Shown here piece after piece: positions 1 to 64,000 of a stretch of DNA of 64,000 nucleotides (the stretch's first letter is position 1; every line of letters begins with the position of its first letter). The stretch is from Candidatus Kuenenia stuttgartensis. Its GTDB lineage: Bacteria > Gemmatimonadota > Gemmatimonadetes > Gemmatimonadales > Gemmatimonadaceae. Both the position numbers and the translations under genes were made by a program. The notes below the pieces were generated by a model. That model had not been told where the DNA came from. It did no database searches and saw only the letters and a program-made list of their open reading frames with translations. The stretch lies in NCBI GenBank assembly GCA_943330235.2, contig CALQGY020000002.1:1-64000 (forward strand), read 5' to 3'.

Positions 1-1007
1 GGCTCGCCGTCCGGTGTCTCCAGCACGAACCCGGCATCTTCAATCATCCGCAGATCATCGCGCGCCGTCTGTCCCTGCGTGGTCAGGTAATCACCCACGA
101 AGATGGAATTGGCCGGATAGAGCCCCATCACCTGCATGCTGCGCAGATGCACTTCGCGGCCGCCGCTCACCCGAATCTCCTGCGTGGGCAACAGGAAGCG
201 ATACAGCGAGAGAATGCGCAGGCACCGGCGCGGGTCCAGCGCGCGCACACCGGCCATCGGCGTGCCTTCCACGGGAATGAGGAAGTTGACCGGGACACTC
301 TTCACCTCAAGCGCCCGCAGCGACAACGCCAGATCGATCACGTCATCATCGCTCTCGCCCATGCCCAGAATACCCCCGCTGCACGTCTTCATGCCCGCGT
401 CGCGCACCGCCTGCACCGTATCCACGCGATCTTCGAACGTATGCGACGACACTACTTCGGGCGTGAAGTTCGCCGACGTGTTCAGGTTGTGATTGATGGT
501 CTCGACGCCGGCCGCCTTGAGCCGCTGCACCTGCTCGGCGTTCAACAGCCCCAGACACGCGCAAATCTTGAGGTCATGCTTCTCGCGCACCGCGCGCACG
601 GCATCCAGCACCTTGCCGAACACGGTCTCGCCGGGCGTGCGTCCGGAAATCACCATGCACAGCGTGCCGGCCTTCAACTGCGCCGCACGGTCGGCGGCCT
701 CCATGATGCGCCCGTGCGCCAGCAGCGGATACTTCTCAATCTCCGCCGTCGAGATCTTCGACTGCGAGCAGTAACCGCAATCCTCGGGGCACAAGCCGCT
801 TTGCGCGTTGAGCAGGAAGTGCAGCCGCACGCGGTTGCCCCACGTCGCGCGGCGCACACGATAGGCCGCGGCCAGCACGTCCAGCAGCGCGTCATCCGGG
901 GCGTTCAGCACCGCATGCGCATCCTCACGCGACAGCACGTCGCCCGCGAGGGCGGTATCGGCAAACCGCTGCCAGTTGGGCGCGGACGTCTCAGGCATTG
1001 AAGGCAT
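1..1007 (-). CDS. bioB: Biotin synthase (radical SAM), partial at window start
   Basis: Hand translation of the minus strand from ATG at 1007: [29 protein letters not shown]...[17 protein letters not shown] (radical-SAM/BioB CxxDCxYC motif). The frame runs off the window edge, so it is not in the ORF track. Confidence 0.93.
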
Positions 1008-1019
1008 AACGGGAGTATC

Positions 1020-1799
1020 TCAGGCGGTGATCGATGGAGAGAACAGACCGGCAGGCACGCCGGAGGACAGGACAGCACGGTGATCCAGCAGGATCGCATC
1101 GAATCCGCTCCCCTGCGCGGCGGACGCCAGCGTATCGGCGTCATCAATGCGGTCCACCCACGGGAAACGATAACGGGGAATCTGGGGCAGCAGCGTCGCC
1201 AGCGCCTCGAAGTTGGTCACTTCCGCCAGACCAGGCTCGCCATCAGCGCCATCCGAAAGAATCACGGCGCGTACAGGCACCCGCGCGGACTGGGCCGCGC
1301 GCACGGTGAGCAGCACGTGATTGAGCACGCCGAGTCGATTGCCCGCCACGATGATCAGCGGGCAGCGCCAGCGGGCGAAGAGATCGAGAAACGAGAAGGT
1401 CGGCGTGATGGGGACCAACAGCCCCCCGGCCCCTTCCACCAGCAGCAGATCGCGATCCGTCGCGAGCGTGCGGCAGGCGTGATCAAGCACGTCCAGATCG
1501 ATGGTTACGCCCGCGCGCTGTGCCGCGACCATCGGGGCCAGCGGCTCTTCCAACACGTACGGACGCATCAGGGATAACGCGTCCCCGCCGCCACACGCCC
1601 ACTGCAGCCGGTGCGCGTCCGAGGGGGGCAGCGCGTTGGGGACGCCGCGTGCATCAATCCCGCTCTCCACCGGCTTCATCGCCGCGACACGTATCCCCAA
1701 CTGGCGCGCACGCACGGCCAGCGCGCACGCGACCACCGTCTTCCCAATGCCGGTGTCGGTGCCCGTGATGCCATACCGCGGCACGGTGAGGTCGTGCAT
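1020..1799 (-). CDS. bioD: Dethiobiotin synthase
   Basis: ITGTDTGIGKTVVACAL P-loop and LLVEGAGGLLVP; sits between bioA and bioB. Confidence 0.95.
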   Translation of the reverse strand: MHDLTVPRYGITGTDTGIGKTVVACALAVRARQLGIRVAAMKPVESGIDARGVPNALPPSDAHRLQWACGGGDALSLMRPYVLEEPLAPMVAAQRAGVTIDLDVLDHACRTLATDRDLLLVEGAGGLLVPITPTFSFLDLFARWRCPLIIVAGNRLGVLNHVLLTVRAAQSARVPVRAVILSDGADGEPGLAEVTNFEALATLLPQIPRYRFPWVDRIDDADTLASAAQGSGFDAILLDHRAVLSSGVPAGLFSPSITA

Positions 1800-3262
1800 C
1801 AGCGCGCGGCGCCCGCGAACGGGTCCGTGGTGGCGCGTGCGCCATCGATGAAGTCGTGCAACACCGAATACACCCGCGCGAGCTCGTCGTCCGTCGTGCA
1901 GTAGGGAGGCAGGCAGTACGCCACCGGTCCCAACGGGCGCAGCAACACGCCCTGCTGCAGCGCGTACGCCGACAGGTCACGCCCCACCTCGCTCAGGTAC
2001 CCCGCGGGAGCGTTCAGCTCGACGGCCGCCACGGTGCCGATCTGGCGAATGGCACGAACGCCCGGCAATCCACGGAACGTCTCGAGGTGACGCGCCTGCG
2101 CTACCTCCAACCGAATGCGCTCGTCCTCGCTCTCTTCGTCCAACAGCTCCAACGACGCGAGCGCTGCCGCACAGGCAATGGGGTTGGCCGTAAAGGAATG
2201 TCCGTGGAAGAACGTCTTGGTGCGATCCGTACTCCGAAACGCATCGAAGATCTCTTCGGTCGCGGCGGTCGCGCCAAGCGGGAGCATGCCACCCGTCAGC
2301 CCCTTCGACATGCACAGCAGATCGGGGGAGACTTCGGCGCGGTCGCACGCAAAGAGCGGCCCCGTCCGACCAAAGCCCGTCAGCACTTCATCCGCGATCA
2401 GATGCACGCCCGCGTCGCGCGTGCGCTCACGTAAGGCCCGCAACACGCGCTCGTCCCACACCCGCATGCCACCGGCCCCCAGCAGCAGCGGTTCCACAAT
2501 CACCGCTGCCAGCTCGGCGCCGCGTGCGGCGATGAGCGCGTCGAGGGCCGCGACCGTGTCGCCCTCTGACGGGTCGGGCAACCGTGCGACTTCAAAGAGC
2601 ATCGCGTCATACGGCTGTGAAAACACGCTGCGTGCACCGGCCGCCATCGCGCCGAACGTGTCGCCGTGATACGCGTGCTCCAGGGCCGCGACCAAACGAC
2701 GCGGCGTGCCGCGATTGGCGAATGACTGCAGCGACATTTTGATGGCTGCTTCCACCGCCGTGGACCCGTTGTCGCTGAAGAACACGCGCGTCAACCCGCG
2801 CGGCAGGCGCGACACCAGTTCCGCCGCCAGCGCGGTGGCCGGTTCGTGCGTGAATCCGGCGAAAATCACTTGGTCGAGCGTCGCGGCCTGCGCCGCGATC
2901 GCCGCCACGATTTCCGGACGGCAATGCCCATGCGTGGTCACCCACCACGACGAAATCGCGTCGAGAATGGGCCGCCCCTGCGCGTCGTAAATCCACGCCC
3001 CTTCCGCGCGCGTGACGTGCACGGGAATCGGCGCCTGCATGTGTTGGGTGTACGGATGCCAGACATGCGCGGCATCGTGCAGCAGCACCGGGTCGGGCGA
3101 GAGCCCGAGCGCGGCTCCGTCCTCACCCTGGGCCTCGTCCACGTCGGCCTCATCACCATCGGCCTCAACATCCTGATCCGTTTCATTGTCCAGCTGATGC
3201 TCGAAGCTGGCGTACTCGTCGTCGTAGTCGTCGTGCGAAGTCATAGGCCGTTCATCATCCAC
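1799..3262 (-). CDS. bioA: Adenosylmethionine-8-amino-7-oxononanoate aminotransferase, acidic N-terminal extension
   Basis: VWHPYTQHM, ISSWWVTTHGH, DEVLTGFGRTG, KGLTGG class-III aminotransferase motifs. Confidence 0.95.
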   Translation of the reverse strand: MDDERPMTSHDDYDDEYASFEHQLDNETDQDVEADGDEADVDEAQGEDGAALGLSPDPVLLHDAAHVWHPYTQHMQAPIPVHVTRAEGAWIYDAQGRPILDAISSWWVTTHGHCRPEIVAAIAAQAATLDQVIFAGFTHEPATALAAELVSRLPRGLTRVFFSDNGSTAVEAAIKMSLQSFANRGTPRRLVAALEHAYHGDTFGAMAAGARSVFSQPYDAMLFEVARLPDPSEGDTVAALDALIAARGAELAAVIVEPLLLGAGGMRVWDERVLRALRERTRDAGVHLIADEVLTGFGRTGPLFACDRAEVSPDLLCMSKGLTGGMLPLGATAATEEIFDAFRSTDRTKTFFHGHSFTANPIACAAALASLELLDEESEDERIRLEVAQARHLETFRGLPGVRAIRQIGTVAAVELNAPAGYLSEVGRDLSAYALQQGVLLRPLGPVAYCLPPYCTTDDELARVYSVLHDFIDGARATTDPFAGAAR

Positions 3263-4538
3263 CGACGCCGCGCAGCACGTCGATCAGGTTGGCCGCCAGG
3301 GCATCCACGAGTTCCGGTGGATGCATGGCAGAGAGGGAAACGCGGAGTCGTGACGTGCCCGGGGGCACGGTCGGTGGGCGCACGCCCCCGACGAGAAAGC
3401 CGCGTCGGCGCATGTCGGCGACCACGGCCATCGTACGCAGGGGATCGCCAATCATCAGCGGGACGATATGTCCATCGACGGTGCCGGGCACATGGTGCCC
3501 CGCCTCGCGGAGTCGCGTACGGAGCTGGCGGGCCCGCTGACGTACCGCGTCGCGGCGCCAGGGTTCCACCTGCGCGATGCGCAACGCTTCCAACGAGGCC
3601 GCCGCAAGCGCTGGCGGGGAGCCGGTGGTGAATACAAACGCCCGCGCGCGACTCGTCAGGAATTCAATGAGCGGCAACGAGCCGGCCACCCACGCGCCGG
3701 ACGTGCCAAGCGCTTTGCCAAGGGTGCCCATGACCACATCGATCTGCCCGGTCATCCCCTGCTGCTCAATGGTGCCGCCGCCGCTCGCACCGAGCACTCC
3801 GGTTCCGTGGGCGTCGTCAACGTACGTCCACGCCCCGTACTGCCGCGCTAATGGGACGAGCCCATCCAGCGGAAAGACATCGCCGTCCATCGAGAAGACG
3901 CCTTCCACCACAATCAACGCCCGACGGAACTGATGGCGGTCGGCCTCCAGCATCGCCGCCAGTGCCGCGAGGTCGTTGTGCGGAAACACCCGCAGCGTGG
4001 CCTTCGACAGGCGGCACCCATCAATCAACGATGCGTGATTCAGCGCGTCGGAGTAGACCACGTCATCGGGGCCCACCAGCGCGGGAATCACGCCGATGTT
4101 GGCCATGTATCCCGAAGGGAAGAGCAGGGCATGCTCGCATCCCTTGAAGCGCGCGAGCGCGCGCTCCAGCGCCTCATGCACGGGATGATTCCCCGAGATG
4201 AGGCGGGCCGCCCCCGCGCCGGTGCCTTCGGTTTGTAAGACGGCCATGGCGGCCCGCGCCACGCGCGGATCGGCGGCCAGCCCGAGGTAGTCGTTGGAGG
4301 CGAAGTCGGCCACGCGCTCGCCGTGCACCAGCACGGAGCCCGCGTGCCGCTGCTGCACCGCGCGCATCGTGCGCCGCAGCCCCGCCGCGTCGAGCGCCTG
4401 CACTTCTTCGTCCAGAACGTCATTCATCGCGCGCCGCACCGGCGCGTGGAACGGCGCGTGGGACGGCGCGTGGGACGGCGCGTGTGACGGCGCGTGTGAC
4501 GGCGTGGGCGAAGGCGCCGACGGGTCGTGCATGCTCAC
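3255..4538 (-). CDS. bioF: 8-amino-7-oxononanoate synthase
   Basis: FASNDYLGLA, YVDDAHGTGVLG, MGTLGKALGTSGAWVAG; repetitive PSHA N-terminus. Confidence 0.94.
   Translation of the reverse strand: MSMHDPSAPSPTPSHAPSHAPSHAPSHAPFHAPVRRAMNDVLDEEVQALDAAGLRRTMRAVQQRHAGSVLVHGERVADFASNDYLGLAADPRVARAAMAVLQTEGTGAGAARLISGNHPVHEALERALARFKGCEHALLFPSGYMANIGVIPALVGPDDVVYSDALNHASLIDGCRLSKATLRVFPHNDLAALAAMLEADRHQFRRALIVVEGVFSMDGDVFPLDGLVPLARQYGAWTYVDDAHGTGVLGASGGGTIEQQGMTGQIDVVMGTLGKALGTSGAWVAGSLPLIEFLTSRARAFVFTTGSPPALAAASLEALRIAQVEPWRRDAVRQRARQLRTRLREAGHHVPGTVDGHIVPLMIGDPLRTMAVVADMRRRGFLVGGVRPPTVPPGTSRLRVSLSAMHPPELVDALAANLIDVLRGVGG
4441..4500. repeat. 12-bp tandem repeat (5 units, ggcgcgtgggac-like) in the bioF 5' coding region
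   Basis: Direct reading; encodes PSHA/PFHA repeats. Confidence 0.9.
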
Positions 4539-4885
4539 TGCACCACGACCGTGAGGCGCTTGCTGGTCGCGTGCGCCGAGCAGAACCCGCCGAAGGTGCC
4601 GGGCGGCACCACGTAGTCCATCTGTGAGGCCGGCTTCACCGTGAACATCGCGAGCACATGTTGCACAGTGTCCTGATTGACCACGCGCACCGACCGGCGC
4701 GCACCCGCGCCGCCAACGAACACGGTATCGCCCAGCGGGTGGCGCAGACCGAAATGATTAATCACCGTGGCGATCCCCCCGCGTGCGACGCGGATCTCCA
4801 CGTCGGGGCGCGGCCATCCCATCCACAGCACGGCGCCGGCAACCAGCAGCAGGGCCAGCAGCCGAGTCACCGCGGCGGCGGTCAT
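4535..4885 (-). CDS. Small secreted/membrane cupredoxin-like protein
   Basis: N-terminal hydrophobic segment; VQHVLAMF...FGGFCSAHATSKRLTVVV resembles a cupredoxin C-x-x-H end. Confidence 0.6.
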   Translation of the reverse strand: MTAAAVTRLLALLLVAGAVLWMGWPRPDVEIRVARGGIATVINHFGLRHPLGDTVFVGGAGARRSVRVVNQDTVQHVLAMFTVKPASQMDYVVPPGTFGGFCSAHATSKRLTVVVQ

Positions 4886-5367
4886 AGGGTGCGCACGCGC
4901 GCCACGGCTCGCACGGTTCGGCCGTCTCCCAGCATGAGCGTGACCAGCACCGAGTCACGCCCCTCGACGGCGCGCGTCAGGTCGGGCAGCATGATGTGAA
5001 GTCCACCGGGGGCCATGACGAGTGTGCTGTCGCGGGCAATGCGCACGCTCGCACGCGGGTTCATATGCACCATGCCGTCGTGCTCGGAGCTCTCGTGCAA
5101 CGCCGCTGCGGGAGACTCGGGCGCGGTCACGGCGGTGATCACGACATCCGCGGTATCCGTGTTCGTGAGACGCAGATACACACCGCCGGTGGCTCCCGAA
5201 TCCGCTCGGCGCGCCCACGCGTCATCCACGCGCAGCGGCCCGGCCGTGGACGGGGCGCCACGTTTGCCGCACGCGGTCACGCACACCACGGCGAATGACA
5301 CCGAGAGGGCCAGCGCACGCGCCATCGAGGACGTGCGACGTGTGAGGTGTGCTGAGCGTTTCATCAT
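4882..5367 (-). CDS. Copper chaperone PCu(A)C family protein
   Basis: H..M...H.M pattern in LHESSEHDGMVHMNP...GGLHIMLPDLTR. Confidence 0.88.
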   Translation of the reverse strand: MMKRSAHLTRRTSSMARALALSVSFAVVCVTACGKRGAPSTAGPLRVDDAWARRADSGATGGVYLRLTNTDTADVVITAVTAPESPAAALHESSEHDGMVHMNPRASVRIARDSTLVMAPGGLHIMLPDLTRAVEGRDSVLVTLMLGDGRTVRAVARVRTL

Positions 5368-5993
5368 CAGCGGAGCGTGGCAAGATCGGCCGCGAGCGCT
5401 TCCCAGCCGATGCCCAGCGGGTACATCGCCACAATGCGCCCGCGGTCGTCGAGGAGGAACGTCTGTGCGGCATGCGCAACGGAATAATGCGTCGAGTCTA
5501 CGATGCCTTCGCGCGCCGCACTCGCCCCAAAGGCCGCCAAAATGCCGGCGGTGGTGGCCGAGTCGCCGGAGAGCCCCGTGAACGCCGCGTCAAACTGCGT
5601 CGCGTAGCGCTCGGCGATGGCCGGCGTGTCCCGCGCCGGATCTACCGATACGAAGACGAAGCGGACGGCGGCGGCGTCTGCGCCCAGCTTGGTCTTAGCG
5701 CGCTTCCAGTCGGAGAGCGTCGTCGGGCACACGTCAGGGCAGTGCGTGTAGCCGAAGAACAGCACGGTCAGTCGGCCAGATTCCGGTGCCGTGGTAAACG
5801 TCGCGCCCGACGCGCGGGTGAACGTGAACGCGGCCACCTCACGGGGCGGATCCACCATCACGCCATGCAACTGCGGCGTGCCCGTGCAGGCCGCGAAGAG
5901 CGCCGCGCCCGTTACCGCGAATGCCATGGCGCGCGCCAATGCGGACGCCGTGATCCGCGCACCAAAACGCCGAGGTGCCGCGACCGGGTGCAT
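5367..5993 (-). CDS. SCO1/SenC family copper chaperone
   Basis: FFGYTHCPDVCPTTL CxxxC motif; likely start MHPVAAPRRF (ATG at 5993), internal to ORF 5367..6269. Confidence 0.9.
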   Translation of the reverse strand: MHPVAAPRRFGARITASALARAMAFAVTGAALFAACTGTPQLHGVMVDPPREVAAFTFTRASGATFTTAPESGRLTVLFFGYTHCPDVCPTTLSDWKRAKTKLGADAAAVRFVFVSVDPARDTPAIAERYATQFDAAFTGLSGDSATTAGILAAFGASAAREGIVDSTHYSVAHAAQTFLLDDRGRIVAMYPLGIGWEALAADLATLR

Positions 5994-6003
5994 CAGGGTG
6001 CCG

Positions 6004-6381
6004 TCATGCGGTGGTCGCGCAGCGCGCGCATTGTCCGTAGAGCACGATCTCATGGGACTCCAACTGAAAGCCTGGGGGAGCGAGCGCGGCGAAATCGCCG
6101 GGACATCCCTCGATCTCAAACACCCGCGTGCACGTGCGGCAGCGGAAATGGTGGTGATGCCCTGCGCCGGCACGCTCATAGCGCGGCGCCTCGCCCGGGA
6201 GTTCCACCGGTACCAGCCACCCGGTGTCCACGAGCGAATTGATGGCGCGATAGACCGTCGCGATGCCAAGCCCCGTCACCTGCGCACGCCCCGCCTCCAG
6301 CACTTCGAAAGGGCCCAGCGGACGCGGGGTACCTTCGAAGACTTGGCGAATCGCATCGCGCTGACGAGTCTTGCGTTCCAT
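6004..6381 (-). CDS. Fur-family metalloregulator
   Basis: TRQRDAIRQVFEG...GIATVYRAINSLVDTGWL...HHHHFRCRTC...GQCARC. Confidence 0.92.
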   Translation of the reverse strand: MERKTRQRDAIRQVFEGTPRPLGPFEVLEAGRAQVTGLGIATVYRAINSLVDTGWLVPVELPGEAPRYERAGAGHHHHFRCRTCTRVFEIEGCPGDFAALAPPGFQLESHEIVLYGQCARCATTA

Positions 6382-6443
6382 CTCCGCAATATGGCCGCGT
6401 CGACAGTGGCGTGCAGGCCTCGCGGCCGGTTTGATTTCGCAAC

Positions 6444-7094
6444 ATGTCCCTCGTCCGCACCGACCCGCTGCAGGCGCTCCGCACGCGTCGCCAATGGCTC
6501 CAGTTCGCCGCGTTGGCGATCATCGCGGTCGTGGTGGCCCATGGGCTCGATGAGACCGCGTGGCGGCAGCTGCGCGATGCGCGCATTTACGAGAAAGATT
6601 GGGGGCGCCTCCTCCGGCTGATCGGGTTCCTCCCCACGTGGCTGATCATCGCGACGGCGCTTTGGCTGCACGACCGCCCCGCGACGGGATGGGGGTGGCG
6701 CGGCGGGCTGGCCCTGCTGTCGCCCACCGTGGGCGGTGCCCTGGCCGAAGTGCTGAAGATGCTGGTCCGACGCGTCCGGCCGGTGCCCGAGCAGTTCGTC
6801 TACGCCTTCCGTCCGTTCGCCGATCATCCGTTCTCCACTGGTGGACTGGGGATGCCCAGTAGTCACACCATGGTAGCGTTCGCGGGGGCGGCCGCGATGG
6901 CGCGCCTCTTCCCGCGCGCCTGGTGGCTGTGGTATCTGCTGGCCGTCGGTTGCGCCGCCACGCGCGTGCTGGCGCTGGCGCATTTTCTCAGCGACACGGT
7001 GGCCGCGGCCTTTCTGGGGTATGCGGTGGGAGTCCTCCTCGCACGCGCGGGCGGCTTCGGGCGGGCGCTTTCTACCATTTCGCCGCGTGACTAG
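6444..7094 (+). CDS. PAP2-superfamily phosphatase
   Basis: KMLVRRVRP...PSSHTMVAFAGAAA...RVLALAHFLSDTVAAAFLG. Confidence 0.88.
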   Translation: MSLVRTDPLQALRTRRQWLQFAALAIIAVVVAHGLDETAWRQLRDARIYEKDWGRLLRLIGFLPTWLIIATALWLHDRPATGWGWRGGLALLSPTVGGALAEVLKMLVRRVRPVPEQFVYAFRPFADHPFSTGGLGMPSSHTMVAFAGAAAMARLFPRAWWLWYLLAVGCAATRVLALAHFLSDTVAAAFLGYAVGVLLARAGGFGRALSTISPRD

Positions 7095-7144
7095 CTTCTG
7101 CGCAGTACGGGGCCCTGTCGCCCGAGCGCCCTCGACCGTCTACG

Positions 7145-7369
7145 GTGGGAAGATTGACGATGCACCGACCGACCGCGCCCGGCCGTGACCGCGCGCCCAC
7201 CCCGCCCACGGCTGAGTCGCCATGCATCAAGATCTGCCAGCTGGATCTGGAGAACCGATGCCGCGGCTGCGGTCGCACGCTCGAGGAAATCCGCGACTGG
7301 CGTGATATGAGCACCGCGCAGCGCATCGCCGTCAATCAGCGACTCGGGTTCGTGTCACACGAGCGCTAG
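7145..7369 (+). CDS. DUF1289-type Cys-rich protein
   Basis: SPCIKICQLDLENRCRGCGRTLEEIRDW. Confidence 0.85.
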   Translation: MGRLTMHRPTAPGRDRAPTPPTAESPCIKICQLDLENRCRGCGRTLEEIRDWRDMSTAQRIAVNQRLGFVSHER

Positions 7370-7439
7370 TCGTCCGGTCGTCCGCTGTTCGCCCGCCTCT
7401 CGTCTGCTGTTCCGCGTCACCTTCTTCTGGGAGCCTCCG

Positions 7440-7871
7440 ATGCCCGCAGTGCGTTCAACCCTTCGCGTGACGATCACGGCCGCGGTCTCGGCCCTCGCCA
7501 TCGGATCCATGGCGTCCTCCGCGTCTGCCATGCACGACGTGGCCATGCACGACGTGGCCATGCGGCACCTCAAGTTGGTGCGTTCCTCGCCGGCGGCCGA
7601 TAGCGTCATGGCCACATCCCCCGATGCCATTCGGTTGTGGCTCTCCGAGCCCGCCGAGGCCCCGGTGTCGAAGATCGCGCTCGCGACCGATGCCGGCACG
7701 GCGATCGCGGTCGGTGCAGTAACCCGCGATGCGGCCAAGGATGCGCCGCTGGTGGCCAAGATTACGAAGCCGCTCAGTGCCGGTGGGTACAAGGTCACCT
7801 GGAAGGCGATGTCGAAAGACGGCCACGTGGTGAACGGGACGTTTGGCTTTCGCGTCGGATCCGCGAAGTAG
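7440..7871 (+). CDS. CopC-domain copper resistance protein
   Basis: HLKLVRSSPAADS...YKVTWKAMSKDGHVVNGTFGFRV; signal peptide. Confidence 0.88.
   Translation: MPAVRSTLRVTITAAVSALAIGSMASSASAMHDVAMHDVAMRHLKLVRSSPAADSVMATSPDAIRLWLSEPAEAPVSKIALATDAGTAIAVGAVTRDAAKDAPLVAKITKPLSAGGYKVTWKAMSKDGHVVNGTFGFRVGSAK
7530..7559. repeat. 15-bp tandem duplication (atgcacgacgtggcc x2)
   Basis: Encodes MHDVAMHDVA at the predicted mature N-terminus of CopC. Confidence 0.95.
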
Positions 7872-7874
7872 TCG

Positions 7875-8687
7875 ATGAGTGATGCGATGGCGGTGGCGGC
7901 TCGCGGTGCGTTGTTCGTGGGCGCGCTGGCCGTCATCGGAGAGGTCGGTGCGTCGTGGGTGCACGGTGCGCGCTGGGGCGAGCGACTCGCGCCGGCGTCC
8001 CGCACCACGGTGCTCGCGTCGTGGTGGGTGGCCTCTGTCGCGCTGCTCATGCTCTTTGTGGCACAGTTCCTGGCGCTGGAGCTCGCGCCCTCAGCGGCGG
8101 ACGTCGCGATGCTGGTGCGCCAGACCGCGTGGGGTACCGGCTGGATGCTGCTCACCGCGTGTGTGCTGGTGGGCGCGTTCATGGCGTTTGTCCGCGCGGC
8201 CCTCGTCGTCCGCCTGGCGGCGGTGGTGGCGCTGGCCGTCGCCATGGGGGGACTGGGGCATGCGGCGGCCGATGAGACCGCGCCGTGGCTCGCGCGCGCG
8301 CTCGATGCCGGCCATGTCGTGGCCGTGGGCGCGTGGTTGGGGACCCTGGCTCAGGTAGCGCGCACGCGCTCCGCCGATGCCTGGAGCCGGTTCAGCCGCC
8401 TGGCCACCGTGGCGGCGCCTATCGCGATCGCGACGGGGGTGTGGGCGGCCTGGCGGCGCGTCTCGACGGCGTCGGTGCCGCTCATCCTCGCCAGCGACTA
8501 CGGGCGCCTGTTGGCGCTCAAGACGGCGATCGTCGTCGGCGTCTTGCTCTTGGGGGCATGGCATCGCCGCCAGCTTCGCGCGCGCGGGCTCCCGTCCTCG
8601 GCCGGGATCCGTGCGGAAATCGCTCTGGCCTGCGCGACGTTGCTGGTGACGGCGGTCCTCACCGGCTCCGCCCCGCCGGGGGAGTAG
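7875..8687 (+). CDS. CopD-domain membrane protein
   Basis: Multi-TM; HAAADETAPWLARALDAGHVVAVGAWLGTLAQV; directly follows copC. Confidence 0.87.
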   Translation: MSDAMAVAARGALFVGALAVIGEVGASWVHGARWGERLAPASRTTVLASWWVASVALLMLFVAQFLALELAPSAADVAMLVRQTAWGTGWMLLTACVLVGAFMAFVRAALVVRLAAVVALAVAMGGLGHAAADETAPWLARALDAGHVVAVGAWLGTLAQVARTRSADAWSRFSRLATVAAPIAIATGVWAAWRRVSTASVPLILASDYGRLLALKTAIVVGVLLLGAWHRRQLRARGLPSSAGIRAEIALACATLLVTAVLTGSAPPGE

Positions 8688-8760
8688 TCGTCGAGCGAGC
8701 GCTCGCGTGTGCGCTCGCGCGAGCGCTGGTGCCTGCGCGGTCGTGTGGGTCCTGCCACGG

Positions 8761-8799
8761 AAAAGCCCGCCCATCGAGCGTATCGATGGGCGGGCTTTT
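8761..8799. terminator. Bidirectional intrinsic terminator
   Basis: Perfect 17-bp stem aaaagcccgcccatcga-gcgta-tcgatgggcgggctttt with A/T tracts, between convergent copD and rpmE. Confidence 0.95.
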
Positions 8800-8827
8800 C
8801 GTATCCGGCGTGCCGCCGGAGATTGGC

Positions 8828-9073
8828 TCAGCGGTTGTAGCGCTTCTTGAACTTGTCGACGCGACCCTGCGTGTCGATGAGGCGCTGCGTTCCCGTGTAG
8901 AACGGGTGGGAATCGCTGGTGATTTCGAGCAGGATGAGGGGGTATTCGTTCCCGTCGTCCATCTTGATCTTCTGCTCGCTCGTCATGGTCGAGCGGGTGA
9001 TGACCGTTGCGCCCGTGGACGCATCTTTGAACACCACCGGATGATACGGCGGGTGAATTCCGTCTTTCGCCAT
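8828..9073 (-). CDS. rpmE2: 50S ribosomal protein L31, type B (no Cys zinc ligands)
   Basis: [29 protein letters not shown]...[25 protein letters not shown]; aggagtagcgATG. Confidence 0.95.
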
Positions 9074-9276
9074 CGCTACTCCTGCATGCGCTCCCATTGC
9101 CGGCGGGGGCGCGTCCTTGGATGTGCTCCGCCGAAGCAGAGCGCTCGTACCGCGCCACGAAGGCGGGCCGAGGATTTAGAGCCTGAATGAATGCCCTGGC
9201 AGGGGGCTCAGGTCAAGGTGCGATGGCGAATGTCTGCGACGGTTCGTGTTACGGACCGCGGGGATGGGGCGATCGC

Positions 9277-10164
9277 TCAGGCGCCGCCGACCGCGAAGGC
9301 GAGCACGAGGGCGGCCCCCCCCGCGCTCCAGGCCAGCCGCCCCCAGTGCGCCGGATCGGCGTGCCGATCGCGCAAGGCCGCCCGCGCCACCACCTGCGCG
9401 ATGTACAGGTAGGTCCCCGCGGCAAAGGGCAGCAGCAGCATCGTCGCGCTGGCCATGCGGTGTCCCACCGCGAGCGTCAGGGTGGCGCCAACGAGTGAGA
9501 CGCCCGCCGTGACGAGGTTGTACATGACCGCGCGCATCGGGCGGATGCCGCTGTGGACGAACATCCCGAACGTCCCGACTTCGCGCGGCAGCTCATGGAG
9601 ACCCACGGCGACCACCGTCATGACGCCGATGGTCGGTTGCATGAGGAATCCGGCCGCGATCAGCGCGCCATCCACGAAGTTGTGCAGGGCGTCGCCCAGA
9701 AACGCCATCGGGGCCAGCGCCGGGGCGTGGTGCGCCGTGGCGCCGTGCGCCGAGGGCTCGTGGTGGCCCGCATGGTCGTGGGCATGCAGATGCACGCATG
9801 CTGCTTCGCTGATGTCGCTGTCATGCGCTGATGGAGCGCCCAGCGGAACCCCGTGGGCGTGGGCGTGGTCGTGCCCCGCTAAGGCCCGCTCGATCAGCGC
9901 AAAGGCGATATAGCCCGCAATGACCCCAGCAATCACCGCCAGCGGCGACTGTCCGGCCTCCAGCGACTCGGGGATCAGGTGCCCCACCGCCGCCCCGAAC
10001 ACCGCCCCCGCCCCAAACGCCGTGAGCTGCGGCAGCCATCGGCGCAGCAGCGCTTCCTGGCGCGCCATGATCACCGTGACCAGCAGCGGCAGGGCCGAGA
10101 CCAGCCCCACCGACACGAAGGTGTCGGTCCACGTGCCAAACGGGAGGTGGAGCAGGGAAGCCAT
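9277..10164 (-). CDS. ZIP-family metal transporter with His-rich loop
   Basis: DALHNFVDGALIAAGF, AVGLHELPREVG, HDHAHAHG...HLHAHDHAGHHE. Confidence 0.92.
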   Translation of the reverse strand: MASLLHLPFGTWTDTFVSVGLVSALPLLVTVIMARQEALLRRWLPQLTAFGAGAVFGAAVGHLIPESLEAGQSPLAVIAGVIAGYIAFALIERALAGHDHAHAHGVPLGAPSAHDSDISEAACVHLHAHDHAGHHEPSAHGATAHHAPALAPMAFLGDALHNFVDGALIAAGFLMQPTIGVMTVVAVGLHELPREVGTFGMFVHSGIRPMRAVMYNLVTAGVSLVGATLTLAVGHRMASATMLLLPFAAGTYLYIAQVVARAALRDRHADPAHWGRLAWSAGGAALVLAFAVGGA

Positions 10165-10272
10165 TAATGAAAATACACTCGCAATAACAGCGGCGGCAGA
10201 CGGGCTCCGAAAATCCCTCGGCTCGCCGCCAACCGCAGGCCGCTACGCGGCCCAAGGGCTACGGTCTACGGG

Positions 10273-11607
10273 CTACGGCTTCGACAACCCCAGCACGTCG
10301 CCGTAGCTCCGCACGCGACCCGCCTGCGCGCCGCTGACGACTTCCGTGATGGACGACGTCAGCTGCGTCATCAGGAACCCTGCGGGACCGCTGGAGCCCC
10401 CACCAAACCCCCGACCGAAGCCGCCGCGGTTGGTGGACGAGCGGATGAAGGCGCTATTCGGGGCGAGCGGCATGGCCCCGACGTTCGCATAAAATCGCGA
10501 CCAGTTGTCGGTGGACTGGAACAGGTACTGCTCCACGTTGCTCGTGTAAAACACGTCCACCCGCGCATCGCGTGCCCGGAGCCACGCGCCGACGGCCCGT
10601 AGCGCCTTCGGGCCGGCAAAATCCCCCACCACGGGGATGACCAGATTGCGGCGCTCCAGATCGCGCACCGTGCCGTACGTCGCTTCGCTCCCCAGAAAGC
10701 CGCGATTCACGCCCGCTTCGTTGGTGGTGGTGGCGATCTGCGCGAAGCTGGGCATGCGGCCGAATCCGCCGCGCCCGCCGCCCCGCTGGCTGCTCCCCGA
10801 GGAGTAGTTCAACGACGGGCCGGCGTGCACGAAAATGCTGTCCACGTAGCGCAGCGTCGCGAGATCCGACGAATCGAGCGTGAAGCCGTGGCGCTGCACC
10901 AGCTGCGCCTTCGCCTCCGCGAACACGCGGTGGAACGCCGCCTCGTCAGGCGGGAGCTGCGCGAGCCGCGCCATCAGCGAGTCCGCGCTCAGGGTGACCG
11001 GCGCGGTCGCCAGCGCGGTCGCCAGGGCGGGGCGGGCAAAGAGTCGCGAAAGAAACACCGCGCGCGTGGGCGAGAGCTCGAAGAGCGCCTTATACCACAG
11101 CTGCTGCAGCAGATTCTGCCGGCGGATGTCCACGATAAACGCGATGCGCGGCTGGAGCGTGCCGAGGTAGGTGAAGTTCTGCTCCGGGCCTACGCCGATG
11201 TAGACGCCGCCAGGCGGCGCGAGCTGTTCGAGGCGCGCAATGACATGCTGCAGCCCCATCTCGTTCGACACGAAATTTTCCGACTGGAAATAACCACCGG
11301 GCTCGGATAGCTCACGCACCATGCGCCAATAGGTGCTGTCGTCCAGCCGGTCCGGCAGTCGTGCGCCGTCGCGGGCGGCGGGGAGTGGTCGGAGCGCGTC
11401 GTCAGCGGCGGCCGGTGCCGCGCTGCCACGGGACGGCCGCAGGCGCTGGCACGCGGCAAGTGACAACGCGGTCACGGTACTGAGCGCGAGCAGTACGTGG
11501 CTGCGCAGTACGCGGGTGCGCAGTACGCGGGTGCGCAGTAAGCGCGTGCGCAGCAAGCGGATGCGCAGCGCGGCCACGTGGAGGGAGGTCGGGCGGAGTC
11601 TTGGCAT
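10273..11607 (-). CDS. Conserved hypothetical lipoprotein
   Basis: Lipobox LSLAAC after an Arg-rich repeat; GVGPEQNFTYLGTLQPRIAFIVDIRRQNL. Start taken at ATG 11607 (MPRLRPTSLHV). Confidence 0.75.
   Translation of the reverse strand: MPRLRPTSLHVAALRIRLLRTRLLRTRVLRTRVLRSHVLLALSTVTALSLAACQRLRPSRGSAAPAAADDALRPLPAARDGARLPDRLDDSTYWRMVRELSEPGGYFQSENFVSNEMGLQHVIARLEQLAPPGGVYIGVGPEQNFTYLGTLQPRIAFIVDIRRQNLLQQLWYKALFELSPTRAVFLSRLFARPALATALATAPVTLSADSLMARLAQLPPDEAAFHRVFAEAKAQLVQRHGFTLDSSDLATLRYVDSIFVHAGPSLNYSSGSSQRGGGRGGFGRMPSFAQIATTTNEAGVNRGFLGSEATYGTVRDLERRNLVIPVVGDFAGPKALRAVGAWLRARDARVDVFYTSNVEQYLFQSTDNWSRFYANVGAMPLAPNSAFIRSSTNRGGFGRGFGGGSSGPAGFLMTQLTSSITEVVSGAQAGRVRSYGDVLGLSKP
11491..11565. repeat. 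15-bp tandem repeat (5 units, cagtacgcgggtgcg-like)
   Basis: Direct reading; encodes (L/V)LRTR pentapeptides in the lipoprotein signal n-region. Confidence 0.9.
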
Positions 11608-11749
11608 ACGGAGAGACCTTACGCGTTGAACGGGTGGCGGCAAGCTTCCACACACAGTTCGTGCCGTCCGCCCCGCATGAAACCCCGCGCGGGCCGCGGC
11701 GTACAACCCGAGATCGCCCTTGCTCTCGCCCTAGCCGAACGATCCCGCC

Positions 11750-12466
11750 ATGCCGTTGGACGTCATCCAGACTGCTGCACAACCCGCGCCGGCGACTGCC
11801 CCGCGCGTGGATCTACCGGCCTCGGCACAGAGTGGGGCTGCTCCGTCGGCACTGCTCGATGCCGCCAAGGCGCAGCGCTCCGAACTGCGCAGCCAGCAGG
11901 ACCGGCTGGAGAGCAAGCGCGGCGATCTGACGCGCGAACTCGCCGACGAGAATACGCCGGCGGGCGCGAAGCCCGGCATCGAAGCCCGCATCAGAGATGT
12001 TGACGCGCGCATCGCCGCCACGGACCAGCAGCTCGCGCAGGCCGATCAGGCCGTCGCGACGGCCGCATCGGTGCCCGGCGCCGTGGTGCCGGACAAGCCC
12101 GTTCAGCGCAATGGCCCACCCGATGAGATCGTCGCGATTCCCATCGTCATCGTCCTCTTTGTGTTCTTTCCGCTGGCGCTTGCGTACGCGCGGCGGATCT
12201 GGAAGAAGGCGGGCAACGTCGCCGCGCCCGTCTCAGAGGAAGTGCGCGACCGACTCGATCGGCTGACCGAATCCGTCGAGTCCATCGCGCTGGAGGTAGA
12301 GCGCATTGGCGAAGGCCAGCGCTTCATCACCAAGGTGATGAGCGACGGCGGACGCGCGGTCGGCGCTGGTGCCATCGGCGCTGGCGCCCTTGGCGCTGGG
12401 GCGGCGGCACCGATCGGCGTACCGCAGGCCGTGCCGCAAGCGGTCCCAGTGCGTCGCGAGGGCTAA
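11750..12466 (+). CDS. Hypothetical coiled-coil single-TM protein
   Basis: Coiled coil, then IVAIPIVIVLFVFFPLALAYARRIW, then a second coiled coil and Gly/Ala-rich tail. Confidence 0.75.
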   Translation: MPLDVIQTAAQPAPATAPRVDLPASAQSGAAPSALLDAAKAQRSELRSQQDRLESKRGDLTRELADENTPAGAKPGIEARIRDVDARIAATDQQLAQADQAVATAASVPGAVVPDKPVQRNGPPDEIVAIPIVIVLFVFFPLALAYARRIWKKAGNVAAPVSEEVRDRLDRLTESVESIALEVERIGEGQRFITKVMSDGGRAVGAGAIGAGALGAGAAAPIGVPQAVPQAVPVRREG

Positions 12467-12487
12467 GGGCGCCTCGCGACACACCCG

Positions 12488-12967
12488 TTATCGCGCGCCG
12501 TTCAGCTCCAGCGTCCACTCCACCGGCATGTTCGGATCGAGCGAGTCGCGCACCGAGCAGTACTTGGTGACCGCCAACTCAATGGCACGCTCCGCATGCA
12601 CGCGCTCAATGCCGGCGCCCACCAGCTTGTACTCCAGCAGGATCTTCGTCACACGCCCTGGGGTGCCGGCAAAACGCTCGCCGACGACATCCACCGACAT
12701 CGCCTGAACCGGCGTGCGTCGCTTGGCGAGGATGTCCACCACGTCCACGCCCGTGCACCCGGCGAGTGCGCACAGCAGCGTGTCGACTGGCGAGGGACCG
12801 GTTGCCCCGCTCGAGTCCATGCGGATGCTCGGGCCACCCGACGCGCGCTGCCCGTCGAACTGATGGTCCCCGACCCAGGACACATGCACCTTCGCCGGCG
12901 GCTTCCCCACCACCGGCATGGCAACGGTGTCCTGCAGCTTGAGTTCGCTTTCGAGATGGTCCGTCAT
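12488..12967 (-). CDS. OsmC-family protein
   Basis: GPSPVDTLLCALAGCTGVDVVDIL. Confidence 0.9.
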   Translation of the reverse strand: MTDHLESELKLQDTVAMPVVGKPPAKVHVSWVGDHQFDGQRASGGPSIRMDSSGATGPSPVDTLLCALAGCTGVDVVDILAKRRTPVQAMSVDVVGERFAGTPGRVTKILLEYKLVGAGIERVHAERAIELAVTKYCSVRDSLDPNMPVEWTLELNGAR

Positions 12968-13074
12968 GAAAATCCTCTGCGCTGGTGGGCCGACGTGAAT
13001 AGCAGGAGGCTAGCGCGTTGTTGTCGTCGGGGGGAGTGCTGCCACGGTCGGCACGGGCGCTGTAGCTTCCAATC

Positions 13075-14208
13075 ATGTCAGTCGCATCGGTCGGTCCGTC
13101 CGAGGTGCGCCTCTGTGGCGCCACCATTGTGTATCGATTGCTGGACGTCGGGTACGCCATCGATTTGGCGGGCGCGCTGGACCTGCTGGCTGGGAGTGCG
13201 CCGGAGCGCGTGCGCCCGTTACGTGGCGAGGCACAGGCCCTGCAGATCCGCAACCCGCCCATTACGGTGCTCCTCGGCACGGAAGCGCTGCTGATCGACG
13301 GGCGGCCGCACACCGCCGAGCTGTCGGCACGCATCTTCGACTTCGGCGTGGTCTCGCTGCGCGTGCGCGTGGCCATGCCCGAACGACTGTCGTGGAGCGA
13401 GTTCACGCGCTTCGGTCGCGCGGTGGACGATCACGCCGCGCTCGAGTCCATGTTGACGCAGCAGCTACGGCGATTGGTTGAGCGCATCGCGCCGGCCGTT
13501 GAGCGTCCGATGATCGCCGACGTGCGCGAGGACTACACCGTATTCCGTGTCACGCGTGCCGAGTACGCCGACGGTACGGCGGTACGCGCCGATGATCTTG
13601 GTGTGCTGGATGTGGTGCCGCTGTTGCTGGGCGAGTCGCGCCCGCTGAGTCTGGAGGCGCGACGCGAGTTGCTCCCGCACCGCTTCTCGTACTACGGCGA
13701 TGATCTGGCCGTGCTGACATGGGAGAGCGCGCTGGTCGCGGAACCCGGCGAGCATGACACCGACCTGCAGTATCTGCTGGAGTTTGCGAACGCGCAGTTG
13801 TTGGAACTGCGCTATTACGACGCCATTCTGGACGCGGAATTACCGCGGATGTACGACGCGATTGAGGTGGCACGTCGACGGCGATCGGTGTTTCCGGGAC
13901 GGCGTTTTGCGGGACTGCTCTCACGCCTGCAGACCGTGGTGGCCGACACTACGGAAGTCGTCGAACAGGTGGAGAACGCGCTCAAGGTGACCGACGATGT
14001 GTACCTCGCGCGCGTGTACTCCGCCGCGCTGGAAATCTTCCGGGGACGCGCTTGGCGCTCCGGGATTGATCGCAAGCTCGGGATTCTGCGCGACACGTAC
14101 GCGATGCTCAACGACGAAGCGCAGGCGGCGCGCAGCGAGACGCTCGAGATTTCCATCGTCGTGCTCATCGTGGCGGAGATCATCATGGCCCTGCTGCGGG
14201 GCCACTGA
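13075..14208 (+). CDS. RMD1/YagE (DUF155)-like membrane protein
   Basis: C-terminal RKLGILRDTYAMLNDEAQAARSETLEISIVVLIVAEIIMALL resembles the DUF155 C-terminus. Confidence 0.6.
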   Translation: MSVASVGPSEVRLCGATIVYRLLDVGYAIDLAGALDLLAGSAPERVRPLRGEAQALQIRNPPITVLLGTEALLIDGRPHTAELSARIFDFGVVSLRVRVAMPERLSWSEFTRFGRAVDDHAALESMLTQQLRRLVERIAPAVERPMIADVREDYTVFRVTRAEYADGTAVRADDLGVLDVVPLLLGESRPLSLEARRELLPHRFSYYGDDLAVLTWESALVAEPGEHDTDLQYLLEFANAQLLELRYYDAILDAELPRMYDAIEVARRRRSVFPGRRFAGLLSRLQTVVADTTEVVEQVENALKVTDDVYLARVYSAALEIFRGRAWRSGIDRKLGILRDTYAMLNDEAQAARSETLEISIVVLIVAEIIMALLRGH

Positions 14209-14304
14209 GCACGCCTCGGCTCGCTTCGACGAGCGCGCTTTGCGGGTTACTATTCGCATGCGGCGCCGTCCGACGCCGAGTACTCGCCTTGTGAGGATTC
14301 CCAC

Positions 14305-14634
14305 ATGGATCTGGACCGCGACACGATTGCGTCGGCGATTGTCGGTACGGGTGGTGCCTGGCTGCTGGGGTCCGCGTTGGTGCATGGACGGAGCGATCGA
14401 TGGAACGCCGCGCAGGTGCGCGGGTTGGTTTTTACCGGCGTGGGCTTTCTCCTCAGCGCCGTTGCGGCACGCTGGCTCCAGCCGCTGGGCAATCGCGGCA
14501 TCGCCGTGTCGCTGGTGGGGACCATGCTCGCACTCCGCGGCATGTACGTGCTGGTGAAGGAACGCGCGGCCAAGCGGGATGCCGCCCGGGACGCCAGCCG
14601 CGACGGATCGCGCACGCCGCGTCCCCCAGAGTAA
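14305..14634 (+). CDS. Hypothetical small membrane protein
   Basis: Two or three hydrophobic segments; isolated ORF with plausible start. Confidence 0.6.
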   Translation: MDLDRDTIASAIVGTGGAWLLGSALVHGRSDRWNAAQVRGLVFTGVGFLLSAVAARWLQPLGNRGIAVSLVGTMLALRGMYVLVKERAAKRDAARDASRDGSRTPRPPE

Positions 14635-14657
14635 TTGCCTCGGGTCCGTGCAGGCGC

Positions 14658-14699
14658 CGGTCGCGGACGGCCGGTCGCGGACGGCCGGTTGAGGACGGC
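14658..14699. repeat. 14-bp tandem repeat (3 units, cggtcgcggacggc)
   Basis: Direct reading, intergenic. Confidence 0.9.
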
Positions 14700-14714
14700 G
14701 CGACCCTGGGCCCG

Positions 14715-15128
14715 TTACGCTGCCGAGGGGTCGTCCGCGTGCGGCGTGTGCTCAGGGCGCACCGTGTTCGCGATGGTCTCGGCGCTGCGCGGCGGTTGGA
14801 CCCCCTCCACGAAATCCGCCGGGCGATCCACCACGCCTTGGCGCGCGAGCTCCTCGGCCACCGCTCGGAGATGCCTGGGCCAGACGTGCCGCGCGAGCGC
14901 AAAAAAGTTCCGGCGGGCCTCCGGCGTGGCCGCCAGGTAGTGCGCGAGGCGCTGCCCGCCCTTGGCCGTGTTGCAGCCCCTGCACGCGGTCACTACGTTG
15001 CCCCCAGACCCGTCGCCGCCGCGCATTTTCGGCTGGACATGGTCTACGCTCAATTCGTCCGGCTCGAACACCCCGCCGCAGTACACGCAGCGGTAGCCGT
15101 CCCGGACGAAGATGTCTGTGCGTTTCAC
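14715..15128 (-). CDS. HNH endonuclease-domain protein
   Basis: RDGYRCVYCG...LSVDHVQPKMRGGDGSGGNVVTACRGCNTAKGG. Confidence 0.93.
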   Translation of the reverse strand: MKRTDIFVRDGYRCVYCGGVFEPDELSVDHVQPKMRGGDGSGGNVVTACRGCNTAKGGQRLAHYLAATPEARRNFFALARHVWPRHLRAVAEELARQGVVDRPADFVEGVQPPRSAETIANTVRPEHTPHADDPSAA

Positions 15129-15189
15129 GTGCCGAACACCTGGCCGCTACCTCCTCAACATCGTGGACGTTCCTGATCGCGCTCGTCGC

Positions 15190-15474
15190 ATGCTGTTCCA
15201 GCAGGTGACGCGATTCCTCGACACTGAGGAGAGCGTGGCCACCCCGCAAGACGTCCCGCCCCGACTCACGCTCAAAGCCCTCGAGGGCCTCCGAATGTCG
15301 CGTTCCCGTGAACGGATTCTGACGAACCTGGAAGAGATGTACCGCGAAGCCTTTGAACGTGCCAAGGAAACGGGGGATCCGGCGCAGATGACCGCGCTCG
15401 ATTTCTCCTACCGGCGCGAACAGCTGTACTTCGAGATTCTGCTGGATGTGCGCGACGCGATGGAGAAGCGCTAG
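15190..15474 (+). CDS. Hypothetical protein
   Basis: ORF 15112..15474; start MLFQQVTRFLDTEE preferred; high helical content. Confidence 0.55.
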   Translation: MLFQQVTRFLDTEESVATPQDVPPRLTLKALEGLRMSRSRERILTNLEEMYREAFERAKETGDPAQMTALDFSYRREQLYFEILLDVRDAMEKR

Positions 15475-15479
15475 CCCGC

Positions 15480-17867
15480 ATGCCATGGCGTACTGTGCGG
15501 CGGGCGTTGGCCCTGCTGGCAGTACTGACCGCCACACTGACGCCGTCGCTGCTGCCGGCGCAGTCGGTACGCGGTGTGGTTCGTCGTGGCACGACGGCGC
15601 TCCCGGGCGTCGTGGTTCAACTCCTTGACAGTGTTTCCGCGGTCGTCGCTCGCACCCTGAGCGACGACCGCGGTGCGTATCGGTTACTCGCGCCCCGCGC
15701 CGGCAGTTATCGGCTGGCCACGCGTCGCATTGGCTTCGTCCCGTCCGTGTCGGCACCGCTGCGGCTACGTGACGGGGAGACGTTGGAGCAGATGCTGCAG
15801 GTGGACGGCATTGCGGTGTCGCTGGATACCGTGCGGGTCAGCACGAACCGTCGCAGCTGTGCACTCGCCGACGGGTCCAACACCGCGAACGCGCTGGCCA
15901 ACGCGATGGTCGCGGCCACGTGGGAGCAGGCGCGCACCTCGCTCATGGCGACCGAAGCCAGTCTCGCCGGTCGCGCGATCAGCGCGGCGCTGCTCAACTA
16001 TCAGCGCACGCGCGATCGCGACGGCCGCATGACGCTGCAGGCGCTCACCATGACCGAGATGGACTCGGTGGCGCAGCCGTGGACCTCCGTCTCATGGAAT
16101 GAGTTGCAGAAGACGGGCTACATCGTGGCCGCGAAGGACACCACGGCCTTTCGCGCCCCAGGGCTGGATGTGCTGATCTCGAACGAGTTCGCTGCCGCGC
16201 ACTGTTTCCGCGTGGTCGCCACGACCGACAGCACCCAGATCGCGCTGGCCTTCGAGCCGGCCAAGAGCCGCCGGAATATCGCGGAGCTCAAGGGCACGCT
16301 GACGCTTGATCGACGAACGGCGGAGCTGCGCAGTCTCGACTTCGGCTACACGAACATCCAGGCGTTGCTCGATGAGGCCGGGGCCGGTGGTCGGATGGAG
16401 TTTGTCGCTCTGCGCGACGGCAGTTGGGCTATCGGGCGGTGGGTCATTCGCATGCCGGTGATCGGACAACGCACCGACGCCGGTCGAGCGCGCGTGCGCT
16501 TCACGCCCGTCGTCACCTCCACGGAAATCGGTGGTGGTGATCTGCTGGTGGCGCGACGCGGCACGGATACGCTCTGGTCGCGCGTGCTGCCGCCAGTCAC
16601 GGGTATCGTGACCGACTCGGCCAGTCGGCTGCCCGTCGTGGGAGCGCGCTTGCGATTGCGCGATACGGATCGGGCGACCGTGTCCGATACCGCCGGGCGC
16701 TTCGTGTTTACTGGGGTGCTCCCCGGTGATTACTCCATGTACGTCAACACGCCGTCGCTCGATTCCATCGGCGCGGTGACGGCGGTGCCGTTACTGGTGG
16801 CCGATACCGTCGCGACGCTGGCGGTCAAAGTGCCCAACGCGCGCCGCGTCCTACCGCTGGTCTGCGCACTCAGTGCGGACAGTCTGGCGCGGCGCCACGA
16901 CTTTGGTGTGGTGCGTGGTCTCGTGACGCTGGCGGAGGGGGCGACGCGCTCGGCGCCCATCGAGATCACGGTGCAGTGGACGGACAGCGCCACGCGCGCC
17001 GTCCGCACGCGGCGGACGCCTGCGGATGAGGCGCTCCGATTCCGCGTCTGCGATGTGCCACTCGGTACGACCCTCGTCGTGCAGGCCGCATCGGCCGGAC
17101 TGTCCTCCGGTTCGACGACAGTGCAGGTCACGCCCGCTTCCCCGTACGGACTGGCGGCGATCACCGTCGATGCACTGGCGCCCGATCAGGCCGTGATTGC
17201 GGGCACCGTGGTCGATGCAAGCGGTGCGCCGCTGGAGAACGTGACGGTGTCCATCACCGCGCTGGGGCTCACGACGGTGACCGATGCGACTGGCGCGTTC
17301 CGTCTCACGCGCGTCGCACCCGGACCGCAACAGCTTGCGGTGCGACGGGTCGGATTCGCGCCGCTCGATGTACCGGTGTCGGCGGTTGCCGGCCCGCCCA
17401 TGGGACCACGCATCACGCTGACGCGTGTGGCAACCCTCGAGGCGATGACCACCACCGCATCGCGTGCGTGGATGCGCGATTTCGAGGAGCATCGGCGCAC
17501 GGGGCTGGGGCACTTCTACACGCGGGAAGATCTCGCGAAGCAGGAGGCGCAGAAGTTGAGCGCGGTGCTGGTCATGACGCCCGGCGTGAAGATGGTGACC
17601 GATCGGCGGGGACGAAAATTCGTCTCGAGCAATCGCGGCCCGCGCTCACTGAGCGGCGGCGGCACGTGCTATGCGCAGGTGTTTCTCGATGCGAAGCCGA
17701 TCTACCTCGCACGCGCGGGGGAAGAGCCACCCAACATCGACGAGTTTCTCGTATCGCAGGCGGAAGCCATCGAATACTTCGCCAGCCCCGCGCAAACACC
17801 GGCGCCCTACAACGGGCTCAATTCGGTGTGCGGCGTGCTCGTGATTCACACGCGCCAGAGCAATTGA
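15480..17867 (+). CDS. Secreted carboxypeptidase-regulatory-like / TonB-plug-like protein without beta-barrel
   Basis: Signal peptide; repeated GxV..xxGxPLxxVxV modules; plug-like end CYAQVFLDAKPIY...AIEYFASPAQTPAPYNGLNSVCGVLVIHTR then stop. Confidence 0.8.
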   Translation: MPWRTVRRALALLAVLTATLTPSLLPAQSVRGVVRRGTTALPGVVVQLLDSVSAVVARTLSDDRGAYRLLAPRAGSYRLATRRIGFVPSVSAPLRLRDGETLEQMLQVDGIAVSLDTVRVSTNRRSCALADGSNTANALANAMVAATWEQARTSLMATEASLAGRAISAALLNYQRTRDRDGRMTLQALTMTEMDSVAQPWTSVSWNELQKTGYIVAAKDTTAFRAPGLDVLISNEFAAAHCFRVVATTDSTQIALAFEPAKSRRNIAELKGTLTLDRRTAELRSLDFGYTNIQALLDEAGAGGRMEFVALRDGSWAIGRWVIRMPVIGQRTDAGRARVRFTPVVTSTEIGGGDLLVARRGTDTLWSRVLPPVTGIVTDSASRLPVVGARLRLRDTDRATVSDTAGRFVFTGVLPGDYSMYVNTPSLDSIGAVTAVPLLVADTVATLAVKVPNARRVLPLVCALSADSLARRHDFGVVRGLVTLAEGATRSAPIEITVQWTDSATRAVRTRRTPADEALRFRVCDVPLGTTLVVQAASAGLSSGSTTVQVTPASPYGLAAITVDALAPDQAVIAGTVVDASGAPLENVTVSITALGLTTVTDATGAFRLTRVAPGPQQLAVRRVGFAPLDVPVSAVAGPPMGPRITLTRVATLEAMTTTASRAWMRDFEEHRRTGLGHFYTREDLAKQEAQKLSAVLVMTPGVKMVTDRRGRKFVSSNRGPRSLSGGGTCYAQVFLDAKPIYLARAGEEPPNIDEFLVSQAEAIEYFASPAQTPAPYNGLNSVCGVLVIHTRQSN

Positions 17868-17898
17868 TCCGCGCGCGGATTCATCGCCGCGTGCGCGA

Positions 17899-18603
17899 CT
17901 AACCGGCGCGTACCGCCCGCAGGCGCGCCGCGTCCGCCTCGGTCAACGCGCGCTGCACGATGCGCGCCAGCAACAGCCCGAGCAGCACGGTGACGACAAT
18001 GCCGGCGCCGAACATCACGGGCGAGACGGTGGGCGAGCCATCCGCGCGCGGACCCGCGCCCGACGCGCTGCCGTAGGCGGCATACGTGATGACAATGGGG
18101 GCGAGGCCAAATGTGCCGATGACGTAGTCGCGCAGGCGCACGCGCGTCACACCCAGCGCGTAGTTGGACAGCACGAACGGCACAGCCGGCGACAGCCGCA
18201 GCAGGAAGACCAGCTTGAGCCCGTCCTCGCCGATCACGCGATCAATCGCAGACAGCGTCGGGTTGGCGGCAACGCGACGCTCCACCAACGACCGCGCGAA
18301 ATAGCGGCCAATGAGAAACGCGCTGGTGCCGCCCAGAACCGCGCCAGTGAGCGCCAGGATGGACCCCTTCACCACGCCAAACACCGCACCGCCGGCCATG
18401 ATGACCAGAAATGCCGGCAGCATCAGCACCACCGCCGCCACATACGCGCCTACGTAGACGATGGGCGCCCACACACCCAAGGTGTGCACCCACGCCGCAA
18501 ACCCGGGCAGCCATGGCGAGACCATGCGGCCAATGAGCAGGCCGAACACGATGGGGACGGCGATGCCCGCAGCACGGGAGATTCCCTTGAGATCGAAGCG
18601 CAT
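17899..18603 (-). CDS. VTT-domain (TVP38/TMEM64, DedA-like) membrane protein
   Basis: AGGAVFGVVKGSILALTGAVLGGTSAFLIGRYFAR; RLSPAVPFVLSNYALGVTRVRLRDYVIGT; start MRFDLKGI at 18603. Confidence 0.9.
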   Translation of the reverse strand: MRFDLKGISRAAGIAVPIVFGLLIGRMVSPWLPGFAAWVHTLGVWAPIVYVGAYVAAVVLMLPAFLVIMAGGAVFGVVKGSILALTGAVLGGTSAFLIGRYFARSLVERRVAANPTLSAIDRVIGEDGLKLVFLLRLSPAVPFVLSNYALGVTRVRLRDYVIGTFGLAPIVITYAAYGSASGAGPRADGSPTVSPVMFGAGIVVTVLLGLLLARIVQRALTEADAARLRAVRAG

Positions 18604-18741
18604 AGCGAAAGGTAGTGCGCACGCGCCGACGCGGCAGTTCACCCCTTGGGGGGCGACGAACTTCGCCGGGCGCGCCCTGCCGCTCTCGATGGTCGTTAGC
18701 TTTCGAGAGACGCAGTTCACCTCCCGAAAGCCCACGATCTC

Positions 18742-19554
18742 ATGCGCGGCTGGATCATCCCCATCGGCGGTAAGCTGCTGTCGTCCGCCATCCTCGAACG
18801 CTTTGTGACGTTGAGCGGCGGTACCGACGCGCGTATCGCGGTCATCCCGACCGCCTCGAACGAGCCCGATATGGGCACGTATTTCGAGCGGGTGTTTCAG
18901 CGCCAAGGCGTCGCGCAGGTCAAGGCGCTCAACTTCGATCGTCGCACCGACTGTGACGACAGCGACTGGCTCGCGTGGCTGAGCCAGGCCACTGGCGTCT
19001 TCCTGACCGGTGGCAACCAGTTGCGCCTGTCCACGATTCTGGGCGGGACCCCCGCCGCGACGCAGCTGCGGCACTTGCACGCGCATGGCGTGCCCATTGC
19101 CGGCACGAGCGCGGGGGCGGCCTTCCTCAGCGAGCATATGATCGCCTTTGGCGATGAGGGCAGCACACCGCGTGCGGGCATGGTGACGCTGTGCCCCGGT
19201 CTTGGCCTCACCAATCGTCTCATCATCGATCAGCATTTCCGCCAGCGGGATCGCATGGGACGCTTACTCACGGCGCTTTCGTACAACCCGTTCTGCATCG
19301 GGCTGGGCGTTGATGAGGATACGGCGGCTTTCATCGGTCCCGACGACACGCTCGACGTGTTGGGCTCGGGCGCGGTGACGGTCATCGATCCGTCTAAAAT
19401 CTCGTACTCGTCCGTCGCGGAGGCCGCGCCCGGTGACCCGATCACCATCGTGGGGGCCACGGTGCATCTGCTCGGTCCCGGCTCGTCGTTCAACTTGCAG
19501 ACGCGACGCGCTGAGCCGGCCGCACTCCACGAATCCTTCGTCTCCGGCGGATAA
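18742..19554 (+). CDS. cphB: Cyanophycinase
   Basis: GTSAGAAFLSEHMIAFG (nucleophile Ser), GLTNRLIIDQHFRQRDRMGRLL. Confidence 0.93.
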   Translation: MRGWIIPIGGKLLSSAILERFVTLSGGTDARIAVIPTASNEPDMGTYFERVFQRQGVAQVKALNFDRRTDCDDSDWLAWLSQATGVFLTGGNQLRLSTILGGTPAATQLRHLHAHGVPIAGTSAGAAFLSEHMIAFGDEGSTPRAGMVTLCPGLGLTNRLIIDQHFRQRDRMGRLLTALSYNPFCIGLGVDEDTAAFIGPDDTLDVLGSGAVTVIDPSKISYSSVAEAAPGDPITIVGATVHLLGPGSSFNLQTRRAEPAALHESFVSGG

Positions 19555-19560
19555 GCGCTT

Positions 19561-22428
19561 ATGAAGATCCTCGCTCGCTCCGTCTATGTCGGCCCCAGTC
19601 ACTACGCGCATTTCCCGGTGATTCGACTGGTGCTCGATCTGGGTGTGCTCGAAGCCTGGCCCACGCGTGCACTGGGCGACGGGTTCATTGACGCGCTCCT
19701 GCTCGCGCTTCCGGGACTCCGCGAGCATGGGTGCTCCTATGGCGTAGCGGGCGGCTTTGTGCGCCGCATGACGGAAGACGAGGGGACGTGGCTGGGGCAT
19801 GTCCTCGAGCATGTCGCGATCGAGTTGCAGAATGTTGCCGGCGTCAAAGTCACCTTTGGCAAGACGCGCGAGACGTCCACGCCCGGTGTCTATGATGTGG
19901 TCTTCGAGTACGAGCAGGACGACGTCGGTCTGGAAGCCGCCGCGGTGGCGCTGGATCTGTTGCATCACCTGCTCCCCGAGGCGCTGCGTCCCGAGGGCAC
20001 CGATCCGTCGTTCGATCTTGCTGAGCGCCGCGATGCCTTCATCCGCTATGCGCAGCGGCGCGCGCTGGGTCCGAGCACGGCCAGCATCGTGCACGCGGCG
20101 GAGTCGCGTGACATCCCGTGGATTCGCCTGAATGAGCAAAGCCTGATTCAGTTGGGATACGGCTGCCATCAGCAACGCATTCAAGCCACGATCACCGGGC
20201 GCACGTCGCACATCGCGGTGGAGCTGGCGTCGGATAAAGAGGAGACGAATCGCATTCTCGCGAATCTCGGTCTCCCGGTGCCCAAGCAGCGTCTCGTGCA
20301 GACCGCCGAACGCGCCGTCGCTGCGGCCGAGCGCATTGGGTATCCGGTGGTCACCAAGCCATACAACGGCAACCACGGGCGCGGCGTATCCGTCGCGTTA
20401 ACCTCGGCGGAGCAGGTCGTCGCCGGCTTCGACCGCGCGAAGGATATTTCGCGCAGCGTCATCGTGGAGAGCTATATCACCGGTCACGATCATCGTATGC
20501 TCGTGGTCAACGGTGAGCTGGTGGCGGTAAGCAAGCGGGAGCCGGGCAAGGTCACGGGCGACGGCGTGCACACCATTGAGCAGCTCGTGGCCATCGTGAA
20601 CACCGATCCGCGTCGCGGCATCGGTCACGAGAAGGTGCTCACGCAGCTCGAGCTTGATGAACAGGCGACGGGGCTGCTCGTGAAGATGGGCTACAGCGCG
20701 AGCACCGTGCCCGCTGCGGGCGAAGACGTGTATCTGCGGCTGACGGCCAATTTGTCGACGGGCGGCACCGCCGCGGATATGACCGATGTGGTGCACCCCG
20801 ACAACACCGAGATGGCGGTGCGCGCCATTCAGGCGATCGGCCTCGATGTGGGGGGCGTGGATTTCCTCTCGCCGGACATCACGCAATCGTACAAAGACGT
20901 GGGCGGGGCGATCTGCGAAGTGAACGCGGCGCCGGGGTTCCGCATGCACATGGCCCCCAGCGAGGGGCGGCCGCGTGATGTCGCGGGTAAAGTCATCGAC
21001 ATGCTCTTCCCGCGGAACGCGCCCAGTACCATTCCGATTGCGGCGCTGACCGGCACGAACGGCAAGACCACCACCGCGCGCCTGCTGGCGCACATCCACA
21101 AGCTTGCGGGCAAGCGCGTGGGACTCACCACCACCGACGGCGTCTACATCGACGGGCAGCGTACGGTCGAAGGGGACATGACCGGTCCTACGTCGGCGCG
21201 CATTGTGCTAAGCGATCCGGCGGTGGAAGTCGCGGTACTGGAAACTGCGCGCGGCGGACTGTTGCGCGCAGGCATGGCCATGCGCCACGTCGATGTTGGC
21301 GCGGTGCTCAACATCCAGCCCGATCATCTCGGGCAGAAGGGCATCGACACGCTTGAGCAGTTGGCGGAAGTCAAACGCACGGTCGTGGAGATCGCGACCG
21401 ACACCGCCGTGTTGAATGCCGACGATCCGTTAACGCTGCGCATGGCCGCGTACACGAAGGCCAAGCATGTCTGCTACGTGACCATGGACCCCGCGCATGA
21501 TCTGGTGCGCGAGCATATTCGGGCCGGCGGGCGCGCCATCGCGCTGGAGGCGGGCGTGAATGGCCAGATGATTACCATCTACGATCGCGGCGCGCACATC
21601 CCGTTGCTGTGGACGCATCTGATCCCGGCCACGCTCGAGGGACGCGCGACGTTCAATGTGCAGAATGCGATGTTCGCGGCGGCGATGGCATTTGCCATGG
21701 GCGTCCGCCTGGAGGATATCCGTCACGGGTTGCGCACCTTCGACACCACGTTCTTCCAGGCACCGGGACGCTTGAATGTCTACGACGAGCATCCCTTCAA
21801 GGTGCTCTTCGACTACGGACACAACGCGCATGCGGTGGGGGCCCTCTGTCAGTTGGTGAATCGCATGACGCCGGCCGGCCGTCGCCTGTGCGTGCTCTCT
21901 GCCCCCGGTGATCGTCGCGACGAGGACATCCGCGCCATTGCGCGCGTGGCGGCCGCGGCGGGCTTTGATCACTACATCTGTCGTCGCGACGACGGACTGC
22001 GTGGACGCGGTGCCGAGGAAGTGCCGCGCCTCTTACTCGATGAACTCGGCGCTGCGGGAATCCCCGATGCGCGGATGAGTCTCATCGCGGATGAGCAGCA
22101 GGCCATCGATGCGGCCCTGCGCATGGCGACTACGGGCGACTTGGTATTGATCTTCGCCGACGCGCTCGCGCGCGGCTGGAAGCAGATCATCAACTTCCGT
22201 CCCGATTCGTCCGCCTCAATCATTCCGGCACCACGGGCCGCGCGTGCCGTACCGCGACAGGCGGTGCATGAGGACGCACCGGCCGACGACACATCGCCCG
22301 CCAAGGCGTCCACATCGGTGATGGGCGAGTTCGCCGTCGTCACCGCGCGGTGGAGTGCTACACCAGAGGAGGTCGTCCTGATGCGCGATGCGCGCGGCGT
22401 CATCGTGGCACCGGAGTCGAGTGACTGA
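19561..22428 (+). CDS. cphA: Cyanophycin synthetase
   Basis: N-domain, ATP-grasp (ELASDKEETNRILANLGLPVPKQ...VVTKPYNGNHGRGVSV) and Mur-ligase domain (GTNGKTTTARLLAHI, VLETARGGLLRAG). Confidence 0.96.
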   Translation: MKILARSVYVGPSHYAHFPVIRLVLDLGVLEAWPTRALGDGFIDALLLALPGLREHGCSYGVAGGFVRRMTEDEGTWLGHVLEHVAIELQNVAGVKVTFGKTRETSTPGVYDVVFEYEQDDVGLEAAAVALDLLHHLLPEALRPEGTDPSFDLAERRDAFIRYAQRRALGPSTASIVHAAESRDIPWIRLNEQSLIQLGYGCHQQRIQATITGRTSHIAVELASDKEETNRILANLGLPVPKQRLVQTAERAVAAAERIGYPVVTKPYNGNHGRGVSVALTSAEQVVAGFDRAKDISRSVIVESYITGHDHRMLVVNGELVAVSKREPGKVTGDGVHTIEQLVAIVNTDPRRGIGHEKVLTQLELDEQATGLLVKMGYSASTVPAAGEDVYLRLTANLSTGGTAADMTDVVHPDNTEMAVRAIQAIGLDVGGVDFLSPDITQSYKDVGGAICEVNAAPGFRMHMAPSEGRPRDVAGKVIDMLFPRNAPSTIPIAALTGTNGKTTTARLLAHIHKLAGKRVGLTTTDGVYIDGQRTVEGDMTGPTSARIVLSDPAVEVAVLETARGGLLRAGMAMRHVDVGAVLNIQPDHLGQKGIDTLEQLAEVKRTVVEIATDTAVLNADDPLTLRMAAYTKAKHVCYVTMDPAHDLVREHIRAGGRAIALEAGVNGQMITIYDRGAHIPLLWTHLIPATLEGRATFNVQNAMFAAAMAFAMGVRLEDIRHGLRTFDTTFFQAPGRLNVYDEHPFKVLFDYGHNAHAVGALCQLVNRMTPAGRRLCVLSAPGDRRDEDIRAIARVAAAAGFDHYICRRDDGLRGRGAEEVPRLLLDELGAAGIPDARMSLIADEQQAIDAALRMATTGDLVLIFADALARGWKQIINFRPDSSASIIPAPRAARAVPRQAVHEDAPADDTSPAKASTSVMGEFAVVTARWSATPEEVVLMRDARGVIVAPESSD

Positions 22429-22429
22429 C

Positions 22430-24187
22430 GTGAACGAACGCTCTCCGGCGATTCACGATTCGCGTCGTCTCTTCGGCCCGAATCAATTTGCGCTCCACGC
22501 CGGCGCGGTACTTGAGGTGACGTGCGTCGACGCACGCGGTCGCGACACCGTCGGCCACTGGGCCCAACAGGTGGCTCGGTTCGCGGCCGCACTCGGTTGG
22601 TTTGACGCCACGGTGCACACCCACGTCTCGCGCGAGCGCGCGATGCTGTTTATCACGGCGCCCATCGATGGCTTGATGACTGCGACCGAGGTGACGGAAC
22701 TCGCGTGGGTCGCGGCAGAGGCGGCGGTGGATGGTCAGCCGACGCCTGATGTGATCGCGATGCTGCGCGAAGGCTATACGCGTGAGCGACAGTCGATGCC
22801 GCATCTCGTCGGCATTCAGGCCTATGCCCGTCAGCGCGGCCTCGTGTTCTCGCTGGACGGTGACGCCTGCTCGGTGGGCAGTGGTACCGGCGTCCGCACG
22901 GTGACGCACGGTGACGTCCCCGTCGACGACGTCTCGGAGTTCGACGAGGCTTGGGAGTCCGCACACGACGTGCCCATCGCGCTGGTGACCGGATCGAACG
23001 GCAAGACCACCACCACGCGTCTGGTGGCCGCGATGTGGCGCGCCAGCGGTCGGTGTACCGGCTGGAATTGTAGCGACGGCGTCTGGGTGGACCATGATCA
23101 GCTAGAGGACGGCGACTATACCGGCCCGACGGGCGCTCGGCGCGTCATCGGTGATGTGCGCGTGCAAGCGGCCGTTCTGGAGACGGCGCGCGGCGGGATG
23201 CTGCGTCGCGGACTCGCCGTGAATTGGGCCGATGGCGCCATCATCACCAACATCTCCGCCGATCACTTCGGCGAGTACGGCATTGAGACGCTCGCGGATC
23301 TGGCGCAGGCGAAGCGCTTGGTGGCGCGGGCGCTTCGCCCCGGGGCGCCGCTCGTGCTGAACGCGGATGATGAGACGCTACGAGCGCTCGCCCAACAGCT
23401 CACCGTGCCGATCGTGTGGTTCAGCGCGCAGGATCATCCGCTGGCGCGACTGACCGACGACTCCTCGCCGGCAGCACCCGCGATGGCGTCCATTGTGCGC
23501 GACGGCGCGCTGCTGCTCCATCGGGACGGCGCGTGGCACCATCTCGGTCTCGTGCAGGACATGCCATTGACCTTGCAAGGCGCCGCCGTGCATAACATCG
23601 CCAACCTCGCGGGCGCTGCGCTTCTGGCCAGCGTGGTCGGCGTACCGCTGGACGCGATTCGTGCCGTGGTTACGACCTTTGGCGCGGCGACCACCGACAA
23701 TCCCGGTCGCTTGATGGTGCGTGCGTGCGGTGGACTCACCGTGGTGATGGACTACGCGCACAATCCCGACGGGCTCGCCTCCCTGAGTCGGACGGCGGCG
23801 TCGCTGCGCGGTTCGCGGCGTCTCTTGCTGTTGGGGCAGGCGGGTGATCGTGATGACGCGCAACTCGCTGCGTTGGCGACCACAGCGTGGCAGAGCCAGT
23901 CGTTCGATCGCGTGATCATCAAGGAGCTGCCCAGCATGCGCCGAGGACGTGCTCCGGGTGTGGTGTCCGCCGTCTTGCGCGCCGCACTGCTGGCCGCGGG
24001 CGCACCGGATGCGGCCATCGCGATGGCCGACGATGAATGCGAAGGCGTGCGCGCGGCGCTCGCGTGGGGGCGCGCCGGTGATGTGCTGGTGCTGGGCGTG
24101 CATGCTGAACGCGCGCGCGTGCTCGCGCTCATCGATGCGCTGGTCGCCACCGAGTGGACCGCCGGCGACCCCGTACCGGCTTGTTGA
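22430..24187 (+). CDS. CphA-like Mur-ligase protein lacking ATP-grasp
   Basis: GSNGKTTTTRLVAAM, YTGPTGARRV, VLETARGGMLRRGLAVNW, DYAHNPDGLASL; no ATP-grasp motif; GTG start at about 22421/22430. Confidence 0.88.
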   Translation: MNERSPAIHDSRRLFGPNQFALHAGAVLEVTCVDARGRDTVGHWAQQVARFAAALGWFDATVHTHVSRERAMLFITAPIDGLMTATEVTELAWVAAEAAVDGQPTPDVIAMLREGYTRERQSMPHLVGIQAYARQRGLVFSLDGDACSVGSGTGVRTVTHGDVPVDDVSEFDEAWESAHDVPIALVTGSNGKTTTTRLVAAMWRASGRCTGWNCSDGVWVDHDQLEDGDYTGPTGARRVIGDVRVQAAVLETARGGMLRRGLAVNWADGAIITNISADHFGEYGIETLADLAQAKRLVARALRPGAPLVLNADDETLRALAQQLTVPIVWFSAQDHPLARLTDDSSPAAPAMASIVRDGALLLHRDGAWHHLGLVQDMPLTLQGAAVHNIANLAGAALLASVVGVPLDAIRAVVTTFGAATTDNPGRLMVRACGGLTVVMDYAHNPDGLASLSRTAASLRGSRRLLLLGQAGDRDDAQLAALATTAWQSQSFDRVIIKELPSMRRGRAPGVVSAVLRAALLAAGAPDAAIAMADDECEGVRAALAWGRAGDVLVLGVHAERARVLALIDALVATEWTAGDPVPAC

Positions 24188-24694
24188 TTACCGCACGGTG
24201 AGCATCTTCACCATGCCCTTCTCCGTGTGCATGCGCCCGTCGCGCGCGGGGATGAGGCAGGCCAAGATGTAACGGCCGGGTTTCATACGCAGCGTCAGAA
24301 ACGTTTCGGACTTGGGTGCGATGGTGGTGGTCTGTCCCATGCCGATCATCCAGGCGGGAATCATCCCCTGTGCGTGATACTGATCGAGAAACTCCCGTAG
24401 CGAATGATTGGCCGGAAGTTCGAAGACCGCGAGCGCATGCAGGTCGCTCCCGGCGTTCACCAGATTGAACGCCACGATCCCTGCCGGCGCCACGTCCGGC
24501 GACGTGAACGCGTAGTCGATGCCGAGGACGCGGACGTACGCCACATCCTGCGCGTCGGCCGATACGGGGCGCACCGCGGCGGGTTTGGCGGGTGATGGCG
24601 GCGCCGTTTTCTGCGCGGTGAGTTGACAGGCGGGTACGGCGACGGCGAGCAGCACGGCGCGATACCATACCCGCGAGAGCGATGGACACTTCAT
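24188..24694 (-). CDS. Secreted cupredoxin-like hypothetical protein
   Basis: Signal-like N-terminus MKCPSLSRVWYRAVLLAVAVPACQ; plastocyanin-like beta pattern (GIVAFNLVNAGSDLHALAVFELP...MKPGRYILACLIPARDGRMH). Confidence 0.6.
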   Translation of the reverse strand: MKCPSLSRVWYRAVLLAVAVPACQLTAQKTAPPSPAKPAAVRPVSADAQDVAYVRVLGIDYAFTSPDVAPAGIVAFNLVNAGSDLHALAVFELPANHSLREFLDQYHAQGMIPAWMIGMGQTTTIAPKSETFLTLRMKPGRYILACLIPARDGRMHTEKGMVKMLTVR

Positions 24695-24774
24695 GACGAG
24701 CCTCCGCGAACGGTGGGCCAACGAGGACCCCTCTACGGTGCGGCGAGCCGGAGCACGCGTCAGTCGGGCAATAA

Positions 24775-24800
24775 CCCACAGACGTGTAGGCGTCTGTGGG
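24775..24800. promoter_or_regulatory. Hairpin (10-bp perfect stem) in the leader of the SLBB gene
   Basis: cccacagacg-tgtagg-cgtctgtggg. Confidence 0.75.
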
Positions 24801-24959
24801 CCTCTGCACCGCAGCGCGTCGGCTCGGCGGGGCTGTCCGCCACGGTCACAGGACGGGTCGCCGTGCTGTCACGGTCCGTACGGGCAGTGTTACACCACGG
24901 GAAGGTCGTGCGTCTTTCGACGACAGCTACGCCGCGACCTTTTCCGTTCGCCACGACCC

Positions 24960-27464
24960 GTGCATCGCTCAACGACAAGACTCCTCGCCGCCGCGGCACT
25001 CGCCGCGGGGCTGACCGGTTCGACGCTCGCGGCCCAGTCGCTGCCGAGTACCATGCCTTCGCCACAGCAGGCCGAGGCCCTATTGCGCGCGCGGCCGGAG
25101 CTGGCGGTGCAGCTGCGGCAGCGACTCCAGACCAGCGGATTGTCGCCCGTACAGGTGCGCGCCCGCCTCAAGGCCGCGGGGTACCCCGAGTCGCTCCTCG
25201 ATCAAGTGATGGGCGCCTCGACGTCAGACGGTGCGCCGCGAGTCGGGGCGGACTCCCTGATTGGCGCGCTGCGCTCGCTCGGGGTGGTCGATTCCGCCGA
25301 CGCCTCGGTCCTGCGGCGGATGACGCTCTCGGCGGCGGGCGCGGCGAGCGGCGCGTCCCGCGAGGGGATGGGGGACGCCGCTGCGGCACTCATCGCCGCG
25401 GCGGCTCGCGGTCCCGCCGAAACAGTGTATGACCGCGAGGGGATGACCCTCTTCGGTCTGGATCTCTTCTCGCAGCCCACCACGTTGTTCGACGCGAACG
25501 CCGGTGGGCCGGTCGATCCGTCGTATCGTCTGGGCCCGGGCGATCAGCTCGTGCTGATTCTCACCGGCGACGTGGAGCAAGCGTACACGCTGGACGTGAC
25601 GCGCGAAGGGTTCATCGTCGTCCCCGTCGTGGGGCAGATCCCCGTGGCCTCGCTGTCGCTGGCCGATCTGGACCGCGTGCTGCGCAAGCGCTTGGGGACG
25701 ATCTATTCGGGGCTGGGGAGCACCACGCGATTCTCCGTCAGCGTGGCGCGTCTGCGGTCCAATCAAGTGTTTGTCGTGGGTGACGTAAAGCAGCCCGGCA
25801 GCTACCGCATCTCCAGCGCCGGCACGGCGCTGACGGCGCTGTATGCGGCGGGCGGTCCGTCCGATCGCGGGTCACTGCGACGCATCGAAGTGCGTCGCCG
25901 CGGCGTGGCGACGCAGACGTTCGATATCTACAACTATCTGCTGCGCGGCGACGCGTCCGGCGATGTGCGGCTGGAGAACGGCGATGTGCTGTTCGTGCCC
26001 ACGCACGGTGCGCATGTACGCGTGCGCGGAGGCGTACTGCGTCCCGCCACGTACGAACTGCGCGCGGGGGAAACGCTGGACGATCTGGTGAAGGCGGCCG
26101 GCGGCTTCACGGACGACGCGTCCCAGCGCACCGTGCGCATCGAGCGCATCGTGCCGCCCGCGCAGCGGACCGCCGAAGGCAGCGACCGCATGGTGATGGA
26201 CGTGGCGTTGCCCAACGCCGGGGGCGCCGCCGCGCTGGCAGCCGTGCGTGTGGAAGCCGGTGACGTGGTGGATGTGCCGCGCGTGGCCAACCGCGTGCGC
26301 GGTCGTATCACCGTGCGGGGCAACGTGTGGCAGCCGGGCTCGCAGGGTATCCTGCCGAACGAGTCCTTGACCCAGGCCTTGACGGGGGCGGGTGGCCTCA
26401 AGCCCGACAGCTACCTCGGACGCGTCATTATCTCGCGCCTTAGGTCCGACTCGACGCGCGAACAGTTACGCGCGACACTACGCGACCTTTCAGGCGCCAC
26501 TCTCGAGCCACTGATCCTTCGCGAAGACGATGAGATTACCGTGTTTTCGCTGACCGAGTTCCGCGCGCCGCGTTTCGTAGCCGTGGCCGGTGCCGTCGTG
26601 CGACCGGGGCAGTACCCGTATCGCGAGGGGATGAGCCTCCGCGATCTCGTGCTCCAGGCCGGGGGCCTTCATCCCGCTGCCGCGCTCCGGGATGCGGAAA
26701 TCGCGCGGTTGCCGCGCACGCCTGCGGAAGGGGTTATCGCCAGCACCTTTCGGGCACCCCTCGACTCCACGTACCTCGTGACGCACGCCGCCGCGGCGGT
26801 TGGCAATGAGGTGACGCTGGAGCCCTACGACAACGTCCTCATCTTCCGCCAGCCCGATTGGCAGCTCCAGCAGACGGTGGAGCTGACGGGCGAGGTGCAC
26901 TATCCCGGTGTGTATTCATTGCGGTCGAAGACGGAACGGCTCTCTGATGTCATCGAACGTGCGGGTGGGCTGACCGCTTCGGCGTTCGCCGGCGGGATCA
27001 CCTTTGCGCGGACCGAGGGCGGTCTGGGGCGCGTGGGTGTCGATCTCCCCAGCGTCCTGAAGAATCCCAAGGATCGGGATAATCTCCTGCTCCTCGCGGG
27101 CGACTCCATCCATGTGCCGCGCTTCAACGCACTGGTGACCATTGCCGGTGCGGTGAACTCCCCCATGGCGGTGCCCTACGAGCCCGGGAAGTCGCTGTTG
27201 CACTACATCCGGGCGGCTGGCGGGGCGACGGTTGAGGGCGATGTGGATCGCGTCTGGGTGCAGCAGGCCAACGGCAAGGTCGAGAGCCGCCACAAGACGG
27301 CCAAGCTCTTTACGACGTCGCCTACTCCGGAACCCGGCAGCAAGGTCTTCGTACCCACCCGCGACACCACCGCCAAGCGCGATTGGGCACAGCTGCTGGC
27401 CACGACAACCCAAGTGCTGGGCAGTCTCGTCACGATTCTGGTGGTCTTGAAGCGGACCAACTAA
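24960..27464 (+). CDS. Polysaccharide export protein, multiple SLBB domains (Wza-like)
   Basis: YRLGPGDQLVLILTG...GFIVVPVVGQIPVASLSL; repeated VxGxVxxPGxYxL modules; GTG start at 24960 preferred. Confidence 0.9.
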   Translation: MHRSTTRLLAAAALAAGLTGSTLAAQSLPSTMPSPQQAEALLRARPELAVQLRQRLQTSGLSPVQVRARLKAAGYPESLLDQVMGASTSDGAPRVGADSLIGALRSLGVVDSADASVLRRMTLSAAGAASGASREGMGDAAAALIAAAARGPAETVYDREGMTLFGLDLFSQPTTLFDANAGGPVDPSYRLGPGDQLVLILTGDVEQAYTLDVTREGFIVVPVVGQIPVASLSLADLDRVLRKRLGTIYSGLGSTTRFSVSVARLRSNQVFVVGDVKQPGSYRISSAGTALTALYAAGGPSDRGSLRRIEVRRRGVATQTFDIYNYLLRGDASGDVRLENGDVLFVPTHGAHVRVRGGVLRPATYELRAGETLDDLVKAAGGFTDDASQRTVRIERIVPPAQRTAEGSDRMVMDVALPNAGGAAALAAVRVEAGDVVDVPRVANRVRGRITVRGNVWQPGSQGILPNESLTQALTGAGGLKPDSYLGRVIISRLRSDSTREQLRATLRDLSGATLEPLILREDDEITVFSLTEFRAPRFVAVAGAVVRPGQYPYREGMSLRDLVLQAGGLHPAAALRDAEIARLPRTPAEGVIASTFRAPLDSTYLVTHAAAAVGNEVTLEPYDNVLIFRQPDWQLQQTVELTGEVHYPGVYSLRSKTERLSDVIERAGGLTASAFAGGITFARTEGGLGRVGVDLPSVLKNPKDRDNLLLLAGDSIHVPRFNALVTIAGAVNSPMAVPYEPGKSLLHYIRAAGGATVEGDVDRVWVQQANGKVESRHKTAKLFTTSPTPEPGSKVFVPTRDTTAKRDWAQLLATTTQVLGSLVTILVVLKRTN

Positions 27465-27475
27465 GCGCCACCATG

Positions 27476-27498
27476 CCGAGGGGCGACTCGCCCCTCGG
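27476..27498. promoter_or_regulatory. Hairpin directly after the SLBB stop
   Basis: ccgaggggcga-c-tcgcccctcgg, 11-nt perfect complementary arms. Confidence 0.75.
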
Positions 27499-27655
27499 AG
27501 CGATGGCCCGCCATCTGCGTGACGGCCACCCGTTACGCTGCCGTACGGCACCATTTCAGTCGCGGTCAAGTTGGGACGCGGTGCTGTCGATATTCCCATG
27601 GGTATGCCATCGCGATGTCGCGATTCCCCAATGCACTCCGTCCGCAGATGGCCCG

Positions 27656-29578
27656 ATGCTGACTCCTATTGATAGCTCGGCGACACGTCGCCAGCCGTGG
27701 TTGACGAATCGCCAACTCCTGATTCTTGACGTCACGCTCCTCTTCTGCGCGTGGGCGCTGGCGTGGACGCTGCGTTTCGAAGGACTGAGTTGGTTGACCA
27801 CGTGGCGCGGGGCGGCCACGAACCACGCCTTGGTGTCGATTCCCATCTGGCTGGCCATCTCTGCCGCCTTCGGGATGTACCGCCGCGAATGGACCACCGC
27901 CTCCGTCGAAGAGCTGGAGTCCCTGCTGGTAACGATGGTGGTCGCATCGGCGGCGAATGTCGTCGTCGGCGCGTTTCTGTTACCGCTGACCGGCCTCTCG
28001 CATGCGCGCCTGCCACTGTCGGTGCTGTCGTCGCAGACCATGTGGAGTCTCGCCTGTCTCGCCCTGCCGCGTGTCGGCGCGCGCATTGCACGCTGGCATT
28101 CCGCCCGCACCCGCGTGCGGGGGCAGGGAACTCGCGTCCTGATTCTCGGTGCCGGCAGCGGTGGACGATCCACCGCGCGCGACATGATGGAGCAGCCGCA
28201 ACTTGGCTTCGTGCCCGTCGGCTTTCTCGATGACGATGCGTCGCTGTACAAGCGTCGCGTCGCCGGACTGCCGGTGTTCGGTCCGCTCTCGACGCTTGCG
28301 GATCGGTTGGCCAAAGAAGATATCCGCCATGTGATTCTGGCCATCAGTAATCTTCCGGGACCGCAGGTGCGCGACATCGTGCGCGTGTGCAAGGAGCACG
28401 GCGTCGATACGCGCACCATGCCCGGTCTGGCCGAAATCATGTCGGGGCGCGTGGGTGTGAATCAGCTGCGCCCGGTGGAAATTCAGGATCTCCTGCGCCG
28501 CGCGCCGGTGCAGACCGATACCCGCGCCGTGCATCAGATCGCCGGCGATCACACGGTGCTCATCACCGGCGCCGGCGGATCCATCGGTGGCGAGATGTGC
28601 CGACAGATCGCGCGCTTCTCGCCGCGACGCCTGGTCTTGCTCGGGCATGGTGAGAACTCCATCTACGAAATCCACCACGAGCTGTCGACGCACTTTCCCA
28701 ACGTGCCGCTGTCGACGGTCATTGCCGACATCCGCGACGAGGAGCGCATCGATGCGGTCATGGCGCGCTTCCGTCCCAACGTGGTGTTCCATGCGGCTGC
28801 GCACAAACATGTGCCGCTGATGGAAGAGAATCTGGTGGAAGCCATTACGAACAATGTGAAGGGCACGCGCGTGATGGTCGAGACGGCCGCGCGCTATCAT
28901 GTCCCGCATTTCGTCATGGTATCCAGCGATAAAGCGGTGAATCCCACCAGCATCATGGGGGCCACCAAGCGCATCGCCGAGTTGATCGTGCAGCGCACCG
29001 CGCAGAGCTCGGGACTGAACTACGTCTGCGTCCGCTTCGGCAATGTGCTGGGTAGTCGCGGCAGCGTGGTGCCCATGTTCCTCCGCCAGATCCGCGCGGG
29101 CGGGCCGGTGATGATCACGCATCCGGACATGACTCGGTATTTCATGACCATCCCCGAGGCCGTGCAGTTGGTGCTGCAGGCCGCCGTACTGGGTACGGGT
29201 GGTGAGGTCTTCGTGCTGGATATGGGCGAGCCCGTCAAGATTGTGGATCTCGCATCCGACCTCATTCATCTGTCGGGGCTCCGTCTTGGCACCGACATCG
29301 AGATCAAGTTCTCCGGCATCCGCCCGGGCGAGAAGCTCTTCGAGGAGCTGTCACTCGACAGCGAACACATGAAGCCCACGGGGCACGGTAAGGTGATGTG
29401 CGCCTTGCTGGCCACACCGGGCGTCGGTCTCTTCACCAACGTGGATGCCTTGGTGGCTGCGGCGCACAAACGCGAGCACGACGAACAGTTGCGCAAGCGC
29501 ATCGGTGAACTCGTGCCGGAATACATGGCGCTCGGCACCTCACACGTGGTCAAGCGCGAGCTCACGCTCGTCGCGTAA
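27656..29578 (+). CDS. Nucleoside-diphosphate-sugar epimerase/dehydratase (CapD/PglF/WbpM-like)
   Basis: N-terminal TMs; VLITGAGGSIGGEMCRQI; AAHKHVPLME; VNPTSIMGATKRIAE; start MLTPIDSS preferred. Confidence 0.93.
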   Translation: MLTPIDSSATRRQPWLTNRQLLILDVTLLFCAWALAWTLRFEGLSWLTTWRGAATNHALVSIPIWLAISAAFGMYRREWTTASVEELESLLVTMVVASAANVVVGAFLLPLTGLSHARLPLSVLSSQTMWSLACLALPRVGARIARWHSARTRVRGQGTRVLILGAGSGGRSTARDMMEQPQLGFVPVGFLDDDASLYKRRVAGLPVFGPLSTLADRLAKEDIRHVILAISNLPGPQVRDIVRVCKEHGVDTRTMPGLAEIMSGRVGVNQLRPVEIQDLLRRAPVQTDTRAVHQIAGDHTVLITGAGGSIGGEMCRQIARFSPRRLVLLGHGENSIYEIHHELSTHFPNVPLSTVIADIRDEERIDAVMARFRPNVVFHAAAHKHVPLMEENLVEAITNNVKGTRVMVETAARYHVPHFVMVSSDKAVNPTSIMGATKRIAELIVQRTAQSSGLNYVCVRFGNVLGSRGSVVPMFLRQIRAGGPVMITHPDMTRYFMTIPEAVQLVLQAAVLGTGGEVFVLDMGEPVKIVDLASDLIHLSGLRLGTDIEIKFSGIRPGEKLFEELSLDSEHMKPTGHGKVMCALLATPGVGLFTNVDALVAAAHKREHDEQLRKRIGELVPEYMALGTSHVVKRELTLVA

Positions 29579-29590
29579 TCGGCGGCGGAG

Positions 29591-29616
29591 ATCACCGGCT
29601 CACATCACCGGCTCAC
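29591..29616. repeat. 13-bp direct repeat x2 (atcaccggctcac)
   Basis: Direct reading. Confidence 0.9.
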
Positions 29617-29653
29617 CACACCGGGCATCGCGTCCCTCGCGACGCCCGGTGTG
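29617..29653. terminator. Probable bidirectional terminator hairpin
   Basis: cacaccgggcatcgcg-tccct-cgcgacgcccggtgtg, 16-bp stem with one mismatch, between convergent genes; no T tract. Confidence 0.75.
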
Positions 29654-32104
29654 CTAGTCGCGGCGACGGGTGTGGATGACCAGCACCCCGCACGGCGAAT
29701 CGAGCTTGGCGTAGCGTGAGGGCGTCTGCGACGGGCTCGCGTACCACTCCATCGCCTCGATCTGGTCGGGGGCGAGGCTGTTGATGTCGTAGGGTTCGGT
29801 GGGCCGACCTTGGTTCATGATCTGCCCGTCAACGTAGACCTGCGCATAGCACCCCGCCACGAGCCCGCGAATGCGCTCCAACTCGCTTGGCTTGTAGATG
29901 GACGCCGACTCCTGACCGATGGAGGCGGCAATCGGCACCACGTAGCGTTTGGACATCGGCCACGCACCGCTGCGCCCGCGCACCACGCCGGCGCCCGGCA
30001 GCATCGAGAGCACGTCGCCCAACTTGCGGCCGATATGGCGATCCAGTTCCGCACGATCGAGAAAACTGCCCAGCCCGACGCGGCGATTTTCCTCGAAATC
30101 GCGCAGCCGCACGTCGAGGCGCGACGAGATGACGGCGACCGAGTCCAGGATCGTCGCGGGGCGCAGGATAATGCGACGATCCTCCTCGTCATTGGCCGCG
30201 AAGGTCAGCGTCGTCGCGAGCACGCCGTAGCCGACGCGCCGCACGAGGATGCTCTGTGTGCCGGCCGGAATGTCGGCCAGTCGGAACTCACCGCGGGCGT
30301 TGCTTCGTGTGGTCAGCGCCAGCGCCGGCACGGCAATCTCGGCGTCGGCCAACGGTCGTCCGGACGAATCGGCCACCACCACGCCCACAAAGGCCGCCAC
30401 GGCGGCGCGGTCCTGCTCCACGATCAACGCGGTGGTCGCGAACCGCTGCTCGGACGAGAGGCGAACCGTCGCGCTCTGCGCACGCCCTCGCAACGGCAGC
30501 GCGCGAATGGTCAGTGGCAGTTCCGTGGGCACACCGCAGAGGCGAAACGCCCCGGACGAATCGGTCTTGGTCTCTAGGCGACGTCCTTGCGACTGGAGGC
30601 TCGCCGACGTGGCGCCGGCATTGCTGAATTCCGTCCAGTCGGCCGCCACGCGCACGCCGGTGAGCGTGCTGGTATCACGCGCCTCGCGCACGGTGCCAAG
30701 AATGGCGCCCTTCCCCCGTCCGGCGATGCCGTCCAACACGCTGCCGCACAACGATGCGGAGAGTTGGCGCGCGGTGGGGACGCGGAGCTTCAGGCGCGCC
30801 ATGCCGTCGGCGACCATGACGGTGCTTTGGCTCGACGCGCGAATGGAATCCAGCGACGGGGTACGCACGGCGATGGCGTACTCACCCGGGAGGACGTCGG
30901 CCAGCGTGAAGCTCCCGTTGTCGGCGGTCACCGTGTGCACATCGGTGCCCACCAGCGCCACCGTGGCCCGTGCGATGGCGTCTCCCGTTGTGGAATCGAG
31001 GACGACACCGGCGACGGACAAGGCCGGGCGCTTGAAGAGCGTATCCGCGCCGCGACGGAGCACGATCAGTTCACCGCCCGTCGCATTCACCGCCGACACC
31101 CGCACGCGTGTCGCGCGCGGCGAGTCTTTGACCAACTGCGGCATCCGGATCTCCCACGACGAGATCACGATGGAGCCATCGGGCAGGCGCGTGAATCCCA
31201 TCGAGCCGCCCGCCGCGAAATCGCGAATGGCCGTGGCACCGGCGGTGAAGGAAAAATCCAGACGCCGCAGCTCGGCGGTGCCGCGTGCGAGCCAGACGGT
31301 GCCACGAATCTCTGAGAGGGCACGGCGCTCGGGCGTCGGTTCGAAGGACACGCCGATTTCGGTGGTATCCGCCGCGGCCACGAGCCGCACGCAATGGTCC
31401 TCGAGAAACGGCGACGAGACCAGCACGTCCAGCCCCGGCGCGTAAAACGTCGTCCAGTCGGCGGCGTCCGTCTGCGTATAGCCGCGTCGCCGCAGCGTGT
31501 CCGGATGCAACGACTTCCACGGCTGCGTGACGTAGTCCGTGCGCACGCGCGCGCCCTGCGAGCGGATCTTGCGCCCGTCGGGCTCCATCGTGCGCTCGAT
31601 CTGCATGGTGGTGGCCGTCAGCCCCCGCCCCGATGAGGTCAGCGAGGTCGCGGCAATGGACGTCATGGCCTGATCCCACGCCGATAAAATGGCGCCGGAC
31701 TCCGCCGTGCTCTGCCGGCCGCAGGCGCTGCGTTCGACGACGCGGATGGCCTCGAGCGCCACGCGGACGCCGTCCAGCACCAACCGTTCGCTACTGACGG
31801 TGCCGTCGGCCAGCACCTTGGGTGCGGTCACCGAGGGTTGAAAGCCGATGCGCAGCGTGCGGAGGCGGTACGTGCCCGCGTGCGGCGCGGCGACGCGATA
31901 CTCGCCGCGATCATTGGTGAGCGCGCGCGCCACGGCCGTCTGCGCCGAATCCAGCAGCACCACCACCACTCCGGAGACCGGATGATCGGTGGCGTCCACC
32001 ACGGTGCCCCGCACGACCTGCGCGGAGGCCATGGCCGATACGCCGCACACGGCGAGAGCCATCGAGGCGAGCGTGAACAGCCGGCGGCGGTACGTCATAA
32101 GCAT
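29654..32104 (-). CDS. Secreted carboxypeptidase-regulatory-like / TonB-plug-like protein (paralogue of 15480..17867)
   Basis: Same architecture and same end: CYAQVYVDGQIMNQG...IEAMEWYASPSQTPSRYAKLDSPCGVLVIHTRR. Confidence 0.8.
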   Translation of the reverse strand: MLMTYRRRLFTLASMALAVCGVSAMASAQVVRGTVVDATDHPVSGVVVVLLDSAQTAVARALTNDRGEYRVAAPHAGTYRLRTLRIGFQPSVTAPKVLADGTVSSERLVLDGVRVALEAIRVVERSACGRQSTAESGAILSAWDQAMTSIAATSLTSSGRGLTATTMQIERTMEPDGRKIRSQGARVRTDYVTQPWKSLHPDTLRRRGYTQTDAADWTTFYAPGLDVLVSSPFLEDHCVRLVAAADTTEIGVSFEPTPERRALSEIRGTVWLARGTAELRRLDFSFTAGATAIRDFAAGGSMGFTRLPDGSIVISSWEIRMPQLVKDSPRATRVRVSAVNATGGELIVLRRGADTLFKRPALSVAGVVLDSTTGDAIARATVALVGTDVHTVTADNGSFTLADVLPGEYAIAVRTPSLDSIRASSQSTVMVADGMARLKLRVPTARQLSASLCGSVLDGIAGRGKGAILGTVREARDTSTLTGVRVAADWTEFSNAGATSASLQSQGRRLETKTDSSGAFRLCGVPTELPLTIRALPLRGRAQSATVRLSSEQRFATTALIVEQDRAAVAAFVGVVVADSSGRPLADAEIAVPALALTTRSNARGEFRLADIPAGTQSILVRRVGYGVLATTLTFAANDEEDRRIILRPATILDSVAVISSRLDVRLRDFEENRRVGLGSFLDRAELDRHIGRKLGDVLSMLPGAGVVRGRSGAWPMSKRYVVPIAASIGQESASIYKPSELERIRGLVAGCYAQVYVDGQIMNQGRPTEPYDINSLAPDQIEAMEWYASPSQTPSRYAKLDSPCGVLVIHTRRRD

Positions 32105-32134
32105 TCCTTGCGACTACGCGTGGACGACAGAAGA

Positions 32135-32176
32135 ACAAACGGCGAACCGCCGAGGACTCAGCGGTTCGCCGTTCGT
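32135..32176 (-). terminator. Terminator of the E1 gene
   Basis: acaaacggcgaaccgc...gcggttcgccgttcgt hairpin; minus strand followed by tttgttctt. Confidence 0.85.
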
Positions 32177-32192
32177 GTTCACTGACACCTGC

Positions 32193-34331
32193 TCAGTACG
32201 CGGCGAGTTCCACGTAGGCCGCGCGGAACGTCTCCACCTGCGGGAGCGTCGCATCTTCAAGCTGCGGCGCATAGCCGACGAACGTGTCGGTGCTGGCGAT
32301 CCGCTTGACCGGGGCATCCAGCCACGCGAAGCAGTCGTCGGCGATGCGGGCGGCGATCTCGGCCCCGTATCCCCAGGACAAGCTGTCTTCGTGCGCGACG
32401 ATCACGCGTCCGGTCTTCTTCACGCTCGCGTACACGGCCTCCTGATCCCACGGCGAGAGCGTGCGGAGGTCGATCACTTCGACGTTCGGCCCGCCCTCCT
32501 CGGCGATCTGGTTGGCCGCAACCAGGGCACGCTGCACGGTCGCGCCGTAGGTGACGACGGTGACATCAGTGCCCTCACGCACCGTCCGCGCCTTGCCGAA
32601 CGGAATCATGAACTCCGGACCCGGATAGCGGCCCTTGTTGTACGTCTGGCGGTACAAGTGCTTGTGCTCAAGGAAGAGCACCGGATCTTCGCAGCGGATG
32701 GCGGTGCGCAGCAGGCCGTGTGCATCGAGGGCATTGCTGGGGCACACCACGCGCAGGCCGGGCGTATGCGTGAACAGCGACGCACCCGTCTGCGAGTGAT
32801 AGATGCCACCGCGGATGTACCCGCCGTAGGTCGTACGAATGACCACCGGCGCGCTGAACGCGTTGTTCGAGCGCCAGCGCATGGTGGCCAACTCGTCGCG
32901 GATCTGCATGTACGCCGGCCAGATGTAGTCGAAGAACTGAATTTCGACGACCGGCTTGAATCCGCGGTGCGCCAGTCCAATCGCGCGACCGACGATGTTC
33001 GCTTCGGCGAGCGGCGAGTTAAACACGCGCGCACCGCCGAACTTGGTCTGCAGGCCGTGCGTGACTTTGAAGACACCGCCCTTGCCCTTGACCTTGCCGA
33101 GATACGCTTCCTTCGAGACGTCGGCCACATCTTCGCCGAAGACCAGCATACGCTCGTTCCGCGTCATCTCGTCGCGCATGCAGGCGTTCAGCAACTCCAC
33201 CATCGTGGTGGGTTCGCCGACGAAGTGCGGATCGTGCTCCGTGTCGAACGCCGCGCTGGTCGGGTCCACGTCGGGCGAGTATACGGCAAAGTGCACGGTG
33301 CTCGCGTCGGGCTGCGGCTGCTCCAGCGCGTCGTCGGTGGCCAGCAACAGCTCCGCATCGACGACCTCGCGAATGGCCTCGAGTTCCGCTTCCGTCGCCA
33401 CGCCCTCGCGCACGAGGAGCGCCGGAAACGTGGTCAGCGGATCGCGCAGCGCATCGGCTTCACGTTCGGCCGCCGGACGGTAGAACACTTCGTCGTCCGA
33501 GAGCGAGTGCGAGTACGGGCGGATCACCTTCGCATGTACCAGCGCCGGTCCCTTCCGCTCGCGCGCATAGGCCACCGCGCGCTGCATGGTCTCGAGCGAG
33601 GCGAACAGATCGCACCCATCCACCTCTTGCACATAGAGCCCCGGGAACGAGGCCACGAGCTTCGAAATGGATCCACCGGCGGTGTTCACTTCCACCGGCA
33701 CCGAGATCGCGTAGCCGTTGTCTTCCACCAAATACACGATGGGCAGCTTGAGATTCGATGCGGTGTTGAGCGACTCCCAGAACTCGCCTTCGCTGGTCGT
33801 GCCGTCGCCAGTGGAGACGAGAACGACTTCGTCGTCGGCGAACCCGTCGGTGATGCCCATCAGCTTGGCGCGCATCGTGCCTTCGGCGGCACCGACGGCC
33901 TGCAGGAACTGCGTGCCGGTGGGGGACGACGCTGACACGACGTTGAGCGCCTTGTGCCCCCAATGGCTCGGCATCTGGCGGCCGCCCGAGTTTGGATCGG
34001 CCGCGGCGCCGACGGCGCTGTAGAGCATTTCGTTGGGCGTCATGCCGAGCATCAGCATGAGCGCGCGATCGCGGTAATACGTGTAGAACCAATCGTGCGT
34101 CGCGCGCAGCACCAGGCCGGCAGCCACGAGCACGGCTTCATGACCCGCGCCGGAGATCTGGAAGAAGATCTTATTCTGGCGTTTGAGCTGGATCTCCTTG
34201 TCGTCGATGCGACGCGACAGGTACATCGTTCGGTATGCATGCAGCAACTGCTCGCGGGAAAGCGGCAGTGCGCGAGAGAGCTCAGCGGCAGGGCCCTTGC
34301 GGGCGCGGCTCGGGCGGGTCGAAATGGCCAT
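32193..34331 (-). CDS. 2-oxoacid (branched-chain type) dehydrogenase E1, fused alpha and beta subunits
   Basis: E1 alpha ([36 protein letters not shown]) and E1 beta ([27 protein letters not shown]...VVIRTTYGG) in one ORF. Confidence 0.93.
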
Positions 34332-34437
34332 CGGTAGTCGATCTCGGGGAGGCAGGAGACAACACCGGAAAATAGCGTGTCGCGCACGCTACGCGAACAT
34401 TCTTGCCTCAGTCGGGTTCCCACCGCACTTTGCATAT

Positions 34438-34923
34438 ATGCATGCACCTACCGCTCCCATGACGCCGACCAGCGGCCACTGCGCCTTCTGCGACCTGATT
34501 CGCGGTGCCGCGGAGGTCTCCATCGTCTACGAGGACGCCACCGCGATCGCCTTTCTGGACATCCAGCCGGTGAATCCCGGTCACGTGCTCGTGGTGCCGC
34601 GCGATCACTACGAGATTCTGCAAGACATTCCCCGGCGTGTCGGGGCTCACCTGTACGAAGTCGCGGCCAAGCTGATACCCGTGGTACAAGCCGCCTCAGG
34701 CGCGACGGACATGAACATCGTCGTGAACTCGGGCGCGGCGGCCGGCCAAAATGTGATGCACTATCACATTCACCTCATCCCGCGACGGAGCGGCGACGGC
34801 TTCGACGTCCCGTTGCCGTTCCCCGAGTCCACCATGCCCAACCGTCAGCAATTGGACGCGATGGCGGCACGCATCGGCAGTATGCTGCGCGACCCGCTGC
34901 GAAACAGTGGCATGAAGGAGTAG
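34438..34923 (+). CDS. HIT-family hydrolase
   Basis: CAFCDLIRG, VNPGHVLVVPRDHYE, MHYHIHLIPRR; start MHAPTAPM. Confidence 0.93.
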   Translation: MHAPTAPMTPTSGHCAFCDLIRGAAEVSIVYEDATAIAFLDIQPVNPGHVLVVPRDHYEILQDIPRRVGAHLYEVAAKLIPVVQAASGATDMNIVVNSGAAAGQNVMHYHIHLIPRRSGDGFDVPLPFPESTMPNRQQLDAMAARIGSMLRDPLRNSGMKE

Positions 34924-34970
34924 CCGCCGCGGTGCATGGACTTCACGGTCGCCCGCGTCCACTGTTCTCC

Positions 34971-36962
34971 ATGCCACTTCGTCACTGGATTGTCGCGGGC
35001 GCGCTCGCGGTCACACCGCTCGCCGTCACACCGCTGGCCCTCGGCGCGCAGCGCCCCGCGCCGCCTCTCGCCGCCGCGCCGTCGGATTCGATCGTGCGAC
35101 TCGCCGTTGATCCCGCCCGATTTGCCGGTCGGCCCTACGTCGTGCTGTTGGATGAGTCGATCAATCGGGTTGAGGCCGACGGACGGGCGCTCAAACGCGC
35201 GCGACAGGTGTACCAGATTCTCGATCCGGCCGTTGTGCGCGGACTCTCCGAGCGCGCCTTTGGCTACGCGCGTTCCCATCAGACGCTGACCGTCGACTGG
35301 ATTCGGGTACTGACGCCCACCGGCGAGGTGCTCAGCGACAAGCCGGCGCAGGAGCAGGAATCCGACGTCGCCGCGCAGCTGTCCAATCCGGTCTATCAGG
35401 AGCAGCGCGTGCGTCGCGTCTCCCTGTCCGGTGTGGCGGTCGGCACCATCCTCGACGTGCAGTACACCCTCACCGAAAACGCCCCGTATCGCGTCGGTGA
35501 TTTCCTGGCCGCGTGGACGATCAACAGTGTGCTCCCCGTCGTGCGCACGCGCTTCGTGCTCGACGTACCCGAGCGCTACACACCGCGCATCGTCGAACGC
35601 AACCTGACCTTCCGGCGCAACGACGTGACGACGGCGGGACGTCGTGTCGCGACGTGGGAAGCGCGCGACCTGCAGCCCATCCGCGCGGAGCCCTTCGCGG
35701 CCGACTCGAACGGCGTCGTGATGTCGATCGGCGTGGCGTCGCCCGATAGCTGGAATGACATCGCGGCATGGTACGCCGCGCTTGCGCGTGATCGCTATAC
35801 CATCACGCCCCTCGTCGCGACGCGCATCGATTCGCTCGTGCGGGCCAGCGGTGCCCGCACGCGACTCGATACCATTCGCGCGGTGCATCGCTGGGTGGCG
35901 CAGGATGTTCGCTACGTCTCCGTGTCCCTCGGCATCGGTGGCTATCAGCCGCGCGCGCCGGCCGACGTGCTGGCCTCGGGATTCGGTGACTGTAAGGACA
36001 AGGCGACGCTGTTTGTCGCCGCGCTGCGCCGCTATCGCATCGCCGCCAATCCGGTGCTGCTCTCGCTTGGTGGCAAGCCCGATCCCGAGCTGCCGTCCAT
36101 CTACCAGTTCAATCATGCGATTGCGGCGGTGCAGGAAGGCACCGGCTGGACGTTCACCGATCTGACGGCGGAGTTCGTGCCCTACGGTACCATCCCCGAA
36201 CCGTATCAAGGACAGTTTGGTATTGTCGTGATGCCGGACGGGCGCGCGCAGAACGTCCGCTTCCCGCAATCACCCATCGACGCCAATGGCTCCACACTGC
36301 GCCTGCAGTTGACGCTCGATACCGCGGGACACGTGGAGGCGCATGTCTCTGAAGAGGCGCGTGGGAGCGTCGCCGCCGGGATGCGCAACGCCTTCGGCGC
36401 ACCGCTGGATTCCGCGCGGCGCGGCGGCATGCAGAAGGCCCTCGCGCAGCGCCTGTTCGCGACCGATGCAACCGCCTCCGGGCTGGTCGCGTTTGATGGC
36501 CATGATCTCGCGGCCACGACCGCGCTGTCGTACGACGTCCACGCGGACAACGTGCTCAAGTCGGTCGGTACGTCGCGATTGTTCAGCATGAACGCCGTCT
36601 TCCGCGGGCCCGCGCGTGGCTTCAAGAACCTTGCGCGCGATCTCGAGTCCCGCACGCTGCGCCTGTTCCCGATCGATGCATCGCAGATCCTAGGGCAGCT
36701 CGAAACCGTCACGGATCTGCACATCACCGTGCCCGCGGGATGGAAAGCGGAGCTGCCCAAGAACATCGTGGCCACCAGCTTCTTCGGGCGCTACGAGTCC
36801 ACGTGGACGCAAGACGGTCGCGACGTCCATCTGGTGCGACGGATCCGCGGTGAGCGGGGCATCTTCCCGCCGCAGCGGATCAGCGAGATCATTGTATGGC
36901 TCAAAGCGGTCGGCGCGGACGACTACGATTTCCTGTCCCTCACACCAACATCGGTGCCCTGA
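34971..36962 (+). CDS. DUF3857/transglutaminase-like secreted protein
   Basis: Signal peptide MPLRHWIVAGALAV; VHRWVAQDVRYVSVSLGIGGYQPRAPADVLASGFGDCKDKATLF. Confidence 0.88.
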   Translation: MPLRHWIVAGALAVTPLAVTPLALGAQRPAPPLAAAPSDSIVRLAVDPARFAGRPYVVLLDESINRVEADGRALKRARQVYQILDPAVVRGLSERAFGYARSHQTLTVDWIRVLTPTGEVLSDKPAQEQESDVAAQLSNPVYQEQRVRRVSLSGVAVGTILDVQYTLTENAPYRVGDFLAAWTINSVLPVVRTRFVLDVPERYTPRIVERNLTFRRNDVTTAGRRVATWEARDLQPIRAEPFAADSNGVVMSIGVASPDSWNDIAAWYAALARDRYTITPLVATRIDSLVRASGARTRLDTIRAVHRWVAQDVRYVSVSLGIGGYQPRAPADVLASGFGDCKDKATLFVAALRRYRIAANPVLLSLGGKPDPELPSIYQFNHAIAAVQEGTGWTFTDLTAEFVPYGTIPEPYQGQFGIVVMPDGRAQNVRFPQSPIDANGSTLRLQLTLDTAGHVEAHVSEEARGSVAAGMRNAFGAPLDSARRGGMQKALAQRLFATDATASGLVAFDGHDLAATTALSYDVHADNVLKSVGTSRLFSMNAVFRGPARGFKNLARDLESRTLRLFPIDASQILGQLETVTDLHITVPAGWKAELPKNIVATSFFGRYESTWTQDGRDVHLVRRIRGERGIFPPQRISEIIVWLKAVGADDYDFLSLTPTSVP

Positions 36963-37850
36963 ATGCGGTGGACTCCCGGCGGGCGTAGTCAAAATCTCGA
37001 GGATCAGCGTGGTGCCGACCCGTCGTCCGGCGGTGGGTTTCGTGGCGGCGGCGGTGGCGGCGGACGGCGCATGGGGCTGGGCGGTCTCCTCGTGCTCATC
37101 GTACTGAGTGTGATCCTCAAGAAGGACCTCGTCAGCGGTCTTGGCGGATTGCCCAGCGGCGGCGTCCCGGAGGCCTCCGCGCCCGTCTCCTCGGGGCGCG
37201 CGGCGCCCGTGCAGGATGCCGGCGAGGAGAACACGGTGCAGCTCCTCTCCATGGTGCTGGACAGTGCGCAGTCGGAGTGGGGGCGCGAGGTCCCGCGGTA
37301 CCGCGATGCGAAGCTCGTGCTCTTCCGGGATGCCATCACGTCGGCGTGCGGATTCGCGGAAGCGGCCACGGGGCCGTTCTACTGCCCCGGCGATCAAAAG
37401 GTGTATCTCGATCTGGCGTTCTTCGATCAGCTCAAAGGACAGTTCGGTGCGCCGGGCGAGTTTGCCCAGGCCTATGTGCTGGCGCATGAAATCGGACATC
37501 ATGTGCAGAATCTGCTGGGCACCGAACGCAAGTTGCGCGCGGCACAACGGGCCAACCCAGCGAGCGCGAATCGCCTGTCGGTGGCGATGGAGCTGCAGGC
37601 CGACTGCTATGCGGGCGTGTGGGGCTTCCACGCGGCGCAATACGGTCAGCTTGAGGCGGGTGATCTGTCCGCCGGGCTGAAGGCCGCCGCGGCCGTCGGC
37701 GACGACCGCTTGCAGCGCATGGGCGGCGGCCGCGTGAATCCGGAAACGTTTACGCACGGATCGTCCGCCGACCGCGCACGCTGGTTCACGCGCGGATTCG
37801 AGTCCGGCGATGCGAGCCAGTGCGACACCTTCGCGTCGGTGCGTCAGTGA
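36963..37850 (+). CDS. Neutral zinc metallopeptidase (YpfJ-like)
   Basis: YVLAHEIGHHVQNLLG; ELQADCYAGVWG. Confidence 0.93.
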   Translation: MRWTPGGRSQNLEDQRGADPSSGGGFRGGGGGGGRRMGLGGLLVLIVLSVILKKDLVSGLGGLPSGGVPEASAPVSSGRAAPVQDAGEENTVQLLSMVLDSAQSEWGREVPRYRDAKLVLFRDAITSACGFAEAATGPFYCPGDQKVYLDLAFFDQLKGQFGAPGEFAQAYVLAHEIGHHVQNLLGTERKLRAAQRANPASANRLSVAMELQADCYAGVWGFHAAQYGQLEAGDLSAGLKAAAAVGDDRLQRMGGGRVNPETFTHGSSADRARWFTRGFESGDASQCDTFASVRQ

Positions 37851-37858
37851 CCGACGCC

Positions 37859-38626
37859 ATGCGCGATGCCCCGCGTCCCGGTGTCCTCGAGGAACTCGCG
37901 TGGCCCGCGGTCCGCTCGGCGCCATGGCCCGTCGCCCTCATGCCCTGGGGCGCGACCGAAGCGCACAACACGCATCTGCCCTACGGCACCGACACCATGC
38001 TGGGTCGCGAGGTCGCGGCGCGTGTGGCCGCCGCGTGCGCACAGCGTGACGTGCGCGTGGCGGCGCTTCCGGCCATGCCGTTCGGCGTCAACACCACGCA
38101 GTTGGATCTCCCCATGACGCTCAACGTCATGCCCTCCACACAGCTCATGCTGCTGCGCGATATGGTGCGCAGTCTCGAGCCGCACGGGGTGCGCGCGTTG
38201 GTGCTGCTCAATGCGCACGGTGGCAATGAACTGCGGGCGCTCGTGCGAGAGCTGCAACCCGAGACGACGCTGTTGCTCGTTATCGTCAACTGGTGGCAGG
38301 CGGGTGATCACGCGCTCTTTGCCGAGCCCGGGGACCACGCGGGCGCGTTGGAAACGGCGGCCGTGTTACACGTGGCGCCGCACCTGGTGGCCGATCGCGC
38401 GACGTGGGGCCAGGGGCACGCGCGACGCAGTGTGCTCGACGGCGTGCGTGCCGGGTGGGCTTGGATCCCACGGCGATGGACGCAGGTCACCGACGACACG
38501 GGGGTCGGTAACCCGCAGGAGGCGACCGCCGAGCAGGGCGCTGCGTTTGTGGCGCAGGCGGTGTCGCGTATCAGCGCGCTCTGCGTGGAGCTCGCAACAC
38601 TCGATCCGGCGGCGATGTACATCTGA
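37859..38626 (+). CDS. Creatininase-family amidohydrolase
   Basis: MPWGATEAHNTHLPYGTDT; LLNAHGGNELRALVREL. Confidence 0.9.
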   Translation: MRDAPRPGVLEELAWPAVRSAPWPVALMPWGATEAHNTHLPYGTDTMLGREVAARVAAACAQRDVRVAALPAMPFGVNTTQLDLPMTLNVMPSTQLMLLRDMVRSLEPHGVRALVLLNAHGGNELRALVRELQPETTLLLVIVNWWQAGDHALFAEPGDHAGALETAAVLHVAPHLVADRATWGQGHARRSVLDGVRAGWAWIPRRWTQVTDDTGVGNPQEATAEQGAAFVAQAVSRISALCVELATLDPAAMYI

Positions 38627-38654
38627 CGGCAATGGGCGCCGTCAGATGTACATC
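38614..38654. terminator. Perfect 17-bp inverted repeat spanning the creatininase stop codon
   Basis: gatgtacatctgacggc-aatgggc-gccgtcagatgtacatc. Confidence 0.9.
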
Positions 38655-38663
38655 ACGGACGTC

Positions 38664-40589
38664 CTAGTAGTCCACCGGCCGGAGATAGGATTCGCCGATC
38701 CCGCTGTGGCTCACCAGTGCCGTTGCCGGCGGACGGCGCTTCCAGTGGGTGGTCGCTAACCGTCGTTCCACCAGAAACAGTTCGTCGGAATGAAAACCGC
38801 GCGCCCGCATGGCCTCGTGCGTAAAGCCATGCAGGAGGCCGTTGAGAATTTCATCCGCGCGTGCGTAGCTGATACCGAGATCGGCCTCATCCGTCTGGCC
38901 GACGATGAGGTCGGCCGTCGCGGGTTTCGTGACGATGACATCGGGCACACCCAGATGGCGTGCCAGCGCCCACACCTGCGTCTTGTACAGATCACCGATG
39001 GCGTTGACCGGTGGCGAATCATCGGCGTGCCACGTGAAGTAGCCGAAGAGACGCTCCGTCTTGTTGCCGGTGCCCAGCGGCAACGCGCGATATCGCGCCG
39101 ACAAATCAAAGAGCGCGATCATGCGCGTGCGGGCCATCACATTGCCGCGCCGTGCCTGATCCGCGTCCGTCTCGAACGTGAGGTAGCCGTCCACCGCTCC
39201 GCTGATGTCGATGGTGCGCGATTCGATGCCAAGCGCATCGATGACCAGCTGCGCGTGCTCCAGCGATTCCACGCTGGAGGTGCGATACGGCAACCGCACG
39301 CCGATGACGTTCTCGGCACCCAAGGCGCGCACCGCGAGATACGCGGTCACGGCGGAGTCCACACCACCCGACATCCCCACCACGGCCTTGGTAAAGCCAC
39401 GACGCGTGAACTCTTCGCGCAGGAACCCCGTCAGCCACTGCTCGGTGAGTACGGGATCGATGGCCAGTGGCGGCGGACCGCCGTGGTCGCGCATGGTCTG
39501 CCGGATGACCGGTAAGGCCTCCCGCCCGATCCGACCAACGATGTCGATGGACGCGGGCGGCATGTTCGGAATCGGGAATTCACCCGTTGTAAAGCCGCGC
39601 GCGCCGCGCAGCAGATCCTCGGCCACCGGTTCCGCGCCGTCGTACGAGAGCGTGACCGACGTGCGCTCCCGCACTTGCCGGATGTTCTCCAGCACATGCG
39701 GCAGCGCTACGCGAATGTCGCTTAAGAGCGGCGCGTCGGCGCGGGCACGCACGAGATCATCGAGATCAATCGTGATGAGGCTCATGCTTTCATCCCACAC
39801 GGGCGCGCGCGATCGCACATCACCGCCCGGGCCGACCACCAGCGACGTCCCGAAAAAGCGCTTGCCGCCTTCGGTGCCGACGAGGTTGGCAAAGCTGGTG
39901 AACACGCCGTGTTCTTCGGCGATGTCGCGAATCAAGCGCTCCCAGCGCGCCGCACTGTACGGACCCGGAATCCCGTCATCACGCGGCCAGAGCCCGCGGG
40001 CGGGTGCGGCCGACGAGATGAACACCAACTGCGCGCCATCGAGCGCCGCGATGAGTCCCGACATCGAGTGCCACGCATCTTCGCAGACCAGAATCGCGGC
40101 GCGTCCCCACGGCGTCTCGAAGGCGCGGATGTCGGTGCCGCGCTCTACGAAACGCTCCTCGTCGAACAGCCCGTACGTGGGCAGGAAGTTCTTGCGATGC
40201 ACATGGCGCAGCACCGGCGGCCCGTCATCCAGGCCGATGGTGATATAGGCGGCGCTATTGTGCAGCGTGTCGCGCCACCGTTCGTAGAAGCCCACCACTA
40301 CGTCGACGGCGACCGTCGGCACGTGCGCCATGGCGCAGGCCGTGCGATACGCGTCATCGAGGTCGTTGGCGAGGGCACCGGCCGTGCAGGCCACCTCGCG
40401 CACCCCGCCTTCCACGAAATACCCGGAGAGCGCGGTCTCGGGGAACTGGATGATCTGCGGGCGCGGCTCAAGCGACGCGGCTTGGGCGCACAACGCCCCG
40501 AGTCGCTGCAGATTGGCCACCGTGTCCCCCTTACGAGGGGCGAACTGGCAGATGGCGAGCGTAAGTGGGCGGATCGGGTCACCGGGCAT
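38664..40589 (-). CDS. nadE: Glutamine-dependent NAD+ synthase
   Basis: N-terminal nitrilase/CN-hydrolase domain; VGMSGGVDSAVTAYLAVRALG. Confidence 0.94.
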   Translation of the reverse strand: MPGDPIRPLTLAICQFAPRKGDTVANLQRLGALCAQAASLEPRPQIIQFPETALSGYFVEGGVREVACTAGALANDLDDAYRTACAMAHVPTVAVDVVVGFYERWRDTLHNSAAYITIGLDDGPPVLRHVHRKNFLPTYGLFDEERFVERGTDIRAFETPWGRAAILVCEDAWHSMSGLIAALDGAQLVFISSAAPARGLWPRDDGIPGPYSAARWERLIRDIAEEHGVFTSFANLVGTEGGKRFFGTSLVVGPGGDVRSRAPVWDESMSLITIDLDDLVRARADAPLLSDIRVALPHVLENIRQVRERTSVTLSYDGAEPVAEDLLRGARGFTTGEFPIPNMPPASIDIVGRIGREALPVIRQTMRDHGGPPPLAIDPVLTEQWLTGFLREEFTRRGFTKAVVGMSGGVDSAVTAYLAVRALGAENVIGVRLPYRTSSVESLEHAQLVIDALGIESRTIDISGAVDGYLTFETDADQARRGNVMARTRMIALFDLSARYRALPLGTGNKTERLFGYFTWHADDSPPVNAIGDLYKTQVWALARHLGVPDVIVTKPATADLIVGQTDEADLGISYARADEILNGLLHGFTHEAMRARGFHSDELFLVERRLATTHWKRRPPATALVSHSGIGESYLRPVDY

Positions 40590-40654
40590 GCGTGGAAGCT
40601 GTGACGAAACGTCCGCGCGATCAACTGATGCCGGCTGGTGTATTTTGCACCACG

Positions 40655-42718
40655 ATGCCGTTCATCCCCCCATTCGAGCCGCCCGTACCGGTCTACGCTG
40701 TCGCCACGGCGGCGATCGACGTTCTCCGCACGCAGCCACCGGTGGCGTCGCAGCCCGCCGCTGCCACCGGACAGGCATGGCAGATCGTGCCGCCGCCCCA
40801 AGTGTCGCTGGTGCTCGGTCGCGATGGTGGCGTCATTGGCGTCATCGGTCGGGAGCGACGCCTGAGCGTACCCATTCGCGGGTTGCCGCGCTATGTCGGG
40901 CAGGCGTTCATCGCGGTGGAAGACAAACGCTTCTATCAGCATGACGGCGTGGATCTCGTCGGCGTCGCCGGTGCGCTCAAGGACGCCGTCACCAAGGGCA
41001 ATCTCCGCGGGGCGAGCACGATCACGCAGTTGCTCGTCGGCAACATGCACCCCGACCTGATCGATCGGCGGGACAAGTCGCCCGTACGCAAGCTGCGTGA
41101 GCAGCAGGCCGCGCGCGAAATGGAACGGCATTACTCGAAAGAGCAGATTCTCGAGGCGTTCCTCAATCAGATCACCTTCGGTCGCGGCGCCTTCGGCATC
41201 GAAATGGCCGCTCGGCAGTACTTCGGCAAAGGCGCCGCCGAGCTGTCGCTGGCGGAGGCCGCCTCGCTGGCGTCCATGCCCAAAAGCCCCGTGCAGTACG
41301 ATCCGGCGCGCTATCCGGACCGGAACAAGCTGCGGCGCAATACGGTGCTCGCGCTCATGGCCGAGCAGGGATACATCACTGCCGCGCAGCGTGATGCCGC
41401 GCAGCGCGAGCCCATTCGGACCGTGAGTGGCGGTAACGCACCGGCGCCCTGGGTGGTCGACGTCGTCCGGGTGCAGCTCGAGCGTGCGAACGTGCCGGTG
41501 GGGCAGGGCGGCTATCGCATTCACACCACCATCGACCCCGCGCTGCAGGCCGCCACGCAACGCGCCATCTCCGACGGGCTCGACGAGGTGGAGACACGCC
41601 CGGGATTCCGCGGCGTGCCGTGCGCGCTGGGGGCGACAGCCGATGCCGCCAAGAGCGCACGCGCGAAAGTGCAGGCGTGTCTGGAAGGCGCCGCCGTCGT
41701 GCTCGATCCGGCCACCGGCGACGTGCGTGCACTCGTCGGCGGACGGAACTACGCGCATTCGTCGTTCAATCGCGCCGTGGACGGCAACCGCCAGCCCGGC
41801 TCGTCGTTCAAAGCATTCGTATATGCGCAAGCGTTGGCGCAGGGGATGACGGCCAGCAGTATCGTGGCCGACTCGGCGCTGCACATTCGTCTGGCCAACG
41901 GTCAGGTGTATAGCCCCGAGAACGCCGACAACGCCTTCAAGGGGCTCATGACCATGCGCGAGGCGCTGACGCAGTCGCGCAACCCGGTGGCCGTGCAGTT
42001 GGCCATGGGGGTCGGCATGGACTCGGTCATTGCGCTCGCGCGCCGCGCGGGCCTGCGCGCGCCCATCGCGCCGTATCCGTCCAGCGCCCTCGGCGCGTCG
42101 GTGGTGCAGCCGCTCGACTTTGTGGCCGCGTACGCCACGTTCGATAACGGCGGCATGGCGGTGGCCCCGCGCTTTGTCCTACGCGTGGAGGATCGCAGCG
42201 GCCGCACCGTGTACACGCCGCCCACGACCGCGCCGCAGCCGGCCATGGACCCGCGCGTGGCCTTCATCATGCGCGACATGATGCAGGACGTCGTCGCGCG
42301 CGGCACGGCCACGGCCATCCGCCGCTCCGTGCCGGCGCGCATCCCCGTGGCGGGGAAGACGGGCACCACCAACGACAACACCGACGTGTGGTTTGTCGGC
42401 ATGACACCGGAGCTCGTCACCGGCGTCTGGCTGGGCTTCGACAAGCCGTCCATGATTTCTCCCGGCGCGGTGGGCGGCACGCTGGCGGCACCGATCGCCG
42501 GACAGATCCTAGCCAGCGCCTACGGCAGTCGCGCGAGCGCCGTGTGGATGCCGCCACCAGGCCTGGTGAGCGTTGAGCTCGATCGCGACAGTGGTAAGCC
42601 GTCGGATGCCAAGACGCCAAGCGATCGGCGCTACATGGAGTGGTATCTCGAGGGCACCGAACCGGGCGCCGCGGTCTGGCCGTGGAATCTCTTTCGGTTC
42701 GGGCCCATCGGGTACTGA
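40655..42718 (+). CDS. Penicillin-binding protein 1A-like transglycosylase/transpeptidase
   Basis: VEDKRFYQHDGVD, GASTITQLLVGN, RQPGSSFKAFVYAQAL, KTGTTNDNTDVWFVG. Confidence 0.93.
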   Translation: MPFIPPFEPPVPVYAVATAAIDVLRTQPPVASQPAAATGQAWQIVPPPQVSLVLGRDGGVIGVIGRERRLSVPIRGLPRYVGQAFIAVEDKRFYQHDGVDLVGVAGALKDAVTKGNLRGASTITQLLVGNMHPDLIDRRDKSPVRKLREQQAAREMERHYSKEQILEAFLNQITFGRGAFGIEMAARQYFGKGAAELSLAEAASLASMPKSPVQYDPARYPDRNKLRRNTVLALMAEQGYITAAQRDAAQREPIRTVSGGNAPAPWVVDVVRVQLERANVPVGQGGYRIHTTIDPALQAATQRAISDGLDEVETRPGFRGVPCALGATADAAKSARAKVQACLEGAAVVLDPATGDVRALVGGRNYAHSSFNRAVDGNRQPGSSFKAFVYAQALAQGMTASSIVADSALHIRLANGQVYSPENADNAFKGLMTMREALTQSRNPVAVQLAMGVGMDSVIALARRAGLRAPIAPYPSSALGASVVQPLDFVAAYATFDNGGMAVAPRFVLRVEDRSGRTVYTPPTTAPQPAMDPRVAFIMRDMMQDVVARGTATAIRRSVPARIPVAGKTGTTNDNTDVWFVGMTPELVTGVWLGFDKPSMISPGAVGGTLAAPIAGQILASAYGSRASAVWMPPPGLVSVELDRDSGKPSDAKTPSDRRYMEWYLEGTEPGAAVWPWNLFRFGPIGY

Positions 42719-42799
42719 GACGGAGCCGTGCTCGGAGCCGCGTCAACACGGTCGTTGGCACGACCGACCTCACGCTCTTCGTCATCGGCAGCATACACA

Positions 42800-42840
42800 A
42801 ACGCGCACGGCATAGGCTGATCGCCCACGCCGTGCGCGTT
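42800..42840. terminator. Terminator hairpin downstream of lon
   Basis: aacgcgcacggc...gccgtgcgcgtt, 12-bp perfect stem; minus strand followed by tgtgtatgc. Confidence 0.8.
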
Positions 42841-42853
42841 GTGCATTCGCCGC

Positions 42854-45412
42854 TTACACGCCGATCAGCTCTTCAATCGCGGCGTTGGTGTGGCGTCCGC
42901 TGTCCACCAGTGCGATGCTGAGCACATCGCGCAACGTCTCCACCGGATGGAATGTCAGCAGCTGACGCACTTCTTCCGGCACATCCTCAAGATCCGCCTC
43001 GTTGGCCTTCGGGAGAATGATCTCCTTGATACCCGCGCGGTGTGCGCCAAGCACCTTTTCCTTCACGCCGCCAATGGGGAGTACGCGACCACGCAGCGTG
43101 ATCTCACCCGTCATCGCCACGTCGCGCCGCACCTTGCGGTTGGACATTTCGCTGACCAACGCGAGCGCGATGGCGATGCCCGCACTGGGCCCGTCCTTCG
43201 GAATGGCCCCCGCCGGCACGTGAATGTGCGCTTCACTGGCTGAGGCCACGCGGTCGGCCGGAATCCCCAGCGACTCGGCGTTGTTCGTCGCGTAGGTGAG
43301 CGCGGCGCGCGCACTCTCCTTCATCACGTCGCCCAACTGTCCCGTCAGAATCAGCGAGATCGGTCCGACGCGCAGGGACTCCCCGTCCTCATCCTTTCGC
43401 GGACGCGTGGAGCCGCGGCGGATACTCGCCTCAACGAACATGATGTCACCACCCATCGGCGTGTAGTACATGCCGGTGGAGATACCCACCTCGTCGTGCT
43501 CAGCCGCACGCTCTGGATGCACGCGCGGGCGTCCCAGCAGTTCGCGCACTTCTTCGGCGCTGATGATCTTGTCATCAATCGCCGCCGTGTCACCCATGGC
43601 CACACGACGCGCGACCTTGCGTGAAACGGCGCCGAGCTGCCGTTCGAGTTGACGGACGCCGCTCTCGCGGGTGTACTCGCTGATCACCTTCATGACCGCT
43701 TCGTCCGTGAACGAGAGTTCACGTCCAGCGAGTCCCGATTCCTCAAGCTGACGCGGAATGAGATACGTCTTCGCGATTTCCTTCTTCTCGCGCTCCGTGT
43801 AGCCGCTGAACTCCACCACTTCCATGCGGTCCAGCAGCGGACCGGGAATGTTCTGGATGAAGTTAGACGTCGCGATGAACAGCACTTCGCTTAAGTCAAA
43901 CGGCACGCCGAGGTAGTGATCGGTGAACGAATCATTCTGTGCCGGATCGAGCACTTCCAGCAGCGCGCTGGAGGGATCGCCCTGATACGACTGCCCGAGC
44001 TTGTCGACTTCGTCCAGCAAGAAAACGGGGTTCTTCGTACCGGCTTGCTTCATCCCCTGAATGATGCGGCCGGGCATGGCGCCCACGTAGGTGCGACGGT
44101 GGCCGCGAATGTCGGCTTCGTCACGCGCGCCGCCCAGTGATACACGCACATACTCGCGCCCGAGCGAACGGGCAATGGACTTGGCGATGGACGTCTTGCC
44201 GACGCCCGGCGGTCCGTTGAAGAGCAGGATCGGACCACGCGCCATCGCGCGCGCTTTCGCTTCGCGCGTGTCGGTAATGGGACGATCCGTCTCGCTGCTG
44301 CTCGTCGCGGGCGCCGGTTCGGCGCCATCCCCCTTGAGCTTCGCCGCCGGGAACTCGCCGGTTGTTGCAATTTCGTCGGCCACCTGACGCGCACGAAGGT
44401 GACGCACCGCCAGAAATTCGAGGATGCGATCCTTCACGTCCTTGAGGCCGTAGTGGTCCTCCTCAAGCACCTCACCGGCCCGCGCGAGATCCAGATGATC
44501 ATCCGAGCGCTTGCTCCACGGCAGTTCGGCAATCCACTCTAGATAGGTGCGGATGACCTGCGCTTCCATGGACTCGCGTCCCGCACGCTCAAGGCGTCCG
44601 ATCTCGCGCTCCACTTCTGCGCGCGCTTCCTTGGGCAGTTCAAGCTTCGTGAGCTTCTCACGCAGCTCGGTGATTTCCTTGGACTGATCGTCGTCGCCCA
44701 GCTCCTTCTGGATGGCCTTGAGCTGCTCGCGCAGAAACATCTCGCGCTGCCGTTCTCCGAGCTCTTCCTGGACCTGCGACTTGATGTCTTCCTGCGCCTC
44801 CAGCAGCCCGATCTGGCGCTGCACATGCACGAGCACTCGGCGAAGCCGCTCCTCGACGGAGAGCGTTTCCAGCAGCCCCTGCTTTTCCGGCACGGTCAGC
44901 TCGATGTAGCCGGCGACGAGGTCGGAGAACTTGCCGGGATCGTCGACGGAGTCGAGCACCTGATGCACGACCTCTTCCGGCAGTCCCCGCTTCTCACCGA
45001 GCTCGGCCGCGCGTTCGCGGGCTTCTTTGTGGAGCGCCTCGAACGCTGGATCCTTCGGGTCAAGCGGCATCATCTCTTCGGCAGGCACGATGACCGCGAC
45101 GAGATGACCGTCCTGCTCGGAATAGTGCAGCGCCGTGGCGCGCTGCTCGCCTTGCAGCAGCAGCTGGACGCCACCGAGCCCGCGTTGGATCTGCCCGATA
45201 CGGGCGATCACGCCGGTGGTGAACAGAATGTCCGAGGTGGGTTCCTCAGAGTTATCACGCTGGGCGACGGCAAAGACCAGCCGATCGCCCTTGACCGCAT
45301 TCTCAATGGCACGCAGGGTGCCGGGGCGGCCCGCCGCGATGGGCGCGGTGATGCCGGGGAACATGACGGTTCCGCGCAGAGGCAGAACGGGGAGAGTCTG
45401 ACGATGGCCCAT
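42854..45412 (-). CDS. lon: ATP-dependent protease Lon
   Basis: GPPGVGKTSIAKSIARSLGREYVRVSLGG; KDGPSAGIAIALALVS. Confidence 0.97.
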   Translation of the reverse strand: MGHRQTLPVLPLRGTVMFPGITAPIAAGRPGTLRAIENAVKGDRLVFAVAQRDNSEEPTSDILFTTGVIARIGQIQRGLGGVQLLLQGEQRATALHYSEQDGHLVAVIVPAEEMMPLDPKDPAFEALHKEARERAAELGEKRGLPEEVVHQVLDSVDDPGKFSDLVAGYIELTVPEKQGLLETLSVEERLRRVLVHVQRQIGLLEAQEDIKSQVQEELGERQREMFLREQLKAIQKELGDDDQSKEITELREKLTKLELPKEARAEVEREIGRLERAGRESMEAQVIRTYLEWIAELPWSKRSDDHLDLARAGEVLEEDHYGLKDVKDRILEFLAVRHLRARQVADEIATTGEFPAAKLKGDGAEPAPATSSSETDRPITDTREAKARAMARGPILLFNGPPGVGKTSIAKSIARSLGREYVRVSLGGARDEADIRGHRRTYVGAMPGRIIQGMKQAGTKNPVFLLDEVDKLGQSYQGDPSSALLEVLDPAQNDSFTDHYLGVPFDLSEVLFIATSNFIQNIPGPLLDRMEVVEFSGYTEREKKEIAKTYLIPRQLEESGLAGRELSFTDEAVMKVISEYTRESGVRQLERQLGAVSRKVARRVAMGDTAAIDDKIISAEEVRELLGRPRVHPERAAEHDEVGISTGMYYTPMGGDIMFVEASIRRGSTRPRKDEDGESLRVGPISLILTGQLGDVMKESARAALTYATNNAESLGIPADRVASASEAHIHVPAGAIPKDGPSAGIAIALALVSEMSNRKVRRDVAMTGEITLRGRVLPIGGVKEKVLGAHRAGIKEIILPKANEADLEDVPEEVRQLLTFHPVETLRDVLSIALVDSGRHTNAAIEELIGV

Positions 45413-45535
45413 AATGAACGATTCCTGTCGAAAGGAGGAGATACCCTCATGAGGGCACGTTTCGCACCGTCGGGTTTACGCCATCGCGGCAGTCTTTGCA
45501 ACTTATTGCTGACCGCCTGACGTACGGAATGTCGG

Positions 45536-47767
45536 TTGACTGCCGGGACGGCCGGAATGTCCCACGCACCGTCCGTCGTTGTCATGCTGTCGCCGCCCCT
45601 AGCTCCGTGCTACACTTCGGAACAGGAACTGGCCCCCTTCGATCCCCAGCGAGTGCCCGACTCAGCCGCCCAATTCTCCGAGGATCTTGAACTCCGCGCG
45701 CACGTCGAACAAGCGCTGAGTGCCACCTATGAGGTGGATCAAGAGATCGGACGCGGTGGGATGGGTATCGTCTATCGGGCGCGCGACAAGCGCTTGAAGC
45801 GCCATGTCGCCATCAAGATTCTGCCGCCCGAACTGTCGTTCCGGCGCGAAGTGCGTTCGCGTTTCCTCCGCGAAGCGGAAACGGCCGCGCAGCTCAGCCA
45901 TCCGAACATCGTCCCCATCTACTCGGTCGACGAGGTTGGGAACCTGGTGTTCTTCGTCATGGCCTGCGTCGACGGGGACAATCTCGCCACGCAGCTCCAG
46001 AAACGCGGACCCCTCCCCATCGACGACACGCGTCGATGGTTACAGGAAGTCGCCGAGGCGCTGGCCTACGCGCATGCGCGCGGGGTGATCCACCGCGACA
46101 TCAAGCCCGACAATATTCTCGTCGATGCCATTGATGGTCGCGCGTTGGTCACCGACTTCGGTATTGCCCGCGCCATCACCGACAGCGGCGACACGCCGAG
46201 ACTGACCGCGACGGGCATCGCGATCGGCACGCCCGCCTACATGTCGCCGGAGCAGGCCTCGGGCGACCGCGACCTTGATGCCCGCAGCGATCTCTACTCG
46301 CTGGGCGTGGTCGCGTATCAAATGCTCGTGGGGGAGCCGCCTTTCATCGGTAACACCACGCCGGCGCTGTTGGTCAAGCATCTGGCCGAAATGCCGGTGC
46401 CCGTCGATCAACGGCGTCACGATGTGCCGCCGGATCTGGCGCGCATCGTCATGCGGTTGCTCGAGAAGTCGCCCGAACAGCGTTTTCAAACGGCCGGCGA
46501 ATTGGTGCAGGCCATGAAGAGCGGCGTGGTCCCGCACACGCCGATCCCCGCCGGCACCATGGGGGGCGAGAAGCCCATCATGTTCAATGGGGCACCCATC
46601 GGTGGCATGCGGCTGCCTGGCGGCTCCACCAATGCATCGGCGAACCGCGGCTACGTTGCGCCCGCCTACTCGTCGCGCACGGGCGTCGCGCCGTCCGTCG
46701 CGGCCCCACTCGCGGGCATGGGCGGCGCGTATCCGCGCCCCATGGCCGACGAGTCCTACGAGCCCGGTCTGGAAGAGCGCGCGCGGTGGGACGTGCCGCA
46801 GGTGCGCAAGTTCCGCAAGTCGCTTGGACCGTACCTCTTCGTGAACGGCGCGTTCGTGTTGGTCAGCGTGTTCGGAAACAGCAACTTCTATAGCGTGACC
46901 ACGATGTGGACCGTGGTCATGGCGTGGAAGTATGCCAAGCTCTGGAGCAACGGCTACGACTGGCATGATGTGCTGCGGCAGCCGCGCGATCGCATGCTGG
47001 GCGAGGTCATCTCCGACTTCGTGGACTCGGTGCACGCCACGTTCAGCCGCAAGAAGCGCGACGAATTGCGCGCGGAAGGACGACTGAACAGCAACCCGTT
47101 GCGCGGAGTGCTGGCGCCCATGGGGCCGACACCGGTTGGTGGGTCGATGGCGCTACGCCCGACCGGCTCGCCGCGTCGAGGATCGGCGCCGTCCGCCGCG
47201 CCGGCGCGCGACGATGAACTCGGGTCGTATCTGAACGCGGTGCGACAGGCGCGCGCAGACCGTGATGAAATCCGGCGACTGCTCGACACCATCCCCGCCG
47301 CCGAACGCGGGCGCATCCCGAATGTCGGGGCGACGGCGGTTGAGCTCGTGCAGCGCATCGAGCTGATGGCCGTCGACGTCGAGCGGAGTGCACGCGACAC
47401 CGGCCCCGATCGGGCGTCCGCGATTGATCGGGAAATCAGCGTGCTGGAGTCGGAAGCCAATCCGCTCGACACGACCAACAGCGAGGCGCGCGTTCGGCGC
47501 TTGGCGCAGCTGCGTCGCGATCGGCGCGCCGTGGTGGACACCGAACGAAAGCTCGAGGTACGTCGCGCGCAAATTGAGAGTTGCCGGATCGCCCTCGAAA
47601 ACATGCGGCTGGATCTGGTTCGCTTGCGGACCGGGAACAGCTCCGTGCAAAGCGTGACCCTGATCGCAGAACAAGCCATGGCCTTGGCGCGTGACGTCGA
47701 TATCGCCGTGGGGGCCGCGGGCGAGGTGCGCGACCTGACGTCCGTCCGCTCCACGTTGCCTGCGTAG
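45536..47767 (+). CDS. Ser/Thr protein kinase, membrane-associated, coiled-coil tail
   Basis: IGRGGMGIVYRARD, VIHRDIKPDNILV, VTDFGIARA; hydrophobic pair near residues 430-470. ATG at 45584 also possible. Confidence 0.94.
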   Translation: MTAGTAGMSHAPSVVVMLSPPLAPCYTSEQELAPFDPQRVPDSAAQFSEDLELRAHVEQALSATYEVDQEIGRGGMGIVYRARDKRLKRHVAIKILPPELSFRREVRSRFLREAETAAQLSHPNIVPIYSVDEVGNLVFFVMACVDGDNLATQLQKRGPLPIDDTRRWLQEVAEALAYAHARGVIHRDIKPDNILVDAIDGRALVTDFGIARAITDSGDTPRLTATGIAIGTPAYMSPEQASGDRDLDARSDLYSLGVVAYQMLVGEPPFIGNTTPALLVKHLAEMPVPVDQRRHDVPPDLARIVMRLLEKSPEQRFQTAGELVQAMKSGVVPHTPIPAGTMGGEKPIMFNGAPIGGMRLPGGSTNASANRGYVAPAYSSRTGVAPSVAAPLAGMGGAYPRPMADESYEPGLEERARWDVPQVRKFRKSLGPYLFVNGAFVLVSVFGNSNFYSVTTMWTVVMAWKYAKLWSNGYDWHDVLRQPRDRMLGEVISDFVDSVHATFSRKKRDELRAEGRLNSNPLRGVLAPMGPTPVGGSMALRPTGSPRRGSAPSAAPARDDELGSYLNAVRQARADRDEIRRLLDTIPAAERGRIPNVGATAVELVQRIELMAVDVERSARDTGPDRASAIDREISVLESEANPLDTTNSEARVRRLAQLRRDRRAVVDTERKLEVRRAQIESCRIALENMRLDLVRLRTGNSSVQSVTLIAEQAMALARDVDIAVGAAGEVRDLTSVRSTLPA

Positions 47768-47806
47768 TCGCGTGACGTACCCGCGTCGCCCGTATCGAGT
47801 ATTCGC

Positions 47807-49831
47807 ATGACCGACGCACGGCGAGCCGCTGTCAGCGCTGCCAACGCCGCCGACGCAACGCGGCTGCGCGATCGCGTCACGGCCGCCTTCGGCGAGCAGT
47901 ATCTCATCGGCGAGGAGTTGGGCCGCGGCGGAATGGCCGTGGTGTATGCGGCCGAAGACGTGCGGCTCCAGCGACAGGTGGCGCTCAAGGTACTCCCGCC
48001 GGATCTCGCCTTTCGGCTCGATGTGCGCGAGCGCTTCGTGCGCGAGGCGCAGACCGCCGCGCGACTCAATCATCCGCACATCGTGCCCATCTACGCGGTG
48101 CATGAAGACGCCGGCATGGTCTGCTTCGCCATGGGACTCGTGCGCGGTGACAGCGTCGCGGCGCGACTCGTGCGGGATCCCCGTCCGCCGTTCGAGTTCG
48201 TCGCGTCGGTGCTTGAGCAGACCGCCGACGCGCTCGCGTACGCCCACGCGTGCGGCGTGGTGCACCGTGATGTGAAGCCCGATAACATCCTGCTCGACAG
48301 CGAGTCCGGGCGCGCCATGGTGACCGACTTCGGCATTGCCCGCGCCGCCGAGGGCGGGTCGCGGCTCACGCAGACCGGCGTCGCCGTCGGCACACCGGCG
48401 TTTATGAGTCCGGAGCAGGCCACCGGCGACAAAGAGGTCGACGGACGCAGCGACGTCTACTCGTTGGGGGTGGTTGGCTTTTTGATGCTGGCCGGGCGGT
48501 TGCCGTTCGAGGCCAGCACCACGCCCGCCATGCTGCTCAAGCATGTCAGCGAATCGCCGCCGCCCCTCGCCTCAATGCGGCCCGATGCGCCGCGGGCCTT
48601 GGTTGGCATTCTCGAACGCTGTCTGGCCAAACGTCCGGCTGATCGCTGGGAGAGCGCGCTGGCGTTGCGCGATGCGCTTCGGCGTGTGCAGCGGGACGGG
48701 TCGCTCCGTGCGGATCGCAGCGCTGCGGCGTCGGGCTATACGCCTCAGCCGGTCGTGCCCGCGCTCCCGCGCGTGCGCGATGAGCAGATCGACCGCGACC
48801 GCGACCGCGATCGCGACCGAGATCGGGGCCGCATGGAGCGCGCGTATGCCGAGAAGGCTGGACATCGCGCCGAAGACTGGGCACCTCGCGCCATCGCGTA
48901 CGCGCCGCAGCACGGCGAGGCGGATGGCGGCGCGCGCATCGACCGGCTGTCCGATCAGCACGCTCCATCGCACCATTCGCCGACGGGGCGCGCGGAGCGT
49001 ATTGCGCGAACCGCCCCAGCGTTCAAACGACATCTCACGTGGGTGCTGGGGAGCGCCATCGTGGGGGGCGGTACGTTTGCGATTGGTGCGTCGCTCAGTC
49101 TTCCCGCTCTGGTCGTCCCGTTTATCGCGAGCGTACTGGTCGGCATCGCCAGCACGCAGATGCTGATGATGGACTTCCTCAAGCTGCGTCGGCTCGGTGT
49201 GACGCCGAGCGAGGCGCTGGGCGACGGGTGGAAGGCCATCGCGGCGCGCGCCGATGATCGACCCCGCAGTGCGCTGGTGGCGGAGGCGCTGGAACGCGTC
49301 GCGGGCCCTGCGGTCCTGCAGTCGAGGCATGGCAGCACCGTTCGCAACGCGGTCGACGACCGCCTGAGCATTCGCGAGACGGCGGCGCGGTTGTCGGCGG
49401 CAGACAAGGCCATGGTGCCCGACGTGGAACCGACCGCCGAGGCGCTGCTCGAGCGCATCGGGTCGTTGGCCGGTGGATTGGAGCGGCTCGAACGCGACGT
49501 GCCTGGCGAGGCGATGGCGCAGCTGGACGCGCGCATTGCGATGACGCGCGCCGAGCCGGAACACGCGCCGGACCGCGAGCGCCGGCTGACGTTACTGACG
49601 CGTCAGCAGGCGTCGTTGCAGGAATTGCTCGATCGGCGTGGCACCATGCAACGCCAACTCGAGAGCGCATCGGTCGCGCTCCGCTCCCTGCGCTTCGATC
49701 TGGTGAAGTTGCAAACGTTGGGTGTCGGGTCGGCGATGCGCGACGACACGCAGGCCACGCAGGAGGCGCGCGCGGTGTCGGCGGACATCCGGCGTGCGCT
49801 GGAAGCCGCCGAGGAAGTGCGCGCGCTCTAG
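47807..49831 (+). CDS. Ser/Thr protein kinase, membrane-associated, coiled-coil tail
   Basis: LGRGGMAVVYAAED, VVHRDVKPDNILL, VTDFGIARA; VGGGTFAIGASLSLPALVVPFIASVLVGIAS. Confidence 0.94.
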   Translation: MTDARRAAVSAANAADATRLRDRVTAAFGEQYLIGEELGRGGMAVVYAAEDVRLQRQVALKVLPPDLAFRLDVRERFVREAQTAARLNHPHIVPIYAVHEDAGMVCFAMGLVRGDSVAARLVRDPRPPFEFVASVLEQTADALAYAHACGVVHRDVKPDNILLDSESGRAMVTDFGIARAAEGGSRLTQTGVAVGTPAFMSPEQATGDKEVDGRSDVYSLGVVGFLMLAGRLPFEASTTPAMLLKHVSESPPPLASMRPDAPRALVGILERCLAKRPADRWESALALRDALRRVQRDGSLRADRSAAASGYTPQPVVPALPRVRDEQIDRDRDRDRDRDRGRMERAYAEKAGHRAEDWAPRAIAYAPQHGEADGGARIDRLSDQHAPSHHSPTGRAERIARTAPAFKRHLTWVLGSAIVGGGTFAIGASLSLPALVVPFIASVLVGIASTQMLMMDFLKLRRLGVTPSEALGDGWKAIAARADDRPRSALVAEALERVAGPAVLQSRHGSTVRNAVDDRLSIRETAARLSAADKAMVPDVEPTAEALLERIGSLAGGLERLERDVPGEAMAQLDARIAMTRAEPEHAPDRERRLTLLTRQQASLQELLDRRGTMQRQLESASVALRSLRFDLVKLQTLGVGSAMRDDTQATQEARAVSADIRRALEAAEEVRAL

Positions 49832-49894
49832 GGCGCTACGCGAGGGCGCTAGGCTAGGGCGCTAGGCTAGGGTGCCACGCGAGGGCGCTAGGCC
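49830..49894. repeat. 13-bp tandem array (5 units, agggcgctaggct-like) between convergent genes
   Basis: agggcgctacgcg/agggcgctaggct/agggcgctaggct/agggtgccacgcg/agggcgctaggcc. Confidence 0.93.
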
Positions 49895-50199
49895 CAGTCG
49901 TCCAAGCGCGACTCCAAGTCGCCCACGAGCGCGCCATGCCCGTGCCGATGGGCGGCGTCGATGCCGCGCTGCGCCGCCACACGCGCCTCGTCCGTGCGTC
50001 CGAGCACATGGAGCACGTCGGCGTAGCGCAGCCACCCGTTCCCTTCGTCGTCGTGGCGCGCCAGATAAGCCGCGAGTTCGCGCTCGCCTTCGGCGTGTTC
50101 GCCGGCTTTGAGGAGCTCGTTCGCGAGGCCGAAGCGGGCCAGCGGATTTTCGGGCTGCTTCGCCACGAGGGCGCGCATCGCGGCAAGTCGATCAATCAT
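49888..50199 (-). CDS. TPR-like hypothetical protein
   Basis: NPLARFGLANELLKAGEHAEGERELAAYL...GWLRYADVLHVLGRTDEARVAAQRGI. Confidence 0.75.
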   Translation of the reverse strand: MIDRLAAMRALVAKQPENPLARFGLANELLKAGEHAEGERELAAYLARHDDEGNGWLRYADVLHVLGRTDEARVAAQRGIDAAHRHGHGALVGDLESRLDDWA

Positions 50200-51082
50200 C
50201 GGGAGACTCTGAAGATGGAGTGGGGAGCGGGCGCGTCAGCAGTTCCGTGATGAGCGCGCCCAGTTGGTCCGGCGCTTCCTCGGGGGCCACGTGCGCGACG
50301 CCGGGAAGCCGGTGGATGGACAGGGCGCCCCGCGTCGCGGCGGCGAGTGCTGTCGTGAGTCGCGCGGTCCGCGATTCGCTGCGCAGCGGATCGAGCCGGC
50401 CAACCGCTAGCAGGACCGGGCCATGCAGTGCGCCAGGTTGCAGGGCGCTGACGGTATCGGCGCGCGAGGCGCGAAGGGCGGCCAGCTGCGCGCAGGCCGC
50501 GTCCCGCCCGTCGCGCGTGCGAAAGCCCCGCAGATACACGTCAAGCGAATGGGCCCCGCGATCGCGCTGCGCGTAGGCGGGCAGGAGTGACGCGTGCAAC
50601 GCCGAGGCCAGCCAACCCGGCGCCAACCATCGCCACAGGGGGAGCAGCGCGGCGATACGCGCCAGCCTCCCGCTGATCATGGCGTCGCGCGGCGTATCGG
50701 CCAACATGGTGGGATTGATCAGCGCGAGGCGCGCCACCCGCGTGGGCTGGCGCTGCGCGATGGCGGCCGCGACGGCCGCCCCCATACCATGGCCCACCAG
50801 CGAGGCCACCGGTACGCCCATGATGTCCAACAGCTGCGCCACCCGTTCGGCGTGCGCGGCGATGGTCATGGCCGCACCTCCCGGCGGGTCGCTGCGGCCG
50901 TGTCCGAGCAGATCAAGCACCAAGACGCGGTGTCCCTCGGGGAGTCGGGGCAGCAGATCCTGCCACAGATGCGAGGAGGTGAAGGCCCCATGGATGAGGA
51001 CGATCGGCTCGCCGACCCCGCGTGATCCAAACGCGTAGCAGTACATCCGCGCGCCGGCCAGATCGACGAACTCACCGCGCAT
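50192..51082 (-). CDS. Alpha/beta-hydrolase
   Basis: IVLIHGAFTSSHLWQDLLPRLP...VLVLDLLGHGRSD...LVGHGMGAAVAAAIAQ. Confidence 0.92.
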   Translation of the reverse strand: MRGEFVDLAGARMYCYAFGSRGVGEPIVLIHGAFTSSHLWQDLLPRLPEGHRVLVLDLLGHGRSDPPGGAAMTIAAHAERVAQLLDIMGVPVASLVGHGMGAAVAAAIAQRQPTRVARLALINPTMLADTPRDAMISGRLARIAALLPLWRWLAPGWLASALHASLLPAYAQRDRGAHSLDVYLRGFRTRDGRDAACAQLAALRASRADTVSALQPGALHGPVLLAVGRLDPLRSESRTARLTTALAAATRGALSIHRLPGVAHVAPEEAPDQLGALITELLTRPLPTPSSESPDD

Positions 51083-51333
51083 CAGGAGGTCCCACCCGGA
51101 ATCACGAGGCCGCAGCAGCCGCAGTAACGGTCGGGCACGGCGGACTCGGCGGATGGTGCGCCGTCCAACGTCCCGGTGCGCGATCCACAGCGGGGGCAGC
51201 GGACGGACCGCGCGTGCGCGACGTGGTGCGACGCGGCGGCCGATCCGGACGGGGGCGCCGCGGGGCGCTCGGAGGGCTCATGAGGGGCGGCCATGTCAAC
51301 GCGCAATCTCGGGGCGCGGCGCCGCACGGACAA
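51082..51333 (-). CDS. Small zinc-ribbon-like hypothetical protein
   Basis: VRCPRCGSRTG...YCGCCGLV; overlaps the hydrolase start. Confidence 0.6.
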   Translation of the reverse strand: MSVRRRAPRLRVDMAAPHEPSERPAAPPSGSAAASHHVAHARSVRCPRCGSRTGTLDGAPSAESAVPDRYCGCCGLVIPGGTS

Positions 51334-51382
51334 GCGACGGCAGTGGCTGGCGTGGCTTCATTCGATGGATGGCCGAAACGCA

Positions 51383-51412
51383 ACACGGGGGCGCCGTATG
51401 GCGCCCCCGTGT
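51383..51412. terminator. Terminator hairpin
   Basis: acacgggggcgcc-gtat-ggcgcccccgtgt, 13-bp perfect stem. Confidence 0.88.
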
Positions 51413-51467
51413 GACCAGCGATGTCGTCGACGAACCGTGCTTGCCGACGAGGTGGTGCGTGTGACGC

Positions 51468-51860
51468 TTAGAGTCCGCCGCGACCGCGGCCCTGCGGCAT
51501 CGCGGCGAGGTTCTTGTCAAACGTGGCCTGTCCTTCGGCGTTCAGCAGCGCCTTGAGCGCCTTGTTCCGATCGGCGTTCATTTCGGCCATCTTGGCCTGA
51601 CCTTCCGGCGAACGCATGTCGACGCCAGCCGCACGGGCCTCGGCCTGCTTCTTCGTCGCGTTCATCATGATGGTGTCGGCCTGCGCGGACTGCGCCGGCG
51701 TGAGCGTGATGCCGGCGAACAGCTGCTCCTTCTGACGCGCCATACGCTGCTCGGGGGTCATCTGCATGCCACCACCGCCACCACCGCCACCCTGCGCGTA
51801 GAGGGGAGCTGCAACCGCGAGCGACGCGGCGACTACGAGGATGCGAAGGGATGTCTTCAT
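51468..51860 (-). CDS. Small secreted protein, Gly-rich, CpxP/Spy-like helical pattern
   Basis: Signal peptide MKTSLRILVVAASLAVAAPLYAQ; LFAGITLTPAQSAQADTIM... Confidence 0.7.
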   Translation of the reverse strand: MKTSLRILVVAASLAVAAPLYAQGGGGGGGGMQMTPEQRMARQKEQLFAGITLTPAQSAQADTIMMNATKKQAEARAAGVDMRSPEGQAKMAEMNADRNKALKALLNAEGQATFDKNLAAMPQGRGRGGL

Positions 51861-52105
51861 CGGTAGGGTCCTGAGGTGGGGTCGTCCGGCACGGACATCC
51901 ACGCATTCGCGCGGCGGCACTTACCTCAACATGATAGACGCGGAACCTATCAAAAGCGTTAACAGGTTATGCGCATGCGAAAGGGCATTGACGACAGGCT
52001 CCGCATGCCGAAAAGTGGAAAATTCGGTGATCAGAAGGCGCCCCGCGCAGGGAAACTGGCGCGAGACTCTAGCGAAATGCCCGCCACGTCGTAAGATAGC
52101 CCTCT

Positions 52106-53338
52106 GTGACGGTCCCTTCATCCCACTCCGCGTTCGATCCGCCACCGAGCGAGCGCTCTCCGGCCCAAGCAGGCGGGACTGTGTCCACGCCCGCCGCCGG
52201 TTTTTCGTCTGGCGAGTCGCTGGCCGGCATCGCCGTGCCGCCGCCGCCGCCCACGCCACCAGCGGTTCTTCTGCCCACCACGTTCGCGATCTGTCGCGTG
52301 CTGGAGCGCGCTGGCCCCGCGGTGCAGTACCGCGCGCTATTGGATGTTGCCCAGTATCCAGGCGGCGCCCAGTTGCGTCGGGTGCCGTACGGCTCACGGC
52401 AGGGGTGGCAACTGCTGATGCAGCAGGACATGGACGGTACATGGCCCGGTGGCATGCTTACCGTGCCGACGGCGGGCGGTCTCGCGGGGGTTGGCACCAT
52501 TCCGGCCTATCGGCGACTGCTGGAGCTGGGCTGGGACCCCGAAGGGCCGGGGATGTCGGCGACGAAGCGGTTGCTCTTTCGTTTGCTGGCCGAGGACGAC
52601 GATCCGTCGTTCCTGGCCGAGATGATGCCCACGTATCACGACGAAGATCTGATTCTCCGCGGGCGACTGATTCTGCGTGAGGCGGCCGCTGCGGCGCTCG
52701 CGCAGGCCGGCTACGAACAGGATCCGCGACTGCGCGGGGCCGCGCGCCGTCTCGTGCTACGTGTCAACGAGTACCTCAAGTCGCCCCTGGCCCAGAAGCC
52801 GTGGATCCGCCTTGGGAACCAGCACGTGCTGCCCCCCGAGGTCGCGGCCCCGTCCTTCCATCTGCTGGTCATGCTGGCGTACATGCCCGCGTTCCGTAGC
52901 GAGCATCACGACTTCATGGACCGGCTCTTCACGCATCTCACCCAGCCGTGGCCTCGGCAGTCGCCGGTGCAGCAGGTCGGTGCGCACCTGCTGGAACAGC
53001 CGCATTTCGTGATGGGGGATCTCCTGGCCACGCGGCACATCATGGACGCCGACATGCCGTCCGCTCTGGCGTGGCTCGAGCTCATGGCGCGGCTGGGTTT
53101 CCTCCGAAAGCACGACGGGTGGTACCGGCTGTTCGATCGCCTGCTGGAGGATCGCGACCGCAAGGGGCTGTGGCACCCGCCGCGCTCCGTCGTGATGCCC
53201 GAGACGGTACCGGCCTGGTCGTGGCCGGTCCTGCCCCTCGACGACCAGCCGGACGCGGTGGTAGGGGCGTCTATGGACGTGACCTTCCGTCTGGGACTGA
53301 TCTCGCGCCTCTCGGGGCGCGGCGTCGAACTGATCTGA
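52106..53338 (+). CDS. Hypothetical protein with prenyltransferase/squalene-cyclase-like (alpha/alpha toroid) repeat motifs
   Basis: QQDMDGTWPGGML resembles a QxxDGxW motif; KHDGWYRLFDRLLEDRDRKGLWHPPR. Confidence 0.6.
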   Translation: MTVPSSHSAFDPPPSERSPAQAGGTVSTPAAGFSSGESLAGIAVPPPPPTPPAVLLPTTFAICRVLERAGPAVQYRALLDVAQYPGGAQLRRVPYGSRQGWQLLMQQDMDGTWPGGMLTVPTAGGLAGVGTIPAYRRLLELGWDPEGPGMSATKRLLFRLLAEDDDPSFLAEMMPTYHDEDLILRGRLILREAAAAALAQAGYEQDPRLRGAARRLVLRVNEYLKSPLAQKPWIRLGNQHVLPPEVAAPSFHLLVMLAYMPAFRSEHHDFMDRLFTHLTQPWPRQSPVQQVGAHLLEQPHFVMGDLLATRHIMDADMPSALAWLELMARLGFLRKHDGWYRLFDRLLEDRDRKGLWHPPRSVVMPETVPAWSWPVLPLDDQPDAVVGASMDVTFRLGLISRLSGRGVELI

Positions 53339-53387
53339 GCCATTCTCCCCGATCGGGGTGGGTGTCGATTAGTTTTCCCGCAAACAC

Positions 53388-54557
53388 ATGACAGCGATAG
53401 AATCTGAAGTCTCCCTCGGCGAGCCGACGTTCGCCGACCTGGGCTTGGCCCAGCCATTGCTCGACGCCATTCGCGACGCCGGCTACGAGCACCCGACCCC
53501 CATCCAGCGTGATGCGATTCCGGTCGCCCTCAAGGGGCGCGACCTGATCGGGCTCGCGCAGACCGGTACCGGCAAGACGGCCAGCTTTACGCTGCCGATC
53601 GTCAATCGCCTGTTGGGGGGGCCGCGCCGAACGCGCGTGCTCATCCTGACACCGACACGCGAGCTCTGTCTTCAGGTCGAAGAGAGCTTCCGCAAGTATT
53701 CCAAGTACGCGCCGGTGGATGTGATTCCGGTGTTCGGCGGCGTCGGCTACGAGCCGCAGGAAAAAGCGCTGCGCCGCGGCGTCGATGCCGTGGTCGCCAC
53801 GCCGGGCCGCCTGCTCGATCACCTCGAGAAGCGGAACGTCGACTTCTCGTATCTCGAGACGCTGGTGTTGGACGAAGCGGATCGCATGCTCGACATGGGC
53901 TTCGCGCCGCAGATCAATCGCATCGTCGAACAGATTCCGCGCTATCGCCAGACGCTGCTGTTCAGCGCCACGATGCCGCCGGAAGTGGAAGCGCTCAGCC
54001 GCAAGTATCTGCGCAAGCCGGTGGTCATTCAGGTGGGGCGCCGGTCGGCCGCGGCCACCACGGTCACGCACGCCGTCTATCCTGTGCCGCGCCAGCGGAA
54101 GAACGAACTGCTCGTGCACTTGTTGTCTGCCACGCATCATGACTCGGTGCTGGTGTTCACGCGCACCAAGAGCGGCGCCGATCGCGTAGTGGAAGATCTG
54201 CAGCGCGCGAAGATTGATGCCGGCGCCATGCACGCGGACAAGTCGCAGAAGGACCGCATGAAGGCGCTGGAAGATTTCAAGAGCGGCAAGCTGCGTGTGC
54301 TGGTGGCGACGGACATCGCGCAACGCGGGCTCGATATCTCGGGGATCACGCACGTGATCAACTTTGATGTGCCGCAGCAACCGGAAGACTACGTGCACCG
54401 CATCGGTCGTACGGGGCGTGCCGCCTCGACGGGTGACGCCTACACGTTCATGTCGGCCGAAGAGATCGGGATGGTGCGGACCATTGAGCGCACGATTGGC
54501 CAGGAAATTCCGCGCGTCAGCGTGCCGGGCTTCGACTTCGGCACCTCAGCCGACTGA
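53388..54557 (+). CDS. DEAD-box RNA helicase
   Basis: AQTGTGKTASFTLPI, PTREL, LDEADRMLDMGF, SATMPPE, HRIGRTGRA. Confidence 0.96.
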   Translation: MTAIESEVSLGEPTFADLGLAQPLLDAIRDAGYEHPTPIQRDAIPVALKGRDLIGLAQTGTGKTASFTLPIVNRLLGGPRRTRVLILTPTRELCLQVEESFRKYSKYAPVDVIPVFGGVGYEPQEKALRRGVDAVVATPGRLLDHLEKRNVDFSYLETLVLDEADRMLDMGFAPQINRIVEQIPRYRQTLLFSATMPPEVEALSRKYLRKPVVIQVGRRSAAATTVTHAVYPVPRQRKNELLVHLLSATHHDSVLVFTRTKSGADRVVEDLQRAKIDAGAMHADKSQKDRMKALEDFKSGKLRVLVATDIAQRGLDISGITHVINFDVPQQPEDYVHRIGRTGRAASTGDAYTFMSAEEIGMVRTIERTIGQEIPRVSVPGFDFGTSAD

Positions 54558-54600
54558 ACCATCGGGCGGTCGCGCGCGCCGCAGGGCGGCGCGTGGCCCC

Positions 54601-55026
54601 TCAGCGCCGAACACGTCCCAGTCGCGACACCAGAATGGTGTCGCGACTGGCGCCTCGTGACAGCACAATGCGCAGGTTCGCGGCGCCGAAGCCCAGCCCG
54701 GAGGCGAGGTACGCCATCGAGTCGCGCGTGGATTCGAGTCGTACCGCATGGCCCCGCTGCAGCTCCAACCGTGCCAGCGTATCGGTGTCGGCATGGATCA
54801 CGAGGCGCTGCCCTGGCACGTCGAGACGTACCGCGGTGCGTGTCCCCGTGGCCATCGCACGGTCGCGGGCGAAGGCGAACAGCTCCACCACTTCCTGCGC
54901 TGCACCGTGGACGTGGGCCGTGTCCATCGCCCGCACCCCGGAGGCGAACGCCACCGCCGCGCAGCCGCTCAGGACCGCCAGCAGGATTACCTGTTCGATG
55001 AGTGTGCTGCCCGTGCGACGGATCAT
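54601..55026 (-). CDS. Prepilin-type (GspH-like) pseudopilin
   Basis: TGSTLIEQVILLAVLSGCAAVAFASG, class III-like N-terminal motif. Confidence 0.7.
   Translation of the reverse strand: MIRRTGSTLIEQVILLAVLSGCAAVAFASGVRAMDTAHVHGAAQEVVELFAFARDRAMATGTRTAVRLDVPGQRLVIHADTDTLARLELQRGHAVRLESTRDSMAYLASGLGFGAANLRIVLSRGASRDTILVSRLGRVRR
54618..54650. promoter_or_regulatory. Perfect 15-bp-stem hairpin inside the pseudopilin 3' coding end
   Basis: ccagtcgcgacacca-gaa-tggtgtcgcgactgg. Confidence 0.9.
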
Positions 55027-55223
55027 GGCGCACTATCTCGACTTGTTCGCCATACTGCATCATCCATGCATCGCGCATCAGATCGAAATCACGCACCTCT
55101 TCACCCGCGACGCTCATGTGGCACACTGAACGGCACCGTGCGGATACGCCGCCCCAACATTCGTGGCGTGCACTGCGGACCTCCCGCTCCACCCCTCCCG
55201 CGGGCGCCCGAAAAAAATTCTTG

Positions 55224-55484
55224 ATGCTGCAAACGATTGCGATTGCAGGATTCTTCGTCTCGAGCTGTTCGGGCGGTATGCCAAACCCGAACCGTGATAT
55301 ATCCTCGGGGCAGGCGATACTGGACCTTGGTTCAGCCGTCTTCGAGCTGCGCGAAGAGAACGCCCTGTTGCAGGCGCAGATCGATTCGTTACGAGGGACG
55401 GTGGCGTATCAGGATACCATCCTTCGTCAGTTGGCGACGCTGTCGAACGTCTCGGTTCGACCGTCTCCGTGGTCCGTTCCCTGA
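55224..55484 (+). CDS. Small putative lipoprotein with coiled coil
   Basis: MLQTIAIAGFFVSSCSGG lipobox-like; ELREENALLQAQIDSLRGTVAYQDTIL. Confidence 0.6.
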   Translation: MLQTIAIAGFFVSSCSGGMPNPNRDISSGQAILDLGSAVFELREENALLQAQIDSLRGTVAYQDTILRQLATLSNVSVRPSPWSVP

Positions 55485-55511
55485 CGTCTGTACACCCGAC
55501 ACTCGCACTCT

Positions 55512-56591
55512 ATGCGTATCGCACTGTCCACCGGTGGCGGCGACGCCCCGGGCCTGAATGCCGTGATTCGTGCGGCCGTCCTCTCGGCACGCACGCGCGG
55601 CTGGGACGTCCTCGGCATTAAACGTGGGTTCGCCGGCCTGCTCGGTGAAGACGAAGTCATCCCGCTCACGGCGGACACGGTGAAGGGCATCGGCGGGCTG
55701 GGCGGCACGATCCTGCGCACCACCAACCGCGGCAGTCCGCTCGCCTATCCGGTGCAGCAAGCCGATGGCTCGTGGAAGGAAATCGACCGCTCCGACGAGC
55801 TGGTGGAGAACGCGCGCAACCTCGGCATCGAAGCGATCATCTCCATCGGCGGCGACGGCTCGCTCAAAATTGCGGCGCAGCTCGCGGCCAAAGGCATGCG
55901 CATTATCAGCGTGCCCAAGACCATCGACAACGACGTGCCCGGCACCATCACCACGTTCGGATTCGACACGGCGGTGAACACGGCGATGGAAGCCATCGAC
56001 AAGCTGCACACCACGGCGGAATCACACGATCGCGTGATGGTCCTGGAAGTGATGGGACGCGACGCCGGATTCATCGCGTTGCACGCCGGTGTCGCGGGAA
56101 CGGCCGATGTGATTCTGATTCCCGAGATCGAATGGGATATCCAGAAGGTCTGCGAGAAGATCCTGGCGCGTGAAGCGGCGGGGCGCGGATTCAGCATCGT
56201 CGTGGTGGCCGAAGGCGCGAAGCCCAAGGGAGGGACCGAGTCCATCATCGGCGCCTCGCTCCCCGGGCAGGAGCGTCGGCTGGGCGGTATCGCCGAGCGG
56301 CTCGGTTACGAGATCCAGAAGCGGACGGGGAAGGAAACGCGCGCGATGGTGCTGGGGCATCTGCAGCGCGGTGGTTCACCCACCGGCTATGATCGCCTGT
56401 TGGCCACCCGCTTCGGGGCCGCGGCGGTGCAGGCAGTGGCTGACAAGCAGTGGGGGCACATGGTAGCCCTGCAGTCGCCGAATCTGGTCTGTATCCCCAT
56501 CGCCGAGGTCCTGCGGGAGACGAAGCGGGTTGATCCGGCGCACGATGTCGTGCAGGCCGCGCGCATGACGGGGATCAGCTTCGGAGATTGA
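55512..56591 (+). CDS. pfkA: 6-phosphofructokinase
   Basis: TGGGDAPGLNAVIRA, SIGGDGSL, PKTIDNDVPGT, GHLQRGGSPTGYDR. Confidence 0.95.
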   Translation: MRIALSTGGGDAPGLNAVIRAAVLSARTRGWDVLGIKRGFAGLLGEDEVIPLTADTVKGIGGLGGTILRTTNRGSPLAYPVQQADGSWKEIDRSDELVENARNLGIEAIISIGGDGSLKIAAQLAAKGMRIISVPKTIDNDVPGTITTFGFDTAVNTAMEAIDKLHTTAESHDRVMVLEVMGRDAGFIALHAGVAGTADVILIPEIEWDIQKVCEKILAREAAGRGFSIVVVAEGAKPKGGTESIIGASLPGQERRLGGIAERLGYEIQKRTGKETRAMVLGHLQRGGSPTGYDRLLATRFGAAAVQAVADKQWGHMVALQSPNLVCIPIAEVLRETKRVDPAHDVVQAARMTGISFGD

Positions 56592-56842
56592 CCCGCGCTG
56601 GGCGGAGGGTGTCCTCAGGCGGGGTGACGATCGTCCACTCCAGATGACGCCCTCCTCTGTCCAACCGGTCTCATCGTGCCGATACTTAGCAGCGAGAGGC
56701 GGGTACCACCCGCCGAATACGTATGGCACGGTCTGTGCACTCTGTATGGGTATCGGTGCTCCGATGGCCCTCCGTCCTGGACGGCGCGCGAGTCACCGGA
56801 TGGGCCATGAGCGACTTGCATGAGCGTCTTGCTGGAGGGAGC

Positions 56843-57835
56843 ATGATTCGACGGAACCTGTTGACGGTACTTGGTGCGATCAGCGTGGGCCTCGCGGCCG
56901 CGGGAGCAATGCCCGTGGCGGCCGGCGCGCAGGGCGCGGCGGGCGCCGCCTCGCGACCGGACAGCGTGCCACGCGAGTATCGCCCGCCCGCCAAGATGTG
57001 CCGCGTCTGGATTGACGGCGTGCCGCCCGCGCAGCAGCCGGCGCCGACGGATTGTCCCACGGCCGTCCAGAAGAAGCCGGCCAACGGCCGAGTGATTTAC
57101 GGCGAGGAGACCGGGCGCGGCATGGACAAGCTACCGGTGAAGGGCTTCACGAAACCCGGCACGGAGAAACGTCCGCCGCTCATTCCACCGGACCTGCCGA
57201 CGGTCGATCCGCGCTTCGCTCGCGCTGAACACGAGAGTAAGCGCATCACGGACGCACAACTGTATGGCGAACAGCCGGCAACCGTGCCGGCTTCGTCGTA
57301 TCCGGGAGCGCCGCCGTCCATGCAGGGCCCCATGGGATCCTTCGGGGGCTACGTCACGCCGGGTGGCGTGGTGGTACCGCAAGGCGCCGGGACCGACCCG
57401 CGCTACTTCAACGCCAATCCGTCGGTGCGTCCGCCGGGCACCGGCTCATCCGCCTGCCTCGATCGGGACGGCGATGGCTGGTGCGATGATTCGCGCTATG
57501 GCCCTCCGGTCTGTCTGGACAAGGACAAGGACGGCCGCTGCGATGACCTGCCCGGGTTTGCCTCACAGGCGTACCCGCAGGTGCTGCCGCAGATGCGCGC
57601 GGTTCTCGACGTCATTCAGGGGCGCCCGAACAGTGAAGTCATGACGTGGCTGGGCACCAACGAGTTCACCGTCCGCGTTCCCGATCAGGGGCGAGGCGGG
57701 CTGCCATGGCGCGCACTGTTTCTTGACCAGAACAGCGAACTCTTGCAGGTCTGGACCGACACCAACCGCGATGGGCGCGCGGACCGTGTCGAAGTGTTCA
57801 AGGGCGGACAACGCGTGAAGCTCATCGCGCGGTAG
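56843..57835 (+). CDS. Secreted hypothetical protein with Asp-rich Ca-binding-like repeats
   Basis: SD ggaggga before ATG 56843; signal peptide; CLDRDGDGWCDDSRYGPPVCLDKDKDGRCDD. Confidence 0.7.
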   Translation: MIRRNLLTVLGAISVGLAAAGAMPVAAGAQGAAGAASRPDSVPREYRPPAKMCRVWIDGVPPAQQPAPTDCPTAVQKKPANGRVIYGEETGRGMDKLPVKGFTKPGTEKRPPLIPPDLPTVDPRFARAEHESKRITDAQLYGEQPATVPASSYPGAPPSMQGPMGSFGGYVTPGGVVVPQGAGTDPRYFNANPSVRPPGTGSSACLDRDGDGWCDDSRYGPPVCLDKDKDGRCDDLPGFASQAYPQVLPQMRAVLDVIQGRPNSEVMTWLGTNEFTVRVPDQGRGGLPWRALFLDQNSELLQVWTDTNRDGRADRVEVFKGGQRVKLIAR

Positions 57836-57870
57836 GGCGCGTACGAAGGGTCGTGTAGTAGCTTTAGCAC

Positions 57871-60642
57871 GTGCGCATAACTCATGATCGGTATCTCCCG
57901 CCGGATCGCGACGCTTTCGTCGCGGCCAAACCGCCTACGGGCCGAGTCATTGTCATCGCGCCGACGCGCGCGGCGTGTGAAACGATTGAGCTGGCCGTAG
58001 GCCTGCATCTCGACACGTTTCTCGAACGCACGCGCGGCGCCGAGGTGCGTGCGCTCGCCGAGAGCGGACAGGGCTTTGGCATCGTAGCGGGCACGGGAAC
58101 GGGCAAGACGCTCGCCATCCGCCCCATCGCGGAAACGATTCTTCAGACCACCACGCTGCGCGTCGGCGTCGTCAATCGCGAGCGCGAAGCCACGCCGGAG
58201 ACGCCCACGTGGAATGTGGTCATCGTCACCACCGGTATCGCGCGACGCTGGTTTCAGGACGGCGACATCCAAGCGCACGACACCCTGGTCGTCGACGAGA
58301 TTCACCAGACCAGTGCCGAGTTGGAGCTGTGTCTGGCGTTGGGGAAGCGCGTGGGGTGCCGCTTTATCTGGCTGTCGGCGACGGTCGACCCGACGTTCTA
58401 CGCGCGCTATCTCGAAAGCGCGGACGTGCTGCAGGTGTCGGCGTTTGACGCGTCGAAGGCCGCCAAGGTTGAGGTCATGCGTCGGTCGCCGCTGGAATTC
58501 CTCGACGACAAGTTTTTGCAGAAGCTTGCGCGCTCCGAGCGCGGCGTGGCGATGTTCCTCCCCACGCGTGCGGCCGTTGAAGAGGCCGCGGAGTGGGTGC
58601 GCACCCGCTATCCGCGCATCGCGGCGGCGCACTATCACGGCGGCGAACCGATTCGCGTCATCCGACCGTTTCTCGAGGGCACCGTCGAGAAGCCGTTCTT
58701 CCTCGCCATGACGGCGGCTGGTCAGAGCGCGCTCAACGTGCCGGGGCTCGACACGGTCATCATCGACGACACGCGCTTCACCAACCGCATCGATCGCGGA
58801 CGCAACGTACTCACGCGCGTGCACCTTGGCGCGAACGAAATTCTGCAGATGGCCGGGCGTGTGCACGGGCGCGTGGAACACGGGCGCGTGTTCATCCTGA
58901 GCGATCGGGATATCCGGTTTGAGGCGCTGCGTCCCACCGCGCCGGAGTTCCAGTTGGCGGGCGACTCCGAACGCGTGGCGCTCACGTGTGCCGATCTCGG
59001 CGTGCAGGCCGATGCGCTGGATCTGCCCGTGCCGTTGGATCGTGGTGCGTATCGCAAGGCGATGACGCTGCTGGAATCGCGCGGTCTCATCGAGAACGGC
59101 GTGCTGACACCCTACGGCCGCGCCGTCGAAGCGTTGCCGGTGGAGCGCGAGTGGGGAGAGCTGATCGTCAACGGCGACGACGAGCTGTTGCCGGCGCTGG
59201 CCGTGATGAGTGGCATCGATTCGTTGCATCGGATGACGCGCGAGGGGCGCGACCTCGAGGGGCTCGCGCTCCGCGGGAGCGATCATCTCACGGCGTACAA
59301 CCTGTATGCCGAAGGCTTTCGCGCCGCGGGCTACGTTGGTGATGTGTACGGGCTCCCGCGACATCTGTTCGACCCCGAGCGGATTCCGCAGTGGGCGGAG
59401 CAGCGCGGAGTGCTGGTGAAGTCGCTCGAAGATGCGGCGCTCGCCATGGCGAGTGTGTATCGCAGCGTCGGCATGCCCATTCCGGTGACGCTGCCGATTG
59501 CGCGCGAGAGCATGCTCCGGCGCTTTGCCGATCTGGTTGCGCAGTACATGCCGTTCGATCTGGTCATTGAAGAGCGCACGGTTGACGGTCATGAAGCGCG
59601 CGTCTCGAAGACGAGTGTGTGTGGCAGCTGGGGCGCGGTGGCTGGTTCGTTGCGCTACTTCGCCGATCGCTTTGGTGTGCCGCGGGCGTCCATCGAAGGC
59701 ACGCAGCTGTCGATGGATTTGATCAACAAGTACGCCGAGCGTCATCCGCCCGAGCTGGTGCTCGATGCCGAGCGGAAACACGCTCCGGTGCTGCTATCGC
59801 GTCGTGTGACGTACCACGGGTTTGAGCTCTCCGCGGAGCGCGAACCGTTACCGACATTTCCGCCGGCCCTCGCGCCGGCCGCGCGCCATTTGCTGGCCGA
59901 GTCGGCCGCGCGTGGCGAGCTGCGCCATCCGGCGATCCGTCGCAATCAGCCGAACGTGGATGAAATTCGCACCGTGTGGCGGAAGCTGGGTGGGACCACC
60001 ACGCGACTGGGTCAGGCGGAGCTGACGGCGTGGTATGAGGCGCAGCTGTCCGATGCCTGGACCTACGACGACGTGCGCGCGTTGCCACTCAAGCTTGACC
60101 GACGCGAGTTCATCACCGATGAACAGATCGCGGCCGCGCGGGTCATTCCGGATGCGGCGGCGGTGCGTGATCGCACGGTGGAGTTGGAGTACGACATCGA
60201 GGAGCGCGACGGTGTGCAGACGGCCGTGGTGCGCTACTGCTTGCCGGAGAAGCTCGCGCGCACCGTCATTGCCGAAGAGCTGCCCGTCCTCGATCGTCCG
60301 ATACGCTTTAAAGTCATGCGCGGTCAACGCGGCGCGGTGCGCGCGGACGATCTGGACACCTTGCAGCAGCGGCTCGACGATCCCTACACGGACGAAGAGC
60401 GGTCGCGGGAGCAGCAGGCCCGTGAGGAGCGCTCCCGGGGCGATCGCGGGGCCCCCAGTCGGTCGGGTGGTTCACCGCAGGGGCGCTCACCGCAGGGGCG
60501 CTCACCGCAGGGGGGACGTCGCAACGGTCCCGGCGGATTTCGTGGCGGTGGCGGCGGCCGGAGCGGTGGGTCTGGCGGTGGGTCAGGCGGTGGACGCGGG
60601 GGCGGGGGCGGGAAGCACCGTGGGGGCGGGAAGCGACGTTAG
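57871..60642 (+). CDS. Large DExH (DEIH) helicase-like protein with RGG/Gly-rich tail
   Basis: GIVAGTGTGKTLAIRPI, LVVDEIHQ, WLSATVDP, QMAGRVHGR; C-terminal SPQGR repeats and RGGGG. Confidence 0.85.
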   Translation: MRITHDRYLPPDRDAFVAAKPPTGRVIVIAPTRAACETIELAVGLHLDTFLERTRGAEVRALAESGQGFGIVAGTGTGKTLAIRPIAETILQTTTLRVGVVNREREATPETPTWNVVIVTTGIARRWFQDGDIQAHDTLVVDEIHQTSAELELCLALGKRVGCRFIWLSATVDPTFYARYLESADVLQVSAFDASKAAKVEVMRRSPLEFLDDKFLQKLARSERGVAMFLPTRAAVEEAAEWVRTRYPRIAAAHYHGGEPIRVIRPFLEGTVEKPFFLAMTAAGQSALNVPGLDTVIIDDTRFTNRIDRGRNVLTRVHLGANEILQMAGRVHGRVEHGRVFILSDRDIRFEALRPTAPEFQLAGDSERVALTCADLGVQADALDLPVPLDRGAYRKAMTLLESRGLIENGVLTPYGRAVEALPVEREWGELIVNGDDELLPALAVMSGIDSLHRMTREGRDLEGLALRGSDHLTAYNLYAEGFRAAGYVGDVYGLPRHLFDPERIPQWAEQRGVLVKSLEDAALAMASVYRSVGMPIPVTLPIARESMLRRFADLVAQYMPFDLVIEERTVDGHEARVSKTSVCGSWGAVAGSLRYFADRFGVPRASIEGTQLSMDLINKYAERHPPELVLDAERKHAPVLLSRRVTYHGFELSAEREPLPTFPPALAPAARHLLAESAARGELRHPAIRRNQPNVDEIRTVWRKLGGTTTRLGQAELTAWYEAQLSDAWTYDDVRALPLKLDRREFITDEQIAAARVIPDAAAVRDRTVELEYDIEERDGVQTAVVRYCLPEKLARTVIAEELPVLDRPIRFKVMRGQRGAVRADDLDTLQQRLDDPYTDEERSREQQAREERSRGDRGAPSRSGGSPQGRSPQGRSPQGGRRNGPGGFRGGGGGRSGGSGGGSGGGRGGGGGKHRGGGKRR
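60472..60516. repeat. 15-bp tandem repeat x3 (tcaccgcaggggcgc)
   Basis: Encodes SPQGR SPQGR SPQGG in the helicase tail. Confidence 0.93.
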
Positions 60643-62885
60643 GGTTTCGGGAGGTCCAGTCGATGCGCCGCCAGAAACTCCTCAATGCGGTTGGCGGGCA
60701 TCGGCGTGCTGTACAAAAACCCCTGGCTGCTGTCGCAGTCGATGGAGCGCAGGAATTGCTCTTGCTCGGGCTCTTCCACACCTTCAGCGACGACTTCGAC
60801 TTCCAGCGACCGGGCGAGCGACACGATGGTACGAACCAACGCGGCGTCTCGTTCCCCCGAGTCGATGCGACGGATGAATGACCGATCGATCTTGAGCTCA
60901 TCCACCGGGAAATGCTGGAGATAGGATAGCGACGAGTAGCCCGTCCCGAAATCGTCGATGGCCAGACGCAGTCCGAGCGCCTTCAGCGATTCCAGCTTTT
61001 GGCGCGCGGAATCCGGCTCGCGCATGACATCGCTCTCGGTGATCTCGAGAACGAGTCGGCGCGGGTCGAGCCCTGATTCGCTGAGGGCCGTCCGCACATC
61101 GTCGGCGAGTTCGTCGCTGTCGAGCTGCTTGGCGGCCAGATTCACGCTGACGGTAAGCGGATCGCCGTCCGCACGCCGCCATCGCACGGCGGTGTTGCAC
61201 GCTTCGCGCAGGACCCAGCGTCCGAGTTCGACGATCATGCCCGTCTCTTCGGCGATGGGGATGAAGGCGAGCGGGCTGATGACGCCTCGGCGTGGATGCC
61301 GCCAGCGGACAAGCGCTTCGAACCCTCGCACACGGCCCGAATCGAGGCGGATGATCGGATGGTATTCGAGAAAGAATTCCCGACGCGCGAGGGCGAGTCG
61401 CAGATCGCTCTGTAACTCAAGCCATTCGACCGCCTGTTGGTGCATGGCGGGATTGAAGACGCGAGCGCACGCCTTCCCGGAGGCCTTCGCGGCATACATG
61501 GCGGTGTCGGCGTTGCGGAGCACCGTTTCCGCATCGCCGTCGTCGGTGGCCGTCGCGATCCCGAGACTGAGTCCGACAGAGACCTCGCGCCCACCCACGC
61601 GCATCGGTCGGCCCAATTCGGTGAGGAGTCGGTTGGCGAGCACTTCCGGCGCGTCGCCGTCTTCAACGGATTCAATCACCACGGCGAATTCATCGCCGCC
61701 GAGACGCGCGACGGTTTCGCCCACGCGCACGGTGCGGGAAATCCGACGCGCGACGACCTGCAGCAGTTCGTCCCCGATGGCGTGTCCGAGCGAGTCGTTG
61801 ACCCGCTTGAACCCGTCGAGATCGAGCAGGATCACGGCCACGTGCTGATGACCGCGCCGACTCCGTTCGAGCGCATGATGCAGACGATCGCGAAAGAGGA
61901 CGCGATTGGCGAGGCCGGTCAGCTCATCGTGAAACGCCTGCTTGACGAGCTGCGACTCCATGCGCTTGCGCTCGGAGATGTCCTGGATGATGCCCAGCAG
62001 GCGCGGCTCTTGGCCGTCGTTGACGACAGAGACCGTCAGCTGGCCCCAGACGATATGCCCGTCCTTGTGCTGGTAGCGCCGTTCCAGCGTAAGGCGTTCG
62101 CGCATCCCGGCCCGCAGCTCGCGCACCATCTCACGACCGGCCTCGAGATCTTCGTTCGGCGAGAGCGAGGCGGCGGAAATGCCGACCAGCTCGTGCGGTT
62201 CGTAGCCCAGCAGCTCCTTGCAGGCATAGTTGGCCTCGAGGATGATGCCATCGAAGTTCAGCACCTGCATCGCCACGCCGGCGTAATCGAAAAAGGTGCG
62301 AAACCGCGCGTCGCTGGTGTGCTGCGCGCGCTCTGATGCGCGCTGCGCCGTGACATCGCGCACGTGGATGAGCACCGCCTCCTGTCCATCGATGTCGCGC
62401 GTCTGGAGGACGATATGCGTGTCGAGCCGCTCGCGGGCGCGCGTGAACATCGTGCGATCCTGTCCGGTCGTCGCATCATCCGGCGCGTGGTGCAGGTCCA
62501 ACAGCGCGGACAGTTCGCAGGGGGCCTCCGCGCTCAGGCAGAGGACATCGACGGTCTGGCCGACGACCGCGTCGGATGCATGGCCGAGGAGCTGCTGGGC
62601 GGCACGATTCCACGCGAGAATGCGGCGGCTGGCGCGTGCGACGGCGAACATGGCGAGGGGGCTCTCGTCGAACAGCACGCGAAAGCGGCGCTCGCTGTAC
62701 TCGAGGCGTTCGTAGCGCCCCTGCAGTTCGCGCGACAGTTCGGTCATCGCGGCCGCGCTAAGCTCCCGCTCGCGATCGACGTCGTGCAGCAGTGCGCTTA
62801 CCGAGAGCACGACCGGCACCAGCGCCGGTGGCGGTGCGTCGTCGGCGAAGTGTCGGCGGAGCTGGCGGACGACGTACGGGTGCAC
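60639..62885 (-). CDS. PAS-GGDEF-EAL cyclic-di-GMP signalling protein
   Basis: Multiple PAS; ARLGGDEFAVVIES; FEALVRWRHP; IDDFGTGYSSLSYL. Confidence 0.95.
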   Translation of the reverse strand: MHPYVVRQLRRHFADDAPPPALVPVVLSVSALLHDVDRERELSAAAMTELSRELQGRYERLEYSERRFRVLFDESPLAMFAVARASRRILAWNRAAQQLLGHASDAVVGQTVDVLCLSAEAPCELSALLDLHHAPDDATTGQDRTMFTRARERLDTHIVLQTRDIDGQEAVLIHVRDVTAQRASERAQHTSDARFRTFFDYAGVAMQVLNFDGIILEANYACKELLGYEPHELVGISAASLSPNEDLEAGREMVRELRAGMRERLTLERRYQHKDGHIVWGQLTVSVVNDGQEPRLLGIIQDISERKRMESQLVKQAFHDELTGLANRVLFRDRLHHALERSRRGHQHVAVILLDLDGFKRVNDSLGHAIGDELLQVVARRISRTVRVGETVARLGGDEFAVVIESVEDGDAPEVLANRLLTELGRPMRVGGREVSVGLSLGIATATDDGDAETVLRNADTAMYAAKASGKACARVFNPAMHQQAVEWLELQSDLRLALARREFFLEYHPIIRLDSGRVRGFEALVRWRHPRRGVISPLAFIPIAEETGMIVELGRWVLREACNTAVRWRRADGDPLTVSVNLAAKQLDSDELADDVRTALSESGLDPRRLVLEITESDVMREPDSARQKLESLKALGLRLAIDDFGTGYSSLSYLQHFPVDELKIDRSFIRRIDSGERDAALVRTIVSLARSLEVEVVAEGVEEPEQEQFLRSIDCDSSQGFLYSTPMPANRIEEFLAAHRLDLPKP

Positions 62886-62887
62886 GC

Positions 62888-63994
62888 TCAGCGCTCACCG
62901 ATGGTGGTGACCGTCATGGTCTGATTGTGCAGGACGGCCTGCGCAAAGTCGCGACCGTCGCTGGGGGGCGCGATCTCCCCGTTGCTGTAGAACCCGATGA
63001 CGGGCACCGTGCGATCGCCGAAGACAATCTCCTCGAGCTCTTCCTCGACGCGACTGCGCATGACGGCACGGCGACCGATGCAGGAGACGCAGATGGTGAG
63101 GCCGGGGGCGACGGCGGCCGAGTCGGCGGCGAGGCGCGCGGCGGCGATGCGTGCGGCGCTCGCGGCACCGTCGATCAGCTTGTCGGTGCTGGTGCGCATG
63201 AGGCGCACGATGCTGCCTTGCGGGATGTCCCCCGCGAAACGCAGCGAGCCCACGGCGTCGTCAACCGCCAGAATGGTGCGGACGGACACGGGGCCACCGT
63301 CGCGCTGCCAGACAGCGAGCGGAAAGAGCAGCGCAATGCCGGGCAGCTCGCGCGCGAATTCCCCGAGATATCGCTTGTACACGTCGAGCGCGTTCTCGCC
63401 GTCCAGCTCAAACACGTTGGAGAGCTCACTGCGGGAGACGATCCGCTCCGGTCCGAAGGCTTCCCATCCGCCGACCGACCCGGTGGCGGTGACCAGTGCG
63501 TCGCCGGCCAAGCCGATGGCGACAATCTGCCCCGACTGCGGCGGCGCATTGAGCCCGACGACGGTGCGCGTGAGGGCGAGTCCATCGGACGCCAAGCCGC
63601 CGCTGACTTTCACGGTGGTCGGGAGCGTCTCGTTGAGCGCTGTGAGGAACTTGGTGGCGTTCATGGCCACGCCCTCGGCGAAGACGAGGACATGATTGAG
63701 CGCGGGGACGTCTGCGAGCGCCCGCCCAATGTCGGCGCCGAGGCTGGCGCAATGTCCGAGATCCGCCCCGTCACGGACGATCGGGTGTACGGATGTGGAG
63801 CTGAACTGCACGGCGGTCACGATGACGCTGGCATCATCCACCACGCCATCCATAATCTGTCCGCCGCCGGAGCAGTAGACGCGTGCCGCCGCGGGCCAGA
63901 CGTGGGCCACGTGGTCAAACCAGGCGGCATCGGGGGCGTCGACGGGGCCGAACATGAGGACGAGCTGCGTGCTGGTGTCCGGCTGCTCGGGCAA
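62888..63994 (-). CDS. FIST-domain sensor protein (5' end possibly beyond the window)
   Basis: KVSGGLASDGLALTRTVVGLN...GWEAFGPERIVSRSELSNVFELDGENALDVYKRYLG...GFYSNGEIAP. The track start is a TTG 6 nt from the window end. Confidence 0.88.
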   Translation of the reverse strand: MPEQPDTSTQLVLMFGPVDAPDAAWFDHVAHVWPAAARVYCSGGGQIMDGVVDDASVIVTAVQFSSTSVHPIVRDGADLGHCASLGADIGRALADVPALNHVLVFAEGVAMNATKFLTALNETLPTTVKVSGGLASDGLALTRTVVGLNAPPQSGQIVAIGLAGDALVTATGSVGGWEAFGPERIVSRSELSNVFELDGENALDVYKRYLGEFARELPGIALLFPLAVWQRDGGPVSVRTILAVDDAVGSLRFAGDIPQGSIVRLMRTSTDKLIDGAASAARIAAARLAADSAAVAPGLTICVSCIGRRAVMRSRVEEELEEIVFGDRTVPVIGFYSNGEIAPPSDGRDFAQAVLHNQTMTVTTIGER

Positions 63995-64000
63995 GGGAGT

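Follow-up and report, generated by a model that had tools for sequence, protein, structure and literature searches.

A Mur-type ligase without an ATP-grasp domain is encoded beside cyanophycin synthetases that carry an aspartate-ended tail

Cyanophycin is a nitrogen-storage polymer built by cyanophycin synthetase (CphA), and the initiation of its chains is a live question in the field. A cph operon in a Gemmatimonadota genome of 4.0 Mb (contig C2), with Gemmatimonadaceae as its closest relatives in sequence, raises the question of what a second CphA-like protein, here called PAR, does beside a complete CphA. The relatives of PAR are entered in RefSeq as "Mur ligase family protein", a generic label that, beside cphA, hides a conserved subsystem.

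The window (the whole stretch of 64,000 nucleotides analyzed) contains the genes for cyanophycinase, CphA and PAR in tandem on the forward strand, as the initial annotation had described, with intergenic gaps of 6 nt and then 1 nt, and the first two products score above the cut-offs of their equivalogs (Table 1). The best start for PAR is the GTG at 22430; an in-frame ATG at 22388 falls within cphA. Pfam matches for the N-domain, ATP-grasp and Mur regions were obtained for the CphA of the window, and its three sites are intact: C-x21-HxxEH in the N domain, KPYNGNHGRG in the G domain and GTNGKT/DH/DYGHN in the M domain. In the surrounding DNA, the reading frame of a VTT-domain membrane protein (17899-19236, reverse strand) remains open antisense into the cyanophycinase gene, its true start lying probably at ~18600. 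On either side of the region a large carboxypeptidase-regulatory-domain protein is encoded (15480-17867, forward strand; 29654-32104, reverse strand), the two being built alike, and the genes downstream of the cph operon include Polysacc_synt_2 and those for polysaccharide export (SLBB, Poly_export) (24693-29578, forward strand).

Table 1 Positions in the window of the cph genes and of the segments of their CphA and PAR products.
Feature	Position	Strand	Evidence or remark
Cyanophycinase, 270 aa	18742..19554	+	TIGR02069 242.7 bits (cut-off 126.6), Peptidase_S51
CphA1 cyanophycin synthetase, 955 aa	19561..22428	+	TIGR02068 1126.6 bits (cut-off 850)
CphA linker, residues 880-937, low-complexity, unalignable	22198..22371	+	Length 38-83 aa in the family; pLDDT <50 (poor model)
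CphA C-terminal peptide, residues 938-955, VVLMRDARGVIVAPESSD, Asp last	22372..22425	+	58/58 PAR-paired CphA end in Asp
PAR (585 aa, GTG start), free-standing N+Mur ligase	22430..24187	+	Pfam, TIGR02068, AF2, Foldseek
PAR residues 1-178, predicted eroded CphA N domain and pre-ATP-grasp stretch (RRLFGPN ... ARQRGLVF), no HxxEH	22430..22963	+	Profile comparison, AF2 fold, Foldseek
PAR Mur_ligase_M, residues 186-398	22985..23623	+	Pfam E 2.5e-19; P-loop GSNGKT (K192), S215, E251, D278/H279, K295
PAR Mur_ligase_C, residues 426-555	23705..24094	+	Pfam E 6.6e-12; R427, D441, H444
PAR putative specificity loop KELPSMRRGR, residues 498-507	23921..23950	+	Alignments; corresponds to RRDDGLRGR of CphA and to the DNPR loop of MurE

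Pfam recognizes only Mur_ligase_M (70.5 bits; gathering score 24) and Mur_ligase_C (46.8 bits; gathering score 28.4) in PAR, which bears out the first description of the protein as a Mur ligase devoid of ATP-grasp. No ATP-grasp match was obtained with Pfam up to E 1, and the AF2 model contains no such fold, including in the first 200 residues, where its presence had been raised as a possible objection. TIGR02068 scores 327.1 bits, far under its cut-off of 850, and covers profile positions 475-849 only. The Mur portion is 36% identical to that of the neighboring CphA, and its closest structures are those of CphA1. A murein ligase of the MurC-MurF series is not indicated, the best equivalog being the MurE model with 91 bits vs a cut-off of 476. 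The AF2 model of PAR (11 sequences; pLDDT 89.5, pTM 0.90) aligns in Foldseek along the whole of TeCphA1 (TMq 0.81) and SuCphA1 (TMq 0.78), and with MurE (1e8c) over the Mur part only (TMq 0.55). The proposed CphA N-domain-like start of PAR is thus strongly supported by fold but weakly by sequence: PF18921 was not matched in PAR, and profile comparison yielded two short collinear segments (P 0.03 and 0.007). HxxEH is absent from the PAR sequence and from the family alignment. According to the model, PAR consists of the N and M domains of CphA, arranged as in CphA but with no G domain, and the first ~178 residues are an eroded N domain followed by the pre-ATP-grasp stretch, the ATP-grasp core being missing. 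The N and M domains of CphA1 hold between them a cyanophycin analogue whose terminal residue is unmodified (PMC9427784), and for this reason PAR would retain the requirements of the side-chain site. The eroded N domain may bind polymer less well, a point against the explanation favored below.

The catalytic machinery of the M domain appears to be complete. Comparison of 33 PAR with ~60 CphA Mur domains identified 44 positions that are near-invariant in both sets. Residues K499, D585/H586, E558, R731 and H748 of Su/TeCphA1 either impair M activity when mutated or bind ATP or Mg (PMC9427784, PMC9262961). Their counterparts in PAR (K192, D278/H279, E251, R427 and H444, respectively) are near-invariant among the 33 PAR, so the loss of key Mur-ligase residues, a second possible objection, is not observed. 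Judged from these sequences, PAR is probably an active ligase. The chief difference from CphA is a loop, RRDDxLRGR or KEDxDxRGR in CphA and KE/KD-[MLI]-x-x-[YMF]-x-RGR in PAR, where it is one residue longer. The loop is unlike that of CphA in all PAR, with a few members straying from the pattern (for example AENPKYLRGR). Profile alignment maps it to the DNPR loop of MurE, which holds the incoming amino acid. Because the changed loop lies at this position, the amino acid joined by PAR is likely other than Arg; what the loop is taken to bind depends on its alignment with MurE, and this dependence also counts against the explanation favored below. Intact Mur catalytic residues combined with a changed specificity loop fit the earlier suggestion of a dedicated side-chain ligase.

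The architecture of PAR is not a chance product, as ~30 distinct loci have it in common together with the operon position and the residues described above. The order cyanophycinase-cphA-PAR is kept in Gemmatimonadota, Pseudomonadota and Actinomycetota; carriers include Ruegeria, Shinella, Gammaproteobacteria (Dokdonella and Arenimonas among them), an Intrasporangium MAG and many Gemmatimonadota, and a nearly identical operon occurs in the 'Roseateles' XES5 record, which is marked UNVERIFIED_ORG. Matches of either kind were found in 56 of 249 Gemmatimonadota genomes; ~38 of the 56 contain PAR, in nearly every case together with cphA, and the exceptions are situated at contig ends or are broken genes. 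Nearly all of the examined PAR operons have cyanophycinase immediately upstream of cphA. The PAR and CphA distances are correlated (Mantel r 0.70, 0/5000 permutations), which indicates that the two genes move as a pair, between phyla as well. With mean distances of 0.90 for PAR vs 0.40 for CphA, PAR evolves about twice as fast. A gene for the β-aspartyl peptidase iadA (TIGR01975, 378-400 bits) adjoins cyanophycinase in many PAR operons in either orientation, as in L009:1028-2347, L013:1080-2339, L017:1041-2282 and L008:1034-2203 (reverse strand). No iadA was found in the window, and no conserved third partner other than iadA recurred beside the PAR operons.

In two trees, PAR falls outside all sampled CphA Mur domains, its exact place being less sure owing to the distant MurE root and long branches. 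The monophyly of PAR received SH-aLRT support of 95 in one tree and 70/92 in the other. A clade uniting PAR with the partner CphA was rejected (p-AU 0.005 in the MurE-rooted tree). PAR is thus not a recent duplicate of the neighboring CphA, nor is it the shortened copy that the term truncation in the initial annotation had implied.

What that annotation overlooked is how the partner CphA ends: in a C-terminal tail whose last residue is invariably Asp. Past the Mur domain, every PAR-paired CphA continues with a disordered, unalignable linker of 38-83 aa and a conserved C-terminal peptide of the pattern [VIL]RDxRGVx[LI]xxE.. (also RDxRGVxLxRE..), the last residue of which is Asp. All 58 distinct tails of PAR-paired CphA terminate in Asp, vs 2 of 47 untailed Mur-ligase ORFs (mostly CphA), and the tail was never seen in a CphA without PAR. 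The terminal Asp is encoded by GAC and by GAT, all three stop codons occur, and the spacing between RGV and the terminus ranges from 7 to 11 residues (8 in 35/44). Because the codons, stops and spacing vary, it is the chain end itself that is kept. The residues immediately preceding the Asp are variable. The tail is retained where PAR starts far downstream (L127, L116) or is non-adjacent, on another contig (L112). The sister group of all tailed CphA consists of the CphA of genomes G237 and G311, which display the same cyanophycinase-cphA order with neither tail nor PAR. The tree places the appearance of tail and PAR together on one branch. A functional link between the two is probable.

The full-length PAR-paired CphA retain the N motif in 32/32 cases and the G P-loop in 31/32, as determined by pattern; with the CphA sites intact in these operons, the possibility that PAR replaces a dead CphA site was rejected. 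The CphA1 of Acinetobacter baylyi places in or next to the tailed clade, and no tail could be aligned in the PDB CphA1 of A. baylyi and Tatumella morbirosei, the chain ends of which were read in part. An AF2 model of the whole CphA (9 sequences) was poor (pLDDT 51.7), with two low-confidence short strands at 939-950.

The biochemistry of CphA1 suggests how tail and ligase may cooperate. The M site requires a chain with an unmodified C-terminal Asp (PMC9427784), the minimal cyanophycin primer is (β-Asp-Arg)-Asp (PMC9262961), and chains are known to start from primers that the N-domain peptidase site cuts from existing polymer (PMC9262961). We propose that PAR is a free-standing, catalytically competent ligase of the Mur type that joins amino acids; it retains N and M, the two parts of CphA1 that enclose the side-chain-ligation site, without the backbone-lengthening ATP-grasp. 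As in the CphA1 M domain, PAR would use ATP to activate the side-chain carboxylate of a C-terminal Asp and would join an amino acid there. The terminal Asp of the CphA tail would be the most likely acceptor, because the partner always offers a flexible linker and a free Asp end. Docked on the RDxRGV peptide, PAR would charge the final Asp of the tail to form a first β-Asp-X unit, and this unit may serve as a built-in primer from which CphA starts or as an anchor for the polymer.

Tail charging is the simplest reading because it covers an M site that requires Asp, a free-standing PAR and an Asp-ended partner. PAR may charge the tail Asp, although we stop short of calling this step probable. Taken as a whole, with an active PAR charging the tail for priming or anchoring, the explanation is tentative and somewhat less than an even prospect. 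Two further observations weigh against it: the tailed CphA keeps the primer-making site of its N domain, so that the need for an additional priming step is not obvious, and the link between tail and PAR reflects one event kept since, not many independent ones. A bolder version would be a self-primed, enzyme-anchored cyanophycin, in which the synthetase brings its own Asp acceptor, the G-less ligase charges it, and the polymer starts on, and perhaps stays attached to, the synthetase, by analogy to glycogenin for glycogen; this version is rather unlikely. The initial annotation had left a choice among a modified polymer, a helper subunit and a different polymer, and the CphA tail turns that choice into a testable acceptor hypothesis.

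Alternatively, PAR may be a side-chain ligase that acts on the growing polymer and adds a second kind of amino acid, generating a mixed or modified cyanophycin, with the tail only docking PAR beside the polymer. The fold and catalytic residues of a CphA M domain coupled with a changed specificity loop, the conserved operon, and the small variation of the RGV-to-end spacing, reminiscent of a docking peptide, are all consistent with such a role. However, docking alone leaves the last Asp, invariant in 58/58 tails behind variable residues, unexplained, and the cyanophycinase and, often, the iadA product of the same operon look ordinary. A polymer-modifying PAR that is docked by the tail is a weaker reading than tail charging, and we regard it as possible but unlikely.

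PAR could also be a non-catalytic or regulatory subunit, a scaffold or a controller of length or granules, bound to CphA through the tail. The strict pairing with tailed CphA, the twofold faster evolution of PAR (0.90 vs 0.40) and the loss of its N-domain peptidase motif would suit a subunit of this kind. The ATP, Mg and catalytic residues are, however, near-invariant in 33 diverse PAR, and a pure scaffold needs none of them, which makes this role improbable. Another proposal is that PAR forms small β-aspartyl or other peptides from free amino acids, the tail serving CphA itself, for example in autoinhibition or turnover. Mur ligases act on many small acceptors, and G-less N+Mur proteins do occur away from cphA, in G239 and on Deinococcus deserti plasmid 3. 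Yet the PAR gene almost always follows a tailed cphA directly and is missing wherever the tail is lacking, and small-peptide synthesis is very improbable. That the tail is a by-product of a DNA constraint at the junction of cphA and PAR, such as a ribosome-binding site or an overlap, is hardly credible: the genes nearly overlap and the tail ends are purine-rich, but the tail is kept in L127, L116 and L112, where PAR starts at a distance or lies on another contig, synonymous codons vary, and RDxRGV precedes the stop by ~30-45 nt.

Among CphA relatives, the ATP-grasp half has been lost independently on several occasions, besides PAR at least three times more, in G-less proteins of separate origin from Legionella adelaidensis, Deinococcus deserti plasmid 3 and Gemmatimonadota G239/G275. 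The L. adelaidensis protein, the sister of a Chryseobacterium CphA, is a plasmid-encoded N+Mur protein of 622 aa (L059:6677-8545); its HxxEH N domain is intact, ATP-grasp is absent, and its gene is followed by those for cyanophycinase and isoaspartyl peptidase, with no cphA within that 15-kb stretch. The sister of the D. deserti protein is found in D. taeanensis and has a degenerate ATP-grasp; in the Deinococcus relatives at L060:5699-8215 and L062:3023-5197 the ATP-grasp P-loop is degenerate in one and the ATP-grasp gone in its sister. A second Gemmatimonadota CphA-like lineage, with the loop KEH..YRRGR, comprises L137 and L138 (G239, G275) and L139-L141 (G222, G277, G280). Its ATP-grasp is intact in L140 and L141, degenerate in L139 and missing in G239/G275, and the lineage is not linked to a canonical cphA. 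Since the full-length relatives L139-L141 already possess KEH..YRRGR, the loop change probably preceded the loss of the G domain. This order supports, from few sequences, a repeated route to side-chain ligases of putatively new specificity. Wenzhouxiangella encodes further CphA relatives of 834-839 aa (L023, L025), of which L023 has neither an ATP-grasp nor an N-domain Pfam match; no cyanophycinase was found near either gene in the stretch examined.

A search of the openly readable literature returned no description of PAR, its G-less architecture or the CphA tail. The family is already in databases under a generic name. The pairing of PAR with the tail hints at an undescribed way to start or modify the polymer. 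PAR and the Asp-ended tail may represent a second, protein-borne answer to the problem of chain start, or else a way of making cyanophycin that bears a new side chain.

Among known systems, the proteins of the L. adelaidensis plasmid, D. deserti plasmid 3 and Gemmatimonadota G239/G275 resemble PAR in combining N and Mur regions without ATP-grasp; unlike PAR, they arose separately inside CphA clades and are not paired with a tailed CphA. PAR shares the Mur_ligase_M/C fold and, presumably, the mechanism of MurE and other Mur ligases, but it has a CphA-type N domain in place of the UDP-MurNAc-binding domain, and the murein ligase genes of the host genome are located on contig C27. Like cyanobacterial CphA2, PAR is related to CphA, has a single ligase site left and lacks the N-domain peptidase motif (PMC9262961). 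The reduction is the reverse one, as first proposed: CphA2 still has its ATP-grasp, but its Mur P-loop and lid are gone (PMC9427784). The closest counterpart is CphA1 (TIGR02068), with which PAR shares an M domain of 36% identity, the same catalytic residues and an N-domain fold in the same arrangement. In contrast to CphA1, ~80% of which carry the peptidase motif C-x19-HxxEH, PAR has no HxxEH and no ATP-grasp G domain, possesses a changed loop, scores 327 against a cut-off of 850, and would work beside a complete CphA1.
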